NCBI GenBank assembly: GCA_021776055.1
Contig: JAJFGP010000067.1
Coordinates: 1 to 64,000 of the forward strand
DNA length: 64,000 bases
From: Kiloniellaceae bacterium
Lineage (GTDB): Bacteria > Pseudomonadota > Alphaproteobacteria > Kiloniellales > J153
Reading direction: 5' to 3'
Made by a program: the position numbers and the translations under genes. Of the stretch, positions 1-64,000 are shown one piece after another (positions within the stretch are counted from its first letter, which is position 1; each line of letters opens with the position of its first letter). Under the pieces are notes generated by a model. That model saw nothing but the letters and a program-made list of their open reading frames with translations. It ran no database searches and was not told the DNA's origin.

Positions 1-1067
1 CCCATGACCCGGTCGGTCTGGGTATCGTCCACCATGGCGCCGATCTGGGTCGCCGGGTCCAGCGGATCGCCCACGCGCATGGACTTGCCGACCTGCATGA
101 CCTTTTCCAGCAACCTGTCCTTCACCGACTCCTCGACCAACAGGCGCGAGCCGGCGTTACACACCTCGCCCTGGTTGAAGAAGATGCCCCAGGCCGCTGC
201 TTCAGCCGCCGCGTCCAGGTCCGGTGCATCGGCCATGATGATGTTCGGCGTCTTGCCGCCGCATTCCAGGCCGACCCGCTTCATGTTCGACTCGCCGGCA
301 TATTTGAGGAAGTACTTGCCGACCTCGGCCGACCCCGTGAAGGCGATGGCGTCCACGTCCATGTGGCGGCCGAGGGCCTGACCGGCGGTCTCGCCCATGC
401 CCGGCACCACACCGATAACGCCGTCGGGTATACCCGCCTCCGCGGCCAGCTCCGCAACGCGGATCATGGTCAGCGGTGATTGCTCCGCCGGCTTGACGAT
501 GATCGAGTTCCCGGTGGCCAACGCCGGGCCTATCTTCCAGGCCGCCATGAGCAGCGGGAAATTCCACGGCACCACGGCGCCGACAACGCCGACCGGTTCC
601 CGAGTGATGGTGACCACCGCGTTGTGCGGCGACGGGGCGACCTCGTCATAGACCTTATCGACGGCCTCGGCGTACCAGCGGATGCACTTGACCACCGCTG
701 GAATGTCGATGGCGGCGGAATCCCGGATCGGCTTGCCCATGTCCAGGGTTTCCAGCAGCGCCAGTTCGGTCGCGTGCCGCTCGATCAACTCAGCGAAACG
801 GAACAGCACCCGCTTGCGGCTGCTCGGCGCTTGGTGGCTCCAGCGCCCATCCTCGAAGGCGCGGCGGGCGGCCTTGACCGCGCGGTCGACGTCCTCCTTG
901 TCGCACGCGGCGACCTGGGCCAGGACCTTGCCGTTCACCGGGCTGACACAATCGAAGGTCTCGCCACTGGCGGCAGCCACGTACTTGCCGTCGATAAAGG
1001 CCTGACTGCGATAGGACAGGCCCTCGGCTTGGGATTTCACGGAATCGATAGACAGGGCTGCGGACAT
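1..1067 (-). CDS. Aldehyde dehydrogenase (PuuC-like), partial, runs off the left edge
   Basis: Minus-strand reading from ATG at 1067 gives MSAALSIDSVKSQAEGLSYRSQAFIDGKY...VVPWNFPLLMAAWKIGPALATGN...VGLECGGKTPNIIM...FFNQGEVCNAGSR; ALDH active-site motifs, closest by recall to gamma-glutamyl-aminobutyraldehyde dehydrogenases. Not in the ORF track because no stop lies in the window. Confidence 0.9.
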   Translation of the reverse strand, partial: MSAALSIDSVKSQAEGLSYRSQAFIDGKYVAAASGETFDCVSPVNGKVLAQVAACDKEDVDRAVKAARRAFEDGRWSHQAPSSRKRVLFRFAELIERHATELALLETLDMGKPIRDSAAIDIPAVVKCIRWYAEAVDKVYDEVAPSPHNAVVTITREPVGVVGAVVPWNFPLLMAAWKIGPALATGNSIIVKPAEQSPLTMIRVAELAAEAGIPDGVIGVVPGMGETAGQALGRHMDVDAIAFTGSAEVGKYFLKYAGESNMKRVGLECGGKTPNIIMADAPDLDAAAEAAAWGIFFNQGEVCNAGSRLLVEESVKDRLLEKVMQVGKSMRVGDPLDPATQIGAMVDDTQTDRVM

Positions 1068-1232
1068 GGCGGATAGCTCCAATTTACGCTGGTGGGGCGG
1101 CCCATGGGGCCTTTCGCGAAGCTTAACTCCGCCCCCGCTACCCCGGCAAGCGTAGTAGGAAGGCCAATCTTCACCCATGACACAGCCGCTTTGGCGTATT
1201 ATGACAGGGCTTCGTGAGAGCCTAGTCGATGT

Positions 1233-1308
1233 GCCGGGTTAGCTCAGTTGGTAGAGCGCTGGTTTTGTAAACCAGATGTCGCGGGTTCGAATCCTGCACC
1301 CGGCACCA
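1233..1308 (+). tRNA. tRNA-Thr (anticodon TGT), CCA encoded
   Basis: GCCGGGT/ACCCGGC acceptor stem, GCTCAGTTGGTAGAGC D-arm, CTGGT-TTTGTAA-ACCAG anticodon arm, GCGGGTTCGAATCCTGC T-arm, terminal CCA; 76 nt. Confidence 0.97.
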
Positions 1309-1326
1309 CCTCCCTCCAAATACAAG

Positions 1327-1350
1327 AAGGCCCGCCGTTGGGCGGGCCTT
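1327..1350. terminator. Hairpin terminator between tRNA-Thr and the convergent cold-shock gene
   Basis: AAGGCCCGCC-GTTG-GGCGGGCCTT, perfect 10-bp stem. Confidence 0.75.
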
Positions 1351-1389
1351 CTGTCGTGGTCGTTGGACCACGGTTTCCGTGGCGCAGCC

Positions 1390-1599
1390 TTATTCGGCGA
1401 GCGACAGGTTCTCGGCCGACGACTTGCCGTTTTGGCCATGCTGCAGTTCGTACTGCACCCGCTGGCCTTCGCGTAGGCCCGGCAGGCCGGCGCGCTCTAC
1501 AGCCGAAATGTGGACGAAGGCGTCAGCGGTGCCGTCCTCGGGCGTAATGAAGCCATAGCCCTTGACGGAGTTGAACCACTTAACGGTTCCTGTGATCAT
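1390..1599 (-). CDS. Cold-shock protein (CspA family)
   Basis: MITGTVKWFNSVKGYGFITPEDGTADAFVHISAVERAGLPGLREGQRVQYEL; the longer ORF to 1704 is an upstream extension. Confidence 0.95.
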   Translation of the reverse strand: MITGTVKWFNSVKGYGFITPEDGTADAFVHISAVERAGLPGLREGQRVQYELQHGQNGKSSAENLSLAE

Positions 1600-1818
1600 A
1601 GATTCGTTCCTAGTCAATGTTGTACGACCATGCGCGCCGCGTGCGTGCATGGGTCTCAGCTCGCCGAAATCCGAAGGAAGCTGTAGCCCGGTCGGCGAGA
1701 CCAAGCCCTAGTCGTCGGATCTTTGAGAAGTGACCCCGGAATTATAGGCAGCAGCCTGTCCGGCCGCAACGGGAATCACCCCGGTATTTGAGGGACTTTA
1801 AGGGCTTAGGAGGCGGTT

Positions 1819-3384
1819 TTACGCCGCCGCGGGCTTGGCCGTGCTGGTCTCGTAGAGCTTTTCGCCGGTGCCCTTATCCACGCCGGCCAGGACCACGTCA
1901 TAGCCCCACAGGCGGCGAACCTGGGCGATCACCCCGTCGCGGCCCTTCTCCGAAAGGTGGATACCGTCATGCACCTGGTGTTGCAGGTGCAAGCATCGGT
2001 CACCGCCCATGTCCACGGCCACGACCTGCACATCCGGCTCGATCAGGGCCAGATCGTAATTTCGCGCCAAGGCCGTGCGTACCAGCTTGTAGCCGCGCTC
2101 GTCATGGATGCTATCGACCATGACGTGTTGTTTCTCGGCCTCGTCGACGCAGAGGAAGAGCTTCAATTTGCGGATCAGATGCGGGCTCAAATACTGCTGA
2201 ATGAAGGATTCGTCGCGGTAGTTTGCCCAGGCGTCCTTGAGGGTCCCGCGCCAGTCGTCGTTGCCGGCGATCTCGGGGAACCACGTGCGGTCTTCCTCGG
2301 TCGGCTCGGTGCAGATCCGCTTGATATCTTCCATCATGGCAAGCCCTAGGGCATAGGGGTTGATGCCACTGTACCGCTTATCGTCGAAGCCGGGCTGAAA
2401 GACCACGTTGGAATGGCTGTGCAGGATCTCCAACATGGCCCCATCGGTTAGCAGGCCATCGTCATAGAGCCGGTTCATGATGTAGTAATGCACAAAAGTC
2501 GCGCAGCCTTCGTTCATCACCTTGGTCTGTTTCTGCGGATAAAAATACTGGGCGATGTTCCGCACGATTCGCAGAATCTCGCGTTGCCAGGTCTCCAGGA
2601 CCGGGCTATTTTTTTCCAAGAAATACAGCAGGTTCTCTTCCGGCAGCTTGAGCCGGCGGGCGCTTTCGGTTTCTTCCTCGATTTTTTCTTCCTCGGCAGT
2701 GTCACCGTCGCCGTTTTTTGTCGGTACGGTCCGCCAGATATCCTGAAAGTTCCGCTCTTCGTAGCGTATCCGCTCCTGTTCCCGCTCTGCTTGATCCCGC
2801 TTGCTGAGCCTTGCGGGGCGGTTGTAGCGAAACACCCCGTGGTCCATCAGGGCATGCGCGGCATCAAGGATCTCCTCGACCGCGGCGGGGCCACAGCGTT
2901 CCTCGCACTTGGCGATGTAGCTTTTCGCGAACTGCAGGTATTCGAGAATACCGTCCGCGTCGGTCCACTGGCGGAACAGGTAATTGTTGCGGAAAAAATG
3001 ATTGTGACCGAACGCGGCGTGCGCCATCACCAGGGCCTGAAGGGCCATGGTATTTTCTTCCATATTGTAGCTGATGCACGGGTTCGAGTTGATGACGATC
3101 TCGTAAGCCAGGCCGGTGAAGCCCTTGCGGTACATATTCTCTTCACGCAGGAAGTGCTTTCCGAACGACCAGTGCGGGTACATCAACGGCATGCCGATCG
3201 ACGAATAGGCATCGAGCATCTGTTCCGACGAAATGATCTCGATCTGATTGGTGTAGACCTCCAGGCCAAGATCGTTGAGCGCCACGTCTTCGATCGCGGC
3301 ATAGGCCTGACGCAGCTTTTCGAAGGTCCATTCGGACCCTTCGAACAGGGGCTCCACCTTTTTCTTCTTTGACTTGCGCGTCAC
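1819..3384 (-). CDS. SpoVR/YcgB family protein
   Basis: SpoVR-type sequence (WTFEKLRQAYAAIEDVALNDLGLEVYTNQIEIISSEQMLDAYSSIGMPLMYPHWSFGK...); GTG start at 3384 overlaps the upstream DUF444 stop. Confidence 0.93.
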   Translation of the reverse strand: MTRKSKKKKVEPLFEGSEWTFEKLRQAYAAIEDVALNDLGLEVYTNQIEIISSEQMLDAYSSIGMPLMYPHWSFGKHFLREENMYRKGFTGLAYEIVINSNPCISYNMEENTMALQALVMAHAAFGHNHFFRNNYLFRQWTDADGILEYLQFAKSYIAKCEERCGPAAVEEILDAAHALMDHGVFRYNRPARLSKRDQAEREQERIRYEERNFQDIWRTVPTKNGDGDTAEEEKIEEETESARRLKLPEENLLYFLEKNSPVLETWQREILRIVRNIAQYFYPQKQTKVMNEGCATFVHYYIMNRLYDDGLLTDGAMLEILHSHSNVVFQPGFDDKRYSGINPYALGLAMMEDIKRICTEPTEEDRTWFPEIAGNDDWRGTLKDAWANYRDESFIQQYLSPHLIRKLKLFLCVDEAEKQHVMVDSIHDERGYKLVRTALARNYDLALIEPDVQVVAVDMGGDRCLHLQHQVHDGIHLSEKGRDGVIAQVRRLWGYDVVLAGVDKGTGEKLYETSTAKPAAA

Positions 3385-4706
3385 GGCCGCACCGCCGTCT
3401 TGTCTGATTGCTTGGCGAATAGCTCGCGGAATACCGGATAGATGTCGCCAGGCTTGGCGATCCTCTTCATGGCGAAATTCGGCCAGGCCTCCGCCACTGT
3501 CCGGTAGGCCTGCCACAACGCGGCGCCGTTTTGCATGTTGCGGAATATTTCCGTCTCGCGCTCATCCAGGATCTCGACGTAGGCGTAGTACTGGCACAGC
3601 GGCATGACCTCCTGGGCCAGCATGGTGATGCACTTGTCCGTATCACCGGCATGGTTCTCGCCGTCCGAGGCCTGCGCCCCGTAGATGTTCCACTCGCTTG
3701 TTGGATACCGGTCGCGGATCACCTTCAGCATCTCGACCAACGCCGTGCTGACCACGGTGCCGCCGGTCTCCTGGCTATAGAAGAAAGTGTCTTCGTCCAC
3801 CTCTTGCGCCTCGTGAGTGTGGCGGATGAAAATCACGTCAATCTGCTTGTAGCGGCGGTTGAGAAACAGGTGCAGGAGAATGAAGAAACGCTTGGCCAAT
3901 TCCTTCTCGCGCTCGCCCATCGATCCCGACACATCCATGAGGCAGAGCATCACCGCCTTGGTGTTCGGTTCCGGCTTGGGCGCGTAGTTGTTGTAGCGGA
4001 TGTCGACCGGGTCGATGTAAGGCACCCAGCGCTTCCTGCGCAGCACATCCTTGAGAGATTCGCGCAAGACTTCGAGGCGGGCGAGTTCCTCGGCACTTGG
4101 TTTCGTCTTGTTGTCCAGCGCCGCGATCTCATCTTCCAGATCAGTGATCTCGGTCTGCTTCGGGCGCTTGAGTGCCAACCGGCGTCCCAGGCTTTTGCAC
4201 ATGGTGCGCAGGACGTTGAGGTTGGTAGGGGTGCCGGTGGCCGTATGGCCGGTCCGGCGCATCTTGTAGGTGATTACCTCGCGCAGATTGGTTTTCACCA
4301 AATCCGGCAGCTCGAGATCTTCGAAGAATAGGTCGAGGAATTCTTCCCGGGTCAGGGCAAAGCGGAATTCGTCCTCGCCCTCGCCGCTGTCCGAGCCTTT
4401 CTTACCGCCCTTGCCCTGGCCGCCCCCCTCCGGCTTTTCGATCTGGTCGCCGGGGCGAAATTCCTTGTTGCCGTTGAAGACCCGTTCGCGACGGCCACCG
4501 CTGCTGGCGTGGCGGAAGCGAGGCTCGTCGATACCCTTGGTCGGGATCGATATCTCTTCGCCGTTGGCTATATCGGAGAGCTTGCGCTCCTTGATCGACT
4601 TTTCGACGACCTCCTTGATGCGCGCCCGCGCCCGCCGCATGAAGCGCTGGCGGTTACCGAGGCTCTTGTCCTTCGGGTTCTGTCGGCGATCGATAAAATG
4701 GAACAC
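3381..4706 (-). CDS. YeaH/YhbH family protein (DUF444, vWA-like)
   Basis: MFHFIDRRQNPKDKSLGNRQRFMRRARARIKEVV...LCLMDVSGSMGEREKELAKRFFILLHLFL; between PrkA and SpoVR homologs. Confidence 0.93.
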   Translation of the reverse strand: MFHFIDRRQNPKDKSLGNRQRFMRRARARIKEVVEKSIKERKLSDIANGEEISIPTKGIDEPRFRHASSGGRRERVFNGNKEFRPGDQIEKPEGGGQGKGGKKGSDSGEGEDEFRFALTREEFLDLFFEDLELPDLVKTNLREVITYKMRRTGHTATGTPTNLNVLRTMCKSLGRRLALKRPKQTEITDLEDEIAALDNKTKPSAEELARLEVLRESLKDVLRRKRWVPYIDPVDIRYNNYAPKPEPNTKAVMLCLMDVSGSMGEREKELAKRFFILLHLFLNRRYKQIDVIFIRHTHEAQEVDEDTFFYSQETGGTVVSTALVEMLKVIRDRYPTSEWNIYGAQASDGENHAGDTDKCITMLAQEVMPLCQYYAYVEILDERETEIFRNMQNGAALWQAYRTVAEAWPNFAMKRIAKPGDIYPVFRELFAKQSDKTAVRP

Positions 4707-4725
4707 CGCAATCGCCTATGGTTTG

Positions 4726-6660
4726 CTATCCGGCTTTGTTGACACGCATGTACCACTCGACCAGCCGGCGGACCTGCCGCTCGGTATAGCCGCGATTGAC
4801 CATGCGGTTAACGAAATCGTCGTGCTTTTCTTCCGAATCCTTGTCCCGCTTGGTGCCGAAGCCGATGACCGGCAGCAGGTCCTCGACATGGCTGAACATG
4901 CGTTTTTCGATCACCTCGCGTAGCTTTTCGTAACTGGTCCACGATGGGTTGTGCCCGTCGTTCTGGGACCGCGCGCGCAGCGTGAACTTGACGACCTCGT
5001 TACGGAAGTCCTTCGGGTTGGCGATGCCGGCCGGCTTTTCGACCTTCGAAAGCTCGGCGTCCAGCACGGAACGGTCGAAGAGTTGGCCGGTGTCCGGGTC
5101 TTTGTAGTCCTGCTCCTCGATCCAGGCGTCCGCGTAGGCGATGTAGCGATCGAACAGGTTCTGCCCATATTCCGTATAGGATTCGAGATAGGCTTTTTGA
5201 ATCTCATGACCGATGAATTCGGCATAGCGCGGTGCCAGCTCGGACTTGATGAATTCCAGGTATTTGGCCTCGATGTCGTCGGCGTATTGCTCGCGCTTGA
5301 TGGCGTGCTCCAGCACGTACATCAGATGCACCGGATCGGCGGCAACCTCTTTGGTGTCGTGATTAAAGGTCTGCGACAGAACCTTGAAGGCGAAGCGCGT
5401 GCTCACCCCGTTCATGGCCTCGTCGACACCGGCGGTATCCCGGTATTCCTGCACCGACTTGGCCTTCGGATCGGTGTCTTTCAGATTCTCGCCGTCGTAG
5501 ACCCGCATTTTCGAGAACAAGGTGGAATTCTCGTGCTCGCGCAAACGCGTGAGGGTGCAGAAACGGCTGAGCATGGTCAACGTATCGGGGGCGCAGGGCG
5601 CCTCGCCCAAATCGCTCTCGCGCAACAGCTTCTGATAGATTTCCGCTTCCTCGGTGACGCGCAGGCAATACGGCACCTTGATGACGCAGATACGGTCGAG
5701 GAAGGCCTCGTTGTTCTTATTCGCCTTGAACTGCTGCCACTCCGCCTCGTTGGAGTGGGCCAGGACGACGCCCTGATACGGGAAGGCCCCGAAACTTTCC
5801 GTCCCCAGATAGTTCTCTTCCTGGGTGGCGGTCAGCAGCGGATGCAGCACCTTGATCGGCGCTTTGAACATCTCGACGAATTCGAGCATGCCCTGAGTCG
5901 TGCGGTTCAAACCGCCGGAGTGACTGTACGCATCCGGATCGTTCTGGCTGTAGTGTTCCAGTTTGCGGATGTCGACCTTGCCGACAAGGGCGGAGATGTC
6001 CTGGTTGTTCTCGTCGCCCGGCTCGGTCTTGGCAACGCCGATCTGGCGCAGCTTGGAGGGTCGTAGCTTGACCACCGAGAACTTGGAGATATCGCCACCG
6101 AACTCGTCCAGACGCTTGGCCGCCCAGGGCGAGATCATACCGGTCAGGCGCCGGCCGGCGATGCCGTATTTGTCTTCCAACACTTCGCCCATGCGCACGG
6201 GATCGAACAGGCCCAACGGTGACTCGAAGACCGGGCTGATCTGATCGCCGGCCTTGAGAACGTAGATCGGCTCCTTCTCCATGAGACGCTTCAGGCACTC
6301 CGCAATGGACGACTTGCCGCCACCGACCGGGCCAAGCAGGTAGAGAATCTGTTTACGCTCTTCCAACCCCTGCGCGGCGTACTGGAAGTAGCCGACGATG
6401 CGCTCGATGGTATCCTCCATTCCGTAGAAACCTTGGAACGACGGATAGCGCTTGATGGTGCGGTTGAGGAAGATGCGGCCGAGGCGTGGATCGTTGCTGG
6501 TATCGACCAATTCCGGCTCGCCGATAGCAGCGATCATGCGCTCGGCAGCGCTGGCGTAGAATTTGGGATCGTCGCGACAGCCGGAGAGATAATCGCGCAG
6601 CGTTATCTCCTCATGCTTCTCCTGGCTATAATTCTCCGAGAAGAGTTCCAAGACGTCCAT
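4726..6660 (-). CDS. prkA: PrkA family serine protein kinase (YeaG-like)
   Basis: Full-length 644 aa; YLLGPVGGGKSSIAECLKRLMEKEP Walker A and PrkA-type sequence. Confidence 0.94.
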   Translation of the reverse strand: MDVLELFSENYSQEKHEEITLRDYLSGCRDDPKFYASAAERMIAAIGEPELVDTSNDPRLGRIFLNRTIKRYPSFQGFYGMEDTIERIVGYFQYAAQGLEERKQILYLLGPVGGGKSSIAECLKRLMEKEPIYVLKAGDQISPVFESPLGLFDPVRMGEVLEDKYGIAGRRLTGMISPWAAKRLDEFGGDISKFSVVKLRPSKLRQIGVAKTEPGDENNQDISALVGKVDIRKLEHYSQNDPDAYSHSGGLNRTTQGMLEFVEMFKAPIKVLHPLLTATQEENYLGTESFGAFPYQGVVLAHSNEAEWQQFKANKNNEAFLDRICVIKVPYCLRVTEEAEIYQKLLRESDLGEAPCAPDTLTMLSRFCTLTRLREHENSTLFSKMRVYDGENLKDTDPKAKSVQEYRDTAGVDEAMNGVSTRFAFKVLSQTFNHDTKEVAADPVHLMYVLEHAIKREQYADDIEAKYLEFIKSELAPRYAEFIGHEIQKAYLESYTEYGQNLFDRYIAYADAWIEEQDYKDPDTGQLFDRSVLDAELSKVEKPAGIANPKDFRNEVVKFTLRARSQNDGHNPSWTSYEKLREVIEKRMFSHVEDLLPVIGFGTKRDKDSEEKHDDFVNRMVNRGYTERQVRRLVEWYMRVNKAG

Positions 6661-6843
6661 GGTCGATTCCTATCCCAGGTTCAGGGCAGTTGGTCGATTT
6701 CCACAACCACAGGCCACCATACGAGCACAGGGTTAACAGGTCCTTGACCATACTCACGGAAGGCCACCCAGGGCAGCCCACCGCCCCGTTGCAACTAACG
6801 GGCGTATATCTATAAGGACAACAGTCTTAGGGGCGGAGAGCCG

Positions 6844-7293
6844 TCAAACAACCAAAACCGAGCCCAAGTGCGCGGCTAGGTCATGGACCGGGACGTGGGT
6901 TAGGTCTTTGTTCAGCTCGCCTATCACTTTTGCGCGCGTGGCGTCTGTTAGCTCGGTCCGCAGATTGCCGAGGGCTTTCGGTGGCGCTACCACGACCAGA
7001 CGGTCGAATTCACCCCGCTTGGCGGCGCCATCCAGGTATGCCGCAAGCCGGTGATGAAAGGCCCGCTGCTCGTGCGCGTGCGGATCGGTGCGCGGCTCCA
7101 TGCTGTGCCGCCCCTGCCCCGCCGAATCAAAGGCACGGCCGGGTTTATCGCTGACGATCTCCCGGCTGGGCACGTTCACACCCTCGAATTCCTTATCCGG
7201 GCCGGGCTTTACGCCGCGCCCTGGTCCGTCGTTAAGCAGAATGCGCGCGCGGGCGCCGTCGGCGATTAAAATCCAAGTCTTGATGGGTTTCAT
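6844..7293 (-). CDS. Host attachment protein family
   Basis: MKPIKTWILIADGARARILLNDGPGRG...HHRLAAYLDGAAKRGEFDRLVVVAPPKALGNLR...; family resemblance by recall. Confidence 0.75.
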   Translation of the reverse strand: MKPIKTWILIADGARARILLNDGPGRGVKPGPDKEFEGVNVPSREIVSDKPGRAFDSAGQGRHSMEPRTDPHAHEQRAFHHRLAAYLDGAAKRGEFDRLVVVAPPKALGNLRTELTDATRAKVIGELNKDLTHVPVHDLAAHLGSVLVV

Positions 7294-7415
7294 GGCCCCT
7301 CCGTCGTTCCCGGAAAGGTGAACGGGTATCCCGAGTCTCATATAGGCATACCCGGCGCCGCCGTGCCTTTGACGTGCATCAATGCACTGCTCGGCAATGC
7401 TGCTACGATACGCTC

Positions 7416-9014
7416 ATGACTGTAGCCGGGCAAAGTGCGCAAACGCCCAGTGCAAACCTTTCGCACCTTGGTGGCGATGGGCAAAGCGAGGTAGCAGCGT
7501 TCCTGGCTGACCCGTCGGTCCACGGCGAAAAATGTGCGCGCGTGGAACGGATCGACACGCACGGCGCCATGGTCTTCCTCGCCGGCGACCGCGCCTACAA
7601 GGTCAAGCGCGCGGTTCGCTTTCCCTATATGGATTTTTCCACCTTGGAATTGCGGCGCTGGGCCTGCCGCCGCGAGGTCGAGTTCAACCGGCGCACCGCC
7701 CCCGAGCTGTACATCGGCGCCATGGCCATTACCCGCGAGGCCGATGGGGCGCTAGCCCTGGGCGGCTCCGGCGAAGCGGTCGAATGGGCGGTCGTCATGC
7801 GCCGGTTCCCACAAGAGGCACTGGGCGACCGCCTGGCGCAGGCGGGGCGATTGACGCTCGACCTGGCCCGCGCCCTAGCCGATGAAGTCGCCGCGTTTCA
7901 TGACCGCGCCGAGCCGAAACCCGCGGCGACCAGCGGCGGTGCGGCGGGCCTGCGGGCGGTCATGGACGAGAACTTTGCCGAGCTGCGCCAGCGGCCCGAC
8001 CTGTTCCCCGCCGCCGAAGTCGACGATCTTGCCACCGTGGCGGGCGAACACCTGGCGCGGGTCGCCGGGTTACTCGACGACCGGCTGGCCAAGGGCCTGG
8101 TACGCCACTGTCACGGCGACTTGCACTTGCGCAATATCTGCATCGTCAATGGCCGGCCCCGGATCTTCGATTGTATCGAGTTCAACGATGACATCGCCTG
8201 TATCGACGTGCTCTACGATTTGGCCTTCCTGCTCATGGATTTGGAGCATCGGGGCCTGCGGCCCCATGCCAACCTCATTCTCAACCGCTACCTGCAGCAC
8301 CGCGACGATGTGACTGGGCTGGCGGCATTACCCTTGTTCCTCTCGACCCGCGCCACCGTACGCGCCAAGGTCAGCGTCAGTGTCGCCGATAGCCAGACGG
8401 ATCCGGAGGTAGCCCGCCGTTTATGCGATGAAGCGACCGGCTATTTCCGCGCCGCCCACGCCTTGTTGCAGCCGGTGGCGCCATGCCTGGTGGCCATCGG
8501 TGGGCTATCGGGCACTGGAAAGACATGCCTGGCGCGGGAGCTGGCACCTGGCCTGGGTGCGCCGCCTGGCGCTCTGCACTTACGCAGTGATGTGTTACGC
8601 AAATCGTACCATGGCATCGATGAACTACACCGCCTGCCCCCGTCCGCCTATGGCGCCACACAGACAGCCGAGGTCTACGCCCGCCTCACCGACCACGCCA
8701 AAGCAGGACTAACCGCCGGGCGCGCGGTTATCGCCGATGCGGTCTATGCGTCTTCGGCGGAGCGTGCCGCCATCGAGGCGGTCGCCCGTGAGCTAGGTGT
8801 CCACTTTGTCGGGATCTGGCTGGAGGCGCCGGCCGAGCAAATCGTCGGCCGAGTCGCGGGTCGCCGGGGCGATGCCTCGGATGCCACCCCCGCCGTCGTG
8901 CGGCAGCAATTGACTTACGATCTTGGGCCGCTCACCTGGCGCCGGCTGGACGCTTCCGGTGCCCGCACGGCCATAGCCGCCGAGGCGGAGCACCTGATCA
9001 AAAACGCGAGCTAG
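7416..9014 (+). CDS. Bifunctional aminoglycoside-phosphotransferase-like / AAA ATP-binding protein
   Basis: APH-like HCHGDLHLRNICIVNGRPRIFDCIEFND followed by P-loop GGLSGTGKTCLARELAP. Confidence 0.85.
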   Translation: MTVAGQSAQTPSANLSHLGGDGQSEVAAFLADPSVHGEKCARVERIDTHGAMVFLAGDRAYKVKRAVRFPYMDFSTLELRRWACRREVEFNRRTAPELYIGAMAITREADGALALGGSGEAVEWAVVMRRFPQEALGDRLAQAGRLTLDLARALADEVAAFHDRAEPKPAATSGGAAGLRAVMDENFAELRQRPDLFPAAEVDDLATVAGEHLARVAGLLDDRLAKGLVRHCHGDLHLRNICIVNGRPRIFDCIEFNDDIACIDVLYDLAFLLMDLEHRGLRPHANLILNRYLQHRDDVTGLAALPLFLSTRATVRAKVSVSVADSQTDPEVARRLCDEATGYFRAAHALLQPVAPCLVAIGGLSGTGKTCLARELAPGLGAPPGALHLRSDVLRKSYHGIDELHRLPPSAYGATQTAEVYARLTDHAKAGLTAGRAVIADAVYASSAERAAIEAVARELGVHFVGIWLEAPAEQIVGRVAGRRGDASDATPAVVRQQLTYDLGPLTWRRLDASGARTAIAAEAEHLIKNAS

Positions 9015-9278
9015 TGTGGTGGAACGGAAATTCACCGCATCTAGGATCGCTTTTCCGGTCCTCTGGGTAGGAAGCGTCGCGCTGGCGATGCCAAAGCATC
9101 GGCGAGCGGCGGTGACGCCCTCCAGAGGGCCGGAAAAGCGACCCTTCGGGCGCCCTTGCGGGCCGCTCGGTCGTCGTTGCGCGGGCCTTGTGATGCGACA
9201 GCATCACGGCGACCCACGCGCCTAGCCGAGCAACCCGCAAGGGCGTCCCAGATACGGTGAATTTCCGTTCCACCACAC
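9014..9278. mobile_element. Palindromic MITE-like element (copy 1): perfect 24-bp TIRs, TA duplication, two internal hairpin arms
   Basis: Left end GTGTGGTGGAACGGAAATTCACCG is the exact reverse complement of the right end; flanked by TA (9012-9013, 9279-9280). Inner arms 9048-9140 (CGCTTTTCCGGTCCTCTGG/CCAGAGGGCCGGAAAAGCG) and 9151-9245 (CGCCCTTGCGGG..GCTCGG/CCGAGC..CCCGCAAGGGCG). Confidence 0.85.
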
Positions 9279-10084
9279 TAAGCCAAACGCGCGTATCCGT
9301 GCGCCTTGGCATCGTTTTCAATCTCGATAATCCGGTCGTAGGCGCCCTCCGGCAGCACCTCGGCGCCGGCAATTAGGAGCGTCTCGCGCGCCGCCGCCAG
9401 GTCGGGATCATCGACGGCCGCGAACAGGGCGGCGCGCAAGCGCTGGAGCAAATCGTCACTGGCATTGGCCCGCGTGACATAGGGCAGTCCCGGTGCATCC
9501 ACCGTCGTGCCCAGCACTCGCAAATTGGCCACCGCCGCAGGACGATGCCGGGACAACAGCGTGTGCGTCACGCAATCGACGGCGCAAGTGTCAGCCTTGC
9601 CCTCGGCGACCAGCGCCAGACTATTGGCGTGGCCACCGCTTATCACGACTTCGGAAAAGAAGCTGCCGGATCGGGCGAGCGGCGCGATCGTGCCACGCAA
9701 GGCGCTGTAGCCGGATTGAGAGTCGGGTCCGTTAGTCGCCGCAACCCGGCCACGCAGATCGTCAAGGGTGCCAGCCGTATCGTCCGCGCGCACGATCACA
9801 AGGCTGCAATACCGTGGACCTTCGCACCCAGGGCAATCGAAGCTGGGTGTCGCCACGACGCGTAATTTCCCCGCGAATTCATGCATCAACGGATAGCCGC
9901 ACGTCTGACTGAACAGCAGATCGGGCGCCAGCCAGGCCGGCTTGACGTCGTTGGCGCGGTGCAATCCGTCGGGCACATCCGCGATGCCCTCGCGCCGCAT
10001 CGCCTGGGCAAGCCCGGCCCACCAGGCATCGGTCGCCGCGGTCACGTCCGGCAGATCGTACATGGCGAGGCTGGCGACGCTCAT
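9278..10084 (-). CDS. PhnD-like phosphate/phosphonate ABC substrate-binding protein
   Basis: MSVASLAMYDLPDVTAATDAWWAGLAQAM...LLFSQTCGYPLMHEFAGKLRVVATPSFDCPGCEGPRYCSLVIVRADD... Confidence 0.8.
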   Translation of the reverse strand: MSVASLAMYDLPDVTAATDAWWAGLAQAMRREGIADVPDGLHRANDVKPAWLAPDLLFSQTCGYPLMHEFAGKLRVVATPSFDCPGCEGPRYCSLVIVRADDTAGTLDDLRGRVAATNGPDSQSGYSALRGTIAPLARSGSFFSEVVISGGHANSLALVAEGKADTCAVDCVTHTLLSRHRPAAVANLRVLGTTVDAPGLPYVTRANASDDLLQRLRAALFAAVDDPDLAAARETLLIAGAEVLPEGAYDRIIEIENDAKAHGYARLA

Positions 10085-10488
10085 GAGGGGGCCTGGCCCT
10101 TAGGCAGTTTCTCCAGGCTATCTTCGATCTCGTAGTAGTCCCCTTTGTCGGCCACGAAGATATGTCGGATCGTTTTCAGGCCGGTCGGCTCATCGATGGT
10201 GCCGGCGGCGATTGAGACCATGTCATCACTGAGCCGGTCCCAGAACATGCTGGCCCCGCACTCCTGACAAAAGCCACGCCGCGCCTCGTCCGACGACTGG
10301 TGCCACTTGAGCCCACGCGACTCGGTCATCGTGAAATCTGCTTGGTAGACGCGGGAGTACGCGGCCGCATGGCTATGGGTTCGCAGACATTGCCGGCAAT
10401 GGCAGATCACGACATCGCGCATCGGACCATTCACCTGATAGGCGACGGCGCCGCACAGGCAACGCCCGGTAACACTTGATGCTGTTAT
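10081..10488 (-). CDS. GFA (glutathione-dependent formaldehyde-activating-like) family protein; start codon uncertain
   Basis: Frame continues upstream of the listed GTG to give ITASSVTGRCLCGAVAYQVNGPMRDVVICHCRQCLRTHSHAA..., restoring the CxC zinc motif typical of GFA proteins. Confidence 0.8.
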   Translation of the reverse strand: MTASSVTGRCLCGAVAYQVNGPMRDVVICHCRQCLRTHSHAAAYSRVYQADFTMTESRGLKWHQSSDEARRGFCQECGASMFWDRLSDDMVSIAAGTIDEPTGLKTIRHIFVADKGDYYEIEDSLEKLPKGQAPS

Positions 10489-10489
10489 T

Positions 10490-11365
10490 CTATCCTCCCG
10501 CTACAAGCGCCGGGGCCGTCTCGAGATCCTTGGCCAGACGGCCGATGAAATCGAAGACGTCACGCGGTTGAACCATGGAAGCTCGAATCAGATCGTCGAA
10601 ATGCCGGGTCATGACGCGGATATGCTCCGTCGAATTGAACACCACGTACATGTTCCCAACATACAACGCCGCCCGCTTTGGGCCGAAGACGGTCAACGGC
10701 ATCGAATAGCGTTGCAGGCCATCGAACAAAAACCAGCGCAAGGTCGGATACAATTCGTCCAACAGCGTCTGCATCACATTCAATTGAGCCACACGGCTGG
10801 CTGCGGACAGGTTCTTCCAAATGCCGTGGCCAAGAGCGAACTCTTCCAACGACTGCAGGGAACTACACACCTCGATATCGGTCTCCGGCAGACGGCTATA
10901 GGCCAGCCGCTCCTCCGCCTGCTCAATGCGCGACAGCGGAACCTGTACGCCATACTCCTGATATTCGTAGCGAATGACCTCCTGGGTCTTCAGCAAATCC
11001 GGCAGCGTGGTTGGCACGTATCGAATCTTGTAGCCGGCCGCCTCGGCATGCCACAGCGCCAGCCGCGCGTCCGTCGGCGACGCGGCCCCTGGCTCGATCT
11101 GCAGAACGCCGGCCATGACGTCAGCGCGAAGCTGCCCCTCCTGGCTGAGTCCCAACAACCAATCGACGCTCACCTGTTCACGCTCGGCGATGGCAGCGAT
11201 GGTCTCGGCCCGGGGCAAGCGGTCATTTGATGGCGACAGGAGCTGCGACAAGGTCGAACGGTCCAAATCCGCCTTCTCGGCAAACGCCGTGCGGTTGAGG
11301 CCCGACCGCTCGATCACCTCGCTCAGACGCTCGCGGAATACCTCTACAGTCTTTCGACGATCCAT
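10490..11365 (-). CDS. XRE-type helix-turn-helix transcriptional regulator with C-terminal domain
   Basis: N-terminal HTH LSEVIERSGLNRTAFAEKADLDRSTLSQLLSPSNDRLPRAETIAAIAE. Confidence 0.85.
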   Translation of the reverse strand: MDRRKTVEVFRERLSEVIERSGLNRTAFAEKADLDRSTLSQLLSPSNDRLPRAETIAAIAEREQVSVDWLLGLSQEGQLRADVMAGVLQIEPGAASPTDARLALWHAEAAGYKIRYVPTTLPDLLKTQEVIRYEYQEYGVQVPLSRIEQAEERLAYSRLPETDIEVCSSLQSLEEFALGHGIWKNLSAASRVAQLNVMQTLLDELYPTLRWFLFDGLQRYSMPLTVFGPKRAALYVGNMYVVFNSTEHIRVMTRHFDDLIRASMVQPRDVFDFIGRLAKDLETAPALVAGG

Positions 11366-11398
11366 ATCTTCCTCGCAAATATCGGCTTACGACCTACA

Positions 11399-11468
11399 TT
11401 GTGCACATTCGTTGTATATTGTCATCATATTATTATTTTGGTGACCATGTGCTATGTTTTGTGCACAT
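11399..11468. promoter_or_regulatory. Two TTGTGCACAT boxes 60 bp apart (candidate operator)
   Basis: TTGTGCACAT at 11399-11408 and 11459-11468, each with the 8-bp palindrome TGTGCACA, between the divergent XRE regulator and desaturase. Confidence 0.55.
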
Positions 11469-11625
11469 CATCTCCTTGTCGTCACAGGTCTAGACTGATA
11501 TCAATATAGGTAGAATTTTCGCGGCCACGGCGGTCCAAAAAACGGGAGATTTCTCCCGATTTTCGCCACTAGGCTGCGCCGCCGGGAGCTCACGGGTCCG
11601 GTGCCAAAGGAATAATTGAGGAAAT

Positions 11626-12612
11626 ATGGCAACAATTTTAGATAACTCATTGTCATCAAAGGATATTAAAGGACGGATCGAATGGCCGACCCTGGCGGTC
11701 GCCGCGATCATCTATAGCGGCTACGGCCTGCTGACCTGGTTCTATCATGCGCTGCCCTGGTGGGTGGTGTTGCCCTTAGGGGCCTACTTGATTGCCTGGC
11801 ATGGCACCTTGCAGCACGAGGTGGTACACGGCCACCCGACACCCTGGCGATGGGTCAATGAGCTGCTGGTGTTCCCGTCCCTCTGGCTCTGGCAGCCCTA
11901 CGCGCTGTACCGGGAAAGCCACCTGAAACACCACCGGGATGAACACATCACCGATCCCAGCGAGGATCCGGAGTCCTTCTATGTGAGCGCGGAGACGTGG
12001 GCCGGTATGGGCCCGCTGAGCCGTGGCTTCTCCTGGTGTTTAAATACACTGAGCGGTCGACTGCTGCTCGGCCCCGCGCACTGCGTCGGTAAGTTTGTTA
12101 TCGGGGAGATCAGGCGTCTTGCGCGGGGAGATTTCAGCAATCTGGGCATTTTGGCTCTGCACAGCGTGGCCTGTGCCGTGGTCTTGTACTGGGCGCTCTG
12201 GGTCTGCCAGATCCCCTTTGTCGACTACGTGGTGTTCTTCGCCTACCCCGGATTGTCGCTTACCCTCCTGCGCTCCTTCCTGGAGCATCAGGCACGGGAG
12301 AACACCGGCCACCGCACCGCCGTGGTCGAGGCCGGGCCAATCATGTCATTGCTGTTCTTCCACAATAACCTGCACACCGTCCATCATGCCGAGCCGCGCC
12401 TGCCGTGGTACCGGATACCTGGTCGCTACCGAGCCGACCGGGAGGTCCAACTGGCAACCAACGGCGGCTATGTGTACCGCGGCGGTTACGCGGAGGTCTT
12501 TGCCCGCTACCTGCTGTGGCCAAAGGAGGGCCCGGTGCACCCCTTTGCCGGCCAGACGCCCCGTCACGCGGCGAAGCCGGTTAGCCGGCTCAGTGTGGAG
12601 CCGGTAATCTAA
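11626..12612 (+). CDS. Fatty acid desaturase family protein
   Basis: Membrane desaturase His boxes HEVVHGH, HLKHHRDEH, NNLHTVHHAEP. Confidence 0.9.
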   Translation: MATILDNSLSSKDIKGRIEWPTLAVAAIIYSGYGLLTWFYHALPWWVVLPLGAYLIAWHGTLQHEVVHGHPTPWRWVNELLVFPSLWLWQPYALYRESHLKHHRDEHITDPSEDPESFYVSAETWAGMGPLSRGFSWCLNTLSGRLLLGPAHCVGKFVIGEIRRLARGDFSNLGILALHSVACAVVLYWALWVCQIPFVDYVVFFAYPGLSLTLLRSFLEHQARENTGHRTAVVEAGPIMSLLFFHNNLHTVHHAEPRLPWYRIPGRYRADREVQLATNGGYVYRGGYAEVFARYLLWPKEGPVHPFAGQTPRHAAKPVSRLSVEPVI

Positions 12613-12638
12613 TTACCGGGTCTCGCCAGGATGGCGAG
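12601..12638 (+). terminator. Tandem hairpins at the desaturase 3' end, first overlapping the stop codon
   Basis: CCGGTAAT-CTA-ATTACCGG (12601-12619), then CTCGCC-AGGAT-GGCGAG. Confidence 0.55.
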
Positions 12639-12653
12639 CGGGCGCTTCCTACC

Positions 12654-13130
12654 TCAGCTACGGGCCAAGTGTTTGGCGAGTTCCGGCGTCGGTGTCGAAT
12701 CGACCAGCAGGCCATGGTCGCGTTGATACGCCGCTATCGCCGCCCGCGTCCGCGGGCCTGGCCGGCCATCGACCGGCCCTGGATTATAGCCTCGATCCAC
12801 CAGTGCCGACTGAATGCGGCGCACGGTCGCTGAGTCAGTCCACGCATAGGACCGTTGCGCCGACCCTTCAGTAGTCTGCTGAGACTCGCCGTGCTTCCAG
12901 ACCGGTTCACCCAAGTCGATGCTATCCTTATCGCTCAGAACGCCGGTCACACCGCCGATCGCCGCGCCGATCAGGGCACCATTCAACACGCTTAACCCCG
13001 TCACGGCGCCGATGATGGCGCCGCCCGCGGCACCGATCCCGGCGCCGCTGATGCCGCGATCCTCCGACGTGCTACCGCATCCGGCAGCTAGGACACCCAC
13101 GGCAACGAGCACAGAAACTGTGCGAATCAT
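12654..13130 (-). CDS. Lipoprotein with glycine-zipper and peptidoglycan-binding domain
   Basis: MIRTVSVLVAVGVLAAGCGS lipobox; GAGIGAAGGAIIGAVTG; C-terminal VRRIQSALVDRGYNPGPVDGRPGPRTRAAIAAYQRDHGL. Confidence 0.82.
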   Translation of the reverse strand: MIRTVSVLVAVGVLAAGCGSTSEDRGISGAGIGAAGGAIIGAVTGLSVLNGALIGAAIGGVTGVLSDKDSIDLGEPVWKHGESQQTTEGSAQRSYAWTDSATVRRIQSALVDRGYNPGPVDGRPGPRTRAAIAAYQRDHGLLVDSTPTPELAKHLARS

Positions 13131-13263
13131 AGTTCGTCTCCCCTTCGACAATTCACCCCATTACACATAGGGCGGTACCCTTGGGAATTATACCACCACC
13201 CCCCAGGGGGCGCCTGTGACATCCGTTGGGCAAACGCTATGATTCCGGAGCGCCGAATAGAAA

Positions 13264-14265
13264 TCACGCGTACCGCAGCCGCTGCCCGATGCCCAGGCGC
13301 TGGGCCTTTTCCAGCATGGCGGCGCCAAGGGCGATGTCGGAGAGCGACAGGCCGCGATGCCAGAAGAGGATTGTTTCATCGTCGCTTTCCCGCCCCGGCC
13401 GGTCGCCGGCGATGATCTGGCCAAGCTCGCCGTGCAAGGTTTGCTCGCTCAGCTTACCGGCCTCCACATGGGCGCGCAGCGAGCCGAACTTGCCGCCCTT
13501 GCATTGACCCCAGTCGTCAACCACCACCTTGTCCATAACATCGGTGAGCGATAACTCCACCGCGCTCATGGTGCCATAGGGGATCACCAGATTGCCGGGG
13601 GCCACCCAGGCTGTCTTGAACAGCGGCGCCGGCGCCTCCAGGCGCGAGGCTTCCACCTGAATGTGAGCGCCGTTGAGGCACGCCTCCCAGGTATCAACGG
13701 CCCGCACCGGCTTACCCAGGTCATCGCTCAAGCGGGCGGCAAACGGATCGCGGCTTTCCGGTCGTCGCGAATGGATGCGAATCTCAGCGAAATCGAAGAG
13801 GTGATCGAGCAAGCGCACGTTCCAATAAGCCGTGCCGCGCGCGCCCACATGGCCGAGCACGCTGGCCCCCTTGCGCGCCAAATACTTGGCCCCAAGCGCG
13901 GTGATGGCACCCGTACGCATCTCGGTGATTGCCGTAGCATCGAGCAGCGCCAGCGGCATACCGGTGCGCGGATCGAAAAGTGTGAGCAGCGCCATCTCCG
14001 ACGGCAGGTCCTGTTGATAGTTGTCGAGGTAGTCGCCGACCACCTTGACCCCCGCCACACCCAACGGCGCCACATAGCCGCGCAACACATTGAAATGACC
14101 TCGAAACGCCGGATCGGGCTCCAGGTGGACGCGCGGTTCGATGACCGTCTCCCCCTGGCCCTGTGCACGCAGACCGGCCTCGACCGCATCGAGAATCTCG
14201 CTGTCGGTCATGGCCAAGGTCGCAATGTCTGGCCCGGAAAGATAGGTAAAATGGATTTCGCGCAT
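13264..14265 (-). CDS. Ornithine cyclodeaminase family protein
   Basis: MREIHFTYLSGPDIATLAMTDSEILDAVEAGLR...LLDATAITEMRTGAITALGAKYLARKGASVLGHVGARGTA. Confidence 0.88.
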   Translation of the reverse strand: MREIHFTYLSGPDIATLAMTDSEILDAVEAGLRAQGQGETVIEPRVHLEPDPAFRGHFNVLRGYVAPLGVAGVKVVGDYLDNYQQDLPSEMALLTLFDPRTGMPLALLDATAITEMRTGAITALGAKYLARKGASVLGHVGARGTAYWNVRLLDHLFDFAEIRIHSRRPESRDPFAARLSDDLGKPVRAVDTWEACLNGAHIQVEASRLEAPAPLFKTAWVAPGNLVIPYGTMSAVELSLTDVMDKVVVDDWGQCKGGKFGSLRAHVEAGKLSEQTLHGELGQIIAGDRPGRESDDETILFWHRGLSLSDIALGAAMLEKAQRLGIGQRLRYA

Positions 14266-14269
14266 GGAC

Positions 14270-15652
14270 CTAATCCAGCAGTTCGTCCATGGCCGCCTTG
14301 AAGGCGGCGAAGATCTTGTTCTCATGCGGATGGCGGCCGTTCTGCACGACCCAACGACCGCCGGCCATCACCGCGCGCACCGGGTTCGCGTTACCGGCAA
14401 AGATCAGGGAATCCAAGAGCACGTCATCATCCCGGCCATAGAGCGCCGGGCTGTCGTCATCGAGCACCAGGAGATCGGCCCGGCAGCCGGGCGCCAGCCG
14501 CCCGATGGGGCGAGCCAGGGCCTGGGCGCCACCGGCAAGAGCACGGCGGAATAGCAAAGCGCCCACCGACGGGGCCTCCTCTCCACCGGCCAGCAGGTTG
14601 CGCTGCTTGTGGGTCAACCGCTGGCCGTATTCCAGCCAGCGCAGTTCCTCGATCGGGCTGATTGAGATGTGACTGTCGGAGCCAATGCCAAACGCGCCAC
14701 CCTCCGCCAAATAGTCGGGCGCGGGAAACACGCCGTCACCCAGATTGGCCTCGGTGGTCGGACAGAGGCCGGCGACCGCACCGCTGGCGGCCAGACGCGC
14801 CGCCTCCTCATCGGTGATATGGGTGGCGTGCACCAGGCACCAGCGCGGATCGACCGGCGCGTTTTGCAACAGCCATTCGACCGGGCGGGCGCCGCGCCAT
14901 TCGATGCAGTCTTGGACTTCCTTGCCCTGCTCGGCGACGTGAATATGGATCGGCGCCTGATTATCCATAGCGTGCATCTCGGCAACCGCGGCTGCCAACG
15001 TATCGGCGGTCACCGCCCGCAGGCTATGCGGTGCTAGACCGACAGCAACCTGCGGATCGGCCGCCGTATCGGTGCGCACGGCCCGAATAATCGACAACAG
15101 ATGGTCCGGCTCGTTCAAAAAGCGGCGCTGCCCCTCGCCCGCCGGTTGGCCGCCAAAACCGCCGTAGCCATAGAGCACCGGCAGCAAGGTCATGCCGATG
15201 CCGGTATCTGTTGCCGCCGCCACCACGCGCCGGGCCATCTCGGCGGGATCGCTGTAGGGACGGCCATCCGGGTCGTGATGCAGGTAGTGAAACTCGCCCA
15301 CCGCCGTGTAGCCAGCCTTGAGCATCTCCACATAAAGCTGGGCGGCAATGGCCTGCACATGCTCGGGCCGCAGGCGGCGAACGAAGCCATACATCACCTC
15401 GCGCCAGGTCCAAAAGCTATCGCCCGTGGGACCGGCGCGTTCGGCCAAGCCCGCCATGGCCCGCTGGAAGGCGTGGCTGTGCAGGTTCGGCATGCCCGGT
15501 AGGACGGTGCCACCAGCGCGCTTGGCTTTACCAGGCGCCACGTTCGGCGTAACCGCCGTAAGCTCGCCAGTATCTGAAATGGCAAAGACAACGTCGCGCG
15601 CCCAGCCGTCAGGCAAAAGAGCACGTTTGGCAAACAGTCGGGTTTCTGGCAC
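14270..15652 (-). CDS. hutF: Formimidoylglutamate deiminase
   Basis: VLPGMPNLHSHAFQRAMAGLAERAG...FHYLHHDPDGRPY...HIHVAEQGKEVQDC; GTG start at 15652; divergent from hutI. Confidence 0.92.
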   Translation of the reverse strand: MPETRLFAKRALLPDGWARDVVFAISDTGELTAVTPNVAPGKAKRAGGTVLPGMPNLHSHAFQRAMAGLAERAGPTGDSFWTWREVMYGFVRRLRPEHVQAIAAQLYVEMLKAGYTAVGEFHYLHHDPDGRPYSDPAEMARRVVAAATDTGIGMTLLPVLYGYGGFGGQPAGEGQRRFLNEPDHLLSIIRAVRTDTAADPQVAVGLAPHSLRAVTADTLAAAVAEMHAMDNQAPIHIHVAEQGKEVQDCIEWRGARPVEWLLQNAPVDPRWCLVHATHITDEEAARLAASGAVAGLCPTTEANLGDGVFPAPDYLAEGGAFGIGSDSHISISPIEELRWLEYGQRLTHKQRNLLAGGEEAPSVGALLFRRALAGGAQALARPIGRLAPGCRADLLVLDDDSPALYGRDDDVLLDSLIFAGNANPVRAVMAGGRWVVQNGRHPHENKIFAAFKAAMDELLD

Positions 15653-15719
15653 GGGTTTCTGACTCGAGGAGCAGGCTCGGTTGCAGGTTTCAGATGGCGA
15701 GCTTATGACGTATGACTGG

Positions 15720-15735
15720 ACTTGTATAGGCAACT
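15720..15735. promoter_or_regulatory. Candidate HutC operator (hutF/hutI intergenic)
   Basis: ACTTGTATAGGCAACT, matching the site upstream of hutC. Confidence 0.75.
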
Positions 15736-15773
15736 GCACACTGAAGACACAATCGTGTGGGAAGCGTTCTGGC

Positions 15774-16994
15774 ATGTGGGATGCGATCTGGCTCAACGGC
15801 CGCCTGGCGACGATGGTTGAGGGTAGTGTCCCTTACGGCGCTATCGACGATGCGGTTATCGCCACGGAGGATGGGCGTATCGCCTGGCTGGGCCGGCGCG
15901 GCGATTTAGCGGGTGAACCGCACACGCTAGCGCGGGACGTTCACGACCTGGCCGGTCGTTGGCTGACCCCCGGCCTCATCGACTGCCACACCCATCTTGT
16001 CTACGGCGGCGACCGGGCGCGCGAGTTCGCGCAGCGTCTGGAAGGCGCCAGCTATGCGGAGATTGCCCGTGCCGGCGGCGGCATCGTTTCCACCGTGGCG
16101 GCCACGCGGGCCGCGGATGAGGAGACGCTGTTCGCCGCGGCCCGCCGCCGCCTGTCGGCGCTGCTCGCCGAGGGTGTGACGACCGTCGAGGTCAAGTCGG
16201 GCTACGGCCTGAACCTGGAAGGCGAACTGAAGCAGCTTCGCGTCGCCCGGCGTCTTGGCACCGAGATGCCGGTGACCGTACGCACAACCTTTCTCGGCGC
16301 GCACGCCTTGCCCCCCGAATTCGCCGACCGCGCGGATGCCTACATCGACGCGGTGGTGGCCATGATACCAGAGGTGAAGGCTTCCGGCCTGGCCGATGCG
16401 GTCGATGCCTTTTGCGAAGGCATTGGCTTTACGCCCGAACAAACGGCGCGCGTCTTCGCGGCGGCCACCGAACAGGGTTTGCCGGTCAAGCTACACGCGG
16501 ATCAGTTGTCCGACTTGGGCGGGGCCGCCTTGGCGGCGGGGCACAGCGCCTTGTCCGCCGATCATCTGGAATACACCAGCAACGACGGTGTGGCCGCCAT
16601 GGCGGCCGCCGGCACAGTGGCGGTGCTTCTGCCCGGTGCCTTTTACTTCTTACGCGAGACCAAGCTGCCACCCATCGGCGCCTTGCGTGCCGCCGGTGTG
16701 CCCATGGCGATCGCCACCGATTGCAATCCGGGCAGCGCCCCGCTGACGTCGCTGTTGCTGGTCCTGAACATGGCCTGCACCCTGTTCCGCCTGACACCCG
16801 AAGAAGCGCTGACCGGCATCACCCGCCATGCGGCGCGGGCGCTGGGTTTGAGCGACCGGTGCGGCATGCTCGAGGTCGGCAAGGCGGCCGACTTCGCCAT
16901 CTGGGACATCGACGACCCGGCCGAGCTGGCCTATCGCATCGGCTTCAACCCCCTTGCATATGCGGTCAAGGGCGGCGCCATCCTATCCAGCTGA
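15774..16994 (+). CDS. hutI: Imidazolonepropionase
   Basis: [50 protein letters not shown]...[11 protein letters not shown]...[10 protein letters not shown]. Confidence 0.96.
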
Positions 16995-17022
16995 GTACAT
17001 GTAGAGATCAGGGGAAAACCTC

Positions 17023-17715
17023 ATGACCCCCATGCCACTTTTCGGCGGCGAACTGTTGACGCAGCTTCTGGTCCATGCCGGCTTCCTGCTTACGGCCGGG
17101 GCCTATCTGGTGCGCGAGATTTTGTGGCTGCGCGCCCTGGCCATTGCCGCCAACTTGAGCGTTGCCGCCGCCGCCTACCGCAGCGACCCGCTGGCGCATT
17201 GGGACATCATTGCCTGGACCGGTGCTTTCGTCGTCATCAATCTGGGACATAGTGCCTGGCTGCTTTACGAGCGACACCTGGCGCGGTTGACAGAAGACGA
17301 ACGCCGGCTCGCCGATACGACCTTTCGCGCCCTCGATTCGGTCATCGTGCGCCGGTTGCTGCGGCGCGGGACTTCACGCACATTCTCGGAAACCGACTGC
17401 ATCGTCCGCCAGGGTGTGCCGCTGGATCACCTACTCACCATCGTCGAGGGCGAAGCAGCCGTACTACTCGGCGGGCGCATCGTCGCCCGTCTCAAGACTG
17501 GCGATTTCATCGGCGAGATCGGCTTTCTCTCGGCGGATATGGCAACCGCCACCGTGATGGCGACCACCGCGGTCCGATGCCTGGCCTGGCCGGCCGACGA
17601 TTTGCGTCAGCGCCTGGAACGACACCCGGACCTGCAAACCATCGTCCACGCCGCCATCGGCCGCGACCTGGCAGCCAAGACCGCCGCGCACAACCTCACG
17701 CTCTCGCAGGTCTAA
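17023..17715 (+). CDS. Popeye-like membrane protein with cyclic-nucleotide-binding domain
   Basis: N-terminal hydrophobic segments then TFSETDCIVRQGVPLDHLLTIVEGEAAVLLGGRIVARLKTGDFIGEIGFLSADMATATVMATTAVRCLAWP (cNMP-binding-like). Confidence 0.72.
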   Translation: MTPMPLFGGELLTQLLVHAGFLLTAGAYLVREILWLRALAIAANLSVAAAAYRSDPLAHWDIIAWTGAFVVINLGHSAWLLYERHLARLTEDERRLADTTFRALDSVIVRRLLRRGTSRTFSETDCIVRQGVPLDHLLTIVEGEAAVLLGGRIVARLKTGDFIGEIGFLSADMATATVMATTAVRCLAWPADDLRQRLERHPDLQTIVHAAIGRDLAAKTAAHNLTLSQV

Positions 17716-18509
17716 GAACGCCCGCCGATCCATTCGAGGGACGCGGCCAACAGGTCACGCAGCAGTGGCCGGATACCGTCTGCCAAGTCCTCGCGAAAAC
17801 CGTAGGGCGCGCCCTCGTCCATGTAGGTGATCTGGCTGAGCTCAAGTTGCACCGCATGCACACCCGCCGCCGGGTCGCCGTTGGCGCGGGTGATGTAGCC
17901 GCCCTTGAATCGGCCATCGACCACGTGCGTGTATTCGGGCGACTCCGCCGCGACGGCGCTGAGACGGCTGAGTAACTCCGGATCGGTGCTCGTACCGCCG
18001 CCACTGCCGAAATTCAGATCCGGCAGGCGACCCTCGAAGAAGCGCGGCACCCGGCTGCGGATCGAATGCGCGTCCCATAGCAGGGCCCGGCCGTGCTGCG
18101 ATTTCAGGGCCGCTAGCTCGGCACGCAGCCGCTCGTGATAAGGCTGCCAGATAGCTTCCCGCCGCGTCGCGATCTCGGCATGATCCGGCTCAGTGCCATC
18201 CAGGTAGATAGACGCTTCGTCGAAGGTGGTGGCCGGGCAAAGACCGGTGTTGTTGGCCCCCGGATAAAGCGATGCGCCATCCGGGGGCCGGTTCAAATCT
18301 ATGACATAACGCGAATGAGTGGCGGCAATCGTGCTGGCGCCAAGCTCACCAAGAAAATCGTAGAGCCGGTCCACATGCCAATCGGTATCCGGCAAAGCTT
18401 GCGCCGCCGGGCTCAACCGCGCGGCAACGTCCGGGGGCACGTAAGTGCCCACGTGCGGCATGGAAACCAGTAGCGGTGTATCGCCCGCATGAAAACGAAA
18501 TGGATCCAT
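17712..18509 (-). CDS. hutG: N-formylglutamate deformylase
   Basis: MDPFRFHAGDTPLLVSMPHVGTYVPPDVAARL...DWHVDRLYDF...SRYVIDLNRPPDGASLYPGANNTGLCP. Confidence 0.94.
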   Translation of the reverse strand: MDPFRFHAGDTPLLVSMPHVGTYVPPDVAARLSPAAQALPDTDWHVDRLYDFLGELGASTIAATHSRYVIDLNRPPDGASLYPGANNTGLCPATTFDEASIYLDGTEPDHAEIATRREAIWQPYHERLRAELAALKSQHGRALLWDAHSIRSRVPRFFEGRLPDLNFGSGGGTSTDPELLSRLSAVAAESPEYTHVVDGRFKGGYITRANGDPAAGVHAVQLELSQITYMDEGAPYGFREDLADGIRPLLRDLLAASLEWIGGRS

Positions 18510-18856
18510 TAGCGCCAACCCGCCAACGTCGAGATTCCGAGACCGAGAAAGAAAATTCCCATCGCCGGCCATTGCAACCGCCGCCAGCCCGACATCTCTT
18601 TCTGGAGGCGGACGTTCAGTAGGCGGATTAGCGGGAGTCCCACATTGCCCGCCCCATCCTTGCTTGGACGCGATTCCGGCAGAAGCCCGACGATGAAGGA
18701 TAACAGACCAAGGGCGATTAAACCCCAGGCACCCCAACGGAACGCCTCAACGCATGGTTCGCCATCAACACACGCTGCCTCTTGCGCCCAGGCCGGTAGA
18801 GCAAACGCCGAGGACAACGCGGCCAACCATAATCTGTTCCGTAAGACGCAAAACAC
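18509..18856 (-). CDS. Small hypothetical membrane protein
   Basis: Signal-like N-terminus and two hydrophobic segments; abuts the hutG start. Confidence 0.5.
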   Translation of the reverse strand: MFCVLRNRLWLAALSSAFALPAWAQEAACVDGEPCVEAFRWGAWGLIALGLLSFIVGLLPESRPSKDGAGNVGLPLIRLLNVRLQKEMSGWRRLQWPAMGIFFLGLGISTLAGWR

Positions 18857-18955
18857 GGGCGGGTTTTTCCTCTGTCAATCAACCAGCAGCCTAGGATACA
18901 GCGCTGGCGGGAGCAATCGCGCCCTCCTCCGCTAGCCGCTGGCCAGTGCTCGGGA

Positions 18956-18971
18956 ACTTGTCTATACAAGT
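18956..18971. promoter_or_regulatory. Candidate HutC operator upstream of hutC-hutU
   Basis: ACTTGTCTATACAAGT (reverse complement ACTTGTATAGACAAGT). Confidence 0.8.
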
Positions 18972-19018
18972 GCAATTATCGCCCGCATGGGCGACCCTGC
19001 CAAGGGCACCGGACGATC

Positions 19019-19756
19019 ATGACACGGCGCATGGACCGCAGCGGCATACCGCTCTATAAGCAGGTGAAAGAGCACATCGCCACCCGCATCCTCGCTGGCG
19101 ACTGGCCTCAGGGACAGCGGTTGCCCTCGGAGAATCAGTTGACCGGCGATTTGGGCGTCAGCCGTATGACCGCGCATCGGGCCCTGCGCGAGCTGACCGG
19201 CGAGGGCTGGCTTACGCGGATACAAGGGGCCGGCACCTTCGTCGCTGAATCCAAGGCGCAATCGGCGCTCATGGAGATCCGCAACATTCGCGAGGAGATT
19301 GCCGAGCGCGGGCGTACCCATTCCTGCGAAGTCGTGTTGCTGACCCAGGAAAAGGCCAATGCCGAGGTAGCCCATGTCTTGGAACTCAACGCTGGCGCGG
19401 ATGTGTATCACTCCGTGCTTGTGCACAAGGAAAACAAACACCCGATCCAGGTCGAGGACCGGCACGTCAGCCCGACCTTTGCGCCCAACTACCTGAAGCA
19501 GGACTTCATGCGGACGACCGCCTTCGAGTACCTCGGCCAACTCGGCCCCCTGGACGCGGCCGAACATATTATCGAAGCTGTCCTGCCCAACGAGGTGAAC
19601 CGCCGCCTGCTCCGCTGCCAGGCCGACGAACCCTGTCTGCTGCTGACCCGGCGAACGTGGTCGAACGGCCAGGTGGTATCGCGTGTCCGGCAGATGTATC
19701 CGGGGTCGCGCTACCGACTGGCCGGCCGGCAAGAATACAACCGAGCCACGCACTGA
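19019..19756 (+). CDS. hutC: Histidine utilization repressor (GntR/UTRA)
   Basis: [77 protein letters not shown]. Confidence 0.95.
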
Positions 19757-19767
19757 GGACCCCAACC

Positions 19768-21441
<1,674 letters not shown>

Positions 21442-21456
21442 TCCCAGAATCACCGA

Positions 21457-21484
21457 GGGCCGCGTCCTTTTCTGGACGCGGCCC
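21457..21484 (+). terminator. Hairpin terminator after hutU
   Basis: GGGCCGCGTCC-TTTTCT-GGACGCGGCCC, perfect 11-bp stem. Confidence 0.75.
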
Positions 21485-21521
21485 CGATGCCGTCTCCCGT
21501 CTGTGAGCCTTGATGGCTCCG

Positions 21522-22055
21522 CTAGTTCTTCACCAGCGTGTACTTGAAGGTGCGGCCCGCCGTCACCTCAACCGGATGCTTGATACTCGAGTCAGCCATC
21601 TGCGCGTGCACCACGTACCAACCGGCCGGTAGGACCAACTCGGGTGTCGAGCCGGTGACCTGGGCAACCGTCGGCCGCGTCCCGGACGCGTCGCGACCAA
21701 AGGTCGTCACCCGCCAGCTAATCGCTTCGTCCACGGTGGCCCCACCGATCTCCGGAATTATCCGCAGACGGATGGTACCCTCGGGAAGCGCCGCCGTCTG
21801 TTCGCGCGCTACTTGTGCGACGCGGGTCTCGGCGACCTTTATGAAACCCGCCCGAAGATAGGTTCCGTGAAAAACGTCCGCCCGAATAAAATCACCCTGG
21901 AGGTAGTCTCCCAGGTAGACCTTCGCTGTAGTACTCGTTGCCGTTACCGGCGTGTTTGGAATCTTAGGAGTAGTAGCGGCAGCCTGCACCTCAACTGCCA
22001 AGAAAAGCCCTGCAAAAACAGCCGCTTGAGCGGCCCATTTGGCAAATCGCATCAT
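21522..22055 (-). CDS. Secreted hypothetical protein
   Basis: MMRFAKWAAQAAVFAGLFLAVEVQAAA signal peptide; no confident family. Confidence 0.6.
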   Translation of the reverse strand: MMRFAKWAAQAAVFAGLFLAVEVQAAATTPKIPNTPVTATSTTAKVYLGDYLQGDFIRADVFHGTYLRAGFIKVAETRVAQVAREQTAALPEGTIRLRIIPEIGGATVDEAISWRVTTFGRDASGTRPTVAQVTGSTPELVLPAGWYVVHAQMADSSIKHPVEVTAGRTFKYTLVKN

Positions 22056-22310
22056 TCGCGAGCCCCCGCATTTTCTTGTTGATGACATTAATACTATGCA
22101 CGGGGGAGCATTTACAACCGGTGAATAATGCATTGCATTGCAGGAACTAAATCGAACCCCCGCTGGAACCAAAAAATCCAGCGTATTTGTCATAACTTAC
22201 CGAGAATTACTTAGGTTGTGTCAAAACAAAGGCACACCGCAATGCACAATAGACTTTGCAGGCTTCTTACGGGCTTCTCCGGCGACTCTGGTCGTACCGA
22301 GTCGTCCGAG

Positions 22311-23054
22311 TCACGTCGAATTTACCAACGCGCGCACGGCCTGTAGGCCAATAGGGGCGCCGCCGAACTCCGTCATGGCATCGCGCAAACACCCCCACAG
22401 GTACGCGGCGGACGCACTGTCGGCTAGCAAGTGGTAGGCCGGTAGCCGGCCTTTATCGTCACGGATGACGGTGCCGTTGAGACGGGCGATCGAGGTCTGC
22501 GCTATACACCCGGGCGCGAACTTGGCCGGGCGAAGATCGACGCCGCAAACCTTGGCGAACATGGCCGGGCTGTCCGCGCCCGTCAGCAGGAACCAGGCGT
22601 GAGTATCGGCGCGCGGTACCGGGAAGCCGCGTGGCGTCTTCGGCGGTATCGGCGCCTTGGCCCAAGCCGCAGCCAACCGTGCCGGCAAATCGTCCTCTCC
22701 GGCCAAGGCCCCCCCAGGAATAGCCCCAAGAATCAGCACCTCCCCCGGCGCCAGGCGCGCCGCCAGGGCACCGCCATCCTGTGTGACCGCTTGGTTGCTC
22801 TCCGGCGGCACCGCCACCTTCTGTTTCGCCAGCCATTCGGCCGTGCCCGCGCCTTTGAAACCAACCCGCGCCAACGGCGACAGATCGGCAAGACCGAGGC
22901 GCCGGGCCGCGGCCTCCTCTCCCGCCGGGTCGCCAAAGTGGGTGGCGATGGCCGCGCCGCCCTCGCCCTCAAAATGCGCGCCCGCCGACAGCAGTTCGCG
23001 GTAGACGAAGCTGCGGCGCAAATGATCGGTCGGTTGCGGAGCGCCGGTAGCCAC
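22311..23054 (-). CDS. soxG: Sarcosine oxidase gamma subunit-like (copy 1)
   Basis: Last gene of a B-D-A-G ordered operon; SoxG-like sequence. Confidence 0.8.
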   Translation of the reverse strand: MATGAPQPTDHLRRSFVYRELLSAGAHFEGEGGAAIATHFGDPAGEEAAARRLGLADLSPLARVGFKGAGTAEWLAKQKVAVPPESNQAVTQDGGALAARLAPGEVLILGAIPGGALAGEDDLPARLAAAWAKAPIPPKTPRGFPVPRADTHAWFLLTGADSPAMFAKVCGVDLRPAKFAPGCIAQTSIARLNGTVIRDDKGRLPAYHLLADSASAAYLWGCLRDAMTEFGGAPIGLQAVRALVNST

Positions 23055-23057
23055 GAT

Positions 23058-25964
23058 CTACATCTCCTGCCGCTGATTATCGGGATCGTAGAACGGCAGC
23101 GGCACGACCTCGGCGCCAAGTTTGCGACCGCTGTCCAATTTGATTTCGATGGGCTTGCCGACCTCGGCATCGTCCGGATGCACGTAGGCCAGACCGATCA
23201 CCTTCTCCAGGTTTGGCGAGCGCACCACCGACGTTACGAAGCCGGCGATGGTATTCCCACGCAGTACCAAATTCGACTCTCCCGGCATCTCGCCCACCGG
23301 CCCCTCTATGGCGAAGCCGGCCAATTTGCGTGTCGTTGGCTGGCGCAGGCGCAACTCGATGGAGCGGCCGCCAACGAAGAATGGCTTTTTCTTGGCGATC
23401 GCCCAAGCCATGTCCACTTCGTGCGGGTGGCTCATGGCGTCGGTATCTTGGCCGATGATGATGTGCCCCTTCTCCAAACGCAGAACCCGCTGCGCCTCGA
23501 CACCGAAGGGACGGATACCCTGCGCGGCGCCGGCGTCCATCATCGCATCCCATAGCGCCTCGCCCTGGCTTGCCGGCACGTGCACCTCGTAACCCAGTTC
23601 ACCGACAAAGCCGACGCGAATGAAGCGGGCCGGAATTCCGGCGCAGAGCCCTTCGCGCACACCCATATACGGAAATGCCTCGGCTCCCAGGTCCACGCCC
23701 TCGGTCACCGCCGCCAGGGCGTCGCGCGACCGCGGTCCGGCAATGTTCACCCCGGCATAGGCAGCGGTCACGTTGGCCACATCCACGTCCAGGCGCCAAC
23801 GGGCATTCCACCACAGCATGCTTAGATAGATGCGGTCGACACCGCCGGTGGTCGCCGTCACATAGAAATGCTCGGGCCCCAAACGGCAAGCCACACCATC
23901 GTCGATGATCGTGCCGGCCTCGTTGGTCATCAGCACATACCGGGCGCGGCCGATGGGCTGCTTCTTGTAGGCGAATGTGTACATGCGCTCGAGGAACTCG
24001 GCCGCGTCCGGGCCGCGCACCTCCAGGCCACCCAGAGTCGACACATCGACAAGAGCCAGACCATTACGCACCGCCAGCGCCTCTTCCCGGATACAGGCTT
24101 CGCGCTGCGCCGGCGCGCCGTAGTAGGCCGGGCGCCACCACAGGCCGGCCGGCATCATCTTCGCCCCGGCTTCCAGGTGCCGGTGGTGCATGGCCGTATA
24201 GCGTTCCGGGTTGAAAGCGCGGCCGGCCAACACGCCCAACTTTTCGCCGGTGAACGGCGGGCGAGCGGTGGTCACGCCGGTCTGCGCCACCGTGCGGCCA
24301 CTAGCCTTGGCGATAAGGCGCGCGGTGCTCAACGCCGAGTGACGGCCCTGGCTCGGCCCCATGCCGACCGTGGAGAACCGCTTGACCAATTCGAGCTCAG
24401 AATATCCCTCGGCGGCGCTGCTTAGGATGTCGCGAACTTGCAGGTCTTCATCGAAATCGACGAAGTCCTTGCCCTTGGGGTGCGGGTAGATCGGCCAGGG
24501 AAAATTCGGGCTCTCGCCGGTTTCCGCCGGCACGCTTGGTTCAGCGCCAGCACCACCGGCAGCCCGCCACCCGGCACGACGGCCGTCCGCCAGCACCGCT
24601 TCCAGGTCGTGCCGGCCGTTGACCGACCCGGCCAGGTGCAGATGCTCCGGCAACCCATCGATGGAGAACATCGCCGCCGCATCGTCGTAACCCAAGCGGC
24701 CGCCCGCCTGCAGGGCCAACTGATAGGTCGGCGTATAGCCAACGCACATGGCGATGGTATCGCAAGCAACCCGCTCGCCCTGCCGCGCCACCTCGCCGGG
24801 GCCGACGATGCTGTCGATCACGGCGCCGACGGTGGATCGCTTGCCGGGACCCGCAACCGCCTGGCTCACCGTATGACCAGAGAGAACGCGCACGCCACGG
24901 GCGATCACCTCATCGATTGCCGGATCGGGCGGCGGTGCCTGCCGCTGATCGATGACCGCGGCAATCTCGACCCCCGCGTCCAGCAGATCCAGAGCCACCA
25001 GATATCCGTGATTGTTGCCGGCAAGCACGAGAGCGCTGCGGCCCGGACGCACGCCATACAGACGGATCAGGCGCTGCGCCGCCGAGCCCATCATCACGCC
25101 CGGCAGATCGTTGTTGCGGAAAATGGCCGGCTGCTCCAGCGCCCCGGCGGCAAGCACAACCTCGCCGGCACGCACCTTGTGCAGGCGGTTGCCGCGAATG
25201 ACCGGCAGCCAATTGTCGGCGAACCAGCCGTTGCAGACCGCATTGGTCATCACCGTGATGTTCGGCGCCGCCTCGACCGCCGCAACCAGCTCGGTACACT
25301 GCGCCGCCGCCTGTTCGCCCGCTGCGTCGAAGCGAGCGTAAGTCAACGCCCCGCCCAGAATCGGGAACTCCTCGACCAGCAACACCTCGGCGCCCGACTG
25401 TGCCGCCGATAGGGCCGCCGACAGTCCCGCCGGGCCACCGCCGATCACCGCCACGTCGTAGAAGCCGTATGCCTTGTCAAAATAACCGTGCGGCGCGTTG
25501 GTATCGACACGACCCAGGCCGGCCGAACGACGGACGATCGGCTCCCAGAAGCGTTGCCAAATCCCGCGCGGGCGATAGAACGCGCGGTAATAGAATCCGG
25601 CCGGCATGAAACGGCCGAGCCGGCCCATGAAGGCCGCGCGGTCGCGCTCCAGGCTGCCCGATACATTCTGCGGCACCACCGCCAGGCCATCGCTGATCGG
25701 CGCGCGATCGGCCAGAACGTTCGGCTCGGCGCCGATCTGCACCAATGTGTTCGCATCCTGTCCCGCCATGGTCAGGATGCCGCGCGGCCGATGGTATTTG
25801 AACGAACGCGAGAGCACGCGCACGCCATTCGCGGCCAGGGCACTGGCAATGGTATCGCCGGCGAAACCCTCATACCCCCGGCCTTCGAAGGTGAAGGCCA
25901 CGCGCTTAGACCGGTCGACCAAGGCCCCCGACGGCGCCGGCAGACGTAGGGTCTCGGCGCTCAC
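23058..25964 (-). CDS. soxA: Sarcosine oxidase alpha subunit-like (copy 1)
   Basis: RSFKYHRPRGILTMAGQD, DVAVIGGGPAGLSAALSAAQSGAEVLLVEE, C-terminal GcvT-like GELGYEVHVPASQGEALWDAMMDAG. Confidence 0.93.
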   Translation of the reverse strand: MSAETLRLPAPSGALVDRSKRVAFTFEGRGYEGFAGDTIASALAANGVRVLSRSFKYHRPRGILTMAGQDANTLVQIGAEPNVLADRAPISDGLAVVPQNVSGSLERDRAAFMGRLGRFMPAGFYYRAFYRPRGIWQRFWEPIVRRSAGLGRVDTNAPHGYFDKAYGFYDVAVIGGGPAGLSAALSAAQSGAEVLLVEEFPILGGALTYARFDAAGEQAAAQCTELVAAVEAAPNITVMTNAVCNGWFADNWLPVIRGNRLHKVRAGEVVLAAGALEQPAIFRNNDLPGVMMGSAAQRLIRLYGVRPGRSALVLAGNNHGYLVALDLLDAGVEIAAVIDQRQAPPPDPAIDEVIARGVRVLSGHTVSQAVAGPGKRSTVGAVIDSIVGPGEVARQGERVACDTIAMCVGYTPTYQLALQAGGRLGYDDAAAMFSIDGLPEHLHLAGSVNGRHDLEAVLADGRRAGWRAAGGAGAEPSVPAETGESPNFPWPIYPHPKGKDFVDFDEDLQVRDILSSAAEGYSELELVKRFSTVGMGPSQGRHSALSTARLIAKASGRTVAQTGVTTARPPFTGEKLGVLAGRAFNPERYTAMHHRHLEAGAKMMPAGLWWRPAYYGAPAQREACIREEALAVRNGLALVDVSTLGGLEVRGPDAAEFLERMYTFAYKKQPIGRARYVLMTNEAGTIIDDGVACRLGPEHFYVTATTGGVDRIYLSMLWWNARWRLDVDVANVTAAYAGVNIAGPRSRDALAAVTEGVDLGAEAFPYMGVREGLCAGIPARFIRVGFVGELGYEVHVPASQGEALWDAMMDAGAAQGIRPFGVEAQRVLRLEKGHIIIGQDTDAMSHPHEVDMAWAIAKKKPFFVGGRSIELRLRQPTTRKLAGFAIEGPVGEMPGESNLVLRGNTIAGFVTSVVRSPNLEKVIGLAYVHPDDAEVGKPIEIKLDSGRKLGAEVVPLPFYDPDNQRQEM

Positions 25965-26257
25965 GCGGTCCCGTCCTTGGGCGCGAACTCTACCCGTTGG
26001 TTGTAGACCTCACTGGCCGGATAAGTGCGCAGAATTTCATCGGTAACCGTGTTGCGTTCGGCGATGAACCAGTAGCTGGTCGGCACATGGCACCACCATT
26101 CGCGCACCACACCGGCGGTGTTGTTGGCGTACCAGACATGCTCGGCCCAGGCGGCATCATCCGCCGTGGTCGGCTCGGGCATGTCGGCCACCTCGCCGAA
26201 ACAGGAGAACTCCGAGATGTTGCGCGGACCGTTCAGGGGGCAAGGCATGATCTTCAT
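25961..26257 (-). CDS. soxD: Sarcosine oxidase delta subunit-like (copy 1), altered Cys motif
   Basis: MKIMPCPLNGPRNISEFSCFGEVADMPEPTTADDAAWAEHVWYANNTAGVVREWWCHVPTSYWF; operon position. Confidence 0.85.
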   Translation of the reverse strand: MKIMPCPLNGPRNISEFSCFGEVADMPEPTTADDAAWAEHVWYANNTAGVVREWWCHVPTSYWFIAERNTVTDEILRTYPASEVYNQRVEFAPKDGTA

Positions 26258-26267
26258 CGCCGCACCT

Positions 26268-27500
26268 CTAGTGACTCGCCGCCGTGGCGCCCATTTCGTT
26301 CGCCAGATCGTAGGTGGCAAAACGATCCAGGCGGAAGGGCTTCAGGATGTCGGGCACGCGCCCGGTCGCCACGGTCTCGGCCATGTACTTGCCTGAGACC
26401 GGCGTCGCCTTGAAGCCCCAAGTGCCCCAGCCCGCGTCCAACCAGTAGTTTTGTAGCGGGCTTTCGCCCATGACCGGGCTGTAATCCGGCGTCATGTCGG
26501 TCAGGCCGGCCCACTGGCGCAACATCTTCACCTCGGCCAGGAAGGGGAACATCTCCAGGGTGTGGGCGATCAGGCTTTCTTTCAGTTCCAGGGTCGAGCG
26601 GGTCGAATAAAGCTCGTACGGATCGGAGCCGCCGCCGATCACCAACTCGCCGCGCGCCGTCTGCGATACATAGGCATGCAGCGCCGCCGAGCTGACCAGC
26701 GGATCGAGGAACGGCTTCAGCGGTTGTGTAACCATGGCTTGCAACGGGAAACTCCGAATCGGCAAGCGGAAGCCGGCCATGGCGGCTAGCTGCGAGCTCA
26801 TCCCCGCCACCGCCTGGACCACATGGCCGCAGGCGATGACCCCGCGCGTGGTCTCGACACCGACGGCCTTGCCTTTGTCGCGGCGGATGCCGGTCACCTC
26901 GGTGCGTTGGTGCAACTCGACGCCCATCTCGGCGGCGCGCGCCGCATAAGCCCAGGCCACGGCGTCGTGCCGGGCCGTCCCCCCGTCCCGGTGCCAGAGG
27001 CCGCCGAGAATGGGGTAACGCACGTCATCGTCCATATGTAGGCAGGGCACGATCTCGCGAATTTGCTTGCGGTCGACCATCTCGGAGCGAACGCCCAGAT
27101 GCTTGTTCACCTCGGCGCGCAGGCGAAAGGTGCGCAAGGAAGCATCCGAGTGGGCCAGGGTAAGCTGGCCACGCTGGGAATACATGATGTTGTAACCGAG
27201 GTCGTTCGAGAAGCGGGTGAACAGCTCCACCCCTTCTTTATAGAAACGCACCGATTCCGGGGTGATGTAGTTGGAGCGGATAACCGCCGTATTGCGCGCC
27301 GTATTGCCGCCGCCCAGATACCCCCGATCGAGCACACAGACATTGCGCACGCCCCAGTGCTTGGCCAAGTGGTAAGCCGTCGCCAGGCCATGCCCGCCGC
27401 CGCCGACGATGACCACATCGTAGGATGGCTTGAGCTCGCTGGGCGGCGGCAGATCGCGCCGGCCGCCCCTTACGGCGTGTCTGAGCAGTCCAATTGGCAT
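26268..27500 (-). CDS. soxB: Sarcosine oxidase beta subunit-like (copy 1)
   Basis: [55 protein letters not shown]... Confidence 0.92.
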   Translation of the reverse strand: MPIGLLRHAVRGGRRDLPPPSELKPSYDVVIVGGGGHGLATAYHLAKHWGVRNVCVLDRGYLGGGNTARNTAVIRSNYITPESVRFYKEGVELFTRFSNDLGYNIMYSQRGQLTLAHSDASLRTFRLRAEVNKHLGVRSEMVDRKQIREIVPCLHMDDDVRYPILGGLWHRDGGTARHDAVAWAYAARAAEMGVELHQRTEVTGIRRDKGKAVGVETTRGVIACGHVVQAVAGMSSQLAAMAGFRLPIRSFPLQAMVTQPLKPFLDPLVSSAALHAYVSQTARGELVIGGGSDPYELYSTRSTLELKESLIAHTLEMFPFLAEVKMLRQWAGLTDMTPDYSPVMGESPLQNYWLDAGWGTWGFKATPVSGKYMAETVATGRVPDILKPFRLDRFATYDLANEMGATAASH

Positions 27501-27522
27501 GGCTTCGCACGTTAATACCAAA

Positions 27523-27767
27523 TCTCACTGATATGGACCCATTTCATGGGGCGTATTGGCCTTCCGGTTAGGCGCACGGCGCAGCGCGATGCGGGACATC
27601 GGGCAAGCCGTGCAACGCGGCCGGAAGGCCAATACGCCCCACCGAAGGCCGCCATCTTTTGTCCGTCGGCGTCGTTGCGGGCTGCTTGTGGTGCTCGCAA
27701 CACGGCGCAACCCGCGCCGATCCCACGGGCAAAAAATTGGCGGTGAAAAGGGTCCATATAAGTGAGA
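27523..27767. mobile_element. Palindromic MITE-like element (copy 2): 18-bp imperfect TIRs and two hairpin arms
   Basis: TCTCACTGATATGGACCC pairs with GGGTCCATATAAGTGAGA (17/18). Arm A 27548-27640 with perfect 20-bp stem GGGGCGTATTGGCCTTCCGG/CCGGAAGGCCAATACGCCCC; arm B from ~27657 TTTTGTCCGT..CGGCG/CGCCG..ACGGGCAAAA. Confidence 0.8.
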
Positions 27768-27995
27768 AGGGGTTTTAGGGCGCGGTGGGCGGCGGCTGCC
27801 CGGCAATCGACACGTTCCCGCCAAAACACGCCAGAGCCCATGTTCCCGTCAATGCCGAGTCGCCGCAAGGGGCACATTCCTTAACGGATAGCCACTTGGC
27901 ACCAAAATGGGTATGTTGCCCCAGAGGCACGTGGCGCACGGCCCTGGGCCGTGCCAATGCACGCGAGCCGCCAACAAACGAGAGGGAGAGCATCA

Positions 27996-28811
27996 ATGCT
28001 ACGCAAGATATTAGGTCTTACCGTCGCAGCCGGTTTCGCCGCCACACTGGCGGCCGCCCCGGCCTTGGCGGATTCCATCGACGACATCAAGGCACGCGGT
28101 ACGCTGATCGTTGGCGTAAAGGCCGACTATAAGCCGTACGGTTTCCGCGATCCGTCGGGCGCCATCATCGGCATCGAGCCGGAATTGGCTCAGGATGTGG
28201 CCGACAAGCTCGGCGTCAAGCTGGAAATGGTACCGGTCGTCTCCTCGAACCGGATGCAGTTCCTGGAGCAGGGCAAGGTCGATTTGATGATCGCCACCAT
28301 GACCGACCGCCCGGACCGGCGCAAAGTGGTGCAGATTGTCGATCCGAACTACTACTCCTCCGGCACCAACGTAATGTCCCAGAAGGCCGCCGGCCTCAAG
28401 AAGTGGGAAGATCTCAAGGGTAAGCCGGTCTGCGGCATCCAGGGCGCCTTCTACAATAAGAAGACGCAGGAGGAATTCGGCGCCAAGATCGTTGCTTTCA
28501 AGGGCACCGCCGAGGTTTACACGGCCCTGAAGCAAGGCAGCTGTGTCGGGTTCGTCTACGATGATTCAGCGCTTATCGCGCAACTTCAAGACACGGCACA
28601 GTGGGGCGACTATGAGATGGGCCTACCGACCATCGACGATGCCCCTTGGGGTTTGGCCGTGCGCTTGGGCGAGGCCAAGTTCGCCAAGCTCATGTCCGAC
28701 ATGATCGTCGGCTGGCACAAGAGCGGCCGCATTCTTGAGTTGGAGACGAAGAACGGCGTCGCCAACACGCCGTTCGCCAAGGCGATGCACGAAAAATACA
28801 AGAATATGTAA
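27996..28811 (+). CDS. Amino-acid ABC transporter substrate-binding protein
   Basis: Signal peptide, IKARGTLIVGVKADYKPYGFRDPSGAIIGIEPELAQDVADKLGVKLEMVPV. Confidence 0.93.
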   Translation: MLRKILGLTVAAGFAATLAAAPALADSIDDIKARGTLIVGVKADYKPYGFRDPSGAIIGIEPELAQDVADKLGVKLEMVPVVSSNRMQFLEQGKVDLMIATMTDRPDRRKVVQIVDPNYYSSGTNVMSQKAAGLKKWEDLKGKPVCGIQGAFYNKKTQEEFGAKIVAFKGTAEVYTALKQGSCVGFVYDDSALIAQLQDTAQWGDYEMGLPTIDDAPWGLAVRLGEAKFAKLMSDMIVGWHKSGRILELETKNGVANTPFAKAMHEKYKNM

Positions 28812-28820
28812 CGGCGGTTT

Positions 28821-28858
28821 TGGTGCGGTGCGAGGCTCGACTGCCTCGCGCCGCACCA
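28821..28858 (+). terminator. Intercistronic hairpin between binding protein and permease genes
   Basis: TGGTGCGGTGCGAGG..CCTCGCGCCGCACCA, 15-bp stem with one G-T pair. Confidence 0.55.
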
Positions 28859-28886
28859 ACCATTACTGCTGCGATGGGGGGCGGCC

Positions 28887-29633
28887 GTGGAGGCATTTTT
28901 TGTCTGGTTCCAATGGCTCTATGACGAAACCGGCGTAAACCTCACCTATTTCTACGACTCCTTCGATCGTGGGCGCATGATCGGCGGATTCTTCACGACC
29001 ATCTGGCTGTCCGTGGTCTGCCTGTTCTTCTCCACCATCATCGGGATCGTCGGCGCCTGGCTGCAGGGATCGCGCCTCGTCTGGACCCGGCGGATCGTCC
29101 AAGGCTACATCCAGTTCTTCCGCAACACCCCGCCGCTCGTGCAGATGTATTTCTTCTTCTTTGCCCTGGGCAACCTGCTGCCGCGGGTGAAGAACGAGTT
29201 CGGCTTCATGGAGCCAATGCTCGGCAATTTCACCTGGGCGGCGATCTCGCTGTCGTTCTTCGCCGGTGCCTTCAATGTGGAGATCTTTCGCTCGGGCATC
29301 GAGGCGGTACCTGAATCGACCCGCGAGGCGGCCGAAGCCCTCGGCTATAACCGGTTGCAATCGTACATGTATGTGGTGCTGCCGTTGGCCTTCCGGGTCT
29401 GCCTGCCGGCGCTCAACAACAACCTGGTGAATCTGGTCAAGACGACCACCCTGGCCTATGCCATCGCCGTGCCCGAGTTGCTGTATGTCTCCAACCAGAT
29501 CTGGTCCGACAGCGTCAATGTGCCGGAGATGATGGTCACGTTGCTGATCTTGTACGTCGCCCTGGTCGGCCTTCTCGTCTGGGCGATGCACCGCTGGGAG
29601 CGAGCCATTCGCGTGCCGGGATACGGCATATGA
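28887..29633 (+). CDS. Amino-acid ABC transporter permease
   Basis: HisM/GlnP-type permease sequence (FFRNTPPLVQMYFFFFALGNLLPRV..ESTREAAEALGYNRLQSYMYVVLPLAFRVCLPALNN). Confidence 0.92.
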   Translation: MEAFFVWFQWLYDETGVNLTYFYDSFDRGRMIGGFFTTIWLSVVCLFFSTIIGIVGAWLQGSRLVWTRRIVQGYIQFFRNTPPLVQMYFFFFALGNLLPRVKNEFGFMEPMLGNFTWAAISLSFFAGAFNVEIFRSGIEAVPESTREAAEALGYNRLQSYMYVVLPLAFRVCLPALNNNLVNLVKTTTLAYAIAVPELLYVSNQIWSDSVNVPEMMVTLLILYVALVGLLVWAMHRWERAIRVPGYGI

Positions 29634-30493
29634 GCGGCACCGATCTCCCGGTTCTGTTGCCCGCCGCCCAGCGGCTTACCGAGCGCGCACGCCGGGAGCG
29701 CGAGGTCGGCGGGCCAATCCCGCGCCTACAGGCCCGGCATGGCGTATGGCTTGCGGTCATTCTGATTTTTTCAGCCGGCGCCGCCGGCGCTCAGGCCGGT
29801 GCCGAGCAAGAATCTGTCCTGTCCATCATGCTGAAATGGACACCGCTTCTGCTCAAGGGTTTCGTCTTCAATCTAGCGATCAGCTTTCTGGCCATGGTGG
29901 GCGGCACCATCGTCGGCGCCTTGCTGGGCATTTGGCAGATTTCGCTGCTGCCGCCGGTGCGTGCGGGGTCGTGGCTGGTCACCCAGTTCTTCCGCAATGC
30001 CCCATGGCTGGTGCTGTTGTTTTTCTGCATGTTCCTGTTGCCCTTCCAGGTGGAGGTCTTTGGGCTGGTCATCCCATTACCCGACTGGATCAAGGCCACG
30101 TTCGGCCTGGCCCTGCCGGTGATGGCCAATGTCTCGGAGATTGTCCGCGGCGCCATTCAATCGATCCCCTCGGGACAGTGGGAATCGTCGGAATCCCTTG
30201 CCTTCAACCGGCGGCAAACGCTGTGGCAGATTATCATGCCGCAGTGCATAAAGCGCATGTTGCCGCCGTGGATGAACCTGTATGCCATCCTGACCATGGC
30301 AACCGTCCTGGCCTCGGTGGTCGGCGTCTCCGAGGTGATGACGTTGACCGGCCAGGTGTTGAGCGCCGAGGGCGGGCGCACCGATCTCTTGGTGCCGTTC
30401 TACAGCTATATCCTGCTTTGGTTCTTCATCTACTGCTATCCGATCGCGCGATGGACGGTGCACCTCGAGCGCCACTTCGCGGTCAAGACATGA
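29630..30493 (+). CDS. Amino-acid ABC transporter permease
   Basis: [20 protein letters not shown]...[38 protein letters not shown]. Confidence 0.9.
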
Positions 30494-30515
30494 AACCGGG
30501 GAGGCCCGCAACGCC

Positions 30516-31274
30516 ATGACCGCCACGCAAGCCTGGACCACCGATCAACCCATCGTCCGCATCGCGGACGTCTACAAAGCCTTTGGCGCGGTCGATGTGC
30601 TCAATGGCGTTTCCCTGAACGTCATGAAGGGCGAGGTCATTTGCATCATTGGTCCGTCGGGGTCGGGAAAATCGACCCTCTTGCGCTGCATCAACGCTCT
30701 TGTGCCCATCAACAAGGGCTCGATCCAGGTCGAAGGTCAGGAGGTGCACGACCCGAAACTGGATAAACTGGAGCTACGCAAAAAGGTCGGCATGGTCTTC
30801 CAGCAGTACAATCTGTTCCCGCACAAGACGGCCGTACAGAACGTGATGATGGCGCCGATCACCGTGCTGAAGCAGGACAAGACGGAAGTCGAAGCGCGCG
30901 CCTACGCGCTGCTCAAGAAAGTCCGCTTGGAAGGCAAAGAGCACAGCTACCCGGGCGAATTATCCGGCGGCCAGCAGCAGCGGGTAGCCATCGCCCGCTC
31001 CCTGGCCATGAACCCGGACGTGATGCTGTTCGACGAAGTCACCGCCGCCCTCGACCCGGAGACCGTCAAGGAAGTCCTGGTTACCATCCGCGAGCTAGCC
31101 GAGGAAGGCATGACCTGCCTTCTGGTCACCCACGAGATGGGCTTTGCCCGCGAGGTGGCCGATCACATGTACTTCACAGACCGGGGTGTCATCGTCGAGC
31201 AAGGACCCCCGAAAGAGTTCTTCGCCAACCCCAAGGACCCGCGCACCCAGGAATTCCTAGGGCAGATTCTTTAA
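30516..31274 (+). CDS. Amino-acid ABC transporter ATP-binding protein
   Basis: [13 protein letters not shown] Walker [35 protein letters not shown]. Confidence 0.96.
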
Positions 31275-31919
31275 CGGTACGGAGAGGTACACACCGAATT
31301 CTTCGCCAATGTCACAGCTGATGCGACCATGAACCCTGCCCTGCCGGTCAAAGAACCTTTGCGTATCTTCCACCGGAAATATGCCCTCGTGCCAGATGTT
31401 GGGATGGATGTAGAGGCCTCTGGTGCCATCACACCAAAAGGCGATGACTTTCTCGAGCGTCAGATCATCGCCCGGCAGAGCCACCGGTACGACAAAAGGC
31501 TTCTTATCGATCGGATAAAATAACTGCCCGCCATCTGGATGGTAGTTCATGTGCCAGAGCAGAACCTGGTCGCGTGGCACGGTCTGTTGTTCGGACGAGG
31601 CCGTTTGCGGGTCTGCCGACCAGCCCAGCACATAGTGGCCATTGACGGCTTCGTTGGACCCATAAAGGACATCACCCTTCCATTCGCCGTGGAATATACC
31701 TTCGACCCACCCCGCCTCATCACCGGTTCCCTCGTCGAGCGCCCGCCAACCCTGTACCGGCCACCGCACGATTTCAATTTCGAATCCGTCCGGATCGTCG
31801 ACCAGACAACCGTAGCCGGTGACGGAGCCATCGGTGGCCTCAATAAGCGGTACGTCGAATAGATCGAGAGACGGTTTTTCTGAAGCCTCGAACATATAGA
31901 TTGGCGCTGGTTGATTCAC
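31257..31919 (-). CDS. Ureidoglycolate lyase-like (AllA-family) protein
   Basis: [59 protein letters not shown]...; 18-bp convergent overlap with the ATPase gene. Confidence 0.65.
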
Positions 31920-31972
31920 GCGAGCACCTCCTCTTGATTGGGCCGCTTCATTCGCCCGTCCAATTCCCTGGC

Positions 31973-33160
31973 CTACGAAATCGAGCCGACGCCGTAAGCA
32001 CCGACGAGCAGCTTGCCCTCGGCGAAGCGGCCAAGACAGTACGGAGTTATATCCACATCGGCGGTATGTCCCAGCGCCGTTTGCGCCAGAACCAGGCCCA
32101 CCGCCGGGGCCAGCTTGAAGCCGTGGCCGGAGAATCCGAAGGCGAGATGCAGCCCCGCTACCTCCGGCACCGGCCCGAGCACCGGGTTCCAATCGGGCGT
32201 GATGTCATAGGCACCGACCCAGCTCGCCGTTAGGTCCGCAGCGGCAAAGGGCGCCATGCGGTGGCCGATCTGGCCGCCCTGCAGCAGCACGAAATCGTCA
32301 CTGACATTTTCGTCCATGGCATCCGCATCGCTGACTGGATCGCCGTGGTCGCCGGTTCCGACCAGAACGACACCACCGCTGGCCGGCCGGAAATACATCT
32401 TGTTGGCGGTGGTCAGGTCCTTGATGACAGGTAGCTCCCGTCCATACGGCTCGGTGGATTTGAACGTCAGCACCGTATGCCGTGAGACCTCCAACGGTAT
32501 GTCGAGACCAATGCCGTCGGTCAGCGCCCGCGTCCACGGCCCCACCGCCGACACGACCATAGGCGCCTGCAAATCTCCGTCCGCCGTGCGTACACCCGTG
32601 ACCCGTCCGCCAGCCGTGATCAGGGACTGCACCGGACAGTTCGTTTTGACCACGACCCCCTTGGCGCGGGCGGCCCTCAGGAAGCTGCTCGTCGTCAGAT
32701 ACGGATCGGCGTAGCCGGACTTGGGCTCGTAGGCGATGACCGCGACATCATTGAGATTGAGCAACGGGTGGCGTGCCAGCGCCTCCGCTGGCGAGACAAC
32801 GAATGTCTCCGCTCCGGCACCCGTTTGTAGGGCCAGATTGGCGCGCATACGATCGGCGAAATCGCCCTCGGGCGCCAAGATCAAATATCCGGACCGGACA
32901 AAGCCCGCATCCGCTTCGGCATCGTCCAGCCAATCCGGGAAGGCATCGAACATCGCCAGGCTGCGCACGGTCAGCGCCGTGTTGCTTGGCACCGAATAGT
33001 GCGTGCGCACGATGGCACAGGATTTCGCCGTGCCGCCGGTGCACACCTGGCCGCGGTCGACCACACACACCTTGAGGCCGCCCAGCTTGGCCAAATGAAA
33101 GGCCGTCGAGGCGCCGACCACGCCGGCCCCGATGACGATGGCATCGAAGGTTTCAGACAT
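31973..33160 (-). CDS. FAD-dependent DAO-family oxidoreductase
   Basis: MSETFDAIVIGAGVVGASTAFHLAKLGGLKVCVVDRGQVCTGGTAKSCAIVRTHYS. Confidence 0.88.
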   Translation of the reverse strand: MSETFDAIVIGAGVVGASTAFHLAKLGGLKVCVVDRGQVCTGGTAKSCAIVRTHYSVPSNTALTVRSLAMFDAFPDWLDDAEADAGFVRSGYLILAPEGDFADRMRANLALQTGAGAETFVVSPAEALARHPLLNLNDVAVIAYEPKSGYADPYLTTSSFLRAARAKGVVVKTNCPVQSLITAGGRVTGVRTADGDLQAPMVVSAVGPWTRALTDGIGLDIPLEVSRHTVLTFKSTEPYGRELPVIKDLTTANKMYFRPASGGVVLVGTGDHGDPVSDADAMDENVSDDFVLLQGGQIGHRMAPFAAADLTASWVGAYDITPDWNPVLGPVPEVAGLHLAFGFSGHGFKLAPAVGLVLAQTALGHTADVDITPYCLGRFAEGKLLVGAYGVGSIS

Positions 33161-33325
33161 GGCAAAACCATAAGGCGGACCGCCGCGAGCCAGCAAGCGG
33201 CAATACCACCACATCACGCATTCAGTCGGATTGCCGCCAGCGGCGGTCGGTTGCGCGCTATGGTGGCGCGTGGCGCCCGCCTATCGTGCGGCGATTGTCA
33301 CCGGGATCGCGGGGAGATACGCGCC

Positions 33326-34669
33326 ATGGCTATGCCTACACAAGCCAAGTACGTCATCATCGGTGCCGGCATCCACGGCCTGTCCACCGCCTGGCACCTG
33401 GCGGAACGGTTGCGCGCCAGCGGCCGAGGCGACGGCACCGACATTTTGATCATCGACAAGGCCGGCATCGCCGCAGGCGCTAGCGGCATCGCCTGCGGCG
33501 TGGTTCGCAACAACTACTTCCAGCCGGCCATGCGCGAGCTGATGGCCCAATGTGTCGAGGTCTGGGAAAGCGACCCGAAAGCCTTCAGCTATCACCCGGT
33601 CGGCTACATGCAGATATCATCCGAGACCATGCGCGAAGACGTGGCCTCGATTCACGCTCAGCAGCAGGATATCGGCTACGAGTCCGTCTTCGTCGACGGG
33701 GCCGCAGAGTCGATGACCTACATGAAGGGCATCTTCGACGACTGGCAGGCCAAGGGCATTACCTCGGTTCTGCACGAGAAAAAAGGCGGCTATGCCAACA
33801 ACACCGCGTCCATGTACGGCCTGGCCAAGAAAGCCGAGGATTTGGGCGTGCGCATCCTCACCGGCGTCGAAGTCACCGGCTTCCGCGCCGATCACGGCTC
33901 CGCCGCCGTAGCCGCGGTGGAGACCACGCGTGGCACCATCGCCTGTGAGCAAGTGGTGATCGCCGTGGGCCCTTGGGTGAATACGCTGTGGACCAAGCTG
34001 GATCTGCCCAAAACCGTCTCCATCAAGGACTCGCAGGGGCGCCTGCACGACGATATTCCCATGTGGCGCTATTGGGCGCTGGAGGAAGGCACGTTGGGTG
34101 TCGATCCGAACCTACAGAAGACCAACGACGGCCAGATGCCGCCGGTCATCCACGTGGATACGGACGCGCCGTTGCACTCCGACGTGGACGATTCGCTGAT
34201 CACCGAGGAGATGTGGGGAATTTACTACAAGCCGGACTTCAATTTCGGCGGCATTCAGGGCGGTGCCATGCCGATCAAGGTGGAGACCCCGGTCGATCAG
34301 GTAGCCATCGACCCTTACGGCCCGGACTCGCCCGAATTCATCGTCGACGATAACTTCGCCCACATGTGGTGCTCGGCCCTGGCCTTCTGCCAGAAGCGCT
34401 TCGAGGGCCAGATCAAGCACTACAAGAAGGAGCCGTCGGGTGGTCTGGGCTGCTTTACGCCGGATTCATTCCCCGTCTTCGACCGCTTTCGCGACAACGT
34501 GACGGTGATCGCGGATTCGAACCACGGCTACAAGATGATCGGTGTCGGCAAGCTGGTCGCCGAAGAATTGCTGGGCGGCAAAAGCGCCCTGCTCGAACCG
34601 TTCCGCTTCGCCCGCTACGCCGAAGGCCGCCTACACCCAACGAGCAACAGCCCCTTCCCGTGGAGCTGA
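33326..34669 (+). CDS. FAD-dependent SoxB/DAO-family oxidoreductase
   Basis: MAMPTQAKYVIIGAGIHGLSTAWHLAERLRASGRGDGTDILIIDKAGIAAGASGIACGVVRNNYFQ. Confidence 0.88.
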   Translation: MAMPTQAKYVIIGAGIHGLSTAWHLAERLRASGRGDGTDILIIDKAGIAAGASGIACGVVRNNYFQPAMRELMAQCVEVWESDPKAFSYHPVGYMQISSETMREDVASIHAQQQDIGYESVFVDGAAESMTYMKGIFDDWQAKGITSVLHEKKGGYANNTASMYGLAKKAEDLGVRILTGVEVTGFRADHGSAAVAAVETTRGTIACEQVVIAVGPWVNTLWTKLDLPKTVSIKDSQGRLHDDIPMWRYWALEEGTLGVDPNLQKTNDGQMPPVIHVDTDAPLHSDVDDSLITEEMWGIYYKPDFNFGGIQGGAMPIKVETPVDQVAIDPYGPDSPEFIVDDNFAHMWCSALAFCQKRFEGQIKHYKKEPSGGLGCFTPDSFPVFDRFRDNVTVIADSNHGYKMIGVGKLVAEELLGGKSALLEPFRFARYAEGRLHPTSNSPFPWS

Positions 34670-34778
34670 TACTTTAGATTGTGGACTCATAATTTGGCCC
34701 CTCGTCATCCCGGACGGTAGGCTCGCTGCTGGACCATGGATCCGAGATGACGCCTTAATGAGTACAAGACCTGGTCAC

Positions 34779-35477
34779 TTAACCCACATTTTTCATCCAA
34801 CGATCGAGAAAACGATCGAGCCAATCGGATAGCGGCACGTCGTATTTTTCGGCGTCGGCGAGCTGGCGTTCGCGCGAGTGCGCATTGGGTTCCTCTAACA
34901 TATGCGCGGCCGTCTGCATCCACCGGGTCATACCCGCCACGGTGACCTCGGGATGAAACTGTAGGCCGTAGGTACTGCTGCCGTATCGGAAGGCCTGGTT
35001 CCGAAACACCGGCCCCTCGAAAAGCAACTCGGCTCCATCGGGCACCTCGAAGCCTTCGTTGTGCCAGTGATAGACGTGCGATAGCCCGGCGGCCAGACCA
35101 TCGGCGGCGGGGGTCGCTTGCACCGGCACATAGCCAATCTCGTGCAGCCCTTCGGGGTGCCGCGCGACCGGCGCGCCAAGCGCTCGCGCCAATAGCTGGG
35201 CGCCCAGGCAAAAACCGAGGAACGGTTTGCCTGTCTCCAGCCAGCCCTCGATCCAGTCTATTTCAGCCAGAACGTGTCCGTGGTTCGCACCGTCGTTGAC
35301 GCTTTCCGCACCGCCATAGACCACCACGGCGATGTGGTCGGCCGTCGGGTCCGGTAGTACTTCACCCTTGCCCGGACAGCACCACTCCACGGCATAGCCC
35401 ATCTCCATCAGGCGCACCGAGGCACGGTCGTCGCGTTTGCTGACCGGATGGTCGATCAGGAGGACCTTTTTCTTCAT
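34779..35477 (-). CDS. Class I glutamine amidotransferase
   Basis: KPFLGFCLGAQLLARALGAPVARHPEG...QFHPEV catalytic motifs. Confidence 0.88.
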   Translation of the reverse strand: MKKKVLLIDHPVSKRDDRASVRLMEMGYAVEWCCPGKGEVLPDPTADHIAVVVYGGAESVNDGANHGHVLAEIDWIEGWLETGKPFLGFCLGAQLLARALGAPVARHPEGLHEIGYVPVQATPAADGLAAGLSHVYHWHNEGFEVPDGAELLFEGPVFRNQAFRYGSSTYGLQFHPEVTVAGMTRWMQTAAHMLEEPNAHSRERQLADAEKYDVPLSDWLDRFLDRWMKNVG

Positions 35478-36178
35478 TCTCTCCGTTCCGGTGGCGGATT
35501 AGCACGCAGAAAGGCGTGCATGTGGTGCTCGGCTTGCGCCGGAGCATACAAGAATTCCGGCCCGATGGGACAGGCCCGCCGCGCCCGGCAGCCTAACGTC
35601 AGGCAATCGCCTCCCGCCGGCGTCGCAATATGCCCCGCACAGGCCGGAACATCATAGCCGGGATTCGTAAATGCATTGACCGGGCAGGTGCTTAGGCAAG
35701 GTTTCTCTGCGCAGGTATCGCAGGGGCGCGGCCGCTCAATCCGTGCCGGCACGTCAATGGTCTCGGCGAAAACCAGGGCCCCGCGATAGGCATGCCATAA
35801 GCCATAGTCCGGGTGAATGAGGATGCCAAGAGGCGACTCGGCGACCGGCTCGGCCCGCTTGGCCCAGGCAACGAACGGCCGGTACGGCGGGCCACCGAAG
35901 GGAAACAACGCCTCGCCTCCCATCTCCGCCGCGACCGCACCGAGAATTCGCGCCGTCCATCGGTCGAGCGAGTCCGAACCCGTGGCAAATTCTGGCGAGG
36001 CGCTGAAGGCCCGCCACATCTCCGGCCCGACGTTGCCAACAAGCACCAGGCTTCGCACAGCCCGACCATCGGTGAGCGCCGGCACAGCATCCGCCTGTTC
36101 GGGATAAAACCCACCGCGAGCGATCAGGCCGTGCGCCTGCAATGCTGCATCGATCAAACCATAGTTGGAAGTCGTCAT
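35474..36178 (-). CDS. Cys-rich Fe-S (ferredoxin-like) protein
   Basis: CDTCAEKPCLSTCPVNAFTNPGYDVPACAGHIATPAGGDCLTLGCRARRACPIG. Confidence 0.7.
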   Translation of the reverse strand: MTTSNYGLIDAALQAHGLIARGGFYPEQADAVPALTDGRAVRSLVLVGNVGPEMWRAFSASPEFATGSDSLDRWTARILGAVAAEMGGEALFPFGGPPYRPFVAWAKRAEPVAESPLGILIHPDYGLWHAYRGALVFAETIDVPARIERPRPCDTCAEKPCLSTCPVNAFTNPGYDVPACAGHIATPAGGDCLTLGCRARRACPIGPEFLYAPAQAEHHMHAFLRANPPPERRE

Positions 36179-36189
36179 ATAGCAGGCAA

Positions 36190-36510
36190 CTACACCGGCG
36201 GCCGGGCGGCGGCCATGTCGTAGTCGCGGAAGACCTCGGCAACACGGATGCGGTAGTCGCTGAAGACGCTTGCCCGCCCCTCCTCCTGGGCGGCGCGATG
36301 GGGCGGCCGCTGGTACCACGCCTCAACGGCGGCGCGGTCGCGCCAGAACGACAGCGAGACGTATCGGTTTGCCGTGGTCATGCTCTGAAACCGCTCGACC
36401 GAGAGGAAGCCGTCGATCCCCTGCAGCTCATCGCGCAAGCCCGCTGCCAAATCGAAATAACGTTGTCCCGACTTGGGATCGATTTCGACCTCGAAGATCA
36501 CCGCGATCAT
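36190..36510 (-). CDS. Antibiotic biosynthesis monooxygenase (ABM) domain protein
   Basis: MIAVIFEVEIDPKSGQRYFDLAAGLRDELQGIDGFLSVERFQSMTTANRYVSLSFWRDRAAVEAWY. Confidence 0.85.
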   Translation of the reverse strand: MIAVIFEVEIDPKSGQRYFDLAAGLRDELQGIDGFLSVERFQSMTTANRYVSLSFWRDRAAVEAWYQRPPHRAAQEEGRASVFSDYRIRVAEVFRDYDMAAARPPV

Positions 36511-36630
36511 GCTGCATCCTCCACAATATCGGCGCGGCGTTTGCCGCAGACGGCGGCAATATGCGCAGAAGTTTTCCAGGAATGCGACCCGCCGCGTGGC
36601 CAATAGGTGCAACCAGATCGCCCAGAGTGT

Positions 36631-36984
36631 TCAGACCTCCGGCCCTTGCGCGATCTGCCGACGATCTTGCCACGATTCGCCAGCCGCGACGATGCAGCTT
36701 TGTCCCCCAGGGACGGTCACGATGACGGTCCATGTGGCGCCGTCGTTGCTGGTGAAAAGCTCGACCAGGCCGCCGTTGGTGGCTAGACCCATGGCAATCG
36801 GTGTTTCGGCATATCGGCCGCCCAGTTGCTCGACCATACGGGTGCGCGTCGTGCATGGCGCGGACGATTGTGCGTGCGCCCCGGAAGCCATGTTGAGCAA
36901 CAAGGCCAGGGCGATCGCCACGGCACCGAACACTCTCAAGAAAGCCGATCTCGGCGTCTCGTTGGCGGTGAGGTTCGCGAACAT
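36631..36984 (-). CDS. Secreted hypothetical protein
   Basis: MFANLTANETPRSAFLRVFGAVAIALALLLNMASGAHAQS signal peptide. Confidence 0.6.
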   Translation of the reverse strand: MFANLTANETPRSAFLRVFGAVAIALALLLNMASGAHAQSSAPCTTRTRMVEQLGGRYAETPIAMGLATNGGLVELFTSNDGATWTVIVTVPGGQSCIVAAGESWQDRRQIAQGPEV

Positions 36985-37148
36985 GGCTTGCTCCTTTCGC
37001 TTTCGGCCAGATGGCCTCGGCCGACGGTTTCGCTTACCTCTAAGATGTTGGATGTGTAGATCGCTGGTGGCTGTGACGCGCGTCACTGATCACGCAAGCT
37101 TGACAGCGCGTGATGTCCGATCCAGCCGTCTGGGAGTCTCGCGGCGGA

Positions 37149-37721
37149 TCAGTCGGGTACTGCGATGCCCCGCCGTTCGGCCATGCGCCGGCCCAACTCG
37201 ACCCGGTCGGTGTCGGTCAGGCACTTGCGCGCGCGCATCAACACAACGGTGTTTTCCCAGGCCAGGTGACGACGCTGCGTCTCGGCAAAGGTAAAGGCGC
37301 TCATCAGAAAGCGCGCCGGATCGGCAAAGGCTTGACCGCCGACCAAGCGTTCGACATCGCTGCATAGGTCGTCGTTCAGGCGCCGATCTGTCTTGTGCTC
37401 CTGAAGCAACAGCTGGAACATTTGCTCGATGTCATCGCCGGCTGCGGCACGGCGCCGCATGAGCGGGAACAGGTCTTCCTCCTCGTCGGCGATATGCAGG
37501 GGCAAGTCTTGGCGAAGGTAGTCGCGCGCCGCCTCCAACTCTTCGGCGGTGGCGCCGTGGCGAGGATTGTGGAGTAGACGGTCGAGCACGTCGCACAGGG
37601 CCAACTGCTGAGCGTGATCGGATTCGATGACGGCAATGGGGTGCCGAAAAGCTTCCGGCGCGTGTGATGTGCGGGCGAACCGCGCCCCCGGTTCGTCTGT
37701 TGATGCCTTGAGTGCATACAT
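37149..37721 (-). CDS. Hemerythrin HHE domain protein
   Basis: PIAVIESDHAQQLALCDVLDRLL...LHIADEEEDLFPLMRRRAAAGDDIEQMFQLLLQEHKTD. Confidence 0.85.
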   Translation of the reverse strand: MYALKASTDEPGARFARTSHAPEAFRHPIAVIESDHAQQLALCDVLDRLLHNPRHGATAEELEAARDYLRQDLPLHIADEEEDLFPLMRRRAAAGDDIEQMFQLLLQEHKTDRRLNDDLCSDVERLVGGQAFADPARFLMSAFTFAETQRRHLAWENTVVLMRARKCLTDTDRVELGRRMAERRGIAVPD

Positions 37722-37894
37722 GGCGGTCTCTCCTTCCCGGCAGACGTTAGACTGCCGCAGAATTATGGTTAACGGACTTCCGGGCCAGCCGCATTGATCC
37801 GGATCAATTGGCCGTGCAACTTGGTCGATCGTGGCGAGGCGGAATCCGCGAGGCCTTTTCCGCGGGCCGTGAACGGTGATAGACAGTTGCGTTC

Positions 37895-37910
37895 ACTTGT
37901 ATAGACAAGC
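37895..37910. promoter_or_regulatory. Candidate HutC operator upstream of hutH
   Basis: ACTTGTATAGACAAGC, 15/16 identical to the hutC-site reverse complement. Confidence 0.8.
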
Positions 37911-37924
37911 CAGGACTCGCCGCC

Positions 37925-39484
37925 ATGGCCCGACCCGAACCGTTCCAACTTTCCCCCGGCGCCCTAACGCTGGCCGACCTGCGCGCCCTGTGGGCCCAGT
38001 CGCGCCCGATCACTCTCGATCCGGCCTACATCGGGGCCATCGAGGCATCGGCGGAAACCGTGGCCGCTGTCCTGCGGGACGGCAAACGGGTTTACGGCGT
38101 CAACACCGGCTTCGGCAGCTTGGCGCGCAACACCATCGATGCCGATCAGCTGGGCGAATTGCAGCGCCGTCTGGTGCTTTCCCACAGTGCCGGCGTCGGC
38201 GCGCCGCTGAGCGAGCGGGTCGTGCGCCTAATCCTGATCCTCAAGATCAATGCTCTGGCGCGCGGCTACTCGGGCATTCGCCTTGAGGTCATCGAGACTT
38301 TGCTGGCACTGGTGAACGGCGACGCAATGCCGGTCATTCCGGCAAAGGGGTCGGTCGGCGCCTCGGGCGACCTGGCGCCGCTGGCGCATTTGTCCGGGGT
38401 GCTTCTCGGAGAGGGCGAGGTCGACTTGGCCGGTAAGCGCATGCCCGCCGCGACGGCCTTGAAGCGCCTAAAAATGCGTCCGATTGAGTTGGGCGCCAAG
38501 GAAGGCCTGGCACTGCTGAACGGCACCCAGGTGTCGACGGCGCTGGCCCTGGACGGCCTGTTCGCGGCCATCGACGTGTTTACTGCCGCGCTAACCGCTG
38601 GCGCGATGAGCGTGGACGCGGCGCTGGGCAGCGACACCCCTTTCGACCCACGCATCCACGAGGTGCGTGGCCAGCCGGGGCAGATCGCCGTTGCCCGGTT
38701 GCTTGGCGGCCTGCTTGCCGGCAGCGGCATTCGCACCTCGCACCTGGATTGCGATCGGGTGCAGGACCCCTACTCCCTGCGCTGCCAGCCACAGGTCATG
38801 GGCGCGGCACTTGACGTGATGGGATCCGCCGCCGCCATGCTGGAGCGGGAGGCGAACGCCGTCTCCGACAACCCACTGGTCTTTGCCGACACGGGCGAGA
38901 TCCTCTCCGGCGGCAACTTCCATGCCGAGCCCGTGGCCATGGCGGCGGATATGATCGCTATCGCCATCGCCGAGATCGGCGCCTTGTCGGAGCGGCGCAT
39001 CGCCCTGCTCACCGATGCGCACATGAGCGCCCTCCCCGCCTTCCTAGTGGCGGAGCCCGGCCTCAATTCCGGCTTCATGATCGCACATGTCACCGCCGCC
39101 GCCCTGGCCAGCGACAACAAGGCCCTAGCGCATCCCGCCAGCGTCGATAGCCTGCCCACTTCGGCGAACCAGGAGGATCACGTCTCCATGGCCACGAATG
39201 GCGCGCGGCGCTTGGGCGAGATGGCCTTCAACAGCAGCAACATCGTCGCCATCGAGTTGCTTGCCGCCGCGCAGGGTATCGACCTGCGCCAACCGCTTAC
39301 CACCAGCCCACCCTTGCAAAAGGCCCTCGCCGCGATCCGCGGCCGCGCGGCGTTCCTCGATCACGACCGGGCGATGGCTCCGGACATAACCGCCGTGCAT
39401 GGGTTAATCGCCGAAGGCTGGTTCAGCCGCGCTCTGGCCAACACCGACGGACTGTTGGGGCTCGCTACGCCTAAGCCTTTGTAG
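37925..39484 (+). CDS. hutH: Histidine ammonia-lyase
   Basis: [19 protein letters not shown] motif [23 protein letters not shown]. Confidence 0.97.
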
Positions 39485-40532
39485 ACGTGTCCGAGTCTCG
39501 CCGGGGTGCGCCCACGGTCCAGGTATAGCCACTGCGTAGCAGGGCGTTCAGATCGGGGGTCTTGCCCGTCCCCGTGGCCTTCGCAACTTGGTCTCCGACC
39601 TGCCGCTCGTAGCTGGGTGCCGGATCGCAATAGATGACACCCAGGGCAACCGGCATCGTGGGCGGCGTCATTCGGGCGAGCAGGCCGGCCAGTGTCCGAT
39701 TGGATTCGTCGTGCATCAGTAGATCGGCCTCTGTCACCCCGTCCTCACCAATCCGCACCACCTCAAGCTCGAGAGTGCCGGCGCGGATACGCAAACCTTT
39801 TTCGCCGTCGGCGCCAAAGCGCATTGGCTTGCCGTGTTCCACATGAATCTGCCGATCCGCGGCAACGTCGCGCTCGGTGAATTCTGCAAAGACGCCGTCG
39901 TTGTAGACAATGCAGTTCTGCAGAATCTCGACCAGGGACGCTCCCTTGTGCGCGTACGCCCGTGCTAAGACGCCCGGCAGGTGCTTCTGCTGGGTATCCA
40001 CGGCGCGGGCGACGAACCGGGCGCTGGTGCCAAGGGCAAAGACGGCGGCGGAAACCGGCGCCTCGATCGAGCCTTCCGGTGTGGACGGTGTGCGCGTGCC
40101 GGCCCGCGATGTGGGCGAGTACTGACCCTTGGTCAGGCCGTATATTTCATTATTGAAAAGAAGAATTTGCACGTCGACGTTACGACGCAGGATGTGCAAA
40201 AGATGATTGCCGCCGATTGACAGCGAGTCGCCGTCGCCGGTCGCAATCCAGACGTCTAGTTCCGGATTAGCCAGCTTGATACCCGTGGCGATCGCCGGGG
40301 CGCGGCCGTGGATGGTATGGAAGCCATACGTCGACAGATAGTACGGAAAGCGCGCCGCGCAGCCGATGCCGGAGACAAAGACGGTCTGCTCCGGTCGGGC
40401 GCCGACGTCGGACAAGGTCCGCTGCACGGCCTTCAGGATGGCGTAATCGCCACAGCCAGGGCACCAGCGCACCTCTTGGTCCGAGGCATATTCCTTCGGC
40501 AATCGTTTCTCGACGGGGGCGACAACGTTCAT
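39471..40532 (-). CDS. 2-oxoacid:ferredoxin oxidoreductase beta subunit
   Basis: [91 protein letters not shown]. Confidence 0.94.
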
Positions 40533-40533
40533 G

Positions 40534-42402
<1,869 letters not shown>

Positions 42403-42577
42403 CAACGAACTCTCCTTCGGCTGGCCGAACCAGGGTCTTGTCCCGCGCAGGTATAGGCCAACCTGACGGTCCTAGAAAGTGCCAACCGGCAGACCATCCC
42501 AACTCGTCGCATGCCCGCGGGTTCTTGTGCTCATTGGAGCGTTCCAGGTTTTCCGGGCCAGGGCGCGTCACGTCGCG

Positions 42578-43906
42578 TCACGATTCGGTGACTTTGACCT
42601 CAGAATCCTCCAAAACAGCCAGCATATCTTTGATCCGGATCAGTTTCCGCCGGGGCGCGCCGGCCGGGGCCGCGGCACCTTCGGCCGCCTCGATCCGCTG
42701 CCAGTCGGCAAATGAGACCGGGCGCACGCCACGCTCCACCAGAAGAGCCTCCAGGGCCGGACTGCCGGGCCGGGCGCCTTCGGCGATGTCCTCGCCAATC
42801 TGCCGGGCCGCCGTATCGCCGTCGGCCTTGTTGGTGCCGATGACACCCACCGGGCCGCGCTTGGCCCAGCCGACCGCATAAAGCCCCGGCGCCACGCGGC
42901 CATCGCGATTGGTCACCACGCCTTTGGCCTCGTCCACGGGAACATCGGCCAACGGCGGCATACGATAGCCGATAGCCGATATGACAGCGCCGCACGGAAT
43001 CTCGAAGAACTCTCCCGTACCCACGGCGCGCCCACTGTCCACGCGCGTCCGCTCCAGGCGCAGCCCGCTTACCCGGCCGTCACCGAGCACCTCCACCGGT
43101 TTGGCGCAGAATAGAAAATGCACACGCTTGGGCTTTTCGCCCGGCGGGCGCTCCGCAAAACCACGCAAGGTCGCCAGGTTCTTTTCCCGTAGGCGGCGGT
43201 CGCGGTCCGACATCTCATCGTCGACTTGTGCCGGAATCTGGGCCGGGTCGACCATCGGCGCGCAGGCCGCCAGATCGCCCATCTCGGTCAATTCCTTGTT
43301 GGTGAACTTGGCCTCTGCTGGACCGCGTCGACCGATAAGATAGACGTCCTCGATGGGGGCTTGGTGGATTGCCTTGGCCGCATGGTCCGCCAAGTCGGTA
43401 GCGGCCATCTCGGCCGGCGTCTTGACCAGAACCCGCGCCACGTCGATGGCCACGTTGCCATTGCCGATCACGGCGACCGCGGACGTGTTTAGGTCCGGGT
43501 TGAGATCGCAAAAATCCGGGTGGCCGTTGTACCAGCCGACGAAAGCCGCCGCACCGTAAACGCCGGTTGCATCCGATCCGGGTATGCCCAAAGGCCGGTC
43601 GAGCGGCGCCCCCGTTGCCAGCACCACCGCATCATAAAAACCGCGTAGCTCGTCCAAACTTACATCGCGGCCGAGAACCACGTTGCCATAGTAGCCAACG
43701 CGGGGCTCCTGGGCGGTGCGCGCAAAAGCACGAGAGACGCCCTTGGTGCTCTGATGGTCGGGGGCCACGCCGCCACGGATCAGGCCAAATGGGGTGGGCA
43801 GTGCCTCGATGAAATCGACGTGGCAAGCCGCGTCCGCCCGCAACAGGGCGGCAGCGGCGTAGAAACCGCTCGGCCCGGCACCGACGATGGCTACCTGCAC
43901 GGGCAT
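42578..43906 (-). CDS. Ferredoxin-NADP+ reductase (FprA/adrenodoxin-reductase type)
   Basis: MPVQVAIVGAGPSGFYAAAALLRADAACHVDFIEALPTPFGLIRGGVAPDHQSTKGV. Confidence 0.9.
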   Translation of the reverse strand: MPVQVAIVGAGPSGFYAAAALLRADAACHVDFIEALPTPFGLIRGGVAPDHQSTKGVSRAFARTAQEPRVGYYGNVVLGRDVSLDELRGFYDAVVLATGAPLDRPLGIPGSDATGVYGAAAFVGWYNGHPDFCDLNPDLNTSAVAVIGNGNVAIDVARVLVKTPAEMAATDLADHAAKAIHQAPIEDVYLIGRRGPAEAKFTNKELTEMGDLAACAPMVDPAQIPAQVDDEMSDRDRRLREKNLATLRGFAERPPGEKPKRVHFLFCAKPVEVLGDGRVSGLRLERTRVDSGRAVGTGEFFEIPCGAVISAIGYRMPPLADVPVDEAKGVVTNRDGRVAPGLYAVGWAKRGPVGVIGTNKADGDTAARQIGEDIAEGARPGSPALEALLVERGVRPVSFADWQRIEAAEGAAAPAGAPRRKLIRIKDMLAVLEDSEVKVTES

Positions 43907-44077
43907 AGCCAGCCTCAAATCTCCTAAGCCAGTGCTCCAGGACGCTCAGGAATGGCCAGCGCTTCGGCGCACTCCCCCTCACCCGCAGGCAATGTCTTAA
44001 CGCAAGGTTGCGAAGGTCGCAACGCGGCTTGGAATCGTTACCAGAGTCTTACCACAACCCATTGCTTTATCGCGCTT

Positions 44078-44106
44078 TGTCGCGATTCAGACAGCTTCAG
44101 TCGCGA
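44078..44106. promoter_or_regulatory. Candidate 21-bp-period operator upstream of corrinoid gene
   Basis: TGTCGCGA-N13-AGTCGCGA. Confidence 0.5.
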
Positions 44107-44202
44107 CTGACGTAGCCGCCTAGGAGGGCATGCGGTCCAGAATACATCCAGCACAGGTGCCCTGGGGCACCCGTGAAGGGAGGCTTTTACGAGGACGTTA
44201 AG

Positions 44203-44919
<717 letters not shown>

Positions 44920-44931
44920 GGGAACTCACGT

Positions 44932-45834
44932 ATGACCCACACCGTCGTCAGTTCCCGAAGTCGCGAAGTTGTCATCGGCTTCGACCGTCCGTTCTGTGTG
45001 ATCGGCGAGCGGATCAATCCCACCGGCCGCAAGCGCCTGGCCGCCGAGATGGCCGCCGGCGACTATAGCTCGGTGCAGGCGGATGCCATCGCTCAGGTGG
45101 AAGCCGGAGCGCACATGCTGGACGTCAACGCCGGCATCCCGCTGGCGGATGAGCCGGCAATCCTAGCCGAATCCATCAAGCTGGTGCAGTCGCTGGTGGA
45201 CGTGCCTCTGTCCATCGACTCGTCGATCGTCGAGGCGCTGGAGGCCGGCCTGTCGGTGTACCAGGGCAAGGCCCTGGTCAACTCGGTCACGGGCGAGGAA
45301 GAGCGCTTGGAGGTCGTGCTACCGCTAATCAAGAAATACGACGCCGCGGTGGTCGCCATCTCCAATGACGAGACCGGCATCTCCGAGGATCCGGACGTCC
45401 GCTTCGAGGTAGCCAAGCGCATTGTCCAGCATGCCGCCGACTACGGCATTCCGGCCGCCGATGTGGTGGTCGATCCGTTGGTTATGCCGGTCGGTGCCTT
45501 GGGCCAAGCGGGCGTCTCGGCCTTTCGTCTGATCCGCCGGCTGCGTGAGGAGTTAGGCGTCAACACCACCTGCGGCGCTTCGAACATCAGCTTTGGTCTG
45601 CCGAACCGGCACGCATTGAATGCGACGTACCTGGCCATGGCCGCCGGGGCCGGCATGACCTCGGCGATCATGAATCCCTTGCACCCCGAGGAAATGGCCG
45701 GCGTTAAAGCAGCGGACGTGCTTCTGGGCGTCGATCCCAACTGCGCCCGCTGGCTGCGCCGCTACCGCGATCCGGCGGCGCAGAGCAGCGATGCCGACCG
45801 CAACAGCCGCGAACGCCGGCGCCGCCGGGTCTAG
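44932..45834 (+). CDS. Methyltetrahydrofolate:corrinoid methyltransferase (MtgA/DHPS-like)
   Basis: FCVIGERINPTGRKRLAAEMAAGDYSSVQADAIAQVEAGAHMLDVNAGIPLADEPAILAESIKLVQSLVDVPLSIDSS. Confidence 0.92.
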   Translation: MTHTVVSSRSREVVIGFDRPFCVIGERINPTGRKRLAAEMAAGDYSSVQADAIAQVEAGAHMLDVNAGIPLADEPAILAESIKLVQSLVDVPLSIDSSIVEALEAGLSVYQGKALVNSVTGEEERLEVVLPLIKKYDAAVVAISNDETGISEDPDVRFEVAKRIVQHAADYGIPAADVVVDPLVMPVGALGQAGVSAFRLIRRLREELGVNTTCGASNISFGLPNRHALNATYLAMAAGAGMTSAIMNPLHPEEMAGVKAADVLLGVDPNCARWLRRYRDPAAQSSDADRNSRERRRRRV

Positions 45835-45844
45835 CGCCAGCGTC

Positions 45845-47851
45845 ATGGCCGAGCAGCCGCGCGTCGTCTTCACACCGTCAGGCCGCCGCGGTCGCTTCGC
45901 ACCCGGCACGCCCATCCTCGATGCGGCGCGCAGCTTAGGCGTCGATATCGATTCGGTCTGTGGCGGCCGCGGCCTGTGCGGCCGCTGCCAGGTGGACCAG
46001 AGCACAGGCACCTTCTCCAAACACGACATCGACAGCCGCCCGGAAAACCTATCCCCCGGAAACGCGATCGAGGCCCGCTATGCCAAGAAGAAGGGCATGC
46101 AGGTTGGCCGCCGGTTGTCTTGCCAGGCGCTGTTGCAGGGCGACGTCGTCATCGACGTGCCGCCCGAGAGCCAGGTTCATAAACAGGTCGTGCGCAAACG
46201 CGCCGAGGCACGCGATTTCGAAATCGATCCGGCCATCCGTCTGCACTATCTGGAGGTGCGCGAGCCGGACATGGCCAGCCCCTCCGGTGATCTGGAACGG
46301 GTGCTCGAAGCCCTCAAGGAGCAATGGGGGATCGAGGATCTTGAATGCGACCTTCGTGTCCTTCAAGGACTGCAAAAGGCGCTGCGCCAGGGCGACTGGA
46401 AGATCACCGTCGCTGTGCATCGCGGCCAGGTGCTGACCACCGCCTGGCCCGGCTTTCACGACCGCGCCTATGGAGTCGCGGTCGACGTGGGCTCGACCAC
46501 CATTGCCGTGCATCTGTGCAACCTGTCCAGCGGCGAGATTCTGGCTTCGGCCGGGCGCATGAACCCGCAGATTCGCTTTGGCGAAGATCTGATGAGCCGG
46601 GTTTCCTATGTCATGATGCATCCGGGCGGCGATGAGGAAATGACCGTCGCCGTGCGTGGAGCCATCGATGCCTTGTTCGCCGAGGTCGCCGGGGAAGCCG
46701 GGATTGACCCGGATGACATCCTGAACGCGGTCTTTGTCGGCAACCCGGTGATGCACCACCTGTTGCTCGGTATCGACCCGACCGAGTTGGGTGGCGCCCC
46801 CTTCGCCCTGGCCGCCAATTCCGCCATGACCCTATGGGCGACGGAGTTGGGTCTGAGCAAAATCAACCGCAACGCCCGCGCCTATGTGCTGCCGTGCATC
46901 GCCGGCCACGTAGGAGCCGACACCGCGGGCGTCATCCTGTCGGAAAACCCACATCTTTCGAGCGAGATCATGCTGGTGGTCGATGTTGGCACCAACGCCG
47001 AGATCGTACTTGGCAACAAGGACCGTTTGCTCGCCTGTTCGTCGCCCACCGGCCCGGCGTTCGAAGGGGCGCAGATCACCAGCGGCCAGCGCGCCGCGCC
47101 CGGCGCTATCGAGCGCGTGCGCATCGACCCGGCCACCCTGGAGCCGCGCTTCAAGGTGATCGGCTCCGATCTATGGTCGGACGACCCCAATTTCGCATCG
47201 GAGACTCAGAAGACAGGCGTGACCGGCATCTGCGGCTCGGGCATCGTCGAGGCTCTCGCCGAAATGTACCTGGCCGGCATTCTCAAGGCGGATGGCAGCG
47301 TCGACGGCGCCATGGCGACACGCAGCCCGCGCGTGCGTGAGGATGGCCGGACCTTCGCCTATCACCTGCACGATGGTCCGCCGGAAATCTTCATCACCCA
47401 GACGGATGTGCGCGCCATTCAACTCGCCAAGGCGGCGCTCTATGCCGGGGCCCGCCTGCTCATGGACCGCCTCGGCATTGAGACGCTCGACCGCATTGTC
47501 CTGGCCGGCGCCTTTGGCAGCCATATCGATGTGAAGCACGCGATGGTCCTGGGCATGATTCCGGACTGCGATTTGCAGAAGGTTAGTTCGGCCGGCAACG
47601 CCGCCGGCTCCGGGGCCCTCATCGCCCTGCTCAATCAGAAGGCGCGTGATGACATCGAAGCCGTGGTCCGCCGCGTGGAGAAAATCGAGACCGCGGTGGA
47701 GCCACGCTTCCAGGAACATTTCGTCGGCGCCATGGGCATCCCGCACAAGAGTGCCCCCTTCCCGCACCTGAGCGCCGCCGTTGCCCTGCCACCGCGCGGC
47801 GGCGTAGCATCGGGCGAGTCCGGCCGGCGACGGCGGCGCAACCGGGTGTAA
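45845..47851 (+). CDS. RamA-like corrinoid activation protein (2Fe-2S + ASKHA domain)
   Basis: SVCGGRGLCGRCQV Fe-S ligands; GVAVDVGSTTIAVHLCNLSSGEILASAGRMNPQIRFGEDLMSRV; VGADTAGVILSENPHLSSEIMLVVDVGTNAEIVLGN. Confidence 0.92.
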   Translation: MAEQPRVVFTPSGRRGRFAPGTPILDAARSLGVDIDSVCGGRGLCGRCQVDQSTGTFSKHDIDSRPENLSPGNAIEARYAKKKGMQVGRRLSCQALLQGDVVIDVPPESQVHKQVVRKRAEARDFEIDPAIRLHYLEVREPDMASPSGDLERVLEALKEQWGIEDLECDLRVLQGLQKALRQGDWKITVAVHRGQVLTTAWPGFHDRAYGVAVDVGSTTIAVHLCNLSSGEILASAGRMNPQIRFGEDLMSRVSYVMMHPGGDEEMTVAVRGAIDALFAEVAGEAGIDPDDILNAVFVGNPVMHHLLLGIDPTELGGAPFALAANSAMTLWATELGLSKINRNARAYVLPCIAGHVGADTAGVILSENPHLSSEIMLVVDVGTNAEIVLGNKDRLLACSSPTGPAFEGAQITSGQRAAPGAIERVRIDPATLEPRFKVIGSDLWSDDPNFASETQKTGVTGICGSGIVEALAEMYLAGILKADGSVDGAMATRSPRVREDGRTFAYHLHDGPPEIFITQTDVRAIQLAKAALYAGARLLMDRLGIETLDRIVLAGAFGSHIDVKHAMVLGMIPDCDLQKVSSAGNAAGSGALIALLNQKARDDIEAVVRRVEKIETAVEPRFQEHFVGAMGIPHKSAPFPHLSAAVALPPRGGVASGESGRRRRRNRV

Positions 47852-47872
47852 GCAGCGGGGAGCGCGTATGCC

Positions 47873-48547
47873 ATGGGCGAGACCATCGAGCTAAAGGCGG
47901 CGGACGCCCACACCCTGGGCGCCTACATCGCGCGGCCGTCCGCCACGCCACGGGGCGGCGTGGTGGTGGTGCAGGAGATCTTCGGCGTCAATAGCCACAT
48001 TCGCTCCGTCTGCGATCGCTTCGCCGAGACCGGATATCTGGCGGTTGCGCCGGCCATCTATGATCGGATCGAGCGGGACGTGCAACTCGGCTATACGCCC
48101 GAGGACATCGCCAGTGGCCGCGAGATTCGCGGCAAGTGCGCTATGGACCAGGTATTGCTGGACGTGGCCGCCGCCGCCGATGTGGCCGCGGAGGCAGGCA
48201 AAGTGGGCATCGTCGGCTACTGTTGGGGCGGCCAGATTGTTTATCTCGCGGCCTGCCGTCTAGGAGACAAAATATCCTGTGGCGCAGGCTATTACGGTGG
48301 TGGCATCGTCTCCCACCTGAACGAAAAACCGACCATCCCGTTGACCCTGCATTTCGGCACTTTGGATGCTTCGATCCCGGCCGCCGAAATCGATCAGATT
48401 CGCGCCACCCACCCGGACGTGCGTGTGCATGTCTACGAGGGCGCTGACCACGGATTCAATTGCGACCAGCGTCGGCAATTCAACGCCGATGCCGCGCAGG
48501 TTGCCAAGCGGCGCACGCTCAATCTCTTCGCCACACATTTGGCGTAG
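47873..48547 (+). CDS. Dienelactone hydrolase family protein
   Basis: GGVVVVQEIFGVNSHIRSVCDRFAETGYLAVAPAIYDR...GIVGYCWGGQIVYLAA; GADHGFNCDQR. Confidence 0.92.
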   Translation: MGETIELKAADAHTLGAYIARPSATPRGGVVVVQEIFGVNSHIRSVCDRFAETGYLAVAPAIYDRIERDVQLGYTPEDIASGREIRGKCAMDQVLLDVAAAADVAAEAGKVGIVGYCWGGQIVYLAACRLGDKISCGAGYYGGGIVSHLNEKPTIPLTLHFGTLDASIPAAEIDQIRATHPDVRVHVYEGADHGFNCDQRRQFNADAAQVAKRRTLNLFATHLA

Positions 48548-48554
48548 TCAGACT

Positions 48555-49559
48555 CTAGCTGCTGGCGGAGGCGATTGGCGCCGCATCCATTTCGGCGGGC
48601 AGGCCGCGTTCCTTGCGTGGCGTGCGGCCGAAGTAGTCGCGATAGCACTTCGAGAAATGCGAGGCGGACACGAAGCCGCAAGCCAGCGCCACGTCGATGA
48701 TCGACATGTTGGTCTGCACCAGCAGCAAGCGCGCCTTGTTCAGGCGCAACTCCAAATAATAACGCGCCGGCGAGCGATTCAGGTACTTGCGGAACAGGCG
48801 TTCGAGCTGCCGCGTGGACAGGGCCGCATCCCGCGCCAGTCCGATACGGCTTAGCGGTTCCTCCAAGTTTTTCTCCATCACCTCGATGACGGAGAGCAGC
48901 TTGGGATGGCGGACCCCGAGGCGCGCGGGCAGCGACGTGCGCTGATGGTCGTGCTGGTCGCGAATTCGTTCGTGCATGCACTGGTCGGCGACCGCGGCGG
49001 CCAATTCGTGCCCATGCTGGCGGGCGATGACGTTGAGCATCAAGTCGATGGCCGCCGTGCCGCCCGCACAGGTGAACCGACTACGGTCGATCTCGAACAG
49101 CTCCGAGGTGACCTCGATCTCGGGAAAGTCTTCCGCGAAGCTGGCTAGATTTTCCCAATGGATGGTACAGCGATACCCGTCGAGCAAACCAGCGCGGGCG
49201 AGGATCTGGCTGCCCGTACACAGCGCCCCCACTTCCGCGCCCTTGCGCGTCATGTGGCGCAGCCAGGAAAACGCCGCCTTGTGCACGAACTTCTGCACAT
49301 CGACGCCGCTGCAAACGACGACGACGGGAAAATCGTTGGCTTTCTCCAAGTCGCCCTCGGGATGCAAGGCGATGCCGTTGGAAGCGGTCACCGGCTGTCC
49401 ATTCACGGAGAACAGGTGCCATTCGTACAAGCTTTGGCCACTGGCCCGGTTAGCCAGACGCAGAGGCTCCACCGCCGATGTGAAGGCGTTCATCGAGAAA
49501 TTCGGAATCAGGATAAACCCGATCCGTAGCGGCAACTCCCTCGGCGTGTTCCCTAGCAT
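48555..49559 (-). CDS. GlxA-family AraC-type regulator (DJ-1/PfpI-like N-terminus)
   Basis: LRIGFILIPNFSMNAFTSAVEPLRLANRASGQSLYEWHLFS...; AraC HTH LSRIGLARDAALSTRQLERLFRKYLNRSPARYYLELRLNKARLLL. Confidence 0.92.
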   Translation of the reverse strand: MLGNTPRELPLRIGFILIPNFSMNAFTSAVEPLRLANRASGQSLYEWHLFSVNGQPVTASNGIALHPEGDLEKANDFPVVVVCSGVDVQKFVHKAAFSWLRHMTRKGAEVGALCTGSQILARAGLLDGYRCTIHWENLASFAEDFPEIEVTSELFEIDRSRFTCAGGTAAIDLMLNVIARQHGHELAAAVADQCMHERIRDQHDHQRTSLPARLGVRHPKLLSVIEVMEKNLEEPLSRIGLARDAALSTRQLERLFRKYLNRSPARYYLELRLNKARLLLVQTNMSIIDVALACGFVSASHFSKCYRDYFGRTPRKERGLPAEMDAAPIASASS

Positions 49560-49617
49560 GCGTGGCCCTTGTTGACCCTTCGTTCTTTACGGCCCGACTT
49601 TGGCATAAGTCCCCGCA

Positions 49618-49646
49618 TGTCGCGAACAGAAAAATCGGTGCCGTGA
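49618..49646. promoter_or_regulatory. Candidate 21-bp-period operator between GlxA regulator and soxB copy 2
   Basis: TGTCGCGA-N13-TGCCGTGA. Confidence 0.5.
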
Positions 49647-49790
49647 ACCCGCGAGCCGGAGGGGCGGTCCATGCCGCCTTCTGCCTCGATAAGGCCCCGG
49701 ATTTCCCAAGGGTTTCCAGGGGCTTTCGCCGAGTCTCCATTTGCAAAGTCGGGGATTCCAGATAGGCTCGGATCAGGGGGCTTCCAGAGC

Positions 49791-51044
49791 ATGAGCGCGC
49801 GTTACTCGATCTTCAGTCTGATCCGCAATGCCCTCGCCTATCACGAGGACTGGCCGGCGGCTTGGCGCAGCCCCGAGCCGAAGCCGGCCTACGACGTGGT
49901 CATCGTCGGTGGCGGCGGACACGGCCTGGCAACCGCCTACTATCTGGCCAAGGAGTTGGGTGTGCGCAACGTCGCCCTGATCGAGCGTGGCTGGCTGGGC
50001 GGCGGCAACACCGGCCGCAACACCACCATCGTACGCTCCAACTACCTGTGGGACGAAAGCGCGGCGCTCTACGAGCATTCGATGAAGCTTTGGGAAGGGT
50101 TGTCGCAAGACCTGAACTACAACGTCATGTTCAGTCAGCGCGGCGTCCTTAGCCTGGCCCACAACCAGCACGATCTGCGGGCGCAGTCGCGCCAATCCAA
50201 TGCCAACCGGCTTGGCGGCATCGATTCGGAACTGCTGACCCCGGCGCAAATAAAGGCCTTTGTTCCGATCATGGACCTGCGCGCCGGCGGGCGCTATCCG
50301 GTGCTCGGCGGGGCGCTGCAGCGGCGCGGCGGCACCGCCCGGCACGATGCGGTGGCCTGGGGATACGCGCGCGCCGCCGATGCGCTGGGCGTCGACATCA
50401 TTCAGGAATCCCCGGTCACCGGCTTCCGTATCGACAACGGGCGCGTCCAAGGCGTCGAGACGGCCAAGGGCTTCATCCAGGCCGACAAGGTCGGCATCGT
50501 GGTCGCCGGGCACTCCGGTGTCATGGCCGACCTGGCCGGTTTCCGCCTGCCGGTCACCAGCCAGCCGCTACAGGCCCTTGTCTCGGAGCCGATCAAACCG
50601 GTCCTCGACACGGTCATTATGTCCGGCGCCGTGCATGCCTACATCAGCCAGTCGGATAAGGGCGAACTGGTCATCGGTGCCGGCGCCGATCGTTACGTCG
50701 GCTATGGGCAGCGCGGCAGCATGCAGGTTTCGGAAGATACCTTGGGAGCGATTTGCGAGTTGTTCCCGTCCTTCCGCCGCTTGCGCATGATGCGGCAATG
50801 GGGCGGCATCGTGGATATCTGCCCGGACGCCAGCCCGATCATTGGCAAGACACCGGTGGAGGGGATGTTTATCAACTGCGGCTGGGGCACCGGCGGCTTC
50901 AAGGCCACACCGGGTTCCGGTTGGGTCTTCGCCCAGACCATCGCGCACGACCGGCCGCACGACCTGAATGCCGCCTTCTCCCTAGACCGATTCCGCACCG
51001 GCTACATCATCGATGAGCATGGCGCGGCCGGGGTGGCCCACTGA
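49791..51044 (+). CDS. soxB: Sarcosine oxidase beta subunit (copy 2)
   Basis: [77 protein letters not shown]. Confidence 0.95.
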
Positions 51045-51060
51045 CGATGGAGGCGCATCC

Positions 51061-51354
51061 ATGCTTCTGATCCCCTGCCCCTATTGCGGCGAGCGTGCCG
51101 AGAGCGAGTTCTCTTACGGCGGCGAAGCGCACATCGCCCGACCGGCCGACCCGGAAAAGACGAGCGACGCGGACTGGGCCGACTATCTGTACACACGGAC
51201 CAACACCAAGGGCGTTTATTTCGAGCGCTGGATGCATGCGCACGGCTGCCGTCGCTGGTTCAACATCGCCCGGCATACGGTGAGCTACGACATCTTGGCC
51301 GTCTACGAAACGGGCGCGCCACCGCCCAAGTTCGACACGAAGAGTGAGGTCTGA
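51061..51354 (+). CDS. soxD: Sarcosine oxidase delta subunit (copy 2)
   Basis: MLLIPCPYCGERAESEFSYGGEAHIARP...HAHGCRRWFNIARHTVSYDI, canonical CPYCG and HxxxC zinc ligands. Confidence 0.94.
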   Translation: MLLIPCPYCGERAESEFSYGGEAHIARPADPEKTSDADWADYLYTRTNTKGVYFERWMHAHGCRRWFNIARHTVSYDILAVYETGAPPPKFDTKSEV

Positions 51355-51361
51355 CGCGGTC

Positions 51362-54300
51362 ATGTCGCAAAGATATCGCTTGCCCGATGGCGGCCGCATC
51401 GACCGCACCGCGCCGCTGAACTTCCGCTTCAACGGCACCGCTTTGCGCGGCTATGTGGGCGATACCCTGGCATCGGCACTGCTGTCCAACGGCATCCACC
51501 TGGTCGGACGCAGCTTTAAGTATCACCGTCCGCGTGGCATCTTCTCCGCCGGCGCGGAGGAGCCGAACGCCCTGGTCCAGCTCGGCACCGGTGCGCGCAG
51601 CGACCCGAACATGCACGCCACCCAGGTGGAACTGATCGAGGGGCTAAAGGCGCGCTCGCAGAACTGCTGGCCCAGCGTCGACTTCGACATTAGCGCCATC
51701 AACGATCGCCTGTCGCGGTTCATGCCCTCGGGCTTCTACTACAAGACGTTCATGTGGCCAGCCGCGTTCTGGATGCGCTACGAATATATCATCCGCCACG
51801 CCGCCGGCCTGGGCACGGCGCCCACGGGGCGCGACCCGGATTACAACGATAAGACCTTTGCCCACTGCGACGTACTGGTGGTCGGCGCCGGACCGGCGGG
51901 TCTGGCCGCCGCCCTTTCCGCCGCCCGCACCGGCGCCCGTGTGATCCTTGTCGAGCAGGACGCGGAGGTTGGTGGGGCCCTGCTCGGCCTGGCCGGCGAG
52001 AAAATCGGCGGCAAGCCAGCCCTCGACTGGGTTGCGGCAGCGCGCGCCGAGCTGGTGGAGAGCGCCGATGTGCGCATCCTCACCCGCACCACGGCATACG
52101 GATATTTCGATCACAACTTCGTCGGCCTGCTAGAGCGCCTGACCGATCACATAGTCGATCCGCCAGCACACCTGCCACGCCACCGCCTGTGGAAGGTACG
52201 TGCCAAGCAGGTAGTGCTGGCAACCGGCGCCATCGAACGGCCGCTGGTCTTTCGCGATAACGACCGGCCGGGAATCATGCTCGCCGGCGCCTGCCAGACA
52301 TATTTGAACCGATATGCCGTCAAGGCCGGCCAGAAGGCGGTGCTCTTCGCCAACAACGATGGCGCCTATGCGACCGCCAACGACCTGGCCGCCGCCGGCG
52401 TGAAGATCGCCGCCATCGTCGATACCCGGCCCAATCCCGAAGGACCGCACAGCGAGCGCGCCGAGTCCGCCGGCCTACCCGTCCTTGCCGGTCACGCCAT
52501 TGTCGGCACCACCGGCGACAAGCGCGTGCGCCAGGTGCGCATCGCCCGCCTAAACGATGACGGCAGCGCCATAACCGGCGAGGCGCAGGAGGTCGATTGC
52601 GATCTGCTTGCGGTGTCCGGCGGCTGGAACCCGGCGGTGCATCTGCTCAGTCAGGCGCGCGGCAAAATTCGCTTCGACGAGGAACGCGGGACCTTCGTAC
52701 CGATGCAGACTGAGCAAGCAACCCATGTGGCCGGCGCCTGCAACGGCAGCTTCGGCCTCGCCTCCTGCCTGACCGAGGGGTTTGCCACCGGTGAGACGGC
52801 TGCCAAGGCCGCCGGGCTCTCTAGCAAAAGCCGGCGCAAGAAGACACCGGCAGCCAGCAACGAGACATTCCTGCCGGCGCGCTGGACGTGGCTGGTGCCG
52901 TCGGAGACACCACTGGGGCGCGGCGGCAAGCATTTCGTGGACCTGCAGTCCGATGTGACCGCCGCCGATTTGAAGCTGGCCATACGTGAAGGCTATCGCT
53001 CCATCGAGCACGTGAAACGCTACACCACTACCGGCATGGGCACCGATCAGGGCAAGACCGGCAACGTTAATGCCATCGGCATCATCGCCGACACCCTAGA
53101 CCGGCCGATTGCCGAGGTGGGGGTAACCACCTTCCGCCCGCCGTATACACCGGTGACATTCGGGGCCTTTGCCGGGCGCGACGTGGACGATCTGCTCGAT
53201 CCCATACGCAAGACACCCATGCACGGCTGGCACGAGCGCGCAGGCGCTTTGTTCGAGGATGTGGGCCAGTGGCGCCGCCCTTGGTATTACCCGCGTGCCG
53301 GCGAGGACCTGCACAAGGCGGTCGCCCGTGAGGTGGCGGCGGTGCGCACCTCGCTCGGCGTCGTCGATGCCTCGACCCTGGGCAAGATCGACATTCGGGG
53401 AAAAGACGCGGCCACCTTCCTGAACCGGATCTACACCAACGCCTGGAGCAAGCTGGAGATCGGCAAATGCCGCTATGGCCTGATGCTGGGCGAAAACGGC
53501 ATGGTCATGGACGACGGTGTGACCGCGCGTTTGGGCGAGTACCAATTCCTGATGACCACGACCACCGGCAACGCCGCCGCGGTGCTGCAGCACATGGAAG
53601 AGTTCCTGCAGACCGAGTGGACCGACCTGGACGTCCAGCTCACCAGCGTGACTGAGCAGTTCGCCACCATCTCTCTCGCCGGGCCGAACGCCCGCCGCCT
53701 TCTATCCGAGATGACCCACGATATCGAGCTGTCGCCCAACGCGCTGCCGCACATGGCCTTTACCGAGGGCACTGTCGCCAGTGTGCCGGCGCGGGTTTTC
53801 CGCATCTCCTTTACCGGCGAGATGAGTTACGAGATCAACGTCCCGGCCAGCTATGGCATGGCTGTGTGGCAGGCGGTGCTCACCGCCGGGGAAAGATACG
53901 ACATCACCCCCTATGGCACCGAGGCAATGCACGTGCTGCGCGCCGAAAAGGGCTACATCATCGTCGGCCAGGAAACCGATGGCTCGGTCACGCCCGTCGA
54001 TTTGGGCATGGACTGGGTCGTTTCCAAGAAAAAGGATTTTGTCGGCCGCCGCTCCCTGGCCCGACCCGATATGCTCAAGCCCGACCGTAAACAATTGGTC
54101 GGCCTACTCACGGACGACCCGCAGGTGGTCTTGCCCGAAGGCGCGCAACTGGTCGAACGCGCCTTGCCGAACCCGCCGATGCCGATGATCGGCTATGTCA
54201 CGTCCAGCTACGGCAGCCCGAACTTGGGCCGCTCCATCGCCTTGGCCCTGGTCAAGGGCGGCCTGGCCCGCAAGGGCGAGACGATCTTCGCGCCGTTGGC

Positions 54301-54376
54301 CGATGGCCGCGTCGTGCCCTGCACCATGACCGACCCGGTGTTCCTCGATCCGGAGGGAGAGCGGCTGCGTGGTTGA
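51362..54376 (+). CDS. soxA: Sarcosine oxidase alpha subunit (copy 2)
   Basis: RSFKYHRPRGIFSAGAEEPNALVQLG, FAD/NAD domain, C-terminal GcvT-like region. Confidence 0.95.
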   Translation: MSQRYRLPDGGRIDRTAPLNFRFNGTALRGYVGDTLASALLSNGIHLVGRSFKYHRPRGIFSAGAEEPNALVQLGTGARSDPNMHATQVELIEGLKARSQNCWPSVDFDISAINDRLSRFMPSGFYYKTFMWPAAFWMRYEYIIRHAAGLGTAPTGRDPDYNDKTFAHCDVLVVGAGPAGLAAALSAARTGARVILVEQDAEVGGALLGLAGEKIGGKPALDWVAAARAELVESADVRILTRTTAYGYFDHNFVGLLERLTDHIVDPPAHLPRHRLWKVRAKQVVLATGAIERPLVFRDNDRPGIMLAGACQTYLNRYAVKAGQKAVLFANNDGAYATANDLAAAGVKIAAIVDTRPNPEGPHSERAESAGLPVLAGHAIVGTTGDKRVRQVRIARLNDDGSAITGEAQEVDCDLLAVSGGWNPAVHLLSQARGKIRFDEERGTFVPMQTEQATHVAGACNGSFGLASCLTEGFATGETAAKAAGLSSKSRRKKTPAASNETFLPARWTWLVPSETPLGRGGKHFVDLQSDVTAADLKLAIREGYRSIEHVKRYTTTGMGTDQGKTGNVNAIGIIADTLDRPIAEVGVTTFRPPYTPVTFGAFAGRDVDDLLDPIRKTPMHGWHERAGALFEDVGQWRRPWYYPRAGEDLHKAVAREVAAVRTSLGVVDASTLGKIDIRGKDAATFLNRIYTNAWSKLEIGKCRYGLMLGENGMVMDDGVTARLGEYQFLMTTTTGNAAAVLQHMEEFLQTEWTDLDVQLTSVTEQFATISLAGPNARRLLSEMTHDIELSPNALPHMAFTEGTVASVPARVFRISFTGEMSYEINVPASYGMAVWQAVLTAGERYDITPYGTEAMHVLRAEKGYIIVGQETDGSVTPVDLGMDWVVSKKKDFVGRRSLARPDMLKPDRKQLVGLLTDDPQVVLPEGAQLVERALPNPPMPMIGYVTSSYGSPNLGRSIALALVKGGLARKGETIFAPLADGRVVPCTMTDPVFLDPEGERLRG

Positions 54377-54992
54377 GCGTTACCTAAGACAAAGCCCCCT
54401 CGCCCACCTGGGCCTCGATGGCCGTGCCCAAGCGGTGCGTGGCGAGTCCGGTGTGGCCATGAGCGAGCAGCCCTTCCGTGGCATCGTCAATCTGCGCGTC
54501 CAGCCCGACGACAGCGAGGCCATGGCGGCTCTCGAATCGGCGCTTGGCTTTGCCTTGCCGGTTGAGCCGAATACCACGGCGGCCTCCGCCACCGCCCTGG
54601 CCTTCTGGCTTGGCCCCGACGAATGGTGGATCGTCACCCCTGGCCCGGAGCCCGAGAGTGGGCCAAATATGGCAGTGACCTTGCGCACGGCCCTCACGGA
54701 CCGGCGCGGCGCCGTCACCGATGTAAGCGATAGCCGCACCTGCATACGCATCAGCGGCCCGCGGGCCCGCGACCTGCTGTGCAAGGGCATGCCGCTGGAT
54801 TTGCATCCACGCGTCTTCCCCTCTGGCTGCTGCGCGCAAAGCCATCTGGCCAAGACCGGCGTCGTTTTGCACCTAATCGCCGAAGATGGTCCGACCTTCG
54901 AGCTTTACGTCTTGCGCAGCTTCGCGGAGTACCTCTGGCTATGGCTGGAGGACGCGGCGCGGGAATATGGGCTAACGATCACATCCTCGTGA
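54369..54992 (+). CDS. soxG: Sarcosine oxidase gamma subunit (copy 2)
   Basis: Overlaps the soxA end; LGPDEWWIVTPG...GAVTDVSDSRTCIRISGPRARDLLCKGMPLDLHPRVFPSGCCAQSHLAKTGVVLHL. Confidence 0.9.
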   Translation: MVERYLRQSPLAHLGLDGRAQAVRGESGVAMSEQPFRGIVNLRVQPDDSEAMAALESALGFALPVEPNTTAASATALAFWLGPDEWWIVTPGPEPESGPNMAVTLRTALTDRRGAVTDVSDSRTCIRISGPRARDLLCKGMPLDLHPRVFPSGCCAQSHLAKTGVVLHLIAEDGPTFELYVLRSFAEYLWLWLEDAAREYGLTITSS

Positions 54993-55147
54993 TCGGCGCC
55001 GGTGGCGCCCAGCGCATCGCGGCCCGCCCGGCGCCATGGGGCACGACCCAATGTTCAGGTACGAAAATCCGTCCGGTCGAAATTGAAAATAGCGCTGTTC
55101 CAGCCATTCCATCTTTCGGCGCGGACGTGCCGTTGTTGCGGTGCAGC

Positions 55148-55177
55148 AATCTGAACGAGGGTCGCCACGTTCAGATT
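55148..55177. promoter_or_regulatory. 10-bp perfect inverted repeat upstream of the PotD-like gene
   Basis: AATCTGAACG-AGGGTCGCCA-CGTTCAGATT. Confidence 0.4.
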
Positions 55178-55300
55178 CGAACTTAATTCGTGCTTCCCCG
55201 GCTAGCTTGTCATAAAATTGTCATATATCATGTCGCACGGATGTAAGACTTCACCAACAACCTGCCGCACGACAACCGGCATTCGTTTGGAGCAACAGGG

Positions 55301-56473
55301 ATGAGCAAGAAAACCATGGATCGATCAAGTTTGAAGACTCAGCGCGCCGCGCGCACCTTTACGCGCCGCACGTTGTTGCAGACCGCTGCCGCTACCGGCG
55401 CCATCGCCGCTGCCGGCCCCTTCGTTATCAACAGCAAGGCCCTCTCGTCGTCTGGCGAGGTCAAGGTCTTCGCCTGGGCCGGTTATTTCTCCGATACGAT
55501 GATGGCGGACTTCGAGAAGAAGACCGGCATCAAGGGAACCCGCGTCGAGTTCGGCAGCAACGAAGAGCAGATGAACACGGTCAAGGCCAATCAGGGCAAA
55601 GGTTTCGACCTAATCATGCCGACCATCGACCGTGTCCCACAGTACGTTGAGGAAGGCCTGCTACAGCCGCTCGACGATTCGAAGGTCAACTTCGATAACG
55701 TCATCGGCGGTAACCTGAGCGGCTCGGACGGGGGCGGCGGCAAGGTCGGTGGTAAGCGCTATGTGGCGCCGACCGACTGGGGCACCGAGGCTCTCACCTA
55801 CAACATGGAGAAGGCCCCGCTGACTTACGGGACCGCCAGCTACGGTGACATGTGGAACCCGGATTATGCCGGCAAGGTCACCTGCCGCGGCCATTCCGGC
55901 CTGGTGGGCATCGGCCTCTATCTGCAGGACGCCGGCAAACTGCCGCACACCATGCGGGAAGCCTTTGCCGACGAGAAGAAGATGGTCGCCAACTACGACA
56001 TCATCTTGGCGTTCGCCACGAAGGCCAAGCCGTCGATCGCTCAGTTCTGGAGCAATGAGAACGAAGCTCAGGGTGCTTTCCGCACCAACGGCGTCGTCAT
56101 CGGCCAGACTTGGGATTCCACCGGCGCCCGCCTGTGGGACGAAGGTTTGCCCATCCGCTACGTCGCGCCGAAGGAAGGCGCGTTGGCCTGGATCGAAGGT
56201 TTCGGCATGCTCTCGGGCGCCGAGAACATCGAGGAGGCGAATGCCTTCATCAACTGGTACTACACGCCGGAAGTCGGCGCCATGTACGCCAGCGAGACGA
56301 AGATCAACTCAACGGTTAAAGGTGCCGACGCACTTCTACCCGAGTTCAACAAGAAGTTCTTTGCCGCCGCCTATCCGGGCGACGCGTTGGACAAGCTGTG
56401 GTCGTGGCCAATCCAGGACGCTTGGTTCATCTCCAAGCGCAATGAGTACGCGGAAAAATTCCTGGCCGCATAA
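55301..56473 (+). CDS. PotD-like ABC transporter substrate-binding protein, Tat-type leader
   Basis: TFTRRTLLQTAAATGAIAAAGPFVI twin-Arg leader; VKVFAWAGYFSDTMMADFEKKTGIKGTRVEFGSNEEQ. Confidence 0.9.
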   Translation: MSKKTMDRSSLKTQRAARTFTRRTLLQTAAATGAIAAAGPFVINSKALSSSGEVKVFAWAGYFSDTMMADFEKKTGIKGTRVEFGSNEEQMNTVKANQGKGFDLIMPTIDRVPQYVEEGLLQPLDDSKVNFDNVIGGNLSGSDGGGGKVGGKRYVAPTDWGTEALTYNMEKAPLTYGTASYGDMWNPDYAGKVTCRGHSGLVGIGLYLQDAGKLPHTMREAFADEKKMVANYDIILAFATKAKPSIAQFWSNENEAQGAFRTNGVVIGQTWDSTGARLWDEGLPIRYVAPKEGALAWIEGFGMLSGAENIEEANAFINWYYTPEVGAMYASETKINSTVKGADALLPEFNKKFFAAAYPGDALDKLWSWPIQDAWFISKRNEYAEKFLAA

Positions 56474-56498
56474 ATCGGTTGGGATTTCGTCGGTTTGT

Positions 56499-56522
56499 GG
56501 ACCGGGGCAGCCGCCCCGGTCC
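56499..56522 (+). terminator. Intercistronic hairpin between binding protein and permease genes
   Basis: GGACCGGGGC-AGCC-GCCCCGGTCC, perfect 10-bp stem. Confidence 0.6.
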
Positions 56523-56561
56523 CGGCCACCGCCCTCCGCGACCACGCTTGGAGCGTAATCC

Positions 56562-57446
56562 ATGTCGGTTCTGCTGCAGCGCTACGGCTGGGCACTGACC
56601 TCGATAATTGTCGGACTGACCGTCCTGTGGGTGGTGGTCCTCGTGGTCTTGCCGCAGATCACCATGATCGACTATTCGCTGCGGCCCAACCTGCCACTGC
56701 CCCAGCGCGACGGGCCAAACGATGTGCTCACGTGGGCCAACTACACGACCCTGGCAGGCAACGAAATTCACAGAACCATCTTCGTCAAAACCATCTGGGC
56801 CAGCGCCCTGGTGACCTTCCTGACGTTTCTGGTTTGCTACCCCATCGCCTATCACCTAGCGCAGGTCGCGACCGGTCCGCGCGCCGCCTTGCTGGTGCTG
56901 CTGCTGATCATCCCATTCTGGATCAACGAGATCCTGCGCACCTTCGCCTGGTGGATCATTCTGGCCTACAGCGGGCCGCTCAATATTGCCCTGATGGCAC
57001 TGGGCTTTATTGACGAACCGATACGCTATTTGTCGGGTAATAGTGGTGTGATTATAGGCATGGTCTATGCCTATATTCTGTTCATGGTGTTCCCGCTTTA
57101 CAACGCCATGGAGTCCCTCGACCGCAATCAGATCGAGGCCGCGCGGGATCTGGGCGCGCCGGTATGGCGCATCCATTGGCGGATCATAGCGCCGCACGCA
57201 AAGCCAGGCATTGCAACAGGTTGCATCATGACCTTCATGCTTGCCGCGGGCTCTTACGCGGTCCCGGCCCTGCTCGGCTCGCCCGGCAGCCGCTGGTTTA
57301 CCGAGATCATCTACAATTGGTTCTTCGAGGGCGGCAACTGGAACCAGGGTGCGGCGTATGCCTTCATCCTGCTGATCCTGTGCATCGTCTTCATCTTCGC
57401 CATGATGCGCGTGTTCCGCGTTGGCCTGGGAGACATCGCGAAATGA
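56562..57446 (+). CDS. PotB-like ABC transporter permease
   Basis: Binding-protein-dependent permease: MESLDRNQIEAARDLGAPVWRIHWRIIAPHAKPGIATGCIMTFMLAAGSYAVPALLG. Confidence 0.92.
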   Translation: MSVLLQRYGWALTSIIVGLTVLWVVVLVVLPQITMIDYSLRPNLPLPQRDGPNDVLTWANYTTLAGNEIHRTIFVKTIWASALVTFLTFLVCYPIAYHLAQVATGPRAALLVLLLIIPFWINEILRTFAWWIILAYSGPLNIALMALGFIDEPIRYLSGNSGVIIGMVYAYILFMVFPLYNAMESLDRNQIEAARDLGAPVWRIHWRIIAPHAKPGIATGCIMTFMLAAGSYAVPALLGSPGSRWFTEIIYNWFFEGGNWNQGAAYAFILLILCIVFIFAMMRVFRVGLGDIAK

Positions 57447-58306
57447 GCGCCCAGCGCATTGCCGATGTGTTCACGCGCGCCTATCTCGGCGTCTTCTTTC
57501 TGTACCTGTTCCTCCCGCTCATCGTCATGGGCGTGGCGACTTTTAACTCCAGCCGCTTCCCGACCGTAACGCCGTGGCAGGAAACGACCCTAAAATGGTT
57601 CTCGGCCCTGGCTGCCGACAACCAGATGTGGGACGCGCTGTGGACCAGCTTCGCCGTCGGCCTCGGCGTGATCCTGGTCGCGGTCCCCATCGGCGTTGCC
57701 GCGGCCTTATTCCTCAGCGACCTGCAAACTCGCGCCAAGCCATTTATCTATGGCGTCATGGTCTCGCCCTTGCTGACACCGGGTGTCATCATCGGCATCT
57801 CCACTCTTATCTTTTGGCGCCCATACGGTATTACCGGTGGGTACCTGCTGATGGTCCTGGCACAAAGCTCGTTCATCGCCGCCTATGTCATGCTGATGGT
57901 GATGGCGCGCATGCAGCGTTTCGACCGCACGCTGGAGGAAGCGGCCCTCGATCTCGGTGCGACCCATCTGCAAACCTTCCGCCGCGTCACGTTGCCGTAT
58001 TTGCGGCCGTCGATGCTGGCCGCCTGCCTGATCGCCTTTCTGCAATCGTTCGAGAACTACAACACGACCATTTTCGTGCGCGGCATCGACACCACATTGA
58101 CGGTCTATATCGCCTCCAAGGTCCGCACCGGCGTGACCCCGGCGGTCAATGCCTTGGGCCTGATCCTAATTAGCGTGACCATCCTCGCCGCCATCGTCTA
58201 TGAAATCCGCCGGCGGCGTGAATTGGCCGCAACCGCGGCCGCCGCGGCGCGCGCCCGAGCCGACGAGAAGGCCGAAATCGCCGCCGCCGTGCCTGCCACC
58301 GCATAG
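57443..58306 (+). CDS. PotC-like ABC transporter permease
   Basis: FDRTLEEAALDLGATHLQTFRRVTLPYLRPSMLAACLIAFLQSFENYNTTIFVRG; overlaps the preceding stop. Confidence 0.92.
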   Translation: MSAQRIADVFTRAYLGVFFLYLFLPLIVMGVATFNSSRFPTVTPWQETTLKWFSALAADNQMWDALWTSFAVGLGVILVAVPIGVAAALFLSDLQTRAKPFIYGVMVSPLLTPGVIIGISTLIFWRPYGITGGYLLMVLAQSSFIAAYVMLMVMARMQRFDRTLEEAALDLGATHLQTFRRVTLPYLRPSMLAACLIAFLQSFENYNTTIFVRGIDTTLTVYIASKVRTGVTPAVNALGLILISVTILAAIVYEIRRRRELAATAAAAARARADEKAEIAAAVPATA

Positions 58307-58368
58307 GTTAGCGGCCACGCGGCACCAAATCCTGGATTGTTGGTGTTCTGCGAACCAAGGAGGAAACA

Positions 58369-58752
58369 ATGAAGCAGGCCCTAAGGTCCATCGCTGTCTT
58401 CGCCATCGCCTTCGGCCTTGCCGGCCCCGCCGGCGCGGAGGAGCGCAAACTGAGCGCCGCCGAGATCGAGCAAGCCCTGTCCGGTAACACGGTGGATGGC
58501 GATTGGAAGGGAACGGCGTTCAAGCAGTATTTCGCCCCCGATGGCGGTACCACCTACGTCGCCGCGGGATCGCCGCCGTCGATCGGTAAGTGGAAGGTCG
58601 ACGCCGAGAAAGATCAGTATTGCTCTTGGTGGCAGGGCACCGGCTGGGATTGCTACAACATCCTGTCAGGCGGGAAAGACAGCATCATCTGGGAAGTGCC
58701 CAGTGACGGCTATCGAGCCAACTCGACCGTCCTTTCCGGTAAAAAATTGTAG
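58369..58752 (+). CDS. Secreted small protein, DUF995-like
   Basis: Signal peptide; IEQALSGNTVDGDWKGTAFKQYFAPDGGTTYVAAGSPPSIGKWKVDAEKDQYCSWWQGTGWDCYN. Confidence 0.6.
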   Translation: MKQALRSIAVFAIAFGLAGPAGAEERKLSAAEIEQALSGNTVDGDWKGTAFKQYFAPDGGTTYVAAGSPPSIGKWKVDAEKDQYCSWWQGTGWDCYNILSGGKDSIIWEVPSDGYRANSTVLSGKKL

Positions 58753-58785
58753 TCCAGCGTAAGGTCTCGGCAGGGCGGTGGCGGC

Positions 58786-60357
58786 TCACGCAAAGGCGTC
58801 GGGCATCGACGCCTTTTTCTCTCGCATGAAATCCTGCAACGCCTCGTCGATGGCTGGGTCCAGGGGTGGTGCCTGGTAGTCTGCCAGGATTTTGTGGCAC
58901 CGGACGTTGGCCCGTTGGGTGGTATCCTGGGCGCCTTCCGCCTCCCACTGCTCGAAGCTGTTGTTGTCGGCAATCGGCGAGCGATAAAAGGCTGTCTCGA
59001 AGTTGGCCTGAGTGTGGGCACAGCCTAGGAAGTGACTGCCGGGCCCGACCTCGCGCATGGCATCCAGCGCCTGGGCGTTTTCCGAAAGATCGAAACCCTC
59101 GCACAAGACCTGCATCATGCCGAGTTGGTCCGCATCCATGATGAACTTCTCGTAGGACGAGACTAGGCCGCCCTCCAGCCAACCCGCCGCATGCAGCACG
59201 AAATTGGTGCCCGCCAGCACCGTCGGCAGCAGGGTATGGGCGCTTTCGAACGCCGACTGCGCGTCCGGGATTTTGCCCCCGCACAGGGAGCCCCCGGAGC
59301 GAAACGGCACCCCCAATCGCCGTGCCAGCGCGGCGGCACCGTAGAGCACCAGCGCCGGCTCCGGCGTGCCGAAGGTGGGCGCCCCCGATTGCATGGAGAT
59401 CGAACTGGCGAACGAGCCGAAGACCACGGGCGCCCCGGGCCGCACCAGTTGCGCAAAGGCCATGCCGGCCATGGCCTCGGCCAGGATTTGGGTCAGGGTG
59501 CCAGCAGGAGTCACCGATGACATGGCCCCGGCCAGGATGAACGGAGTCACGATCACCGCCTGATTGTGCCGGGCATAGACCTTCAGGGCACCTAGCATGG
59601 TGGCGTCGTAGGTCATCGGCGAGTTGGCGTTGATCAGGCTGATCATCACCGTGTTGTCCTCGACGAATTGGTCGCCGAAGACCAACTTGGCCATGGCCAC
59701 CGAATCCTCGGCCCGTTCCGGCGCCGTCACCGAGCCCATGAACGGCTTGTCGGAATAGCGGATGTGGCTGTAGACCATGTCCAGATGGCGCTTGTTGACC
59801 GGCACGTCCACCGGTTCGCAGACCGTCCCACCCGAGTGATGGATGGATGGCATGGCATAGGCCAGCTTCACCAGATTGACGAAATCCTCGATGGTGGCGT
59901 AACGCCGGCCTTTCTCCAGATCGCGGATGAACGGTGGTCCGTAAACCGGTGCAAAGACTGTATTCTTGCCGCCGATCTCGACGGTACGCTCCGGGTTACG
60001 CGCATACTGCGTGAAGGTGGCCGGGGCGGTCTTGAGCAACTCGCGGCAGAGCCCGCGGGGAAAGCGCACGCGCTCGCCCTGCACGTCGGCACCGGCATCT
60101 CGCCAGAGTTTCAAGGCTTCCTCGTCATCGCGGAACTCGATGCCGATATCGGCCAGGACTGTATCGGCATTGGCTTCGATCAGCGCCAAGCCCTCTTCGT
60201 CCATGATCTCGTAGGTCGGTATCTTGCGCGTGATATAGCGAAGTTGCTTCGCACCGCTATCGCGCCGTGCCGCCCGCCGGGCTCCTGCCCCGCCTTGCGC
60301 CCGCCGGCCCCGGCCCGGGCTCTCGCCCGCAACCACGTCGTCTGCCGTATCACCCAT
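58786..60357 (-). CDS. MttB-family (COG5598) methylamine/betaine:corrinoid methyltransferase, non-pyrrolysine
   Basis: QLRYITRKIPTYEIMDEEGLALIEANADTVLADIGIEF...HHSGGTVCEPVDVPVNKRHLDMVYSHIRYSDKPFMGSVTAPERAEDSVAMAKLVFG; continuous with no in-frame stop. Confidence 0.92.
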   Translation of the reverse strand: MGDTADDVVAGESPGRGRRAQGGAGARRAARRDSGAKQLRYITRKIPTYEIMDEEGLALIEANADTVLADIGIEFRDDEEALKLWRDAGADVQGERVRFPRGLCRELLKTAPATFTQYARNPERTVEIGGKNTVFAPVYGPPFIRDLEKGRRYATIEDFVNLVKLAYAMPSIHHSGGTVCEPVDVPVNKRHLDMVYSHIRYSDKPFMGSVTAPERAEDSVAMAKLVFGDQFVEDNTVMISLINANSPMTYDATMLGALKVYARHNQAVIVTPFILAGAMSSVTPAGTLTQILAEAMAGMAFAQLVRPGAPVVFGSFASSISMQSGAPTFGTPEPALVLYGAAALARRLGVPFRSGGSLCGGKIPDAQSAFESAHTLLPTVLAGTNFVLHAAGWLEGGLVSSYEKFIMDADQLGMMQVLCEGFDLSENAQALDAMREVGPGSHFLGCAHTQANFETAFYRSPIADNNSFEQWEAEGAQDTTQRANVRCHKILADYQAPPLDPAIDEALQDFMREKKASMPDAFA

Positions 60358-60452
60358 GTCCGTCACCCCGGCCGTCATTGCCTGCCGAATTATCCCAATT
60401 GCGCCGACCGCCCCCTGTCGTTTTCGCGACCGGGAACGGTGAAAAAGCGGCG

Positions 60453-60481
60453 TGTCGGAATTGCGCCGGGCCGTGTCGCTA
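60453..60481. promoter_or_regulatory. Candidate 21-bp-period operator between MttB-like gene and flavoprotein gene
   Basis: TGTCGGAA-N13-TGTCGCTA. Confidence 0.45.
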
Positions 60482-60542
60482 TCGGTCTGGAAGGGCGCTA
60501 TCCTATGGGTGAATGTGCGCGCAAAGGTTTGGGAGGCATGTC

Positions 60543-62981
60543 ATGAAGACACAAGCGCGGGTAGTGGTCATCGGCGGCGGGGTGGTTGGGGTCGGCACGC
60601 TATACCACCTGGCCAAGAAGGGTTGGACCGATGTGGTCCTTTGCGAGCGGACGGAGCTGACCGCCGGCTCCACCTGGCATGCCGCCGGCCTGCTGCCGCT
60701 GTTCAACATGAGCTACAGCGTCGGCCAGATTCACAAGCATTCGGTCGCCCTATACGACACCCTGGAGGAGGAGACCGGCCAACCGGTCGGCTTCGCCAAG
60801 GTGGGCAACCTGCGCCTGGCCACCAACCGCGCGCGCATGGACGAGTACCACCACTACGCCGGCACCGCGCGCACCATCGGCGTCAACGTGGAGTTTCTCA
60901 CGCCGAGTGAGATCAAGGACCTGGTTCCCTACTGCAACATCGAGGGCCTGGTGGGTGGCATCCTGCATCCGGACGACGGTTATATTCAGCCGGCGGACGT
61001 GACCATGGCCATGGCCAAGGGCGCCCGCGACAGGGGTGCCGAGATCTATCAGCACACACCGGTCACCGCCATCGAGCGGACGGACAGCGGCGAATGGCGG
61101 GTCAAGACCACCAAAGGCGATATCGTCTGCGAACACGTGGTCTGCGCCACCGGTAACTACGCCCGCGAGACCGGGCGCCTGGTCGGTCTCGACATCCCCT
61201 CGATTCCGGTGGAGCACCAATACCTGATCACCGAGCCGCACCCCCTGCTGGTCGAGCGCAGAAAGAATGGCGAGCGCGAAATGCCGATCCTGCGCGAGTC
61301 GGACGCCTCGTACTACATGCGCGAGGAACGCCAGGGCATTATCCTGGGCCCGTACGAGGCAGGCGCTCCCGCCTGCTTCGTCGATGGCGTGCCGTCGACC
61401 TTCGAGAAGGACCTGTTCCCCGGCGATCTCGACCGCATCGAGACGCACATCGAGGCCGCCATCAACCGCGTCCCCATCTTCGGCGAGGTCGGCGTCAAGG
61501 AGGTCATCAACGGCCCCATCGCCTACACCCCGGATGGCAGTCCGTTAGTCGGGCCGGCCTGGGGCGTGCGCAATTTCTGGATCAACGAGGGACATAGCTT
61601 CGGTGTCACCGCCGCCGGCGGCGCCGGCTGGCAGTTGGCTGAATGGATCGTCGAGGGCCAGCCCTCCATCGACATGCTGGGTGTCGATCCGCGCCGTTTC
61701 GGCGACTACGCCGGCAAGGCCTATCTGCGGACGAAGAACGAGGAAGCCTATGCCAGCGTCTTCGTCATCCACTACCATGACGAGGAACGGCCGGCCGCCC
61801 GCCCCCTAAAGACAACGCCATGCTACGATCGGATGAAGGCCCTGGGCGCCGTCTTCGGGCAAAAGTTCGGTTGGGAGCGGCCCAACTGGTTCGCCCCCGA
61901 GGGCGTCGAGGCGCGCGACGAGTGGTCCTTCCGCCGGTCCAACTATTTCGAGCCCGTGGGCGCCGAATGCCGCAACGTCCATGAGAACGTGGGCCTGCAG
62001 GACATGAGCGCCTTCTCCAAGTTCCTGGTCTCTGGCCCCGGCGCCGAGGCGTATCTCGACCGTCTGGTGGCCAACCGCATCCCCAAGCGCGAGGGCCGCG
62101 TCGGCCTGTGCCATGCGCTCAACGCGCAAGGCGGCGTACGCTCCGAGTTCACCATCATGCGTGATGGGCCGGAGAGCTTCTATCTGGTCTCAGCCGGGGC
62201 GATGGAGCGTTTCGACTGGGACTACCTGTGCAAACAAGCGCCGGAAGACGGCAGCGTACGCCTGGATAAGATCACCACCCAGCACGGCGTACTGGTGGTC
62301 GCCGGGCCGAAGTCGCGCGAATTGATGAGCCGGGTCACCGATACCGATCTGTCGAACGAAGCCTTCCCCTGGCTGACCGGCCGCTTCACCGACGTGGGGC
62401 TGGCGCCATGCCGCCTCATGCGCCTCAATTTTGTCGGCGAACTGGGTTGGGAAATTCATCACCCCTTGGAGATGCAAAACCACATCTTCGACGCGCTGAT
62501 GAACGCCGGCCGTGACCTGGGTCTCAAACCCTTCGGCATTCGCGCCATGGATTCCTTGCGCGTCGAGAAATCCTACCGCCTGGTGGGTACCGAGCTTTCC
62601 ATCGAATATGCCGCCTTTGAATCCGGCTTGCACCGTTTCGTGCACCCGAACAAAGGCGACTTCATCGGCCGCGATGCCCTGGTCGCCTGGCAACAGCGCG
62701 GTTTCCAAAACGCCTTCGTCACCTTCGAGGTCGGTGACATCGACGACGCCGACGCCATCGGCAACGAGCCCATCTTCCACAACGGCAAACTAATCGGCCG
62801 CGCCACAGCCGGCGGCTACGGCTGGCGCGTCGGCAAGAGCCTGGGCCTAGGCTTCGTCCACCCCGACCACGCCGAACCGGGCACGACCCTGGAAATAGAT
62901 ATCCTGGGCACGCGCAAGCCCATCACCATCATCCCCGAAAGCCCTTACGACCCGGAGAACGCGCGCCTAAGGGACAGGTAG
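60543..62981 (+). CDS. Dimethylglycine-dehydrogenase-like flavoprotein (DAO + GcvT domains)
   Basis: VVVIGGGVVGVGTLYHLAKKGWTDVVLCERTELTAGSTWHAAGLLPLFN; C-terminal GcvT-like FVGELGWEIHHPLEMQNHIFDALM. Confidence 0.92.
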   Translation: MKTQARVVVIGGGVVGVGTLYHLAKKGWTDVVLCERTELTAGSTWHAAGLLPLFNMSYSVGQIHKHSVALYDTLEEETGQPVGFAKVGNLRLATNRARMDEYHHYAGTARTIGVNVEFLTPSEIKDLVPYCNIEGLVGGILHPDDGYIQPADVTMAMAKGARDRGAEIYQHTPVTAIERTDSGEWRVKTTKGDIVCEHVVCATGNYARETGRLVGLDIPSIPVEHQYLITEPHPLLVERRKNGEREMPILRESDASYYMREERQGIILGPYEAGAPACFVDGVPSTFEKDLFPGDLDRIETHIEAAINRVPIFGEVGVKEVINGPIAYTPDGSPLVGPAWGVRNFWINEGHSFGVTAAGGAGWQLAEWIVEGQPSIDMLGVDPRRFGDYAGKAYLRTKNEEAYASVFVIHYHDEERPAARPLKTTPCYDRMKALGAVFGQKFGWERPNWFAPEGVEARDEWSFRRSNYFEPVGAECRNVHENVGLQDMSAFSKFLVSGPGAEAYLDRLVANRIPKREGRVGLCHALNAQGGVRSEFTIMRDGPESFYLVSAGAMERFDWDYLCKQAPEDGSVRLDKITTQHGVLVVAGPKSRELMSRVTDTDLSNEAFPWLTGRFTDVGLAPCRLMRLNFVGELGWEIHHPLEMQNHIFDALMNAGRDLGLKPFGIRAMDSLRVEKSYRLVGTELSIEYAAFESGLHRFVHPNKGDFIGRDALVAWQQRGFQNAFVTFEVGDIDDADAIGNEPIFHNGKLIGRATAGGYGWRVGKSLGLGFVHPDHAEPGTTLEIDILGTRKPITIIPESPYDPENARLRDR

Positions 62982-62987
62982 CTCCGC

Positions 62988-64000
62988 CTATTGAATACCG
63001 GCCGCCACTTGCAGCGCGCGGATGTAGGCGATGATCTGGCCGATCTCTTCATCTGACATGCCCTCGATCGGAGGCATGTTTCCGAACGGCCAGTGATGGC
63101 TTTGTGCGCCTTGCTGGACGGCCCGATAGATCGCGGCGTCGGCATGATGGCTTGGCTCGTATATCTTGTGGACCAGGGGCGGGCCTTTGTCGGTGCCTGC
63201 CGCGTTCTGCCCATGGCAGCGAACACAGTTTTTCGCGAACAGGGTTGCTCCCCGTCCCGCGTCCACCGACAAGACGGGCGCCGCGGAATCGATTGCCGGG
63301 TTAGCAGCCGCGGAATGAAATTTCTCGATCGATACCTTGTGGTCTTGGTACTCGCGCTTTCCCGTCTTCATCTCGGCGTCGTAGGCCGCGGCGAAGGCAG
63401 CTTTTGCGCTTGCCGCGGCGTTTCGATCGCCTGACTGCTCGGCGACCGTATGCTCGAGGAGAAGTCCGAGAAGATGATCGGGGGCGACTTGCTTGAGGAT
63501 GCCGATCTGTTTGCGGGCATTCTCCATATTGCCTGCCGTTATGGAGATGCGTCCTATATGGTAATGCGCATCGGCGTCCAACTCAGCGACGCGGTCGTAT
63601 GCCATTAGCGCCATCGGCGCGAACCGCAGCGCTTCCTCCGTGTTGCCTTGCTCGGTGGCCATCATGACCCGATTGAACAGCCGGTCGGCGGCCTCGCGCG
63701 GGGTCATACTGGCCAGATCGACCGCTTGTCCCGGCATAGTGGGTGAGCCGTCGAACGAAGACGGCGGCAGCATCTCGGCTGAACGATCGAGCGAAGACGG
63801 CAGCGGCGCCGCGACCTTGGACGGGTTGAGGAGGACCACCGCCACGACCGCCACGGCGGCAACACTCGCCGCAGCCGCCAAAAGCAAAGCGACCATCTTC
63901 TTGTCTAGTTGTTTACCGCCGGACTGACCGTGCACCGGGGCGCCACAGCCATGGCAAAAGCGGGCATCCGGTTGTATCGCGATCTGGCAGGACGGACAGG
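62988..64000 (-). CDS. Membrane-anchored c-type cytochrome with N-terminal zinc ribbon, partial at right edge
   Basis: Frame open past 63935 to the window end: CPSCQIAIQPDARFCHGCGAPVHGQSGGKQLDKKMVALLLAAAASVAAVAVV...; C-terminal GATLFAKNCVRCHGQNAAGTDKGPPL heme site. Confidence 0.82.
   Translation of the reverse strand, partial: CPSCQIAIQPDARFCHGCGAPVHGQSGGKQLDKKMVALLLAAAASVAAVAVVAVVLLNPSKVAAPLPSSLDRSAEMLPPSSFDGSPTMPGQAVDLASMTPREAADRLFNRVMMATEQGNTEEALRFAPMALMAYDRVAELDADAHYHIGRISITAGNMENARKQIGILKQVAPDHLLGLLLEHTVAEQSGDRNAAASAKAAFAAAYDAEMKTGKREYQDHKVSIEKFHSAAANPAIDSAAPVLSVDAGRGATLFAKNCVRCHGQNAAGTDKGPPLVHKIYEPSHHADAAIYRAVQQGAQSHHWPFGNMPPIEGMSDEEIGQIIAYIRALQVAAGIQ

Follow-up and report, generated by a model that had tools for sequence, protein, structure and literature searches.

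A palindromic element at overlapping stop codons of a Kiloniellaceae bacterium and its probable place in a family of MITEs with a two-module core and varying ends

Bacterial MITEs are usually regarded as the kin of one parent transposon and are identified by their ends. Among the small repeats described, RUP of Streptococcus pneumoniae is 107 bp long and IS630-Spn1 has been proposed as its mobiliser (PMC2229807). NEMIS has been proposed as a target of RNase III, and ERIC alters transcript stability in an orientation-dependent manner (PMC2229807). The PATEs of Haloquadratum are archaeal, have no terminal inverted repeats and come from IS605-type ends (PMC3119063). Here, a palindromic element was analysed in a 64,000-nucleotide stretch (the window) of a Kiloniellaceae bacterium (GCA_021776055.1, contig JAJFGP010000067.1, positions 1 to 64,000). 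The family to which it belongs combines a constant interior with ends that vary across transposase families.

The element and its insertion site

The element at 9014-9278 is a palindrome of 265 bp, or 269 bp when its TA flanks are counted (9012-9280). A preliminary description of the sequence had reported perfect 24-bp terminal inverted repeats (TIRs), a TA on either side and the absence of a transposase gene, and all of these were confirmed: GTGTGGTGGAACGGAAATTCACCG is present at 9014-9037 (plus strand) and 9255-9278 (minus strand) with 0 mismatches, where 0 such pairs of the 24-mer are expected by chance, the TA flanks are located at 9012-9013 and 9279-9280, and the longest stop-free stretch within the element is 89 codons. 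The pairing of the ends runs beyond these 24 bp, and together with the TA and an inner part the stem reaches about 34 bp; the left and right TIRs were placed at 9014-9044 (plus strand) and 9248-9278 (minus strand). In addition, the interior contains two hairpin arms of 23-24 bp, which were absent from the earlier description. By homology and a covariance model (R1), these correspond to module 1, a hairpin of a 98-nt class with its sense on the plus strand (9045-9143; 97.3 bits, E 1.4e-21), and module 2, its inverted homologue with the sense on the minus strand (9149-9247; 96.4 bits, E 2.4e-21), and a 5-nt linker (9144-9148) forms the centre of a mini-hairpin CCC-TTC-GGG between them. Folded as single-stranded DNA, the element reached -119 kcal/mol, compared with -60 +/- 4 for shuffled sequences (z -15.7, 0/200).

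The two flanking genes are convergent, and both have their stop inside an element end. The upstream gene (7374-9014, plus strand) encodes APH-like and AAA_33 domains, and the downstream gene (9278-10084, minus strand) encodes a phosphonate-type ABC substrate-binding protein. As had been noted from the sequence, the TAG stop of each is made of a TA and the first base of the element, with the left target duplication joined to 9014 for the plus gene and the right one joined to 9278 for the minus gene. Rejoining the flanks without the element gives gcgagctaagcc, in agreement with the predicted empty site, and a congener from the same genus (G001) was found to possess both orthologous genes in convergent orientation without the element. 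These orthologues are 81% and 86% identical to the flanking genes, and their stops overlap on opposite strands of one CTAG, in AATCAAGACTAGGCCAGGCG, with a single TA. Since the empty CTAG is shared by both stops in the congener, the insertion hit a shared stop site and, as judged from these sequences, spared both proteins, intact or nearly so. The expectation that both genes would keep the same last residue held for the minus gene, of which the final residues (RLA*) are kept in the congener, but not for the plus gene, which ends a few residues differently.

Among the genes pointing at an element, 18 of 72 end exactly in its terminal stop and 9 of 72 end in another frame within the element end, both counts being approximate as the gene calls were ORF-based. 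Of 72 non-coding CTAG sites away from elements, 24 are themselves stop codons. When an element seeks CTAG and its copies in coding regions are purged, it will often end up at stop codons, and insertion at overlapping stops means that such an element can enter between genes with neither protein's end altered. In two IS630 transposons (L150:1330-2490 and L158:274-1368), the transposase frame was likewise observed to use the TAG at the transposon's own terminus as its stop.

The two-module core

Arm 1 aligned over its full length with the reverse complement of arm 2, indicating one homologous module of about 98 nt present as two inverted copies. When 25 copies with differing ends were aligned, compensated two-sided changes were found in 74 of 97 consensus pairs, and for the module alone covariation was found in 32 of 36 pairs. 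The invariant bases of the module are the termini GA...CC, the loop bases A.G of AGG and AC of ACG, and the tip stem ATG...CAT. The covariance model of the module gave at least 41 matches in the window genome and matches in at least 33 of 61 relatives of the order, these order-level counts being lower bounds with at most 67 candidates scored per genome, and it detected the module in 16 of 146 genomes of many families across the class. The named records that contain the module belong to Alphaproteobacteria or are unclassified proteobacterial MAGs, and most are Rhodospirillales. The records include Kiloniellaceae bacteria and Denitrobaculum tricleocarpae, of which the isolate R148 has many copies.

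The layout of 79 distinct elements consists of an end of about 34 bp, the module, usually 5 nt, the inverted module and a 34-bp end, and the paired core keeps a nearly constant geometry of about 269-272 bp. Solitary modules are rare, the module being nearly always in a full paired element with ends; departures from the layout take the form of insertions within a module or, rarely, of modules in inverted or direct arrangement. The covariance model also identified a second, more degenerate member of the family in the window (27512-27776), with type C ends (AATACCAAATCTCAC..., AATACCAAATCTCACTGATATGGACCC) and modules at 27545-27643 (plus strand) and 27647-27745 (minus strand). This member adjoins the end of an ORF of annotated length (26268-27521, minus strand).

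Several variant arrangements were observed. At L061:1539-1633, module 1 lies in reverse with respect to the ends, and on contig 253 of G005 (7779-7979) the two modules are in direct orientation; both cases suggest that the hairpin arms have mediated inversion. A G-rich hairpin (GGGGG.CGCGGGGGCG.CCCCCGCAT...) is nested in one module, mostly at the same 3' internal loop, of elements whose ends differ (L268:1906-2167, L192:5862-6123, L199:4471-4726, L257:7013-7334, where it occurs twice, L213:2487-2739 and L216:4140-4457), and it resembles a further small repeat with the hairpin as its target.

A coding function of the module was rejected, since the loop lengths differ by 1-2 nt among copies. In Rfam, no family scored above the gathering threshold and relaxed E-values gave chance-level matches only, and no match was found in the plasmids searched. 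A literature search, which covered few subscription papers, found no description of such a core, and the element family spread through Alphaproteobacteria is apparently undescribed.

If the stems were kept merely as double-stranded palindromes, G.T and A.C mismatches would be equally frequent. With each of 170 modules aligned to its own reverse complement, which makes the alignment strand-symmetric, 349 G.T and 88 A.C mismatches were counted in the module orientation with the invariant base pair excluded (27 vs 10 positions, p 0.008). The invariant A.C at the module base (169 modules) opposes this bias, and the ratio is 349:257 when it is included. In the TIR stems of the same elements the ratio was 54:59, which differs from that of the modules with a Fisher p of 7e-11 when shared ancestry is ignored. 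Since the bias holds in the orientation of each module although the two modules lie on opposite strands, it is a property of the module rather than of one strand of the element. This suggests selection on a single-stranded fold, for which RNA is the simplest explanation and ssDNA is also compatible. A count of 408:50 from the RNAalifold structure was set aside, as that structure favours G.T; pairs predicted on both strands gave 121:41.

Ends, target sites and related transposons

The element had first been read as an IS630-type MITE, a view that agrees with its ends, CTAG target and TA flanks but that missed the conserved two-module interior. A TIR search detected two more full copies of the same TIR class and two TIR remnants in the window genome, as well as many copies in relatives, of which 16 of 61 contain the element by DNA. 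The copies are dispersed over sites that are unrelated to one another. Intact IS630 transposons with matching ends, for which a search had been suggested, are present in relatives and have a CTAG target. They are 1.13-1.18 kb long and CTAG-flanked, and the IS630 identity of their transposases was given by both Pfam and NCBIfam (251-281 bits in NCBIfam, cut-off 100). Their ends agree with the end classes of the small elements at 19-25 of 30 positions, and 0/200 shuffles were as good: the ends of transposon L150 pair with class A, those of L158 with class B and those of L151 with class D, while the closest fit of L149 is to an intermediate end. The end class to which the window copy itself belongs is matched at class level only, by L150 (21/30). 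As a control, three IS630s with TAGAGC ends did not match the element ends. The exact GTGTGGTGG end was found on no IS-sized element, and the exact 14-bp end, taken as a 14-mer, occurs in 3 of the 395 Alphaproteobacteria genomes searched.

The window genome, a 183-contig draft assembly, yielded one sub-threshold DDE_3 fragment but no intact IS630, and three module-rich relatives (G003, G006 and G007) had no intact IS630 either, so the transposition step is one that we infer: the ends, the target and the empty site point to an IS630-family transposase that would have moved the element in trans. A matching transposase in the same genome is not strictly required, as the source may have been lost.

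The TA flanks expected at other copies were found on both sides in 31 of 62 elements other than type C, but on one side only in 27 and on neither side in 4, and copies with TA on one side only are interpreted as having decayed after insertion. Where TA is present on both sides, the commonest context is a CTAG at both ends (21 of 31 elements). The type C elements (TACCAA ends; e.g., L168, L161 and L048) have not TA but equal 3-bp TNA flanks (TAA, TTA, TGA) in 10 of 17 cases, and may follow a different enzyme or target rule; compared by eye with the IS630 transposon L148, their ends have just TACCAA and ATGAC in common, and no source was established.

Fragments of elements were also found. Two truncated copies with a single type A end are present in the window genome (contig 133:9294-9328 and contig 49:62706-62741; L005 and L012 of G000), and mini-elements of about 48-50 bp consist of two type A ends joined without modules (L099:1500-1537 and L087:1474-1530). 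At L028:1739-1845 in G002, an apparent further IS with ends like GGTCCTGTTGACAATTAA has its start immediately at a type E element's TAG.

Among the elements compared, the core occurs between at least five end classes. In G119, from a more distant part of the class, a 269-bp element has the ends TAGCCCGCATTTCTCAAAC, and the same genome contains a 1646-bp transposon with the ends TAGCCCGGATTTCTCACAC, which encodes a transposase of the IS1380 family (NF033539, 405 bits, cut-off 180). In G188, also elsewhere in the class, several 272-bp elements have the ends TAGGAGCCTGTCTGAGAATT, and a multicopy IS-like repeat, located mostly at contig ends, has the ends TAGGAGCCTGTCCGAGTAAT. The frame of this repeat begins with MSKTFRPWDVDQVWLFPPS, which we take to recall IS1182; a family scan of its 20-residue start found nothing. 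Because intermediates link some of the classes within the IS630 range, with classes A and B bridged in this way, divergence explains part of the variety of ends in that range. IS1380 ends on the same core are harder to explain by divergence. Related copies differ by grouped changes present at both ends (GGGCC in L054, GGTTCC in L037 and GATCTTGG in L056), a pattern that would fit a transfer of sequence from one end to the other by way of the palindrome.

Proposed origin and comparison with known systems

The preferred explanation, to which we assign a probability of roughly 0.7, is that the element is a MITE whose ends track transposases, that is, a non-autonomous cut-and-paste element with a satellite-like core. 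It would have inserted at the TA of the shared stop site CTA(G/A) with an IS630-family transposase acting in trans as the mover, duplicating the TA and regenerating TAG for both genes. The family would be defined by its core and not by its ends: both modules recur with unchanged spacing between IS630, IS1380 or third IS-like ends. The module pair would behave as a satellite with ends that track the available transposase, and the palindrome could bring this about by letting one end be copied onto its partner. Each module would be selected for as a single strand, in the orientation that is its own. Both are in sense when read from the outside inward, so a transcript from either flank would fold a sense module first, and this folding would give the element and its neighbours shielding or insulation via termination, processing or stability. 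Such an RNA role of the modules, preferably shielding or insulation from outside transcription, is proposed tentatively on the basis of the strand bias. It is possible, though at somewhat less than even odds, that the family is a class-wide satellite of transposons in general and not derived from a single one, a conserved inverted pair of structured modules acting as RNA, of which the ends have been repeatedly swapped among unrelated transposases (several IS630 groups, IS1380 and a third family). If true, a large, unlisted structured family would have spread through Alphaproteobacteria by borrowed transposases.

An unlikely alternative is an ordinary MITE radiation, in which IS630 ends have simply diverged into the end classes, each lineage co-evolving with its transposase, the interior is inherited passively and the hairpins reflect just the upkeep of palindromes. 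The intermediates between classes A and B agree with this, palindrome correction alone could maintain the complementarity of the arms, and the invariant A.C pair runs counter to the strand bias. However, IS1380-type ends on the same core are hard to derive from IS630 ends, and passive upkeep predicts neither an excess of G.T in the modules only nor invariant loop bases and a 98-nt length across the class.

The extreme fold, the convergent placement at the window locus and modules that are sense-first from either side would also suit an element that the host retains between convergent genes because it is useful as a bidirectional terminator or a stabiliser of 3' ends. This is improbable, since convergent sites are not enriched (14 convergent, 39 tandem and 10 divergent, with 47, 127 and 42 among background gene pairs), the congener is without the element, and no T-run is visible in the sequence 3' of the hairpins. 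A REPIN-like origin, with paired inverted palindromes moved as ssDNA by a Y1 (RAYT) transposase and the terminal repeats being secondary, could account for the two inverted modules, a strand-specific fold compatible with ssDNA and the invariant GA...AGG...CC bases, but it is very improbable given the 34-bp terminal repeats, the TA flanks or duplication, the targeting of CTAG, the match of ends to those of IS630 and IS1380, and modules that are almost always within a complete paired element with ends and not solitary.

Compared with known systems, the MITE with transposase-tracking ends proposed here appears nearest in mobility to RUP, with its IS630-like ends and TA. Both are intergenic, present in many copies and without a transposase, with TA at the termini and ends that resemble those of an IS630, a resident one in the case of RUP. 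As compared by description, RUP is short, lacks paired homologous modules and is tied to one IS, whereas the core described here occurs between ends of several IS630 groups and of IS1380. In presumed RNA effect, the nearest systems appear to be Correia/NEMIS of Neisseria and ERIC of enterobacteria, which are likewise TA-flanked palindromic repeats and whose transcripts fold (PMC2229807). They lack a conserved inverted module pair, and no end exchange between IS families is described for them. In Caulobacter and Brucella, CIR is also an intergenic structured repeat of Alphaproteobacteria (PMC2229807, PMC10969869), but it carries a GANTC methylation site, and none is present in the window element (9012-9280). 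PATEs and SMR-A share with the element the character of transposase-free palindromic mobile repeats, and SMR-A inserts inside palindromes (PMC3119063), like the G-rich hairpin nested in some of the modules.
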